Positions 1 to 64,000 of a DNA stretch of 64,000 nt are shown here, in pieces. The position numbers and the translations under genes were made by a program. Location of the stretch: NCBI RefSeq assembly GCF_016097555.1, contig NC_054706.1, positions 48,840,160 through 48,904,159 on the forward strand, read 5' to 3'. Positions within the stretch are counted from its first letter, which is position 1. Each line of letters begins with the position of its first letter. The DNA is from Gigantopelta aegis (lineage: Eukaryota; Mollusca; Gastropoda; Neomphalida; Peltospiridae). The notes beneath the pieces were generated by a model. The model worked only from the letters and a program-made list of their open reading frames with translations, was not told where the DNA came from and did no database searches.

Positions 1-147
1 AAACCTGTGAAACTGATAGCGTATATGTCATAGTATGTTCACAAATAGCTAGTGTCACGTATATCCACCAATCACAGCTGTAGTTACGTTTACTCCCTAA
101 ACATGGAACCCTGACCTGGGAATCACGTAATTTGATACATTACATTT

Positions 148-384
148 TTCATTTTCATTTCAACTTATTTTCGTGCTTATACCCAATTAAGGTCCAAGCA
201 CCATATCATGGGCACACACCTCAGCTATCTGGGCTGTCTGTCCAGGACAGTGGGTTAGTTGTTAGTGTTTAGTGACACCTACCCATTGAACCCTTGACGA
301 CTCGCTCTGGGATGGAGTCGGTACCGGGCTGCGAACCCTGTACCCTGTCCGATGGCTTAACCACTGAGCCACCGAGGCCGGTGG
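148..384 (-). repeat. SINE, family C (full-length-like)
   Basis: Read on the minus strand this copy has a tRNA-like head (GCCTCGGTGG, GTGGTTAAGCCATCGG), a body with 'accggctcccaccc' and 'gtcctggacagacagccc', and a 3' end 'aagcacgaaaataagttgaaatg'-like tail. Other copies lie near 0.99, 2.7, 5.9, 27.0, 35.9, 46.1 and 53.6 kb. The head/body/tail order and dispersal show a short retroposon; there is no coding content. Confidence 0.8.
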
Positions 385-989
385 TTCATTACAACCTGCA
401 CGACGCACATGTTGAAAGTGCAAAGGCCATAACTCTGTAAAACGTGTTCGTGCCTGAAGACCTGTCACATCATGTCGAGCACAACACGTTAATACCTATA
501 GTCCTTCTCATTATCCTATAAAAAAAAAAATATTTTAATTTTTTTGGTAAATAACTTCAGTTTCGTTTGACGTAACAAACCCCCCCCCCAAAAAAAAAAC
601 CCCACAAAAAACCCACAAACAACAACAACCCTAAAATTGTTTTGGAAATAACAAAACGTAGAAATTTTGTATCCAATTTAGAATACAATCGGCTCTGAAA
701 TAAAAATAAAATAAAAATGCGTTCCCTATGGGAAGGACTATAGTAAGACATTTCGTCAAAAACAAAATTCACGTTTAAACAAGACAATAGTCTGTTTAAG
801 ATAACTGCTAGGTAGCGTGTTACACAATATCAGTCCTTTGAAAATCCTGAAGTGAATACAAAGCCATGATGGTAACGATATATTCTCTCTGTGTATATCA
901 ATTGATAAGGGGATGGCTGGGAGTGACTCGAGCTACCATGGGAGTAGACAAACATGGTTATTTAAGGCAGATGGCCACTGATTACAGGA
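385..989. other. Intergenic stretch with A/C homopolymer tracts
   Basis: No gene or recognisable element is seen. A low-complexity A/C block with poly-C then poly-A lies near 580-615. The short minus ORF here only translates that block. Confidence 0.5.
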
Positions 990-1178
990 GCCGGCCTCGA
1001 TTGTGTCGTGGTTAAGCCATCGACATACTGCTGGTAGGGCGAGATTTAACGACTCAATGAGGAGGTGCAAGACCACTACACGCTCTTCTTTCTCACTAAC
1101 CACTAACAATTAACAACTAACCCACTGTTGTGGACAGACAGCCCAGATAGCTGATAAGTTGAAATGAAATGAAATTAA
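990..1178 (+). repeat. SINE, family C with internal deletion
   Basis: Starts with the family C head (ccggcctcg, gtggttaagccatcg) and ends in the gataagttgaaatgaaatg tail. The B-box/'accggctcccaccc' part of the body is missing, so this is an internally deleted copy. Confidence 0.7.
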
Positions 1179-1215
1179 ACGATTACAGGTCGCCATATTG
1201 GGAGTACAATAAATA

Positions 1216-1915
1216 TTTAAAGTTTGTTTTGTTTAACGACACCTCTAAAGCACAGTGATTTAGTAAAGGGACATGCCTGAGTTTGCTACATTATAAGATG
1301 TTTCTGACTAATAAAATATTTCTGCGATTAAACTTACATATTAAATATATTTATTTTATTTAGAATATCATTACCTCTATATTTAACGTGTTTCTGGTCG
1401 TCTTAATATTTGTAAGAAGCCCAAACTGGACTTTGTTTTCAAATAATTTCGTACGTAAGAAAAAATATATTTTAGGAAATAAAATGAAATTTAACCTAAT
1501 ACAAATATTAGAACGATCAGAAACACGTTTAATATACAGCCACTAATATATTATGCAGAAAAATATATTTGATATGTAATTACAATCGTTAAAAAGTATT
1601 TGTTAGTTGATAACATCTTAAAAATTACAGCAAACTCAGGAATGTCCCTTTAAGCATCGGCTATTGGACGTCAAACATTTGGTAATTTTCAAACAGTCTT
1701 AGAGGAAACCCGCTACATGTTTTCATTAGTATCAAGGGATATTTTATATGCACCATTCAACAGACCGGGTAGCACATACCACGACTTTTGTTATACCAGT
1801 CATAGTGCACTGGCTGAAAAGAGAAGTAGCCCAATGGGCTCACCAACATGGATCGATCTTAGACCAACCGCGCCTCAAGCGAGCGCTTTACCACTGGGCT
1901 ACGTCTCGCCCCTAT
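1216..1915 (-). repeat. SINE, family D, split by a MITE
   Basis: The tail (aaagtttgttttgtttaacg) lies at 1216-1262. After the interrupting TTAA MITE the body and head resume at 1654 and run to the tRNA-like head near 1915 (complement of ggcgagacgtagcccagtgg). The MITE therefore inserted into an already resident SINE. The + ORFs at 1717-1939 only translate this repeat. Confidence 0.8.
1267..1649. mobile_element. TTAA-type MITE (piggyBac-like ends), nested in SINE
   Basis: The ends are AGGGACATGCCTGAGTTTGC and its inverted partner GCAAACTCAGGAATGTCCCT, flanked by GTAA (degraded) and TTAA. The interior is AT-rich and non-coding. Sister copies lie at 19,935-20,349 and 21,123-21,495, with a fragment at 26,396-26,490. 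TTAA target choice and short TIRs suggest mobilisation by a piggyBac-type transposase encoded elsewhere; that is inference. Confidence 0.8.
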
Positions 1916-2101
1916 AAATATTTAATTTGTGTATTGTAGTTAACAGGTGTGTGTTTGATACCATTCTGGGTACTTTAAATCTAATGTCGACATGTTGCAT
2001 GAATTCCTCATGAATAATAATGATATAAAATAAAATAATAAAATGGTCCAAGATATTGAGGTGAAATGCCGCGCATAGCTTTACCATGTAGAGTTACAGA
2101 T

Positions 2102-2305
2102 CAATCTGATTGAAATTAGCTCTACTGGTCTCACCAGTAGACCTAACAGCATTGCGTGGACTCCCATGTCCACTTAACAATTTAAATATCGACCAATTAC
2201 ACTTCGCCTTTTATAGCGTTATTCGGGAGCATACAAATTCTAAAAATATCGGGCGAGACTATTTATGCAATAGGCGAACGTGTTGGTCTATTTCAACATT
2301 GAAAA

Positions 2306-2336
<31 letters not shown>

Positions 2337-2656
2337 GGTGCAATAATAAACTCTGGATTGCATACTAGTATAAACAGATTTTATAGCTATACCATCACGG
2401 GTTGTTTTTTTCCGTCTTGAAACGAATTTTATATAAAATTTTATATTGAAATTAGTTCCGGCATACATCGTAATTCATCCTAATCATTTCGTATACCCTC
2501 GGCATAATCCCGAATGTTTTCAAATTCTTTTCAAATAACTGGCATGATTTTGCAAGTAAGGTTTTGATTGGTCGAATAAAAGGTCAACTGGACATCAGCT
2601 CCAACGGGCTGCTGTTAGATCCACATGTAATAGTGGAGCTAATTTTAATTAGATTG
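2102..2656. mobile_element. Foldback/MULE-like MITE with poly-G tract
   Basis: The ends are CAATCTGATTGAAATTAGCT and its inverted partner AGCTAATTTTAATTAGATTG. The flanks agttacagat and aattaccgat match at 8 of 10 positions, consistent with a 9-10 bp target duplication. The interior shares 'ttcgccttttata' and 'aaaatatcgggcgag' with the copy at 49,332-49,966. An uninterrupted G run of about 28 nt sits at 2311-2338. No transposase is encoded. Confidence 0.75.
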
Positions 2657-2721
2657 AATTACCGATCAAGTTTGACTTTCACAACAATATACCTATTTAT
2701 ATTTACGGTCAAATCATTTCA

Positions 2722-2986
2722 TTCATTTCAACTTATTTTCGTGCTTATATCTAGTTCAACACGCTGTCCTGGGCACACCTCAGCTATCTGGGTTGTCTGT
2801 CCAGGACAGTGGGTTAGTTGTTAATTGTTAGTGGTTAGAGAGCGAGAACAGAGTGTAGTGTCCTTACACCTACCCATTGAGTCGTTAAAACTCGCTCTGG
2901 GTGGGAGCCGGTACCGGGCTGCGAACGCTGTACCTACCAACCTTGTGTCCGATGGCCTAACCACGACACCACCGAGGCCGGTGGTG
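2722..2986 (-). repeat. SINE, family C
   Basis: The complement shows ccaccggcctcggtggtgtc, then the body with 'accggctcccaccc', and a 3' tail ending aagttgaaatgaatgaa. It is a close match to the copy at 148-384. Confidence 0.8.
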
Positions 2987-4149
2987 AAATCAAGTTTGGC
3001 TGTGGTGGGAATTTATTCAAGGGAAATAACTGTCAAATGAAATTTACGCATGCTTGACTGAGTTATGGCCCTTGAACTTAGGTGATAAAAAAATATATTT
3101 GAGTCGACAGTGGACATATATTGCTTTAGCAGTACGTCTTTTATAGATGAAATATATTGTTTCCCTAAGAAACTACCGTACACACGTAGTCAGTTTGATG
3201 TCATTGTGGCGTAATTCTTACACCTAGCTAATGTTATAAGGCCTACACCTGGAAGATGTAACGATGTCATATAATCTCTTTCAAAGATTCTGTGTTTGTA
3301 TGGTATTATTTTATAAATTTGTAACAAGGAACTTTACGGTTGTTATTAATGTTCTATTTGTTTTTCTTATCCACATAGTTCGAGATATTCAGGAAAATAT
3401 AACCAGTATGACCCACGTGTGTCATAATGATTTCACGTGCATAACAAATGACGTAATTTTGTGAAGCGACGTCATAACTTAGGGGAAATGATACTATTCG
3501 GTCAAAATTTAAAAGTTATTACACCTTCTTGAAATTTTTACATATTATAGATATATCCTTATATTACTGGAATGCCCCCAAAAAGTCATAGGTCACCGGA
3601 AACATTTTTGATCCACGGTCCATAAAGTGAATAGGTGTATGAATCACAATGACGTTTCCTGTTTTCTGTGTGTAGCCTAATTAATCATGTTTTATATCCA
3701 TTGACCGTATTTAATTTTAAACTTTTCTGTAATGCAACAAAGAGAACATTAGTTGTGGTACTTAAAATGACACCTAGCAGACACACACGTGCATATCTTC
3801 ACTACTAAAATGGAGTTTTACATACATGGGAACTAAAGAAAATAGTGACTTTTTAAAACATTTACTGACTATTTACTTTACAATTGTATACAGGATCTAA
3901 AATTCATTACACCTTTTCAATTTTTGCACATACAGTAATGCTGGGTGAGTAAATCAATATAAGATAATAAAAATGTACTGTCAACGATGAAAATTTTTTA
4001 CAGTCGGAGCTTGAAATACCCCATACATAGATACAAATTCATTAAAATTCCACCATAAATCGTTTGAGCACTTTTTCAAAAACAAGTTTTATTGGAGTGA
4101 TCAACTATGTTCTTAAAAACAAAAATAGTACAAATAGCATTATTTTCCA
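2987..4149. other. Anonymous AT-rich DNA
   Basis: No supported gene. A short motif, 'attacacctt(c/t)ttgaaatttt', recurs near 3,519 and 3,906. The + ORF at 3264-3464 ends in a C-x5-C pair but has no convincing splice or start context. Confidence 0.5.
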
Positions 4150-4153
4150 TTAA

Positions 4154-4977
4154 AGCCGCACACCCTAGTTCCATCCAGCGAAAATAAATTATAATTTGGT
4201 TAATCTACAAACCTGTAACACACTTAGATCACGTTTTTTATCAAATGGAGTGAAAAAGCAGGTTTTATATCGATAAATACCATGGGAATCCCCATGTCCC
4301 AATTGCTTGAAATAATTTTGAAAGTTAGTATTCTGATGTCACCGGTAGATGTCGCTCGAAGCACAACAATGCCTACGTCACGACAAATTTCACAGACTTG
4401 GGGTGCGTTCCTGTCACCTCTCCTGGACATGTTCTGTCCTGGTTGTATCCCCTCTCCAGATATCGTAAGACTTAGCAAAATTATTGGTTTTAAGGGTTTG
4501 TAACGTTTTGTATTGAGACACTTACTTGTGTGAACTTTATTGTTACTGAAAATGTTCACGAACTGTGAAGAAATATCTCACAAATGAACAACAAGCAAAC
4601 GACAACAAATCGGATGTTGATTGCGCGAACCGTGCACGAGAAAACAAACCGAAACCAAAATGATAACGGTCACGTGGTATACCAACGTCTGTGACGTTTA
4701 CACAGGAAGATTCCCTCTAAAAATAGATTGGACCTCGCTTGCTTAACGGTTTTTTCTCGAGTGCGCGCGGCATTTTAAGAAATACAAAAAATGCATTTCG
4801 TGGTTTTACAAACATCAGGATTACCAGGATTACCAAAAAGCACTTCAGGTGAATGGAAATGTGTATTCTAAATAATAAAATTTAAGTAAAGTGCAATTTT
4901 ATTTGTGAAAAATGGGTTTAATAGCGAAAAACAACGCCGTAATGGTTAACAACTAGCCGTAACTAGGGCGTGTCCCT
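4154..4977. mobile_element. 824-bp TTAA-flanked non-autonomous DNA transposon
   Basis: TTAA lies on both sides (4150-4153 and 4978-4981). The left end AGCCGCACACCCTAGTT pairs with the right end AACTAGGGCGTGTCCCT, giving roughly 17-bp imperfect TIRs. The interior has no transposase; the overlapping ORFs at 4224-4559 (minus) and 4282-4503 (plus) are mutual shadows without recognisable domains. TIR and interior differ from the AGGGACATTCC family, so this is a second TTAA lineage. Confidence 0.7.
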
Positions 4978-5443
4978 TTAAACAAATTCCATTGTGGGTT
5001 TGGTTGGGCCTTGGGTCGGGGTGGAGAATTGGAGAATTGGGGGGGGGGGGGGGAAGGTTATTCCCACATATCTATATCTGGATCTACTGAAACTGATATC
5101 ATAAAATGACCTGCCTGTGAAACATGACGAACTAGTCAAACGGTATTTATTTTTACGTCACTGTGTACCTGCGCGCTACCCCAGTGTAAACGTTTATCAA
5201 AATAACGTCATTGACGTCGTTTGGACGTCTCGTTTTAGTTACGTTCGAAACGTTTTGACATGGTCCTGGTTTGTGATTCATAAAAATAATATTTTCGATA
5301 TTGTGGATAATAAAGAAATTGTTACACTCGCGTATGAACCGTATTGATTTTACGAAACTCGTGTCAGGATTCATTTTACACTCGCTCTCGCTCGGGTAAC
5401 ACAAGAATTCTGACACACGCTCGTAGAATAATCTCTCTGCCCC

Positions 5444-5479
5444 GGTCTCTGTCTCTGTCTCTCTCTGTCTCTGTCTCTG

Positions 5480-5517
<38 letters not shown>

Positions 5518-5550
5518 TCTGAATATATATATATATACATACATATATAT
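5444..5550. repeat. (TC)n/(TCTG)n then (AT)n microsatellite
   Basis: A tct/ctgtct tract runs to 5520, followed by a short TA-rich tract. The long minus ORF (5153-5605) and + ORF (5344-5580) are largely this tract. Confidence 0.9.
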
Positions 5551-5876
5551 AAATTTTTACTAAAACTACCCCGGTATTAAGACCGAATCCAGGACATAAT
5601 CCCACTCAGAAAAAAACACCCACTGGAAAAAAAACCCACTGGAAAAATCCCACCCGGACAAAACCCCACTAACAAATGAAAATAATGGACAAAACCCCAC
5701 TGTGACCATTTTACACATAAAACTGAAAGATATGAAATAAAGTTGACATTTCTATTTTGGAAGAATAAAATTATAAATAAAATTGAAATCGAGATAAAAT
5801 AGATTATGATAAAAAATAAAGTTGACATTTGTATTTTGATTAGGCCAAGTATTACATTGATTTCATTGATCTCTAC

Positions 5877-6125
5877 AGGACTACAGGCTGGTAGGTACAG
5901 GGTTCGCAGCCCGGTACCGGCTCCCACCCAGAGCGAGTTCTTAAGAACTCAGTGGGTAGGTGTAAGGCCACTACACCCTCTTCTTTCTCACTAACAACTA
6001 ACCAACTAACAACTAATCCACTGTCCACAGACATCCCAGTTAGCTGAGGCGTGTGCCCAGGACAGCGTGCTTAAACCTTAATTGGATATAAGCACGAACA
6101 TAAGTTAAAATGAAATGAATGAATA
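5877..6125 (+). repeat. SINE, family C, 5'-truncated, inside MULE
   Basis: Starts inside the head (ctacaggctggtaggtacag), continues through ggttcgcagcccggtaccgg, and ends with aagttaaaatgaaatgaatg. It sits between the left minisatellite arm and the FLYWCH segment. Confidence 0.8.
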
Positions 6126-6243
6126 AGTCATAAATTCTACATCAGATGGATCCCTTATACGGTCCAAGAATACTATGTCATTGTTCATTTCCTGAAAACT
6201 GCCAATACTGATAAAATAAAATACAACTATGTAGGTTATCAAG

Positions 6244-6375
6244 AACAAAAAGGGTGGTCTGAAGCTGATTCATGAAGTCTACTTGTATACCAAGAAGTAT
6301 GCCAGGAAGAATATCCGATGGGAGTGTTCCAGCGGGGCTGCATTTAGTTGTAAAGGCGGTGTCACTTCACACCTG
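6244..6375 (+). pseudogene. FLYWCH zinc-finger segment of MULE transposase
   Basis: Translated from 6244, the segment reads KKGGLKLIHEVYLYTKKYA, then RKNIRWECS, then AAFSCKGG and TSH. The spacing L-x-Y ... W-x-C ... C-x(n)-H is that of FLYWCH fingers, which bind DNA at the N-terminus of many invertebrate MULE transposases. It stops at the edge of an inserted MITE (6376), and no start codon is visible. It lies on the same strand as the C-terminal remnant, so the two are probably parts of one former gene with the DDE core deleted. Confidence 0.6.
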
Positions 6376-6992
6376 GGCCCCGTTATACGAAGGAATTGTA
6401 GCTAAGATTAATTGTAGTAACTCACGGTGAATTTTACAACTTTACAGCCGTTCCACAAAGCAACCTTACGGTAGTCGTAAGTGCCCCTTTAATGATTAAA
6501 ATATTCTTTACGAAGAAGTACGAATTAGTTAAATAATGAATTGGTTACCGACTTTTCGGAACATCTTAGATGTATTCATTGGTATCGGACATCCATAAAG
6601 TAACTTTGTCAGTTTAATTGCTAAACGATAATTGCCGAATGCATAAGACATGAGAGTTATCTCCCGTACTTTCGTGTGAAAGTCTATGGCCTAGAATGTT
6701 ATTTCATCGAACACCGAGTTTTATCAAAGTTATTTTCTATATATTAGATCCATTTTTATACAAAAAGTTAGTATACTTAGAAAATGACAAAATCATCATT
6801 TAACTACCATTTGACAGCTACGTTAGTTACTTACAACTGCTTCGTACCTATTGTAAATTTTCACAGTAATTTACGACGATAGTAAGCTACGCCACGTCGT
6901 GGAACGGACTGGCGATCGTAGACAAAAATTAAGGTCGCGATGGTAGGTATTTACGGCTTAGTAGTGCTAAGATCACTTCGTGGAACGGGGCC
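6376..6992. mobile_element. 617-bp palindromic MITE inserted in MULE
   Basis: The ends are GGCCCCGTTATACGAAG and, inverted, GGCCCCGTTCCACGAAG (two mismatches). CTG flanks both sides (6373-6375 and 6993-6995), consistent with a 3-bp target duplication. Internal copies of the end motif (gccgttccacaaagc near 6450 and gtcgtggaacggac near 6893) give a nested palindrome. No ORF of note. Confidence 0.75.
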
Positions 6993-6995
6993 CTG

Positions 6996-7656
6996 GTCGT
7001 TTCCACCATTGACACACCTATAGATGTACGGGCAGAACTCGGTAAACCTGATCACATCAGACGCTATCGGGAAGAGGAGGATGTCAAGTTTTTCTGTGGC
7101 ATGCTTGGTGGACTGGCATTCCTACCAGTTGATGATTTACCAGAGGGGGTGACCTATCTGCGTGAGAACACCTCTGATGAGCTGGAACCCTTGCTCGAGT
7201 ATTTCGACAGCACATATATGTCAGGATCTTATCGCCGTATTCAGCCTCCTCAACAATCATATGGACCTGTCCCCCCCCCCCCTCCTCTTCGTATGCGCCG
7301 TATCCCCCCCCCCCCCGCCCGTGTACGCACCATCCATCTGGAATGTGCACACCATCACATTGGAAGGTGTATCCAGAACCAACAACATATGTGAAGGGTG
7401 GAACAATTCTATTGCAAAACTAGTTGGACACGCTCACCCAACCATCTGGGGAGCCACAAATAGAATTCGGAAGGATCAAACCCAGGTCGCTACTGCACGA
7501 CTTTAGAATCAGCATGGTGAACGACCTGAAAAACGTGTACGACACTATACAAAGAAGGTGCAGACTAAGCTCCACAACCTCTGCACTGGCAGATGTGATA
7601 ACATCCATTCCCGAAGTACTGAAAGGCATCGGCCACTGTGTGAGGTGGAAGTAGAT
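6996..7656 (+). pseudogene. MULE transposase C-terminal remnant
   Basis: Reading frames here show IRRYREEEDVKFFCGMLGGL, LAFLPVDDLPEGVTYLREN, EPLLEYFDSTYMSGSYRRI, IWNVHTITLEG, RTNNICEGWNN and LVGHAHPTIW, then EKRVRHYTKKVQTKLHNLC near the end. The T/N-N-x-x-E-x-W-N block, the G-H-x-H-P block and the basic tail are typical of the C-terminal half of FLYWCH-MULE transposases in molluscs and other invertebrates. At least two frame changes are seen, around poly-C tracts at 7269 and 7304 and near 7505. The catalytic DDE core is not present. Confidence 0.7.
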
Positions 7657-7756
7657 ATATTGTATTTGCTACACTTGTTTGAATAAAAAAGAAATACTCC
7701 AGATAAGATTTTGTTATATATTGAGATATGTGAGTGAGGTTATGTCCAAGTGTTGT

Positions 7757-8187
7757 TTTTTTTCCAGTGGGGTTATGTCCGGGTGGGTTTTTCTCCAGTG
7801 GGGTTATGTCCGGGTGGGTTTTTTTTCCCAGTGGGGTTATATCCGGGTGGGGTTTTTCTGTGTGGGGTTTTGTCCGGGTGGGTTTTTTCCAGTGGGGTTA
7901 TGTCCGGGTTTGTTTTTTTTTCTGTGTGGGATTATGTCCGCGTGGTTTTTTTCCAGTGGGGTTATGTCCGGGTGTATTTTTTTCCAGTGGGGTTATGTCC
8001 GGGTGTATTTTTTTCCAGTGGGGTTATGTCCGGGTGGGTTTTTCTCCAGTGGGGTTATGTCCGGGTGGGTTTTTTTCCCAGTGGGGTTATATCCGGGTGG
8101 GGTTTTTCTGTGTGGGGTTTTGTCCGGGTGGGTTTTTTCCATTGGGGTTATATCCGGGTGGTTTTTTTTCCAGTGAAGTTATTTCCG
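7757..8187 (+). repeat. G/T-rich minisatellite (unit about 31 bp)
   Basis: Repeats of CCAGTGGGGTTATGTCCGGG plus TGGGTTTTT, with variants 'gtgtggggttttgtccggg' and 'gggttatatccggg'. A longer block containing both variants occurs twice (near 7,785-7,905 and 8,040-8,150), so a higher-order duplication is visible. Three overlapping + ORFs here are repeat translations. The same motif occurs inverted at 5589-5705. Confidence 0.85.
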
Positions 8188-8769
8188 TTTACCGTTCGAC
8201 CATTATGACCATAAAGGGACATAACTTCCCCAGACAAAATACTCACTGTCAGTTTGTGATGGAATGGACATAAACCGGCTGTATTTATTTTAAGAAATTA
8301 CCCCTAACGAATATACAAGGATGGACGTATTACATCCCATGAATATTTGGGTAGTATATGAGAAAGAAGCCCTACCTGTTAACATAATCTATCTATTTGT
8401 AAATATGCATATCGAGTGATGAAATAAAAACGTGCCATTTAAACCTTAATTGGATATAAGCAAGAAAATAAGTTGAAATGAATGAATGAATGAATGAATG
8501 AATGAACAGTTTCATTTTCATACATGGCTTACATTTAAAATGATGTAAATGATGGAAAACCTTTACTATGTGAATAAAATGCTATACCAATGAGAACCTA
8601 CTCACCATTACTTTTACTGTACGTTCTAAAAAACCAGTCTATTGTCCAACTACTAGTAAGTTATCTTCCTACTGCCAATAGGTGTTTTTTTCTAGGATAA
8701 AATACACTTCTTTATTTCTTTAGGTGTGAATTTTACAATCGTTTGGCCTATTCATCATAGGACTGTTTC

Positions 8770-8772
<3 letters not shown>
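8188..8772. other. Intergenic DNA with SINE-C tail fragment
   Basis: 8441-8505 is the 3' tail of SINE family C (aaccttaattggatataagc, aagttgaaatgaatgaatg). The rest is unique AT-rich DNA with no supported gene. Confidence 0.6.
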
Positions 8773-8854
<82 letters not shown>

Positions 8855-8858
8855 GGAA

Positions 8859-8903
<45 letters not shown>

Positions 8904-8967
8904 GAACAATACAACTCATCTTTCTAGTCACTCCATGGTAGAAGTTGTATGCGTCAGTGACTATGTT

Positions 8968-9056
<89 letters not shown>
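8773..9056. repeat. (GA)n and (GACA)n microsatellites
   Basis: Two (GA)n tracts (8773-8850 and 8972-9056) with a (GACA)n tract between (8870-8903). The four RE- or SL-rich ORFs overlapping them are spurious. Confidence 0.95.
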
Positions 9057-9058
<2 letters not shown>

Positions 9059-9301
9059 TGAGGCAATCACGCAGTCAGACAGAAACAGAGAAAAACATAT
9101 ACGCATGCCATGTTAAAGGATAGCAGTTACATTTAATAAGATTCAAACTTTCATTTACGAATTCAAATTGAGAGAAAAATGCCGTAAACCGTAAACTATT
9201 ACTGAATGGGTGAGAGAAAAAGAAATCCATCATATGCAGGCATGTGGGATAGAACAAGTACAATCTTGAAAATTTCGACACCGAGACTTGTTCCAGGTCG
9301 G

Positions 9302-9640
9302 GGCGGGACGTATCCCAGTGTATAGCGTTCGCTCGATGCGCAGTCGGTGTGGGATCGATCCTCTTCGGTGGGCCCATTGGGCTATTTCTCGTTCCAGCCA
9401 GTACACCACGACTGGTATATCAAAGGCCGTGGTATGTACTACCCTGTCTGTGGGATGGTGCATATAAAAAAATCCCTTGCTGCTAATCGGAAAGAGTAGC
9501 CCATGAAGTGGCGACAGCGAGTTTCATCTTTCAGTATCTGTGTGGTCCTTAACCATATGTCTGACGCCATATAACCGTGAATAAAATGTGTTGAGTGCGT
9601 CGTTAAATAAAACATTTCCTTCCTTTCTTCCTTTCTAATC
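9302..9640 (+). repeat. SINE, family B
   Basis: Head ggcgggacgtatcccagtg with A-box-like TATCCCAGTG and B-box-like GGGATCGATCC; central block 'tatcaaaggccgtggtatgt' and 'gtggcgacagcgagtttc'; tail 'gtgtggtccttaaccatatg' ending in cttcctttcttcc. It abuts the exon-like sequence at 9658. Confidence 0.85.
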
Positions 9641-9657
9641 TGTTTTCATTTTCGCAG

Positions 9658-9733
9658 TGTGTCAAGATTCGGAAGGTAACTGCCACAATAGCGGAGAGTT
9701 ATTCTCCATTGGCACAATCTTCTTCACATCGGG
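9658..9733 (+). pseudogene. Broken copy of cysteine-rich terminal exon
   Basis: After an intact-looking acceptor (gttttcattttcgcag) the sequence matches the terminal exon at 53,044 with about three differences over the first 58 nt, giving CQDSEGNCHNSGELFSIG. It then diverges, lacks the later cysteines (NCTC in the 53-kb copy), and is cut by a SINE with target duplication TCTTCACATCGGG. In both places a family B SINE tail lies just upstream, so exon and flanking intron were duplicated together. Probably non-functional; no other exons of this copy were found upstream. Confidence 0.6.
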
Positions 9734-10132
9734 CCGGCCTCGGTGGCGTCGTGGCAGGCCATCGGTCTACAGGCTGGTAGGTACTGGGTTCGGATCCCAG
9801 TCGAGGCATGGGATTTTTAATCCAGATACCGACTCCAAACCCTGAGTGAGTGCTCCGCAAGGCTCAATGGGTAGGTGTAAACCACTTGCACCGACCAGTG
9901 ATCCATAACTGGTTCAACAAAGGCCATGGTTTGTGCTATCCTGCCTGTGGGAAGCGCAAATAAAAGATCCCTTGCTGCCTGTCGTAAAGAAGAGTAGCCT
10001 ATGTGGCGACAGCGGGTTTCCTCTAAAAAACAGTGTCAGAATGACCATATGTTTGACGTCCAATAGCCGATGATAAGATTAAAAATCAATGTGCTCTAGT
10101 GGCGTCGTTAAATAAAACAAACTTTACTTTTT
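9734..10132 (+). repeat. SINE, family A, with 13-bp target duplication
   Basis: Head ccggcctcggtggcgtcgtg with B-box-like GGGTTCGGATCCC; body 'ccagataccgactccaaacc' and 'gatccataactggttcaac'; shared core 'agatcccttgctgcc'; tail 'atgtttgacgtccaatagcc' ending aaacaaactttactttt. The 13-bp direct repeat TCTTCACATCGGG flanks it (9721-9733 and 10133-10145), proving retroposition into the exon relic. Confidence 0.9.
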
Positions 10133-10145
10133 TCTTCACATCGGG

Positions 10146-10942
10146 TGTAGGTTTTCTCTCCCATAATTATCACTACATATGATGGTTCCTAACATTCCTT
10201 TTACCTCGTAGAAGAATACTAACCACGACTATAATATACGTACTGTGACTAGTGGTTGAAACTTCACCTACTAAATCAATGAAACTCGAGACAAATATCA
10301 CACACACATTTTTGTTTTAATTATTAAAACACGCAAAACACTGAAATAAATATCAAGACAATGGTTAAACTGTCTACAACTAGTCATAAGACGACAGAGT
10401 TTAAAGAAATCACACACACACGCACACACGCACCACACACACGCACCACACACACACACACACACACACACACAAAGACATTAACATAAAATGGCAGCGG
10501 CTTATTATCTCTTCCAAATATCTTTTATAAATATCTAAAATATTAGCGGAAAATGTTCTTGAATATTTGTAGAATGCTTCTGGTAACATGTATTTCTTTT
10601 TCCTGTTTAATCACCGTGTTCTTTAGTGGTGGGTGATGTAATTCGTGCTGCCAAACACTGCCAATAAAATATGACAATAACAAGTTAATAAAATTCCGTT
10701 AGTTCTTACGTTTAGAAAGCGTATCAAATTTCATATACCTAATTATAAATTTGTAAATAAACACTAAAATTAAAACTAATATTTGTATAGTAAGGATTAA
10801 GAATTGTATTACGCAATTAGTTACGTCATTTTAGCTCTTTGTAAAATTCAATATCAAACATTTAATCTGAAATGCGTGTTTTTGTTTGTGCGCACGTGTG
10901 CACACGTTTTTCTTTTATATGTTAATGTTATCTTATTTACAG
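10146..10942. other. Anonymous AT-rich DNA with (CA)n
   Basis: A (CA)n tract with interruptions runs over 10,413-10,475. The remainder is AT-rich with no recognised element or gene. Confidence 0.5.
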
Positions 10943-11097
10943 TGTATCACCATTATGAACGTTATTACTATTTAAAACCAAACAACCGGAACACATACCA
11001 AAAAGTTGTTCACTTGAAGAGCATGGTGAACAGAGTGAGAAGGATGGTCAAAACTGAAGCGGTTACCATGGCTCCGTCACCTAGAATGCAACAGTGA
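10943..11097 (+). CDS. Candidate terminal exon, unknown product
   Basis: A good acceptor (tgttatcttatttacag) is followed by 50 open codons and TGA. The predicted tail is basic and tyrosine-rich: YHHYERYYYLKPNN, then KSMVNRVRRMVKTEA, ending APSPRMQQ. If real it enters in phase 1 (two exon bases before the first whole codon), as the cysteine-rich exons do, but it has no cysteine and no family I recognise. A 155-nt open stretch can occur by chance, so this stays weak. It stops about 90 nt before the 58-bp satellite. Confidence 0.25.
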
Positions 11098-11190
11098 TAA
11101 TGATTATGATTATAATACATTAATTAATAAATTCAATTTATTACATAATGGAACTAAATACTAGTATATAAATAACTGTTTTTAAAAGAA

Positions 11191-14100
11191 ACATTTTAAC
11201 ACTTCAACAGGCCAGTGAGAGTAAAATGTAAGCACGAGAGACCTTAACACATTTTAACACTTCAACAGGCCACTGACAGTAAAATGTAAGCACGAGAGAC
11301 CTTAACATATTTTAACACTTCACCAGGCCACTGACAGTAAAATGTAAGCACGAGAGACCTTAACACATTTTAACACTTCAACAGGCCACTGACAGTAAAA
11401 TGTAAGCACGAGAGACCTTAACATATTTTAACACTTCAACGGGTCACTGACAGTAAAATGCAAGCACGAGTGACCGTAACATGTTTTAACACTTCAACAG
11501 GCCAGTGAGAGTAAAATGTAAGCACGAGAGACCTTAACACATTTTAACGCTTCAACAGGCCACTGACAGTACAATGTAAGCACGAGTGACCTTAACACAT
11601 TTTAACGCTTCGACAGGCCACTGACAGTACAATGGAAGCACGAGCGACCTTAACACATTTTAACGCTTCGACAGGCCAGTGACAGTAACATGTAAGCACG
11701 AGTGACCTTAACACATTTTAACGCTTCGACAGGCCAGTGACAGTAAAATGTAAGCACGAGTGACCTTAACACATTTTAACGCTTCAACAGGCCACTGACA
11801 GTAAAATGTAAGCACGAGAGACCTTAACACATTTTAACGCTTCAACAGGCCACTGACAGTAAAATGTAAGCACGAGAGACCGTAACACATTTTAACGCTT
11901 GAACAGGCCACTGACAGTACAATGTAAGCACGAGAGACCTTAACACATTTTAACGCTTCAACAGGTCAGCGACAGTAAAATGTAAGCACGAGAGACCTTA
12001 ACACATTTTAACGCTTCAACAGGCCAGTGAGAGTAAAATGCAAGCACGAGAGACCTTAACACATTTTAACGCTTCAACAGGCCACTGACAGTAAAATGTA
12101 AGCACGAGAGACCTTAACACATTTTAACACTTCAACAGGCCACTGACAGTAAAATGTAAGCACGAGAGACCTTAACACATTTTAACACTTCAACAGGCCA
12201 CTGACAGTAAAATGTAAGCACGAGAGACCTTAACATATTTTAACACTTCAACGGGTCACTGACAGTAAAATGCAAGCACGAGTGACCGTAACATGTTTTA
12301 ACACTTCAACAGGCCAGTGAGAGTAAAATGTAAGCACGAGAGACCTTAACACATTTTAACGCTTCAACAGGCCACTGACAGTACAATGTAAGCACGAGTG
12401 ACCTTAACACATTTTAACGCTTCGACAGGCCACTGACAGTACAATGGAAGCACGAGCGACCTTAACACATTTTAACGCTTCGACAGGCCAGTGACAGTAA
12501 CATGTAAGCACGAGTGACCTTAACACATTTTAACGCTTCGACAGGCCAGTGACAGTAAAATGTAAGCACGAGTGACCTTAACACATTTTAACGCTTCAAC
12601 AGGCCACTGACAGTAAAATGTAAGCACGAGAGACCTTAACACATTTTAACGCTTCAACAGGCCACTGACAGTAAAATGTAAGCACGAGAGACCGTAACAC
12701 ATTTTAACGCTTGAACAGGCCACTGACAGTACAATGTAAGCACGAGAGACCTTAACACATTTTAACGCTTCAACAGGTCAGCGACAGTAAAATGTAAGCA
12801 CGAGAGACCTTAACACATTTTAACGCTTCAACAGGCCAGTGAGAGTAAAATGCAAGCACGAGAGACCTTAACACATTTTAACGCTTCAACAGGCCACTGA
12901 CAGTAAAATGTAAGCACGAGAGACCTTAACACATTTTAACGCTTCAACAGGCCACTGACAGTAAAATGTAAGCACGAGAGACCTTAACACATTTTAACGC
13001 TTCAACAGGCCAGTGAGAGTAAAGTGTAAGCACGAGTGACCTTAACACATTTTAACGCTTCAACAGGCCACTGACAGTAAAATGTAAGCACGAGAGACCT
13101 TAACACATTTTAACGCTTCAACAGGCCAGTGAGAGTAAAATGTAAGCACGGGAGACCTTAACACATTGTAACACTTCAACAGGCCAGTGACCTTAAAATG
13201 TAAGCACGAGAGACCTTAACACATTTTAACACTTCAACAGGCCAGTGAGAGTAAAATGTAAGCACGAGCGACCTTAACCCATTGTAACACTTCAACAGGC
13301 AACTTAAAGTAAAAAGCAAGCACGAGAGACCTTAACACATTGTAACACTTCAACAGGCCACTGACAGTACAATGTAAGCACGAGAGACCTTAACACATTT
13401 TAACACTTCAACAGGCCAGTGAGAGTAAAATGTAAGCACGAGCGACCTTAACCCATTGTAACACTTCAACAGGCAACTTAAAGTAAAAAGCAAGCACGAG
13501 AGACCTTAACACATTGTAACACTTCAACAGGCCACTGACAGTACAATGTAAGCACGAGAGACCTTAACACATTTTAACACTTCAACAGGCCAGTGAGAGT
13601 AAAATGTAAGCACGAGCGACCTTAACCCATTGTAACACTTCAACAGGCAACTTAAAGTAAAAAGCAAGCACGAGAGACCTTAACACATTGTAACACTTCA
13701 ACAGGCCACTGACAGTACAATGTAAGCACGAGAGACCTTAACACATTTTAACACTTCAACAGGCCAGTGAGAGTAAAATGTAAGCACGAGCGACCTTAAC
13801 CCATTGTAACACTTCAACAGGCAACTTAAAGTAAAAAGCAAGCACGAGAGACCTTAACACATTGTAACACTTCAACAGGCCACTGACAGTACAATGTAAG
13901 CACGAGAGACCTTAACACATTTTAACACTTCAACAGGCCAGTGAGAGTAAAATGTAAGCACGAGCGACCTTAACCCATTGTAACACTTCAACAGGCAACT
14001 TAAAGTAAAAAGCAAGCACGAGAGACCTTAACACATTGTAACACTTCAACAGGCCACTGACAGTACAATGTAAGCACGAGAGACCTTAACACATTTTAAC

Positions 14101-14854
14101 ACTTCAACAGGCCAGTGAGAGTAAAATGTAAGCACGAGCGACCTTAACCCATTGTAACACTTCAACAGGCAACTTAAAGTAAAAAGCAAGCACGAGAGAC
14201 CTTAACACATTGTAACACTTCAACAGGCCACTGACAGTACAATGTAAGCACGAGAGACCTTAACACATTTTAACACTTCAACAGGCCAGTGAGAGTAAAA
14301 TGTAAGCACGAGCGACCTTAACCCATTGTAACACTTCAACAGGCAACTTAAAGTAAAAAGCAAGCACGAGAGACCTTAACACATTGTAACACTTCAACAG
14401 GCCACTGACAGTACAATGTAAGCACGAGAGACCTTAACACATTTTAACACTTCAACAGGCCAGTGAGAGTAAAATGTAAGCACGAGCGACCTTAACCCAT
14501 TGTAACACTTCAACAGGCAACTTAAAGTAAAAAGCAAGCACGAGAGACCTTAACACATTGTAACACTTCAACAGGCCACTGACAGTACAATGTAAGCACG
14601 AGAGACCTTAACACATTTTAACACTTCAACAGGCCAGTGAGAGTAAAATGTAAGCACGAGCGACCTTAACCCATTGTAACACTTCAACAGGCAACTTAAA
14701 GTAAAAAGCAAGCACGAGAGACCTTAACACATTGTAACACTTCAACAGGCCACTGACAGTACAATGTAAGCACGAGAGACCTTAACACATTGTAACACTT
14801 CAACAGGCAAATGGAAGTAAAATGTAAGCACGAGAGACCTTAACCCATTTTAAC
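11191..14854 (+). repeat. 58-bp satellite with higher-order repeats
   Basis: About 63 tandem copies of a 58-bp unit containing ATTTTAACACTTCAACAGGC, CACTGACAGTAAAATGTAAG and CACGAGAGACCTTAACAC. Diagnostic variants show two tiers. The block with 'aatggaagcacgagcgacc' at 11,631 recurs at 12,443 (812 bp, 14 units). From 13,301 the variant 'aacttaaagtaaaaagc' recurs at exact 174-bp steps (13,301, 13,475, 13,649, 13,823, 13,997 ... 14,693), giving nine three-unit repeats. There are no unique spacers and no long ORF. It lies between the candidate exon and the Tc1/LINE relics. Confidence 0.95.
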
Positions 14855-15639
14855 AGAAATGATTCGTGTTTGACCTCGAGAAAGAAGTATGCTGTTGATG
14901 GAACGGTTCTGTCGAAAAACATTTACAAATACTACAGAAAATCCCCTCAAAACACACATTCATTTATTATTTTGATAAACGCCATAGCAAGTTCATTTAA
15001 ACAAATGAAATGTCATGACTTAAATTTGAGCTTAAGATTAGATTCTAAAAGCTTTATAAACACGGGTAATGAAATCAAGATTTTGACCGATTCATGGCTG
15101 CATTTTTAATAAAAGTGTTTTTGAAAGGATCTCTAACAGTGTGGTTTAGAACACGACAAAACAGTTTTTTTTATTTATTCCTCCCAAGTTACTTAACAAC
15201 ATTACATATTTTGTGGTAGATAGAAACCTGCACCCGCCACCCCGTGTACTGTAACCTCACAGTGGTACAGGGGTGAACCATTCTCCATGAGGACGGCTAA
15301 TACAACACATCTCCCCTTTTGGGCACCTTGGTAATGTTTGCTGTGATGTACGACCATTGAAGATGGATGATAGGATCCCAGTGATTTAGTTGGGGCATAC
15401 CTGCGGGTATGACTTCTGAAAATAAATTCCTTGTCTCGGAATTCAGTCGGCTGGTCACGCCAAGTACGAGAGCTAACAGCCTTTGTTTTGTTTACATTAG
15501 TCAAGAGCAAACATTGTTTCATTTGTTACTCTTGGAGCGATGGCTATGGTCATTGGGTAATTTTGTTTTCTTAATGACCATGCATCTTAACCATGTGTAC
15601 ACGGCGTGGCTGTCTGTCTGCTGGTTATCCGCAGAACCA
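14855..15639. other. Unassigned DNA with two opposed small ORFs
   Basis: A 79-codon + ORF (14,870-15,109) and a 106-codon minus ORF (15,202-15,522) are present. The minus ORF has ordinary amino acid composition but no domain, signal peptide or homologue I recognise, and it overlaps a + ORF. Neither is called as a gene. Confidence 0.4.
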
Positions 15640-16000
15640 TGACCACATGTTGGACTCGGTTACCCATAGAAACTTGACAAGTATCAGGTATACGGACAAA
15701 AATGTTTAGCCTTTATTCGGCCACGTTACCAAATTGGCCTTGGTGTGTTTTTGCACAGCACTGCCAGACCTCATCATGCCAGGGTTGTAACATATTAGCT
15801 CATATAAAATGGTGCCCAGCGTATGTATTGGTCGGCATTCTCACCAGACGTGTCACCTATTAAACATGTCTGGGACGAGTTGGGCACAGGATTGAGAGAC
15901 ACGCACAATCAGCAGATGTTCGAGAATTGGGACAAGTCCACTAGGCAGAGATGTTGGTAACACCATAGGCGTCCGCTATTGAAATAGTGGTGTTTTGTGG
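15640..16000 (+). pseudogene. Tc1/mariner transposase C-terminal relic
   Basis: Frames show NLTSIRYTDKNV, then AFIRPRYQIGLGVFLHS, TARPHHARVV and WSAFSPDVSPIKHVWDELGT. This is the Tc1 catalytic C-terminal half. The usual D in 'DNARPH' is S (STARPH) and the usual E in 'SPIEHVW' is K, so both catalytic acids are lost. A frame change near 15,700 and a stop near 15,800 are also visible. No TIRs were identified. Confidence 0.7.
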
Positions 16001-16389
16001 CACTTTGGTTTTGTTTACCCATGGCTACTCTCAAGTGGTCTAACGGTTTCATCGCGCCTCTCCATTGCTGATCTGCATGTTTTTATTACACTGAACTGAC
16101 CAAACCTTAAGCTATGAAGTTTGTGCTAATCAACGTAGTACATGGCAATATTTAAAAACACAAAGTGTCATTTTGCCAGGTTTCGAAGCCACTGGACCGA
16201 TTCGAATGTGATTTGACAGTTCAGTCTGCCAACGCGACTTATAGTTAAAGCTTATAGTTCAAAACTAGTGTGACAATTTTGTATACAGCAATTTTATAAC
16301 TTGGAACAGCGCTAATGACGCACTCGAGGACTAATAGTCCACCAGCAGAAAGGTCGACCCACTAAATATAATATTTAGAAACATAAACA
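16001..16389. other. Unassigned sequence between Tc1 and LINE relics
   Basis: No gene or element recognised. It may include eroded transposon flank. Confidence 0.4.
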
Positions 16390-18175
16390 GGGTTTCTGCC
16401 AGGTTTGCGTCGTTGTTTGAATACACATCAACAATGGGCAACTGGCAATGGATTTCGATTCTCAGTCAAAGACTCGCTGTATGCATATTTGCCAGAAAAG
16501 AGGTCACCATTTAGATCCTCAGCTATTTCTGAACATAAATCCGATTCCAGTTGTGGAGGAGATCAAATTTCTGAGTGTTATTTTTGACACTAGGCTATCC
16601 TTTGTTCCCCATTTAAAATATGTTTAAAAGAAGGGCGTAAAGGTCCACAATAATTTAAAAGTTATTGGCAAGACAAAATGTGGAGCAGATCAAAAGGGAA
16701 TGCTTCGTCTAGTTTGATCAAAACGTGACTATAGATGAATTGTGTACGGGTCAGCACACAAGTCGTATTTGCATATGCTACATCCTATACACAACCAGAG
16801 ACTTAGCCTTTGTCTTGGTGCTTTCAGAACATCTCCTGTGGCGAGCTTGTACGTTGATGCACACGAACCTAGTTTGGGTGCTAGACGTGCAAAGCCTCCT
16901 CTGCAGTATATATTCTACTAAGGTTAAATAAATGCCAAAACATACACACATAATGCTGTATTAGATAACAAATATATGAAGTTATTTGATGTGAAGCTGA
17001 ATGCCATCCAAACATTTGGTCTTCGCATTAAGACGTTTTTATCGGTTTTTGAAATGCCTTCATGTTTTGTTTAGCCACCTTGGTGTATGAAACCACCCAA
17101 AATTGTATTCGATGTTGTGCATCCGAAGAAAGATCTCACAGATGCAGTTACTGATAAACAACATTTTCATCAAACACAATGACCTCTATGAGATTGCCCA
17201 ATTTAGCATCAATCTTTCCTGCAATCATTAAAGTCCTGGAACAAATTAAGGATTCACATGCATCCAAATACATTATTATTACTGACTTACTTTCGTATCT
17301 CCAAGTTTTACAGTGCATGGAATTGGAGCATCTCATAGTTGGGATGGAGATACGAACGTGTTTTTCCCCATCTATTACCAATAAAGACCTTATGTTTTGG
17401 TGGGTGCCCATTCATGTTGGCATCAGGAGCAATGAAAAGGCAAACACAGTTGCCAAGTCTGCTTTAGATATGCCCCACGTCAGAATTGGTGTGCCTTTCA
17501 ACTTGGCAAGATGATTGAAACGGTGCGATTGAGAACACGCTTGAGTCTGTCAAACCAGTCATGGGATGACGACAGGCGGTGTAAGAAGGATGAAGTAATC
17601 TTATGCCGTGCCCGCATCGGTCATATATATTCATTTATTTTGAACAAGGATCCTCTGCCTCACAGTGAACATTGTCGGTGTACTCTGACAGTTTGTCACA
17701 TTTGGTGGAGAACAAACATTTTAAGCAGACGAGGAAGGATATATTTGGTAAGAAAAAATTTATGAATTCATTTCGATTCCATCTTCAACTTGTGTTGATA
17801 TTCTGCCGAGATGCTGATCTCTATTCTAAATTGTACCGATCTGTGATATTTGTATTTTCTGCACAGCTCTTTACACTGTTTTAATATATCAAGGAATTGT
17901 AGCAGGCGTGCGTGGGTGTGGGGTGGGGTGGGGTGGGTGGGTGTGGTGAGGTCTAGACCGTGGCGACCGAAGTGTTTATAAGGTGTCGAGCCATGCTCCT
18001 CTCGGCAGTTGGAAGAGGAGGATAAAGACAGAAAAGAGGACAGAACATCGAGAGCTTGCTGACCTTACCTCCCGTATATTACACAAATTGTAAAGGAGTC
18101 AGCCATAAGATGCCCTGCCACGATCTGAACAGATCAGGCCCTTTTAAGGGCCACTACTGGGAGACAAACAACAAC
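16390..18175 (+). mobile_element. I-clade (Nimb-like) LINE, degenerate
   Basis: Pieces in order are an RT-region fragment (QQWATGNGFRFSVKDSL, then VVEEIKFLSVIFDTRLSF and VPHLK in a second frame), an RNase H-like region at 17,179-17,514 (IIITDLLSYLQVLQ, FWWVPIHVGIRSNEKAN), and a C-terminal knuckle region at 17,511-17,765 (CRARIGHIYSF, HCRCTLTVCHIWW). Homologous C-terminal sequence recurs at 43.1-43.4 kb (LCRARIG, CQCTLTVRHILVEC). The region after 17,890 (ggcccttttaagggccacta) looks like a LINE 3' untranslated part. Several frame changes and stops show it is dead; RNase H after RT is typical of the I group. Confidence 0.7.
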
Positions 18176-18529
18176 AGCCATCAGTAGGATAGTTTCCAAT
18201 AACGAGCTACTCTCGGCATACTAAGTTCAAAATTATACATAGCTCCCCTTTATTTTCCGGCGGACCGTTAACAAAAGCGTCCAGTTCCATCATGGAAACT
18301 GCGCAACCTTTCTTTTTGGCTTAATCCTAAGGGACTTTCAAAAATCCCATAGCACCAAAACTAATCCCCGCTCGCTACCGACCTCGGTTGGGCTGCTGGC
18401 GTCCTATTGAATTGTTATATTGATATTAACTATCATTTCATTTAGACATTTCCCATAATTTGACACCCAATAGTATGTTTTGTGCAGGAGAGTCGTTAAA
18501 CATCCATTCATTATTATAACAATACTTAC
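18176..18529. other. Unassigned; intron side of minus-strand exon
   Basis: No element recognised with confidence. The sequence immediately below 18,530 reads as a splice donor on the minus strand (gtaagt). Confidence 0.4.
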
Positions 18530-18633
18530 ATGCTACACTTAAGATACAGTTTGCTATATCTATTCCCTTCTTGAAGCGAGCATCGCTGCTGCATCCTGCG
18601 TCTGATGTACACTTTACAAACGTCCTGTATTTG
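18530..18633 (-). CDS. Cysteine-rich module exon (paralogue, partial gene)
   Basis: On the minus strand an acceptor (ctctttttttacag-like, Py-rich) opens a 104-nt exon closed by a consensus donor (GTAAGT). It enters in phase 2 and leaves in phase 1. The translation includes KYRTFVKCTSDAGC, then SSDARFKKGIDIANCILSVA, with a further cysteine codon split by the donor. The C-x5-C-x14-C-x5-C spacing resembles the C-x5-C-x10-C-x4-C modules of the + strand gene at 32-53 kb. The other exons of this gene are not identified, apart from a possible start exon at 23.6 kb. The product is probably secreted; function unknown. Confidence 0.45.
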
Positions 18634-18639
18634 CTGTAA

Positions 18640-18760
18640 AAAAGAGAAAAAAACAAACAACAACAACAACAAAAAACCCAAACAAACAACACCCCCAGCC
18701 CCCCCCCCCCAAAAAAAATCCACCAAAACACAACCCCCCCCCTCCCCCCAACAAACAAAA
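18640..18760. repeat. A/C homopolymer low-complexity block
   Basis: Alternating poly-A and poly-C runs. The + and minus ORFs rich in P/Q/K or G/F/V here only read this block. Confidence 0.85.
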
Positions 18761-18855
18761 ACTCCTGGTATTAGAGCAAATACAAAACACATATAAGCAC
18801 AAATGTGTACTCAAGCCCGCACGCAAACACTAACGTACGCAAACACTAACGCACG

Positions 18856-18857
<2 letters not shown>

Positions 18858-18941
<84 letters not shown>

Positions 18942-19055
18942 GCGAGCGAGCTGGACAATAAATTACAGTACAGTCAACCTATCGTTTCAACAGTAACATT
19001 TTAACAGAAATCCGAGTTGCTTTTCACATACTGCTACTACTACTACTACTACTAT

Positions 19056-19123
<68 letters not shown>
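18858..19123. repeat. (GA)n and (CTA)n microsatellites
   Basis: (GA)n at 18,858-18,938 and an almost pure (CTA)n at 19,027-19,123. Confidence 0.95.
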
Positions 19124-19356
19124 ATAATAATAGTGATTTGGATTAGCAGCAAGGGGTCCTTATGTGGCTAGTTTACTTGTTTTCCCAAAATTATCTAATA
19201 TTGATTTATATTAAGAAGCCACATTTTGGTACTCCACTGGATGATGTCACGTGGCGTAATGATGCGATGTGATTAGTCGGTTCAGTTTGACGCTCAAACT
19301 TAAAACTGGGCGTCGCGTTGAGTTGTGATGCGCGCTCAGACTAACAAAAAAAAGAG

Positions 19357-19646
19357 TAAAGTTTGTTTTATTTAACGACGCCACTAGAGCACATTGATTT
19401 TTATCAAGGGATCTTTTATTTGCGCTTCCCACAGGCAGGATAGCACAAACCATGGCCTTTGTTGAACCAGTTATGGATCACTGGGCGGTGCAAGTGGTTT
19501 ACACCTACCCATTGAGCCTTGCGGAGCACTCACTCAGGGTTTGGAGTCGGTATCTTGTTTAAAAATCCCATGCCTCGACTGGGATCCGAACTAAGTACCT
19601 ACCAGCCTGTAGACCGATGGCCTAACTACGACGCCAACGAAGCCAC
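19357..19646 (-). repeat. SINE, family A, internally deleted
   Basis: The tail complement (aaagtttgttttatttaacg) joins directly to the core 'agggatcttttatttgcgc', skipping the usual 'gacagcgggtttcc' block. The body (gatcactgggcggtgcaagtg) and head (gacgccaacgaagcc) follow. Confidence 0.8.
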
Positions 19647-19675
19647 GAATATCGGGCCAGATTCATCTTTTAAAT

Positions 19676-19815
19676 CGGTTACGACGGCCGTCTTAGAAGT
19701 CGTATACGGCGACAGTTGAGCTGTAAGAGTGCTCAGACCAGCAACTGGACAGTCGTAGGAGTCGTGAGATCGGCGAGTTTGCCAACTCCGTCGTGACAGT
19801 TGGTAGTCTGAATCC
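19676..19815. repeat. GTCGTA-rich interspersed repeat copy
   Basis: Shares 'agcaactggacagtcgta' and 'gtgacagttggtagtctga' with 36,955-37,080 and 37,100-37,260, and more weakly with 37,905-38,025. It looks like part of a repetitive element, probably the arm of a foldback or MITE. Not coding. Confidence 0.55.
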
Positions 19816-19934
19816 TAGCATACGTTCAAAGACCATAACTGTGAAAAATGAGTAAATTGCCATACAAGTCAAACTTGATCTGTAACAGCACATGGTAAAG
19901 CTCTATATAAAATTTCAGCCCGATAATATCTTAA

Positions 19935-20349
19935 AGGGACATTCCTGAGTTTGCTGCACGTTTTAAAGAGACATTCCTGAGTTTGCTGCATTGTAAGATG
20001 TTTCCGACTAATAAAATAGTTCTACGATTAAACTTACATATTAAATATATTTTCTTGTTTAGAATATCAGTGTCTGTATATTCAATGTGTTTCTAGTCAT
20101 CTTAATATTTGTAAGAAGCCCAAACTGGATTTTGTCTTCAATAATTTCGTACATACAAAAAAAAACTAATTTTAGGAAATAAAATGAAATTTAACCTAAT
20201 ACAAATATTAGAACGATCCGAAACACGTTTAATATACAGCCGCTAATATTCTATGCATAAAAATATATTTAGTATGTAATTACAATCGTTAAAAAGTATC
20301 TGTTAGTCGATAGAATCTAAAAAATTGCAGCAAACTAAAGAATGTCCCT
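19935..20349. mobile_element. TTAA-type MITE with duplicated left end
   Basis: TTAA at 19,931-19,934 and 20,350-20,353. The left end AGGGACATTCCTGAGTTTGC occurs twice within 45 bp, as if one MITE end lay inside another or was tandemly duplicated. The right end is GCAAACTAAAGAATGTCCCT. The interior matches the copies at 1.3 and 21.1 kb. Confidence 0.8.
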
Positions 20350-20353
20350 TTAA

Positions 20354-20830
20354 CGCATTGTGAAAAAAGTATGTGGGACAGACGGACGGACAGACCCACA
20401 GACAGACGGTTGAAGACGAAAGCTACTGTTCCCTCAGGTTAGATCGATAGGGGACTAATAATAGTGAAACAAGCGCGCGACCATGTTCCCCATTCAAATA
20501 AAACATACACAGCAAATCGCCGAGAGGCGTGAATTTGGGAGCAACGTGATATTACAGAAATATTCTATGACTGGCAGAGCATAAACATAAACATAACAAC
20601 CAAATAAAATATACGTTTGTATACAACTTTAAACTGCAGTTTACACGTAAAACACACAAAACCTTTCATGCCTCATTTTTAGTATAACCGAGTGTTCTTA
20701 ATTGTACAGGTACCCATGCATACATGATTGAAACACTAGGCTACTTGACACAGTGGTATTCGATAACGTAAAGTTAGGACTGGTAGCATTAACTGAAGTT
20801 GTGTGAGTTTTGACCCAGCCGAATGTTATT
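20354..20830. other. Unassigned DNA
   Basis: No gene or recognised repeat, apart from short (ACGG/ACAG)-rich sequence near 20,380-20,405. Confidence 0.45.
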
Positions 20831-21545
20831 TGGTTTAGTGTTAACTAATGTTTGCACACAGATCAGTATAAGATACTAGTATATCATTTACTGAGTTATA
20901 TGATTTAGTGTTAACTAATGTTTGCACACAGATCAGTATAAGATACTAGTATATCATTTACTGAGTTATATGATTTAGTGTTAACTAAATTTTGCACACA
21001 GAGCAGTATAATATATACAATTTACTGAGTTATTTGGTTTAGTGCTACCTAATATTTGCACACATAGCAGTATAATATATTCCATTTACTGAATTATTCG
21101 GTTTTGTGTTAAAGGGACATTCCTGAGTTTGCTGCAATTTTTAAGATGTTATCGACTAACAGAGACTTTCTAACGATTGTAATTAGATATCAAATATATT
21201 TTTCTGCATAAAATATTAGTGGCTGTATATTAAACGTGTTTCTGATCGTTCTAATATTTGTACTAGGTTTAAATTCATTTTATTTCCTAAATTAAAAATT
21301 TTTTGTACATACGAAATTATTTGAAGACAAAATCCAGTTTGGGCTTCTTCCAAATATTAAGACGACCAGAATCACATTGAATATACAGAAACTGCTATTC
21401 TAAACAAGAAAATATATTTAATATGTAACTTTAATCGTAGAAATATTTTATTAGTCCGAAACATCTTACAATACAGCAAACTCAGAAATGTCCCTTTAAC
21501 TAATGTTTGCACACAGACTGTATAATATATACAATTTACTGACAG
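20831..21545. repeat. Tandem repeat (unit 70-80 bp) split by a MITE
   Basis: About four units of 'gtgttaactaatgtttgcac' plus 'cagtataa...atttactgagttat'. The last unit is interrupted at its TTAA by the MITE at 21,123-21,495 and resumes as 'ttaactaatgtttgcacac'. The undisrupted neighbours show the empty site. Confidence 0.85.
21123..21495. mobile_element. TTAA-type MITE (373 bp), clean insertion
   Basis: TTAA duplicates lie at 21,119-21,122 and 21,496-21,499. The end AGGGACATTCCTGAGTTTGC is inverted at the right as GCAAACTCAGAAATGTCCCT, and the inverted similarity extends well inward, making the whole copy a long palindrome. Adjacent tandem units preserve the empty TTAA site, giving direct proof of target specificity. 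Confidence 0.9.
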
Positions 21546-21683
21546 CATACTCACTGGCCATGCGTACTTACCGACAATGTTTTGATTTATCAAACTGAAT
21601 GTCTCCCGAAGAAGTCACACGAACAGTTGACAAAAGCAAGCAAACCTAATGTACATTAAAAACAAATTCAACTTTATTCACTC

Positions 21684-21838
21684 AGTTAAAACTATATTTT
21701 GTTTAACGATACCACCAGAGCACAATAATTTATTAAACATCAGCTATCGGATGTCGCCCATTTGGTAATTTTGACATATCTAGTCTCAGAAAGGAAACCC
21801 GCTACATTTTTCCATCAGTATCAAGGGAAATATTTAGA
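21684..21838 (-). repeat. SINE, family D, 3' part
   Basis: The tail complement (tttgtttaacgataccacca) and 'gaaacccgctacatttttcc' are present; the head is missing. It abuts the Penelope-like relic. Confidence 0.7.
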
Positions 21839-21844
21839 AGCCAA

Positions 21845-22655
21845 GTCATAATCACAAACCCGGACATTTTTATTTTATCTACTTCCAAAAATCCACAAAC
21901 CAGTCGATACATGGACCGATATTAACACACCACCCGGTCGTCCAATCATTTCAGGCTGTGGATCAGAATCGTACAATATTTCCGAAATTATAGACTTTCA
22001 CTTAAAACCAATTGCAAATAGACATGAGATTTAAGAAAAAAACCCACTGAAGATCTTCTTTCAACATTATCAAAAACAAAAATCCCAAAATATTCATTTT
22101 TGGTTACCCTTGATATTGACTCCATGTACACCAATATAGGTATTGATGCGAGCTATTAGAATTAAGCCTATTAGGAAATGATTTTGAATTTGATAGAGAA
22201 ATGTATCAGCAAGTGTGTGGTTGTCCTATGGGCAAATGTTTTAGTGCAAACTTTGCATCTATCTATGTCGCTGAAAGGGAAGAGGCTGCTTTAAAGAAAT
22301 CGGGCTAAACACCTCTTTTGTACCTCGGATATCCCGACGATATACTTATCATTTGGCCACATTCCAAATAAGCATTTTGGGATTTTTTTAGCTATTAAAT
22401 CAACAAAATGACAATATCAAACTTAAGGCCACAATATCAGATAAATCAGTTGACTTTTTGGATGCAACACTTTTTAAAGGTACACAGTTTGAAACATCAG
22501 GTTACCTAGACTATAAAGTGTTTTCCAAAATCAATGTGCTCTAGTGGCGTCGTTAAATAAAACAAACTTTACTTTTACAAAGTGTTTTCCAAACCCACAG
22601 ACACACACACTAACTTCTCCACTTTTCACCCACGCCACACCTTTAAAGGCATTGC
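21845..22655 (+). mobile_element. Penelope-like retroelement RT relic
   Basis: Peptides in several frames match the Penelope reverse transcriptase: [76 protein letters not shown]-like and KPTDTHTNFSTFHPRHTFKG. The element is broken in several places and lacks a visible GIY-YIG domain. A 49-bp SINE tail sits inside it (22,530-22,578). Its 3' side runs into a family D SINE. Confidence 0.75.
22530..22578 (+). repeat. Ultra-short SINE tail insertion with 15-bp TSD
   Basis: Only the last 49 bp of a SINE (ending acaaactttactttt) is present. It is flanked by the exact direct repeat AAAGTGTTTTCCAAA (22,515-22,529 and 22,579-22,593), so it is a 5'-truncated retroposition event into the Penelope relic. 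Confidence 0.9.
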
Positions 22656-22838
22656 TATAAGTGGTATGTGCTATCCTGTCTTTGAATATAAAAGATCGCT
22701 TGCTACTAATGGAAACATTAAGCGGGTTTCCTCTTTAATACTATATGTCAAAATAATCAAAGGCTTAACTCCCAATAGCCGGTGATTAATAAATCAACGT
22801 GTTCTAGTGGTGTCGTTAAACAACAAACTTTAACTTTT
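22656..22838 (+). repeat. SINE, family D, 5'-truncated
   Basis: Runs from gtggtatgtgctatcctgtc through 'cttaactcccaatagccggtg' to the tail 'gtcgttaaacaacaaacttt'. Confidence 0.75.
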
Positions 22839-22850
22839 GCATAGATACAT

Positions 22851-22927
22851 AATGACCACACACACACACAGATATACACACACAAACACATAGACACAAA
22901 CACACACACAAACACATACAGAGATAA

Positions 22928-22960
<33 letters not shown>

Positions 22961-23333
22961 AACACACACACACACACACACGCGCGCGCGCGCACACACA
23001 AACACATACATAGATAGACACACAAACACACACACACACATACACACACACATACAAACACATACACAGATACACACACATACAAACACACACACACAAA
23101 CACACACACACGCACGCACACACACAAACACACACGCACACACAAACACATACGCACACACATATACACACACACATACACACACACACACAAACACACA
23201 CACAAACACATACACACACACAAACACACACGCACACACACACGCATGCACACACAAACACAAATACACACGCACACACAAACACACACACAAACACACA
23301 CACAAACACACACACGCACACAAACACACACAC
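22851..23333. repeat. Long (CA)n-type microsatellite, about 480 bp
   Basis: Mixed ACAC, CAAACACA and ACGC units. Three long cysteine/valine-rich minus ORFs (167-202 codons) are translations of this tract, not genes. Confidence 0.95.
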
Positions 23334-23389
23334 TCACTTGTACATGCACATGATACATATATTGTATACCGCGATCACAATTTAATGTT

Positions 23390-23515
23390 AGGTGCTGGGT
23401 TCCTATTCCAGCACCGACTCCCATCCATAGAGACTTTTAACAACTCATCTGTGAGGTGTGAGGTCATTAATGATGCTGCCAACTTCTAACTCACTGAACA
23501 CACTAACTACTAATC
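23390..23515 (+). repeat. Diverged tRNA-headed SINE fragment
   Basis: Contains 'gctgggttcctattccagca', 'ccgactcccatcc' and 'ctaactcactgaacacacta', resembling an eroded family C body. An A-rich tract follows. Confidence 0.5.
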
Positions 23516-23582
23516 GGAAGAAAAAGAAAAAAAGAAGAAAAAAAGAAGAAAAAAGAAGAAGAATGCTTCCCAAATTACTTAC

Positions 23583-23619
23583 CAAGTAAGATAACTAACG
23601 CTAGCATTGCATTCCTCAT
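23583..23619 (-). CDS. Candidate signal-peptide start exon
   Basis: On the minus strand ATG opens twelve codons, MRNAMLALVILL, then one base before a consensus donor (G|GTAAGT). The hydrophobic run fits a signal peptide split by a phase-1 intron, a common layout for secreted molluscan proteins. It lies 5 kb upstream, on the same strand, of the cysteine-rich exon at 18.5 kb. That exon enters in phase 2, so a direct splice would be out of frame; an unseen exon would be needed. Weak call. Confidence 0.3.
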
Positions 23620-23639
23620 ATCTGGAGATATCTGAAAAC

Positions 23640-24275
23640 TATGCAATTCGTGCAAAATAACCAGAAACAAACTAGAGCCACAAAGAGACCTAATGTAAAA
23701 CAAAAACTTTTTATACTACCAAACTGGACTAGTCATAGTAACTGTGTACTATTAAAGGCGGAGCCTATCTGCATGGTAAATAAAATAGGTGATATAACCG
23801 CCCATTTTGTAACTGAATATATGATTTGGGAGAACATAACGGATGGTACGCCATTGCCTAACCCATTGGTCTAGCTTGCCATATATTATAAGCAACAGGG
23901 TAAACATCTTCAAAGTTGTGTGACAAATACCGTATACGGTGTGTTCAAACATCTTTACATATCTAACCACGATGCAGTGATATCATACGGAAAAGTGAGC
24001 TACTATCAATGACATAATGGATGCCATCTGATAATGCTGGTAATGTGGTATGACTTTTATGTGAGATGTATCAATCATAATTAGTCTTTGTCTGGTCGCC
24101 GTACATTTCAGAACAAATTGTCAAAATAGTTTTAAAAAATTATACTATTCACAGCAATTTAGGAAACACATATCCTTGAAAACACAACAGCACAGATATA
24201 TTTTAATACTAATCAGGTTTGTATGTTATGCGTTTAAATGTGGCTCTTGTTTAGGTTAACTGTGATAACGAAAAT
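23640..24275. other. Unassigned DNA
   Basis: No gene or repeat recognised. A 77-codon + ORF (23,641-23,874) has no recognisable features. Confidence 0.45.
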
Positions 24276-24402
24276 GCTGCATCAGGTCAAGTCATGTCAG
24301 AGAGTTTAACGTGCACATTCAGAGCAAGCTGTTGTAGCGCACGCCGATCCAGGGCGTAGGTGTCGGCCTCAGCCGGTTCCTCCGTCCAGGACAGTGCTGC
24401 AT
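24276..24402 (+). repeat. Interspersed repeat (also at 55.15 kb)
   Basis: Shares 'acgtgcacattcagagcaag', 'ctgttgtagcgcacgcc' and 'cctccgtccaggacag' with 55,153-55,346. Probably the 5' part of a SINE or LINE; its family is not known to me. Confidence 0.6.
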
Positions 24403-24788
24403 CTCATTTGTTTTTGTTTAAATACATATGCAGTGATATGACATATGCCTTTAACACATTGACCTATACTAATTGAAAACACCCATATTTACATAAATAC
24501 TGCGACATCTAGAAAACATAAACATTCAGTACCTTTAATTCTTTCAATTGTTGAACTGTGTAAATACAACTATTGTTTCAGGTTTGGGATAACACGCTAA
24601 CTCGCATTAAATAACAAAGTGGACCATGTATTACAAGGAAACAAATATATAAACCAGTTTTGTTACGTTTCAATGTGGGTGATTATATATGAATAACATC
24701 ACAATGCTGAACTGTCAACGAAAATATCAAACATGAACAATAGTAAAATACTTAACATTTCTTCTGGTACGGTAACAAATTAATGCAG

Positions 24789-24912
24789 TGGTAACAGCGG
24801 GTTTCCTCTCTCAATATCTGTGTGGTCCTTAACCATATGTTTGACGCCATATAACCGTCAATAAAATGTGCTGGAGTGCGTCGTAAAATGAAACATTTCC
24901 TTCCTTCCTTCA
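24789..24912 (+). repeat. SINE, family B, tail only
   Basis: Starts in 'aacagcgggtttcctctc' and continues 'gtgtggtccttaaccatatg' to 'catttccttccttcctt'. Confidence 0.8.
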
Positions 24913-24924
24913 CTATTTTTGACT

Positions 24925-25290
24925 TGTCTTTGATAAAAAATTTAACTCCAGTTTCATTTAGTGTACTCTTTTGTAACTTTGTTTTATATATGTAAGACTA
25001 TACGTTAAAAATTAAACAATTTACAAAAAGTGTTTTTACTATTTATAATTCCAAATAAAACTGTGGTTCTATTCATCTGGATAAAATCACTTTTTTGTAA
25101 TAAACCATTTTCTATAGTTCTGCAGAGTTCGACACCTTTAGGGCAATCATAAAATAGATGTTGAAGTGTTTCTGGCTTGTGTGAGCATAAATTACAAATA
25201 TTAGAATCAATTAAGTTGATTTTGTGTAGAAAGGTATTTGTTTGTATAATGCTATGTAAAATTTGCTACTGGAACCACAACAGTGGTGGG
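24925..25290 (-). pseudogene. LINE C-terminal zinc-knuckle relic
   Basis: On the minus strand one frame reads HSIIQTNTFLHKINL, then ICNLCSHKPETLQHLFYDCP and KGVELC. The C-x2-C-x8-H-x4-C pattern with ET-x-x-HLF is the C-terminal knuckle found in many LINE ORF2 proteins (for example Tx1/L1-like and CR1-like). No RT is preserved, so the clade is uncertain. Confidence 0.6.
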
Positions 25291-25476
25291 TCTTTCAAAG
25301 AGCAAAATGGTAAACTGTAATACTTTACCAGTTCTGAAGAGGTAAAAACACATATTTATTCTGAATATTTAATCTGTGATGTACTTATACTTTATTTAGT
25401 AAATCTTATTTTGCAAACATTTATTCATCCAGTGACTGTTTAAAACACGGAGCAAACCCATCATATACCAACCTCG

Positions 25477-25527
<51 letters not shown>

Positions 25528-25925
25528 CCCATAGGAATAGCTACTAATATCGTGAATGTATCCCAGTTAGAAGCCGAGATAAATTGCATTTCCTATTTCG
25601 TGAAGTTCATGGTGACCATCTTGAATTTCTATGTAATATTTTAAAGAGCTAGGGTAAAAGTTATTTTCATCCAAGTAAAGAGAGATTTATGCATTTATAA
25701 ATAACAATGTCACCTAGACAGCTAGAAACTGAAATAATAATTATTTGTAGAATTTCGTGACAGTTTCTTGGTTATATTGACATACATATTGAATTTATAT
25801 TATATGTAACTAACTAAAACATTTCAAAGGTAACACATATCAATTCTTAGACATATACTGAGGAATAACTGTTAATATTATGAATACACCTCAGTTGGAA
25901 GTCTAGACATTACATTTAATGTTTA
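25291..25925. other. AT-rich DNA with (AT)n tract
   Basis: A pure (AT)n at 25,481-25,521; otherwise anonymous AT-rich sequence. Confidence 0.5.
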
Positions 25926-26270
25926 GGGACCGGCCTTGGTGGTGTCGTGGTTAGGCCATCGGTCAACAGGCTGGTAGATACTGGGTTCGGATCCCAGTCG
26001 AGGCATGGGATTTTTAAATCCAGATACCGACTCCAAACCCTGAGTGAATGCTCCGCAAGGCTCAATGGGTAAGTGTAAACCACTTGCACCGACCAGTGAT
26101 CCATAACTGGTTCAACAAGGGCCATGGTTTGTGCTGTCCTGCCTATGGGAAGCGCAAATAAAAGATCCCTTGCTGCCTGTCGTAAACGAGTAGCTTATGT
26201 GGCGACAGCGGGTTTCCTCTAAAAACAGTGTCAGAATGACCATATGTTTGACGTCCAATAACCGTGCCAC
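25926..26270 (+). repeat. SINE, family A, 3'-truncated
   Basis: Complete head (ccggccttggtggtgtcgtg, GGGTTCGGATCCC) and body; the sequence departs from the tail after 'gacgtccaataaccg'. Confidence 0.85.
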
Positions 26271-26395
26271 ACACCTGTCATTCCCCATCAGCTTTTAGCT
26301 GTGGCCTTAGTCTGACCACTTCGGAGAGTGTTCAGTAGTTACTTCTGGCATTGTTAAGAGGCACTTAGTTAGTTAGTTAGTTAGTTTATTGTACA

Positions 26396-26490
26396 GCAGC
26401 TAATATTTTATGCAGCAAAATATATTTAATCTGTAATTAAATATCGATAACATCTTAAAAATTGCACCAAACTCACGAATGTCCCTTTAA
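26396..26490. mobile_element. TTAA-type MITE fragment (right end)
   Basis: The right half of the AGGGACATTCC family: 'gcagctaatattttatgcag' through 'tcacgaatgtcccttt' to TTAA. The left half is absent. Confidence 0.7.
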
Positions 26491-27512
26491 CAAACACAAC
26501 ACAACGCAGTGTGCTTAAAATGTACCGTGTTCTTGACTCTAGCTAGCACCTTTAACGAATACAGCATAATGCAGTGTGCTTAAAATGTACCGTGTTCTTG
26601 ACTCTAGCTAGCACCTTTAACGAATATAACACAATGCAGTGTGCTTAAAATGTACCGTGTTCTTGACTCTAGCTAGCACTTTTAACGAACACAACACATT
26701 GCAGTGTGCTTAAAATGTACCGTGTTCTTGACTAGAATTATCACCGTTACCAAACACGACACAATGAATCAATGCAGTGTAATATGAATATAACCTTATT
26801 GCGTTCTTGACTAGAGCTAGCACATTTAACGAACACAATACATAATACAGTGTGACTAAAATTGTACCGTAGCTTGTACCTTTAACGAACACGGCAACAC
26901 ACAGTGTAGTGTGTCTAAAATTGTACCGTGTTCTTGACTAGAGACAGCACCTTTAGCAAACACAACACAAAATGCATTGTTTCTAAAACGACAGGCCTCG
27001 GTGGTGTCGTGGTTAAGCCATCGGACATAAGGTTGGTAGGTACAGGGTTCGTATCCCTGTACCGGCTCCCACCCAGAACGAGTTTCAACGACTCAATGGA
27101 TAAGTGAAAGGCCACTAAACCCTCTTCTCTCTCACTAACCACTAACAGTTAAGAACTAACCCGCTGTCCTGGACAGACATCCCAGATAGCTGAGGTGTGT
27201 GTGTCCAGGACAGCGTGTTTGAACCTTAATTGGACATAAGCACGAAAATAAGTTGAAATAAATGTTTCTAAAATTGAATCGTGTTCTTGATTAGAGATAG
27301 CACCTTTAACAATGCAGTGTAATGACAATAAAATGTGTATCGTGAATAAAACTGTATTGTGTTCTCAACTATGGCTAGTTCCTTGATCAAACACAACAAC
27401 ACAATGCTATGTGACTAAAATTGCATTGTGTTCTTGACTAGACCTAGCACCTTTAACGTACAGACTCAATGCAGCGTGACTACCATTGTACAGTGTTCTT
27501 CATTAATGTTAT
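26491..27512 (+). repeat. 65-bp minisatellite interrupted by a SINE
   Basis: 'GCAGTGTGCTTAAAATGTAC' starts at 26,506, 26,571, 26,636 and 26,701, exactly 65 bp apart. Later units are more diverged ('accgtgttcttgactagagc', 'cacctttaacgaacac'). The array continues past a family C SINE (26,989-27,262) to about 27,510. Confidence 0.85.
26989..27262 (+). repeat. SINE, family C, with 11-bp TSD
   Basis: The exact repeat TGTTTCTAAAA flanks it (26,978-26,988 and 27,263-27,273). The head gcctcggtggtgtcgtggtt and tail aagttgaaataa are complete. Inserted into the 65-bp array. Confidence 0.9.
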
Positions 27513-28263
27513 ATGGGCGGGACGTAGCCCAGTGGTAAAGCGCTCCAGGGTCGATCCCCATCGGTGGGCCCATTGTGCTATTTCTCGTTCAAGCTAGTGC
27601 ACCACGACTGGTACATCGAAGGTCGTGGTATGTGCTATCCTGTTTATGCATGGGCGGGTCGTAGCCCAGTGGTAAAGCGCTCCAGGATCGATCCCCGTCG
27701 GTGGGCCCATTGGTCTATTTCTCGTTCCAGCCAGTGCACCACGACTGGTATATCAAAGGCCGAGGTATGTGCTGTCCTGTCTGTGGGATGGCGCATATAA
27801 AAAATCCATTGTTGCTAATCGAAAAGAGTAGCCCGTGAAATGCCGACAGCGGGTTTCCTCTCTCAATATCTGTGTGGTCCTTAACCATATGTCCGACGCC
27901 ATATAATCGTAAATAAAATGTGTTGAGTGCGTCGTTAAATAAAACAATTGTATATGGGCGGGACGTAGCCCAGTGGTAAAGCGCTCCAGGATCGATCCCC
28001 GTCGGTGGGCCCATTGGTCTATTTCTCGTTCAAGCCAGTGCACCACGACTGGTATATCAAAGACCGTGGTATGTGCTGTCCTGTCTGTGGGATGGCACAT
28101 ATAAAAAAATACATTGTTGCTAATCGAAAAGAATAGCCCATGAAGTGTCGACAGCGGGTTTCCTCTCTCAATATCTGTGTGGTCCTTAACCGTATGTCCG
28201 ACGCCATATAATCGTAAATAAAATGTTTTGAGTGCGTCGTTAAAATAAAAAAAATTCCTTCCT
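27513..28263 (+). repeat. Three tandem family B SINE copies
   Basis: Units start at about 27,513 (5' part only), 27,652 and 27,953. All three carry the same head deletion ('aagcgctccagg(a/g)tcgat', lacking the usual 'gcttgatgcgcggtcgg'), so they arose by local duplication rather than by three independent insertions. The minus ORFs at 27,715-28,312 are shadows. Confidence 0.8.
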
Positions 28264-29047
28264 TCCTTGCATTAATTTTATCTACAAGAAAAGTGACACA
28301 GACAAATGCCAAGCAAACGAACTCTTGTCTAGGTCATACTAGGTGCGCTTTGCCATGGCTGTAACCACAGATAAGCATGTACCTATCTGATAAACTATTA
28401 ATATAAATAAAAAAATCCAAAAGGAATCGATGCGACCGACAACATGATTCGTTTAGTAGTAAGGTAGAGTATGCATATACGTTTTAAGTAATAATCTTAT
28501 AGCAATATACTTTACAAACTGATATTACTCAATGTGTGAGCTTGATTAAAAAGGAAAAAGAAAAGAAATACCTATGATAATATGAACAGTTTCTGCTTAG
28601 CATTTAATGTATTGGATCTAGAACAAAATATATAGTCGAACCAGTTAAATCGGTCATCTCTGTTTAGTACATGTTGTATTCTGGTCTTAAAAGCCTCCGT
28701 GTTGGTCGTTCGAGTTCTGTAATATAAAATAGTACAAATTGCATTGACCTGTACCAAGCAGTCACCTGACTTCAAGGGCCATTTATTGAGAATTCAGTGG
28801 GTGGCTGATTAACACAGGTTGTACTGTATTGCGTCAAATACGTTCACCATAACCCTGGACAATGCGGTCTTCGAGATTAAAGTATGTGTATGAGACGACA
28901 TATGTTTCTGCAAAATATCAGTACATAGGAACAAACGGCCAATATGCAGTAGTGACATATCTTTCACCTTAAAACTGTATTTGAAGACCGTAATATTCAC
29001 AACGACGGTTTTAGAGGTCAAAGGGGCACACTCAATGAAAAATAAAT
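28264..29047. other. Unassigned DNA
   Basis: No gene or recognised repeat. Two minus ORFs of 67 and 118 codons have no recognisable domains. Confidence 0.45.
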
Positions 29048-29049
29048 CG

Positions 29050-29427
<378 letters not shown>

Positions 29428-29640
29428 GGTATTGGTTTGGATTTCAATTGCATGAACATAATCCAAAGAACAGCTTGTGTTATTTTGGTGGATACCCGAT
29501 AAAGATTTTCAATATAGTATATATTTGTTTATCAATATTCTTGAAACAAAAGACCCACTGTTTACACGGAGTGAAAACACATATACTAAAAAATCAATAT
29601 ATTGCACCCATCCATTACCTGGACATTCCATAGTTAAAAT

Positions 29641-29976
29641 TAAAGTTTGTTTTGTTTAACGTTACCACTGGAGCACATTGATTTATTAATCATCTGGTAT
29701 TGGATGTTAAACATTTGGTGATTTTCACATATAGGCATCACGTCGGTGGGCCCATTGAGCTATTTCTCGTTCCAGCCAGTGCACCACCTCTGGTATATCA
29801 AAGGCTGTGGTTTGTGATATCATGTCTATGGGTTGGCGCATATAACAGATCCCATGCTACTAATGGAAAAAATGAAGCGGGTTTTCTCTATAAGACTTTG
29901 TGTCAAAATTGCCAATTGTTTGACATCCAATAGTCGATGTGCTCTAGTGATGGCATTAAACAACACAAACTTCTAC
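29641..29976. repeat. Head-to-head fragments of SINE family D (inverted pair)
   Basis: 29,641-29,735 is a minus-strand tail (aaagtttgttttgtttaacg ... catttggtgattttcacata). It abuts 29,736-29,976, a plus-strand copy running from 'cgtcggtgggcccattgagc' to its tail. The junction lies just upstream of the exon at 29,988 and could fold as a hairpin in the transcript. Confidence 0.7.
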
Positions 29977-29987
29977 TTCTTTTGCAG

Positions 29988-53177
<23,190 letters not shown>

Positions 53178-53257
53178 GGGAAACAAAATCATAAAATAAA
53201 AAATAAATTTTTTGAAAAAATAGCTCCATATCTTTGTGTCTTTTTTATCCTTCAACA

Positions 53258-53590
53258 GGCTGGTAGGTACTGGGTTCGGATCCCAGTCGAGGCATGGAAT
53301 TTTTAATCCAGATACCGACTCCAAACCCTGAGTGAGTGCTCCGCAAGGCTCAATGGGTAGTGATCCATAACTGGTACAACAAAGGCCATGGTTTGTGCTA
53401 TCCTGCCTGTGGGAAGCGCAAATAAAAGATCCCTTGCTGCCTGTCGTAAAAGAGTAGCCTATGTGACGACAGCAGGTTTCCTCTAAAAAAATATGTGTGG
53501 TTCTTAACCATATGTCAGACGCCATATAACCGTAAATAAAATGTGTTGAGTGCGTCGTTAAATAAAACACTTCTTTCTTTCTTTTCATCC
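53258..53590 (+). repeat. SINE, head A with tail B (chimera)
   Basis: 'caacaggctggtaggtactg' and GGGTTCGGATCCC (family A), then tail 'tggttcttaaccatatgtca' and 'tgagtgcgtcgttaaataaa' (family B type). Confidence 0.8.
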
Positions 53591-53621
53591 TTCAAAATAA
53601 CGTTAGTTAAGGAGAAATAGC

Positions 53622-53887
53622 TGTCTCGGTTGTGGCGTGGTTAAGCCATTAGACCTAAGGCTGGTAGGTAACGGGTTCGCAACTAGGTACCGGTTCCCAC
53701 CCAGAGATAGTTTTAAAGACACAATGATATGTGTGTGTGTGTGTACGGCCAGTGGGGTAGTGTAGAATTCTCTCTCATTAACCACGAAAAACTCAGCACT
53801 GTGTAACAAAGCACCTACCCACTCCTGTAGACATCCAATCCAGATAACTAAGGTGTGTCGCCAGGAAAACGTGCTTGAACTGTATTT
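53622..53887 (+). repeat. SINE, family C, diverged
   Basis: 'gtctcggttgtggcgtggtt', 'ggtaccggttcccacccag' and 'ctaaggtgtgtcgccagg'; it carries a small (GT)n expansion at 53,730-53,743. Confidence 0.7.
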
Positions 53888-53950
53888 ATATATAAACAGG
53901 GATCTAAAGTAAAAAAAAATTAAGGCAGAATAACATAATATATCTCAACT

Positions 53951-53969
53951 CTCGCTCCCTCCCTCTCCC

Positions 53970-54062
<93 letters not shown>
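53951..54062. repeat. (CT)n then (TATG)n microsatellites
   Basis: CT tract to 54,062, then TATG repeats to about 54,090; a second (TATG)n at about 54,381-54,410. Confidence 0.95.
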
Positions 54063-54067
<5 letters not shown>

Positions 54068-54204
54068 GTATGTATGTATGTATGTATTATTATTATTTAT
54101 ATGTATGTACGTGTGTATTGATATATGAATATCTATATATTGTATGTATGTCGAGGTTGACTGTTACATAGATATTAACGCACTGGCACAGGGGATAATT
54201 AAAT

Positions 54205-54330
54205 ACTTTCTGGCCTCACAAATTGTCCCATGCCGTTGCTAGGACTCGAACCTGTGGCACCGAATCGCTCGCAAATTGCGAGACTAACCACAATGCGCTC
54301 TGAGCTATCGAGGCATCCATAAAAAGGATG
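54205..54330 (-). repeat. tRNA-derived SINE head, fourth type
   Basis: The minus strand reads GATAGCTCAGAGCG (A-box-like) and GGTTCGAGTCC (perfect B box) about 45 bp apart. The flanks do not form a 7-bp acceptor stem, so this is more likely a SINE head than a tRNA gene. Confidence 0.5.
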
Positions 54331-55152
54331 CTCTTTAACTCAACCACATGCATGGGGCCTACAATCTACGCCGTCGATCGATGTATGTATGTATGTATGT
54401 ATGTATGTATTATTATTATTATTATTTATTTATTTTACTGGTTTGACATCATCAAGTCAATTTTCATAATTTAACAAACAGACAGTAATGCTGATCGATT
54501 TCCTTTATTCAGAAGAAGGAAGAGATTAGTTGAACGGCTTACGATAAATATGTTACATATTGTAAAGGTTTATTCTTGTGACCAAACGTTTTATGCTAAT
54601 TAGGCCTAACGCGAACGTCAAAGAATTACGTTTCTCTGTATCCGATGTAACAGTCGTTCCGATTGTATTGTTGAAATGGCCGACATTGATTGACACCAGT
54701 TTTCGTAGGACTTTAGACTTATGAGCGCTGACGTACGCCTAAGACCAGTTCCTTCAACATTAAACTGCTCTTATCGACTACATACTTCAATCGTGTACCT
54801 AACAACACGGCAAGAAAATACGTCCTGTCAGAGGGAATTCACTGGCAGTTAAGTACTTACCATTATGACCCGCCATCTGTAGCGATATTGTTGACTTAGT
54901 TGATGTATTTACGATATGGTGACGTGTTACTACGATAAACAAACAATATAGTTAGTTGTGTACCGCAAGTCCCTAGATTTAAATACAGTGATAAACCAAT
55001 CTGGAGTTCACCCAGATTGACGTCTGCTAGACTGGTTTATTGCGCTTCACGTATGACCAGCTTCAGGAACCAGTCAAAATAGTTCGCAAACGCTAGCGAA
55101 AAACGGCTGAATGAACACAGCCCAGAGGCTTGTTTGTTAGGGCGAGAGATCC
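54331..55152. other. Unassigned DNA
   Basis: No gene; includes the third 'AACCAGTCAAAATAGTTCGC' copy at 55,068. Confidence 0.45.
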
Positions 55153-55346
55153 GATCGCAGGTCAGGTCAGGTCATAGGGCTTTACGTGCACATTCAGAGC
55201 AAGCTGTTGTAGCGCACGCCTATTCTGGGCACAAGAGCCGGCCAAGGCCTGCTCCTCTGTCCAGGACAGGAAAGGTGGGGATGGGAAGGAGGAGGGACTG
55301 CCTGCACTGACAGGTGCAAGGAAGCACCAGCGGCTCGACCGTGGTC
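55153..55346 (+). repeat. Interspersed repeat (partner of 24.28 kb)
   Basis: 'acgtgcacattcagagcaag', 'ctgttgtagcgcacgcc', 'ctctgtccaggacagg'; this copy extends further right than the one at 24.28 kb. Confidence 0.6.
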
Positions 55347-56165
55347 AGATCCGATCACAATCTGTCGTTAGACTTTATTGAGTTTCAGATTCCTTGGCGG
55401 CCATCTTGAATATTTTAAATTGCTCAAGGGTGACAACTTTTCACCCACCTGGATATCACTACATACACCCAAAACATAAATAAACACCAATAATAATAAT
55501 AATAATAATAATAATTAATTTGCCACCTATTATATATGCAAGCATCTAGTATTAGCATTACCAACCCAAGTTTAGTTTTCCCATTTTTCTTTTTTAGCAC
55601 TTTCATTCACACTACAAATCTATTTTGCTTGATATTCTATATACATGTATTAACTTTGTTCTGATTATTTATTGTAGTCTTTCTTCAGGTTTCACTTTAT
55701 CTGCACTGTTAAGTTGTCCTGCTTTATGTTTTGTGTATTTACTTTGTTTCAAATATTTGTAGTTATATTAGTCGCCTATTATGTTATAATATTTGTAATT
55801 AGGAGAAAGCCTCGTAAGTTGAATAACTTGTGCCCAATCCTTTTGTATATTACATGCAATAAATATGTTTCCAACCCGAGCAGCGATGATTTTTTTACTT
55901 CTTTTTTTCTTTAAATTATGTGTTGGTTTTTGTGGGGTTTTGTAATGAAAGCACATGTTGCACCGTATCCTGGTCATATGTGCGGTCAACTCCGCAACTG
56001 GATAATTATGGCAGTGAAAATTAAACATGTACACAAGTACACAAACCAAAAACACTAGTACACTTTCAAGACGAATCATTTCCATTTAGTGATGTGTTGA
56101 GCAAGTTTGCATTCTCATTTGACATTTCTTTATTATTATTATTAGTTTTTAAATCGGCATTTTGA
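55347..56165. other. Unassigned AT-rich DNA
   Basis: (AAT)n at 55,490-55,515; no recognisable gene. Confidence 0.45.
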
Positions 56166-56498
56166 AGAAAGAAAGGAAGGAAATTTTTTATTTAACGACG
56201 CACTCAACACGTTTTTATTTACGATTTTATGGCGTTGGACACATATATATATATAGTTAATGGCCACAGAGGAAACCCGCTGTCGCCACTTCATGGGCTA
56301 CTATTTTCGATTAGCAACAAGGGATTTTTTTATATGCACCATCCCATAGACAGGGTAGTAGATACCACGGCCTTTGATATACCAGTCGTGGTGCACAGGC
56401 TGGAACGAGAAATAGCCCAATGGGCCCACCGACGGGGATCGATCCCAGACCGACCCCACATCGAGCGAGCGTTGTACCACTGGACTACGTCCCGCCCC
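56166..56498 (-). repeat. SINE, family B (near full length)
   Basis: Complement from 'gaaaggaaggaaatttttta' to head 'ctggactacgtcccgcc'. Confidence 0.85.
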
Positions 56499-57008
56499 CT
56501 ATTACTGTACAGTTTCTCCGTATTTCTGACTTGTAAACCACAAATGGATGTAGAATGTTTTTGATCAAGTCAAAAATTATCAGATGATTACGGACACTAC
56601 ATATTTTATATGACAAACCTATAAGTTGCCTTAATTTTGTTAAGTTTTTGTAACATTAAAAAATAAATACTAATTGTTAGTGAGAAAAACCAGTGCAACA
56701 TGATATAATTCACTTAATGCTTGAAGACTTAATGTCCATATAGCATGAGTATTTGAAAAATACCATAACGAACTAGTACATTTACATAAATTACAATAAT
56801 GTTTGTACACGAAGATCATTTTAAAAACAAAATAACTCCTATTTTAAAGATAATTGAATTGTCTGCAAACTATTGACATTTTAACATAGCACTTGATTTT
56901 TGCAACAAAGGGATGAGTTCAGTGAAAAGTAAAATGGAAATCTATAACAACACAAAAATACCCTAATTGACTCACTAATTGACTCAAGGTGCAATTCTTG
57001 CAGAAATG
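56499..57008. other. Unassigned AT-rich DNA
   Basis: No gene or repeat recognised. Confidence 0.45.
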
Positions 57009-57335
57009 GTGTGCGGGATGTAGCCGAGTCGTAAATTGTTCGTTTGGTGCGCGGTCGGTCTAGGAGTGATCCCCGTCAGTGGGCCCAATGGGCTATTTCT
57101 CGCTCCAGCCAATGCACCACGACTGGTATATCAAAGGCCGTGGTATGTGCTATCCTGTCTGTGGGATGGTGCATATAAAAGATCCCTTGCTGCTAATCGA
57201 AAAGAGTAGCCCATTAAGTGGCGACAGCGAGTTTCCTCTCTCTATGTGGTCCTTAACCATATGTCCGACGTCATATAACCATAAATAAAAATGTGTTGAG
57301 TGCGTCGTTAAATAAAGCATTTCTTTCTTTGTTGA
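57009..57335 (+). repeat. SINE, family B (near full length)
   Basis: Head 'gtgcgggatgtagccgagtc', core 'tatcaaaggccgtggtatgt', tail 'ccataaataaaaatgtgttg' ending in tttctttctttg. Confidence 0.85.
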
Positions 57336-57926
57336 AACGAGAGGCTTGAAATACTCTACACAGGTGTGACCTACATGCACCAACAGAAACCAAACAGGAA
57401 TGTGTTGGGCGACAATATTTCATTGTAGGATAGCATACCGAATCATGATTTGGCCTGAAATGGTACATATGTTACACAAATGATATTACAAGGCGTTGTT
57501 ATGGGTATATTCAATTGAGAACCAGTCTATCATGTAAGTAATTGTGGCGCTCTATTTTGTCGACTCACAAACTACGACTATCATGGGACGACCTGAGCAA
57601 AGAGAGCGAAGCAAAAAACGTGCAGCCAAGAGCTGCCAAACAATGGACGCTTTTCTTTAAAAAGAAGAGAAAAAAAGTATAATATAACTGGTCAATAAAA
57701 TGAATACATTTACGAAATATCTTGATCAACTACGATCACCCGAAAAATAATAAAATGTTAGTTAAATATGACTATTGACTTTGTTGCGTTCGGCGAATTG
57801 CTTTGTATATTGCATGTTGTTTAGAGATGAATTTATTTATCAGCTGACAAAGTCAAATGCGTTCTCAAATCAAACCGTGTCTGGCATATGATTGGTACCG
57901 GTACCGTAAATATGTTTAACATGTCA
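57336..57926. other. Unassigned flank of the Polinton-like element
   Basis: A short + ORF near 57,582 (MGRPEQRERSKKRAAKSCQT then a stop soon after) resembles a basic leader but has no further support. The 3' side ends in the target duplication TACATT. Confidence 0.4.
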
Positions 57927-57932
57927 TACATT
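57927..57932 (+). repeat. Target site duplication, left copy
   Basis: TACATT, identical to 63,364-63,369. A 6-bp duplication is the Polinton norm. Confidence 0.85.
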
Positions 57933-58033
57933 AGTAGTAGAGGGGCCTGTTTGGAGTCATGACCTACTGACCTACTTTCTCGTGACCTACTGACCTACTT
58001 TCTCGTGACCTACTGACCTACTTAGACAAGACC
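57933..58033 (+). repeat. Left terminal inverted repeat
   Basis: AGTAGTAGAGGGGCCTGT, then about three direct copies of a module containing GACCTACTGACCTACT, two of them followed by TTCTCGT, ending 'cctacttagacaagacc'. Only a couple of differences from the right TIR outside copy number. Confidence 0.85.
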
Positions 58034-58604
58034 ACCGAGCGTATAAAAAGTACTGTCCTTGTTCATCTACATAATATGAAGCTATTTACCTCCAAACAAG
58101 GAATTACCCTACCGTATCGTTTCGTTATGTAAATTAAATTAGAATTATTTCTACATACGTCTTGTGGTTTAATGGATAGAGCGTAGTGAAATTGTTTGTT
58201 TTTTTTGTTTTTTTTAAATAGGTTTTTCCTTCTTATATAAATCTATAGTTGTTTATTCTCTATTTGTTAGGTATACAAAACAAAATTTCATTAATATAGT
58301 AAGTAGGCCCGACTGAATGTGAATAAAAAATTGCGGTATTGAATTTCTAACAGTCACGCGTATTAAGGTGTGTGAGTGCGTGTGTGGTCCTTAACCATAT
58401 GTCCGTATAACCGTAAAATAAAATATATTGAGTAAATAAAACATTTCCTTCCTCGTAAAATAAAGATTAATTGAACACAAATATTTTATTTTGTTTTAGT
58501 CATAGGAAAAGAAAAACATATTTGTCTCGAAGAAAGGAATGTTTGTTAAAAAGAAAGGCATGTGTTAAGGAGAAGAAAGGAATGTTTGTTAAAGGAAGAA
58601 AGGA

Positions 58605-58653
<49 letters not shown>

Positions 58654-58990
58654 ATCCCAGCCCATTGCTTTGAAGAAAGAACGCGTGACTGCAACTCAAC
58701 GCTCCAACCTAACCTATGATCTTCTAACTGCATTTTAAACAAAAGTATTTTCCTAGAGTACAAGCCTTTATAGACAACCAGTGTATTATGTCTGGTATAT
58801 CAAAGGTCGTGGTATGTTCTGTCTTGTACACACAGCTCTTGCTACTATAAAGTAGCGGTAGAAATATCCAATCACAAATCTAGTCATAGAGTACAAAACA
58901 CAAAAAACAAACGCAATGGTTTGGTTTTTCATTTATTTCTAAATTACAAATCACTGACACATATATAAAATGGGCACACATTGGGTTACA
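58034..58990. other. Left arm of the element, with host-like repeats
   Basis: Contains an eroded SINE B tail (about 58,375-58,455), a 40-bp SINE core fragment (about 58,793-58,832) and (GT)n (58,607-58,649). No supported ORF. These show either later insertion or uptake of host repeats. Confidence 0.55.
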
Positions 58991-59030
58991 TCGAGAGGCC
59001 TTAGGGGCGACATGTGAATAATATTAGTGT

Positions 59031-59309
59031 TCATTTCTCTTCATCTTCGTCCTCATCATTAGTATCATCATCATCGGTATCGACGTCGTCTACTTCGTCC
59101 AAATATTCGCCGATCCAGGAACGATACTGATTTAATTTAGAACGAATATGTGGTCTCACATCTCTGTCTGGATTCACAGACTGTAGAATTTTTCTCGTGT
59201 TGGGGCCTTTGTCAAAGTAATGCATATAGGTCAGAAAGCGAGAGTACGTGTCTTTAAATAACTTCCATTGTAAAGTCTTCATGTTTCTTTCGATGGCATC
59301 TTGGGACAT
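59031..59309 (-). CDS. Fossil element part: acidic-tailed small protein
   Basis: 92-codon stretch. An ordinary N-terminal part (ERNMKTLQWKLFKDTYSRF, then RPHIRSKLNQYRSWIGEY) is followed by an Asp/Glu tail. No family recognised. It lies on the same strand as, and downstream of, the ATPase. Confidence 0.45.
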   Translation of the reverse strand: MSQDAIERNMKTLQWKLFKDTYSRFLTYMHYFDKGPNTRKILQSVNPDRDVRPHIRSKLNQYRSWIGEYLDEVDDVDTDDDDTNDEDEDEEK

Positions 59310-59443
59310 GTTTTTTTCTTCGTAGCGTTTTCTTTTGCTTTCGATATAGTCATGCTTGATGTCAATTCACGTTCCACCATGAGACGAATGCCTTTGTTTT
59401 CCAGGTCGGGCGACAGCTCTTCTTCTTTTTCATTTCCCTCCTC

Positions 59444-59644
59444 TCACGTTTTAAATCGCAAGTCGCTTCCGTCTTTAAAGACCAGACCACACGTATCGCA
59501 AGACTGCATCCTCTTGACTTTTTTCAGATAGGGTTCCACCTCATCTTCTTCTTCGTCGTCACTTTCGTAGGCGGGTATGCCTGGTAGTTTTCTTTTGAAT
59601 GCGTTTCTTTGCATGTAGAGCTCTTTCTTCGTCGGTGGCTGCAA
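59444..59644 (-). CDS. Fossil element part: small Lys/Asp-rich protein with CxxC
   Basis: 66-codon stretch overlapping the end of the ATPase segment. It has a basic N-terminus (KKELYMQRNAFKRKLPG), an acidic middle and a C-x2-C pair (CDTCG). No family recognised. Confidence 0.4.
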   Translation of the reverse strand: MQPPTKKELYMQRNAFKRKLPGIPAYESDDEEEDEVEPYLKKVKRMQSCDTCGLVFKDGSDLRFKT

Positions 59645-60287
59645 CTCTTCTGAGACATTCGCCGTTACGTTCGTGCCATTTATACCATTCGGACGGCCCC
59701 GTCTCTAAACCATTAGGTCGAAGGCGCCAATGTTCGGGCGTGGTCGGTTTCAAGTCCAACAAGAGATATCCGTAGGGCCTGTGGGTAGCTTCCTCAAACC
59801 GCTGCATGAAATGACGAGTATTTCCAGGATACATCTGCTGTGCCAAGGTTAGGACTTGCTGCTTGTCGATGGGGTTGTTGAACAGTGCCAGGTAATGACA
59901 ATTTCTTCTCTGTGTCGGGTCCTTGCTGTGATACAGGTTCTGGTTGATGGCAGTCACAGAGAGGTTTCTGTGGTGACTTCCTTCCGTGAACAGGTCGGTG
60001 ATGCGAGGGTCTTTTCCAGCTGTAGACATCAGGTCGTCCAACACGATGAAATTTCTGACTCTCGAATCCAAATAACGATCCTTTTCCAAATTCTCGGGTA
60101 TGCCTTGAACAAATTTCACTCGAGCAACCATTTTGATAGTATCGTAGAGGGGTTGCCATCGTTTGTAGAGCCAAATGATGCGCTGGGGAGGCGGCTGGAT
60201 TTTACCATCCCTTAGCAGTTTGTACAACAAAAATGTCTTTCCACACGACGTGGGTCCCGACACGAACATGGTGAACAGATGTAACAA
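59559..60287 (-). CDS. Fossil element part: FtsK/HerA-type packaging ATPase
   Basis: A 242-codon stretch. Walker A is at residues 11-18 (GPTSCGKT) and Walker B at 80-85 (FIVLDD). Further family blocks are PPPQRIIWLYKRWQPLY (33-48), FTEGSHHRNLSVTAINQN, HYLALFNNP, LAQQMYPGN and RPYGYLLLDL. These are characteristic of the genome-packaging ATPases of Polintons, adintoviruses and related invertebrate elements, which pump DNA into capsids. The tail is strongly basic (KKRIQKKTTRHTR), unlike most relatives. A C2H2-finger-like and CAG-rich stretch lies just upstream on the same strand. Confidence 0.8.
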   Translation of the reverse strand: MLHLFTMFVSGPTSCGKTFLLYKLLRDGKIQPPPQRIIWLYKRWQPLYDTIKMVARVKFVQGIPENLEKDRYLDSRVRNFIVLDDLMSTAGKDPRITDLFTEGSHHRNLSVTAINQNLYHSKDPTQRRNCHYLALFNNPIDKQQVLTLAQQMYPGNTRHFMQRFEEATHRPYGYLLLDLKPTTPEHWRLRPNGLETGPSEWYKWHERNGECLRRVAATDEERALHAKKRIQKKTTRHTRLRK

Positions 60288-60295
60288 TCTTAGGG

Positions 60296-60296
<1 letters not shown>

Positions 60297-60329
<33 letters not shown>

Positions 60330-60412
60330 ATGTTAATGCTGATGCTGCTGCTGTTGTTGTTGTTGTTGTTGTTGTTGATGCTGCTGCTGCTGTTGCTGCT
60401 GCTGGGAAGACT
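60297..60412 (-). repeat. CAG/CAA trinucleotide tract inside the element
   Basis: On the minus strand CAG, CAA and CAT codons alternate for about 115 bp, as in a polyglutamine linker, between zinc-finger-like sequence (CRICEK region, about 60,480-60,510) and the ATPase. Confidence 0.85.
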
Positions 60413-60562
60413 TATTTTCAGATTCCAAGAGTCCATGTTTATTTCGTACGTGCCGAGTTAGGTCGTGGGTCCAAACATATCATTTTTCGCAAATGCGACA
60501 CTGATTCATGTTGTTGACTGTTGAAGTGTTCGACGTGAACTGGCGATGTTGAAACTGCCATG

Positions 60563-60577
60563 CCCACTTTTATAGCC
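60563..60577 (-). promoter_or_regulatory. TATA-type promoter box (GGCTATAAAAGTGG)
   Basis: GGCTATAAAAGTGGG on the minus strand, about 55 bp before an ATG at 60,509. Nearly identical to 62,577-62,591. Confidence 0.6.
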
Positions 60578-60580
60578 TTC

Positions 60581-60922
60581 TCAGAAATGCTTGTGCCGTT
60601 TTTGCCCAGTCTGCTCTGGTCGTTTCTGTTCCACGCCACTCTGTTCTCGTTTCCGTTTCAGATCGGCCATGGCTTGCTCTACCACCTGTTGCGTTGGGGA
60701 GACCATGACGATTTTGGGTGCCGGGGGCTTGTTCTGTTCCTCTTTTTCTTTTTTCCACGTGGGATCATAGAGTTCTAGACATCGATCCACACTGTACATG
60801 ATCTGGCTTTTCCCACCACGTTGAATTTCGAAGTGAGGTTGAAGTTTACCTTGTGCCTGCAGTTTATAGAAACGGGTCCACTTATCCACGTCGGGTACAT
60901 ATAACTTGTACTGGTCTGACAT
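60581..60922 (-). CDS. Fossil element part: small basic-tailed protein
   Basis: 113-codon stretch starting MSDQYKLYVPDVDKWTRFYK. The N-terminal half has an ordered look (DKWTRFYKLQAQGK, SQIMYSVDRCLELYDPTW). The C-terminal third is rich in Lys/Arg/Gln (ADLKRKREQSG). Such size and charge recall minor virion or DNA-binding proteins of Polinton-like elements, but no family is recognised. Confidence 0.5.
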   Translation of the reverse strand: MSDQYKLYVPDVDKWTRFYKLQAQGKLQPHFEIQRGGKSQIMYSVDRCLELYDPTWKKEKEEQNKPPAPKIVMVSPTQQVVEQAMADLKRKREQSGVEQKRPEQTGQKRHKHF

Positions 60923-60939
60923 GTTGCTCCTCTGAAGGT

Positions 60940-61464
60940 TCTACCTCAAATGACGAGTTTTGAAAACTATTTTACTAATATACCTACTTCCTGTGACTTT
61001 CTCGTGCTATTTTAACATTTGAATTTGTGTCTGTCTGTCACACAGAAGTATCAAACGTAAATGAACTTTCTCTCTCATCTGATTAATAAACTTTCCACCC
61101 AGGATCCCACTGTGCCAGCCGAGGAACACACTCAGGGACACATATTTACACTAGAGGGACACATTTTAGACTGGAGGGACACATGCAGGGACACACTTAC
61201 ACACTACCCTACTTTAGCTATGGATTTTGGGAAAAAAAATATACCAAGTAAAGTAAATCCATCGAGATACCGTTCCCCCCGAGACATAATTCTTAACTGG
61301 CCTACAGGTCATAAAGTCATGATATTTATAAATAACGAATTCATAAGATACAACACACAATTTTATTACTAAACAACAGATTCAAAAATGTAGAACATAA
61401 AATATATGACAAAACATACAGTTATGACAAAAACATTTGAGTGTCTCACGCGTGTTTGAAACAT
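60940..61464. other. Element spacer without supported gene
   Basis: Contains a short direct repeat set built on 'agggacaca(c/t)' (61,136-61,195) and a 103-codon + ORF that I do not support. Confidence 0.45.
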
Positions 61465-61761
61465 TTAATGTCTAAACACGTTATTCACATAGGGACATCT
61501 TGGAGAGAGTCTGTAATGTTCCATCACTGGGTCGTCCATTCTCTGCCATCGGTAGGCGCGTAGTCCACAACAGTAACAGACGACGGCATCGTGATCTCCC
61601 GTGTAGTAGAAACCGGCCTTGGCGAGCTCCCTCGGTTTCTGGCGTAACTGTATTGACCACCACCCAAATGTCTGCATCCGCGTGTAGACGTGGCGCATTT
61701 CGGGACGATGGCAGAACAAGTAAGGTCTCACTACACAGATCACTTCCGGGTGACAGTTCAT
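61465..61761 (-). CDS. Fossil element part: BIR-domain (IAP-like) protein
   Basis: A 98-codon stretch with a BIR zinc fold at residues 31-89: TFGWWSIQLRQKPRELAKAG, then GFYYTGDHDAVVCYCCGL, then MDDPVMEHYRLSPRCPY. The zinc ligands C62, C65, H82 and C89 have the exact C-x2-C-x16-H-x6-C spacing. There is one BIR and no RING, so it is a minimal IAP. In viruses such proteins blunt host cell death; a capture from a mollusc host is plausible but not shown. Confidence 0.8.
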   Translation of the reverse strand: MNCHPEVICVVRPYLFCHRPEMRHVYTRMQTFGWWSIQLRQKPRELAKAGFYYTGDHDAVVCYCCGLRAYRWQRMDDPVMEHYRLSPRCPYVNNVFRH

Positions 61762-62195
61762 TCATCACGGTCCACTATAGTTCCTAATTGTGACACATGT
61801 TATGGTTCACATATTCACTTCTAGGAAATGGTGAAGAATTAAAACAATATGTATGTTTAATGGTAAGCCTTCTGGCTGTATTTTGCCCATGTTATTTTGT
61901 AATATTGTGCATCGACCTTTTAGGACATGGGGTATATAGCGCAAGTGACAGCCGGAGTGAATCGGTTAATGAACCACCTGTTCGGACCGGTACTACAGCC
62001 AGATGCGGTCATATAGCAAAAAACTGAGACGGAAATGTTCTCAATTTTGGAGTGAAAATAAATGCTTATATAATGTATGTTCGCAATGGTGTATGTTGTT
62101 GGTGCCAACGAGAACCCGTTCTATGGGCAATCTTCGCTTGAAGTTGGGCAGTTTAACACGGGTTTCAATGGCAGATGACATCTGTGTAGTGAGAC
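61762..62195. other. Element spacer without supported gene
   Basis: Opposed short ORFs (76 codons plus, 62 minus) have no recognisable features. Confidence 0.4.
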
Positions 62196-62471
62196 CTAAC
62201 GTCTCGAACAGCAGTCTTCATCATCCCAGGCAGCGTCTGTTTTATATTCTCGAGCTGCATCTGTTTGATCCACGGTTTCTTTGATTTCACCATCTTCATT
62301 TTCATCCATATTGTCACAGGCAGCATCCGTTTGATCCGTGAAATGTTCTTCTGGTTTGGTAGCCACTCTTTTACATTTGATTGTATGTCTTTCTGAACAT
62401 TTGCAGACCAAGACGTCGTCCTCGTCGCTACTGCTGCTGCTACTAACACTGCTCGAATATCCCGATGCCAT
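62196..62471 (-). CDS. Fossil element part: Ser-rich acidic protein
   Basis: From the Met at 62,471 (MASGYSSSVSSSSSSDEDD) the stretch has a C-x-C pair (VCKCS), two QTDAA repeats and an acidic body. A TATA-like box lies about 110 bp upstream (62,577-62,591). The longer start at 62,528 is also open. No family recognised; the acidic Ser run suggests a phosphorylated regulator, which is speculation. Confidence 0.45.
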   Translation of the reverse strand: MASGYSSSVSSSSSSDEDDVLVCKCSERHTIKCKRVATKPEEHFTDQTDAACDNMDENEDGEIKETVDQTDAAREYKTDAAWDDEDCCSRR

Positions 62472-62576
62472 CTTCTTCGTTCCAGATAGAGTGCAACAAG
62501 ACACAAGAATGTTAGAATCATAAAACACGTCTGCTCCCTAGGACAGTCGTAAAAGAAATGACGTTTATATCACAAA

Positions 62577-62591
62577 CCACTTTTTATAGCC
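62577..62591 (-). promoter_or_regulatory. TATA-type promoter box (GGCTATAAAAAGTGG)
   Basis: GGCTATAAAAAGTGG on the minus strand, differing from the box at 60,563 by one extra A. It lies upstream of the Ser-rich acidic protein. Confidence 0.6.
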
Positions 62592-62603
62592 AAACAATTT
62601 CTG

Positions 62604-62891
62604 TTACCACCAATGGCACTCGTTCGGGTTGCAGAAGTTACACTGTAGGAATCCCATCTGATTTTGATGGTCGTCTTGCATGGCGCAGGGCACGATCGAG
62701 TTCAGATCTTGTACAAAGTCACACATGACTGCGAAACAGTCATTGAGTTTCTCCCATTGGTCTAGGTGAAGAAAAATTCCTTTCTTCGATGGCTTGATCG
62801 CGTCATCGCACCACCACCACTGTCGAATGTCTACACCGACAATGTTGTTATCCACGCTCACGTACACGTTGGACCCAATATGACGAGACAA
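62604..62891 (-). CDS. Fossil element part: PC4-like domain, copy 2
   Basis: 95-codon stretch. Residues about 6-50 read GSNVYVSVDNNIVGVDIRQW, then KPSKKGIFLHLDQWEKLNDC, matching the PC4/Sub1 fold (beta strands ending in D-I-R-x-[WY], then K-P-x-x-K-G-I-x-L and a helix starting W-x-x-L). PC4 domains bind single-stranded DNA and help transcription. The C-terminal part has C-x2-C-x4-C (CNFCNPNEC). Confidence 0.65.
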   Translation of the reverse strand: MSRHIGSNVYVSVDNNIVGVDIRQWWWCDDAIKPSKKGIFLHLDQWEKLNDCFAVMCDFVQDLNSIVPCAMQDDHQNQMGFLQCNFCNPNECHWW

Positions 62892-63132
62892 CTTCTCCTC
62901 TTTCCTTTCCTTTAAGACTGCAATGGGGGCTCTTACTCGTACACAGGTTTACCCAGTGTTTAAGGGTTAGTGCAATACCTCGCTTCGTGGGTAAAGTGGC
63001 ATTTTCGTCGTCAAATCTCCTGATGTGAATGGCAATGTCCCCTTTCCGCAGTTTGGCCACAACGTATACGTTACTTCCAAGTTCTATCTTGCATCTCGTA
63101 TCGATATTGCTTCCACTTGTCGAACAGGCCAT
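62848..63132 (-). CDS. Fossil element part: PC4-like domain, copy 1
   Basis: 94-codon stretch. LGSNVYVVAKLRKGDIAIHI, then RRFDDENATLPTKRGIALTL and KHWVNLC, again matching the PC4 strand-strand-helix core (I-x-I-R-x-[FWY], P-T-K-R-G-I-x-L, W). It opens at the element's right edge, about 75 bp inside the TIR, behind a TATA-like box (63,195-63,202). Confidence 0.65.
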   Translation of the reverse strand: MACSTSGSNIDTRCKIELGSNVYVVAKLRKGDIAIHIRRFDDENATLPTKRGIALTLKHWVNLCTSKSPHCSLKGKERGEVVSSYWVQRVRERG

Positions 63133-63194
63133 GTCAAATGAATACAGTTCTCGTTCGTACAGAGTGAATGTAGTTACTAACGAAATACCCGATG

Positions 63195-63202
63195 TTTATA
63201 TA
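63195..63202 (-). promoter_or_regulatory. TATA-like box of the first element gene
   Basis: TATATAAA on the minus strand, 63 bp upstream of the ATG at 63,132 and immediately inside the right TIR. Confidence 0.5.
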
Positions 63203-63208
63203 ATCTCA

Positions 63209-63363
63209 GGTCTGGTCTAAGTAGGTCAGTAGGTCGGGTCAGTAGGTCAGTAGGTCAGTAGGTAGGTCTGGTCAGTAGGTCACGAGAAAGTAGGTCAGTA
63301 GGTCAGTAAGTCACGAGAAAGTAGGTCAGTAGGTCATGACTCCATACAGGCCCCTCTACTACT
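63209..63363 (-). repeat. Right terminal inverted repeat, expanded
   Basis: The complement starts AGTAGTAGAGGGGCCTGT and holds more GACCTACT modules than the left TIR (155 against 101 bp), ending in the matching 'cctacttagaccagacc'. Confidence 0.85.
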
Positions 63364-63369
63364 TACATT
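63364..63369 (+). repeat. Target site duplication, right copy
   Basis: TACATT, identical to 57,927-57,932. Confidence 0.85.
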
Positions 63370-64000
63370 TCATTCCGTCTCGAATAAAGTCATTGGTAGA
63401 ACTTCTATTGCAATACCCTTGTTGAATTAACAGTCAAGAGGGAGCAACTGACTTAAATATTATTCACAAAGGCGATTCCGATGCCATCAATACACCAAAT
63501 AGAAAACAAAAGCTATGTCCAATACCAAAATAACGTTTATTCGCATTTGCATTAAGTACTACCAAACAGATATATAGGGTTGCAAACGAAACACTACGCA
63601 TTTTACATGGATTACAATTAACGAGTATTAAAGTACAAAATAGAAATGTGTAACTAGTTCTGTTCACGTATATGCTGGTCTTAAAAAAAAGTATGCGTCT
63701 CGCCCCTTGGTTTTGCCAAATCTGTCAAGGATCGTATCCATATTTTGAGCGATGGTTATATTGGAGTACGATCGCTCTATGTTATGAGTGCGACACTGCT
63801 CAGTCGTACCTGTCCCATAGTCGAGCACAGATAGGTTTTCACAACGTGTCAAACATTTAATGTAGTTAAAGTTTTCTGCTGCTCTTGAAGTTTTATATTT
63901 AAAAAAATGTACGCACTACGACCTCAAAATACCTGAAATAAAATATTAAAACCCCATCACAAATAGCTCCAGAACGCACCTCTGAGCATCTACATTTAAA
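63370..64000. other. Unassigned right flank
   Basis: 63,570-63,620 shares 'tatatagggttgcaaac' and 'ttacatggattaca' with 35.44 kb. Small ORFs here have no recognised domain. Confidence 0.45.

Follow-up and report, generated by a model that had tools for sequence, protein, structure and literature searches.

A multicopy family of short Polinton-related elements with a packaging-type ATPase of their own in Gigantopelta aegis, probably dependent on full-size helpers

The window analysed here, a stretch of 64,000 nucleotides from Gigantopelta aegis, contains an element of 5,431 bp (57933–63363) with AGTAGT/ACTACT termini (AGTAGTAG...CTACTACT) and terminal inverted repeats (TIRs). The TIR arms (57933–57999 and 63297–63363; 67 nt, 97% complementary) extend as tandem AGTAGGTC-type repeats: the left-hand TIR, which is the right end in gene orientation, occupies 57933–58023 together with 23-nt tandem repeats, and the right-hand TIR with its repeats 63218–63363. 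The element is flanked by a perfect target-site duplication, TACATT (57927–57932 and 63364–63369; 6/6 bp). TIRs, termini and duplication are all present as described in an earlier note on this sequence. That the ends are beyond chance was seen in a genome-wide search with the window TIR, which gave 51 partly overlapping matches, with 39 distinct starts kept for distance counts. Positions 58024–59030 form the non-coding right-end region, of which about 1.84 kb present in a relative (L044) are gone from the window copy at approximately 58051.

All recognisable genes of the element (PC4, BIR, U113, ATPase2) lie on the minus strand. The PC4-like gene (62607–63132, minus strand; E 1.7e-6) has a broken frame in the window copy; two PC4 domains were found in L044. 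The BIR gene is split by a nested MITE-like insert of 473 bp (61724–62196; 17-nt TIR GGTCTCACTACACAGAT, TAA duplicated) into a 5′ part (62200–62471, minus strand; the "91-aa ORF", with a Ser/acidic N-terminal region) and a 3′ part with the BIR (IAP) domain (61465–61761, minus strand; E 6.6e-22), the frame of which begins within the insert. U113, a 113-aa protein (60581–60922, minus strand), contains no Pfam domain and has three database relatives, one from Gigantopelta aegis itself. ATPase2 is a gene relic (59031–60509, minus strand; start at 60509 read by eye) with the layout C2H2 finger, polyQ, A32/FtsK-type ATPase, second C2H2 finger and acidic tail. The ATPase-domain frame, taken from its first ATG (59559–60269, minus strand), has 620 homologues at E ≤ 0.001; the N-terminal part contains premature stops, frame breaks follow the ATPase domain, and the frames at 59031–59614 belong to the tail of the same gene. 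The one-strand set of PC4, BIR and ATPase reported earlier was thus recovered, with its six parts reduced to four genes. Queries with integrase, penton, protease and PolB gave no match to the element at E ≤ 1 and the MCP query a chance match only (E 0.25), in line with the previously noted absence of PolB, integrase, protease and capsid genes from this copy; the full-size ATPase query picked up the ATPase2 frame at 38%, and a PHROGs search returned nothing below E 0.069. The window copy is a relic, with its right end shortened, its BIR gene split and its ATPase and PC4 frames broken.

Twelve short elements with both ends were found in the genome, and 11 of these carry ATPase2 in the common order PC4 – BIR – (integrase in three) – U113 – ATPase2. 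Their 6-bp duplications are perfect and differ in letters in nine cases, match at 5/6 in one and are not assessable in two; L031 and L044, inserted at different sites, align colinearly over their whole length. The short form has thus been inserted repeatedly as a unit, with its own target-site duplications and without core genes. The compact, probably helper-dependent lineage proposed in the earlier note therefore stands as to its Polinton-type ends, its compactness and its being more than a one-off, but not as to a lineage length of 5.4 kb: eight of the 11 ATPase2 elements measure 6.3–7.9 kb (two of the eight lengthened by nested inserts), and the window copy has lost its 1.84 kb. Integrase, rightly reported as missing from the window copy, is kept by three of the 11 lineage members and persists as a remnant in one more (integrase loci beside ATPase2: L034, L035, L039 and L049; remnant in L040). 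Penton adjoins ATPase2 only in L049, where the penton gene is broken. The twelfth two-ended element (L032) lacks ATPase2 and contains a penton remnant; it is evidence that simple deletion derivatives exist. The same gene order was found with a second TIR subfamily (L052, duplication TTTATG; L056 + L054). Five abundant copies were sampled; of these, L051 shows fold-back arms, and in L053 no U113 was seen within 1.2 kb. Of the 150 ATPase2 matches, just 9 have a window-type TIR match within 10 kb; the probable reason is that, where an end could be read in the sampled abundant copies, it belongs to another TIR subfamily.

Window-type TIRs also bound full-size loci (L036/L037 and L042/L043) with rve-chromo integrase, PolB and capsid-type genes, which answers in the affirmative whether full-size elements share the TIR. 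Two complete full-size Polintons of this type, 15.3 and 18.5 kb long, share TIRs, PC4, BIR and the right end with the short elements, and add capsid, protease, PolB and ATPase1; PolB was confined to the full-size ones among the fetched loci. PC4 and BIR thus occupy the same end in full-size elements, so that the combination of ATPase, BIR and PC4 singled out earlier is not special as such, the ATPase alone being peculiar. In the full-size loci examined (two complete, two partial), ATPase1 was present and ATPase2 was not seen. In the full-size loci L036 and L047, U113 sits between the penton and MCP genes, which is the PW position of Mavericks (PMC8097293). Aligned pieces of short and full-size ends are 73–97% identical (longest left-end pieces 86–89%, longest right-end pieces 83–94%). 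Supported branches of the right-end tree (13 rows) force three changes between full-size and short form; in the left-end tree (15 rows) full-size rows occupy two spots, yet only one change is forced. By TIR search, end alignments and trees, the short elements therefore have the same ends as an autonomous-type element of the genome, as expected of a satellite.

Judged from pN/pS, ATPase2 is under purifying selection. The ratio was 0.30 over codons 1–197 in nine of 13 copies (shifted frames 0.76 and 1.53), the four with broken alignments (L031, L038, L045, L048) being left out, and 0.52 when all 13, broken ones included, were pooled. Five further copies, chosen from high-scoring rows and not randomly, gave 0.06–0.29 (10 pairs), and 126 of the 150 scored matches have no internal stop. 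Close pairs gave about 0.45–0.9, which indicates weak or no constraint after insertion. Ratios for the other genes were 0.17 for BIR (10 chosen copies; 0.23 over all 18 aligned), 0.23 for U113 (10 chosen; 0.39 over all 16) and 0.20 for the tail (nine chosen; 0.33 over all 13); since the BIR and U113 sets include full-size copies, their constraint need not stem from the short elements. Little constraint was seen for U91 (0.69, 18 copies) and PC4 (0.70, 17 copies).

We consider it probable that the element in the window is a decayed copy from a multicopy, non-autonomous mini-Polinton family which has its own packaging-type ATPase, depends on a helper and is satellite-like. Possessing such a motor and neither capsid nor polymerase genes, the mini-Polintons appear to parasitise larger, virus-like elements.

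The main rival is that the mini-Polintons arose by passive deletion from a capsid-bearing full-size lineage missing from the sample, in which ATPase2 is the element's own packaging ATPase and in which selection left its signal; we regard this as unlikely, though deserving serious weight. It was addressed by the genomic distribution of ATPase2, of which at least 150 matches exist. No scored MCP match (92 in all) was seen within 20 kb of any of the 150, whereas 45 of the 78 ATPase1 matches, taken as control, have one within 10 kb (several MCP or ATPase1 matches can be fragments of a single gene, so that 92 and 78 count matches, not genes). In the scored set, ATPase2 and capsid genes thus lie apart; as scoring covered 150 of 1866 ATPase2 and 90 of 269 MCP candidates, a source element with both capsid genes and ATPase2 may have escaped notice. 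The 58 ATPase matches of the control search below 57% identity were divided, by judgement on identity and frame length, into a third ATPase group of 25 and a remainder of 33. Of the third group, 10 lie within 20 kb of an MCP match, nine of them by a second MCP clade (about 41–48% identical) and one by the first; none of the 33 does so, and 10 of the 33 coincide with positions counted among the ATPase2 matches. An ATPase2 donor among the scored capsid-bearing lineages was accordingly rejected, the second clade adjoining the third ATPase type instead. A deletion origin would also fit the retention of integrase and penton in some copies and their loss in others, as well as mussel P0021, an annotated protein that combines a related ATPase with an adenovirus-type protease (Peptidase_C5, E 2.4e-7), so that the ATPase family is not satellite-only everywhere. 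It is opposed by the full-size loci examined, in which ATPase1 and no ATPase2 was seen, and by the mini-Polinton order, which recurs in independent insertions and with two or more TIR subfamilies.

Less probable still is that the mini-Polintons are capsid-less transposons, in which ATPase2 would act in DNA replication or mobility within the cell, with integrase supplied in cis or by relatives and no packaging. The lack of capsid genes, the integrase kept by some members and the C2H2 fingers flanking the ATPase domain, which suggest DNA binding, agree with such a role. The finger following the domain reaches the Pfam cut-off, and a second precedes the domain in several aligned relatives. Against this role stands the assignment of ATPase2 to the A32/IVa2 packaging class: Pox_A32 was found in 16 of 23 aligned family members at E ≤ 0.01 (in L044 with 23.4 bits against a cut-off of 22.8), and a viral fold search weakly listed A32-like and IVa2 ATPases, none at E ≤ 0.001. 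So does the retention of U113, which adjoins a capsid gene in full-size elements. A PDB fold search with the ATPase model (pLDDT 73) gave no match at E ≤ 0.001, a PDB sequence search for relatives nothing informative, and scans of viral and genome contigs no confirmed relative. ATPase2 is 36–38% identical to full-size ATPase1, and the ATPase tree separates the two lineages with a 100/100 split; frame breaks cause L038 and L048 to be misplaced in the DNA tree of ATPase2. Relatives in bivalves (Mytilus, Mercenaria, Mya, Ruditapes) are mostly 55–70% identical.

That the window copy is a mere internal-deletion product of a full-size element, with no short lineage behind it, is very improbable. It did lose 1.84 kb relative to L044, and L032 documents that such derivatives occur, but the lost part is non-coding and its loss came on top of the mini-Polinton structure; simple deletion was rejected on the order common to 11 two-ended elements and the absence of ATPase2 from the full-size copies examined. 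An unrelated cut-and-paste DNA transposon that gained viral genes, which short size and TIRs alone would fit, can practically be dismissed, as the same TIRs bound the 15.3- and 18.5-kb Polintons, the (AGT)2//(ACT)2 motif and 6-bp duplications are Maverick features (PMC8097293) and the Pfam scan of window frames revealed no other transposase. Neither outcome named beforehand as refuting the short lineage, all other copies being full length or the TIRs belonging to an unrelated transposon, was thus observed.

A mini-Polinton retains the left and right ends of a local full-size Polinton (TIRs, PC4, BIR, U113 and the non-coding right end), and ATPase2 replaces the core genes, namely MCP, protease, PolB and ATPase1 and, in most copies, penton and integrase. 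In the favoured satellite reading, replication, integration of most copies and any virion would be provided in trans by full-size Polintons recognising the same TIRs; copies that keep an integrase may not need a helper for integration. Mobilisation by a full-size helper is inferred from the independent duplications of the short form. ATPase2, by its A32/IVa2/FtsK class, would most likely drive or divert packaging of satellite DNA into helper-made particles, and PC4 (single-strand DNA binding) and BIR (anti-apoptotic) would likely be accessory functions common to satellite and helper.

Polintons are thought to be viruses, yet particles had not been observed (PMC8097293). A conserved packaging-type ATPase in capsid-less elements is indirect evidence that Polinton packaging happens and offers a way to test it. 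If correct, a satellite layer is added to Polinton biology, and counting "Polintons" via ATPase genes may mostly count satellites in the Gigantopelta aegis genome. The literature searched, passages of PMC8504770 and PMC6431247 included, yielded no account of a family of this kind; Repbase and non-PMC preprints, which may hold non-autonomous Polinton entries, were outside the scope of the search.

Mavericks have an (AGT)2//(ACT)2 terminal motif and 6-bp duplications, and intact vertebrate copies measure 12.7–24.6 kb (PMC8097293). Mini-Polintons resemble them in these ends, in TIRs, duplications and an A32-class ATPase, and the local full-size Polintons in TIRs and end genes, but are mostly 6.3–7.9 kb long (window copy 5,431 bp), lack PolB, MCP and protease, have penton in one ATPase2 locus only and integrase in some, and carry an ATPase of another lineage than full-size ATPase1. 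With internally deleted copies and MITEs, as non-autonomous DNA transposon derivatives, they share the reliance on another element's enzymes via shared ends; they differ in being more than a pair of ends, since they retain conserved genes, of which one is subject to purifying selection and missing from the full-size relatives examined. Several bivalve ZnF-ATPase proteins have the same C2H2 – low-complexity – ATPase – C2H2 architecture, the comparison being one at protein level, and one mussel protein including a protease. Virophages and polinton-like viruses are likewise small dsDNA elements with an A32-class ATPase, integrase in some and dependence on a larger element; they encode their own capsid, which mini-Polintons lack. 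Phage satellites such as P4 and PICI are small parasites that have their own packaging-related gene and use a helper's particles. Mini-Polintons, known here from sequence alone, resemble them in the proposed way of working only, and are not members, being eukaryotic and having different proteins. Tentatively, a large satellite population in an animal genome, exploiting virus-like helpers via its own packaging motor, may be the eukaryotic counterpart of phage-satellite packaging piracy, with a satellite ATPase that apparently outnumbers, and stands apart from, the capsid genes of its helpers.

The element at 57933-63363 (5,431 bp) starts with AGTAGTAG and ends with CTACTACT; its terminal inverted repeats (TIRs) have arms of 67 nt with 97% complementarity, and TACATT is found on either flank. 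Pfam matches were obtained for BIR (E 6.6e-22) and PC4 (E 1.7e-6), while the ATPase frame alone gave Pfam matches below cut-offs only; its database homologues at E ≤ 0.001 number 620, of which 120 were listed. Nested inside the BIR gene is a MITE-like insert of 473 bp (61724-62196); its TIRs measure 17 nt (GGTCTCACTACACAGAT) and TAA is duplicated. Compared to L044, another short copy in the host genome, approximately 1.84 kb of the non-coding right end is missing.

The 1.149-Gb host assembly was searched with the TIR, yielding at least 51 matches, some in overlapping rows. Twenty match regions were read, comprising 11 short two-ended elements, 2 full-size elements (two parts each) and 5 one-ended regions. 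Including the window copy, 12 short two-ended elements of 5.4 to ~10 kb were thus available, some of them enlarged by nested transposons, e.g. a DDE_3 frame in L038; by eye, a similar-looking frame is nested in L048 and a reverse-transcriptase-like one in L033. ATPase2, the zinc-finger ATPase of these short elements, is present in 11 of the 12, and L032 carries integrase and penton remnants instead. Perfect 6-bp duplications flank 9/12 (L033: 5/6 letters; L031 and L034 not assessable), and since their letters vary between copies, they represent separate insertions. End-to-end colinearity of L031 and L044 shows that insertion of the short form as such happened more than once. Reduction is graded: in L049 a broken penton copy and an integrase adjoin ATPase2, other copies have kept the integrase only, and from others both genes are gone.

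The same TIRs bound two full-size elements, one of 18,473 bp (L036/L037) with the target-site duplication (TSD) TTTGTT, the other of 15,283 bp (L042/L043) with 5/6 TSD letters. A third, L047, of which the left part was read, has the order PC4 - BIR - integrase - penton - U113 (a 113-aa protein) - MCP - protease, with ATPase1 (the ATPase of full-size Polintons) and PolB on the strand opposite to the other genes; its integrase is rve plus chromo. Integrase and PolB were named based on Pfam; penton, MCP and protease are presumed from position, size and resemblance, the penton and MCP frames having no Pfam match and the protease frame a sub-threshold one to Peptidase_C48 (E 0.014). U113 is present in L036 and L047 and was not found in L042. 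The full-size loci read (two complete; L046 and L047 in part) all carry ATPase1, and no ATPase2 is seen in them. The short elements are Polinton-ended units, repeatedly inserted, with a conserved ATPase not in the full-size elements read. Their ends are 73-97% identical to full-size ends in aligned pieces (longest pieces: left end 86-89%, right end 83-94%). Full-size rows stand among the short ones in the right-end tree, where supported branches force 3 label changes; the left-end tree needs two, one of them forced. This pattern suggests that ends were exchanged or that recruitment was repeated.

For ATPase2, pooled pN/pS was 0.30 (codons 1-197, 9 of 13 copies), compared to 0.76 and 1.53 in shifted frames, and 0.52 when all 13 copies, with the broken ones, were pooled. 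By pair, values were mostly 0.2-0.35 for distant and about 0.45-0.9 for close copies. Five further copies, chosen among high-scoring rows, gave 0.06-0.29 in 10 pairs. These values indicate that ATPase2 was maintained during spread of the family and decays after insertion. BIR (0.17 in a chosen subset, 0.23 over all copies), U113 (0.23 and 0.39) and the ATPase tail (0.20 and 0.33) look constrained in the chosen subsets, but the sets for BIR and U113 include full-size copies. Little constraint was found for PC4 (0.70) and the N-terminal part of BIR (0.69).

For the ATPase, a longer relative reached Pox_A32 with 23.4 bits (cut-off 22.8), and 16 of 23 aligned members matched it at E ≤ 0.01. A structure model built on this 23-row alignment (pLDDT 73) returned A32-like and IVa2 packaging ATPases from a viral fold library, 0 of them at E ≤ 0.001, and a PDB fold search gave nothing at E ≤ 0.001. 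In a midpoint-rooted tree, eight ATPases of short elements group in a single fork (89/99), with 21 relatives next to it; their split from ATPase1 has full support.

Among the abundant ATPase2 copies sampled, L052 and L056 together with L054 have TIRs of a diverged subfamily and the gene order of the other short elements. The L052 element (reverse-complement coordinates 1694-8609; TSD TTTATG) is seemingly nested in another short element, between BIR and U113. U113 and ATPase2 were both seen in L055; L053 has ATPase2 without U113 within 1.2 kb. In L051 (3619-6472), ATPase2 lies between inverted arms of 773 bp, 98% identical, which match the 3' region that the ATPase2 gene has in the short elements; this is either a fold-back (or inverted-duplication) form or an artefact of the assembly. 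The annotated host protein P0123 ('putative inhibitor of apoptosis') appears by eye to be a chimera of BIR, U113 and ATPase-tail pieces from such elements, so element genes may account for some of the IAP expansion in molluscs.

The family is probably best read as helper-dependent mini-Polinton satellites with their own packaging-type ATPase. PolB, integrase and capsid would be supplied by full-size Polintons, and ATPase2 may favour packaging of satellite DNA. The main rival, which we consider rather unlikely, is that an unsampled capsid-bearing lineage is the origin of ATPase2 and the site of its selection. In its favour, the ATPase of the mussel relative P0021 reads into an adenovirus-type protease. 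In the genome-wide search a portion of the candidates was scored on either side, which makes the satellite reading slightly less probable and the rival more so: the best 150 matches, not a random sample, of 1866 loose ATPase2 candidates (which do not equal copies; 126/150 without internal stop), and 90 of 269 MCP candidates, giving 92 matches in two clades, some being pieces of one gene. None of the 150 lies within 20 kb of these MCP matches, the nearest at 43.8 kb. A control search with the full-size ATPase gave 136 matches, 78 at ≥ 57% identity, of which 45 are ≤ 10 kb from an MCP match. By our own grouping of the remainder, 25 short frames (35-39%) form a third ATPase group, 7 of them ≤ 10 kb and 10 ≤ 20 kb from an MCP match, and none of the other 33 (31-44%, mostly longer frames; 10 in the ATPase2 list) is near one. 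A second Polinton lineage, with an MCP ~41-48% identical and the third, short-frame ATPase type nearby, was also noticed.

In the PMC literature searched, no description was found of mini-Polintons that form a family and carry an ATPase of their own. Tlr had at one time been proposed to derive from Polintons as a non-autonomous form (PMC4028283), fragmented Mavericks of 600-4500 bp occur in a midge (PMC8504770), and a Maverick table row gives 1.69% and 1.93% in two columns (PMC8905726). In some viruses, virion genes of adenovirus type are combined with replication genes of other kinds, and a clam adomavirus has a packaging ATPase (PMC11071296). In vertebrate Mavericks the genes follow one another as integrase - minor capsid - PW - MCP - protease (PMC8097293); by this order, U113 occupies the position of PW.
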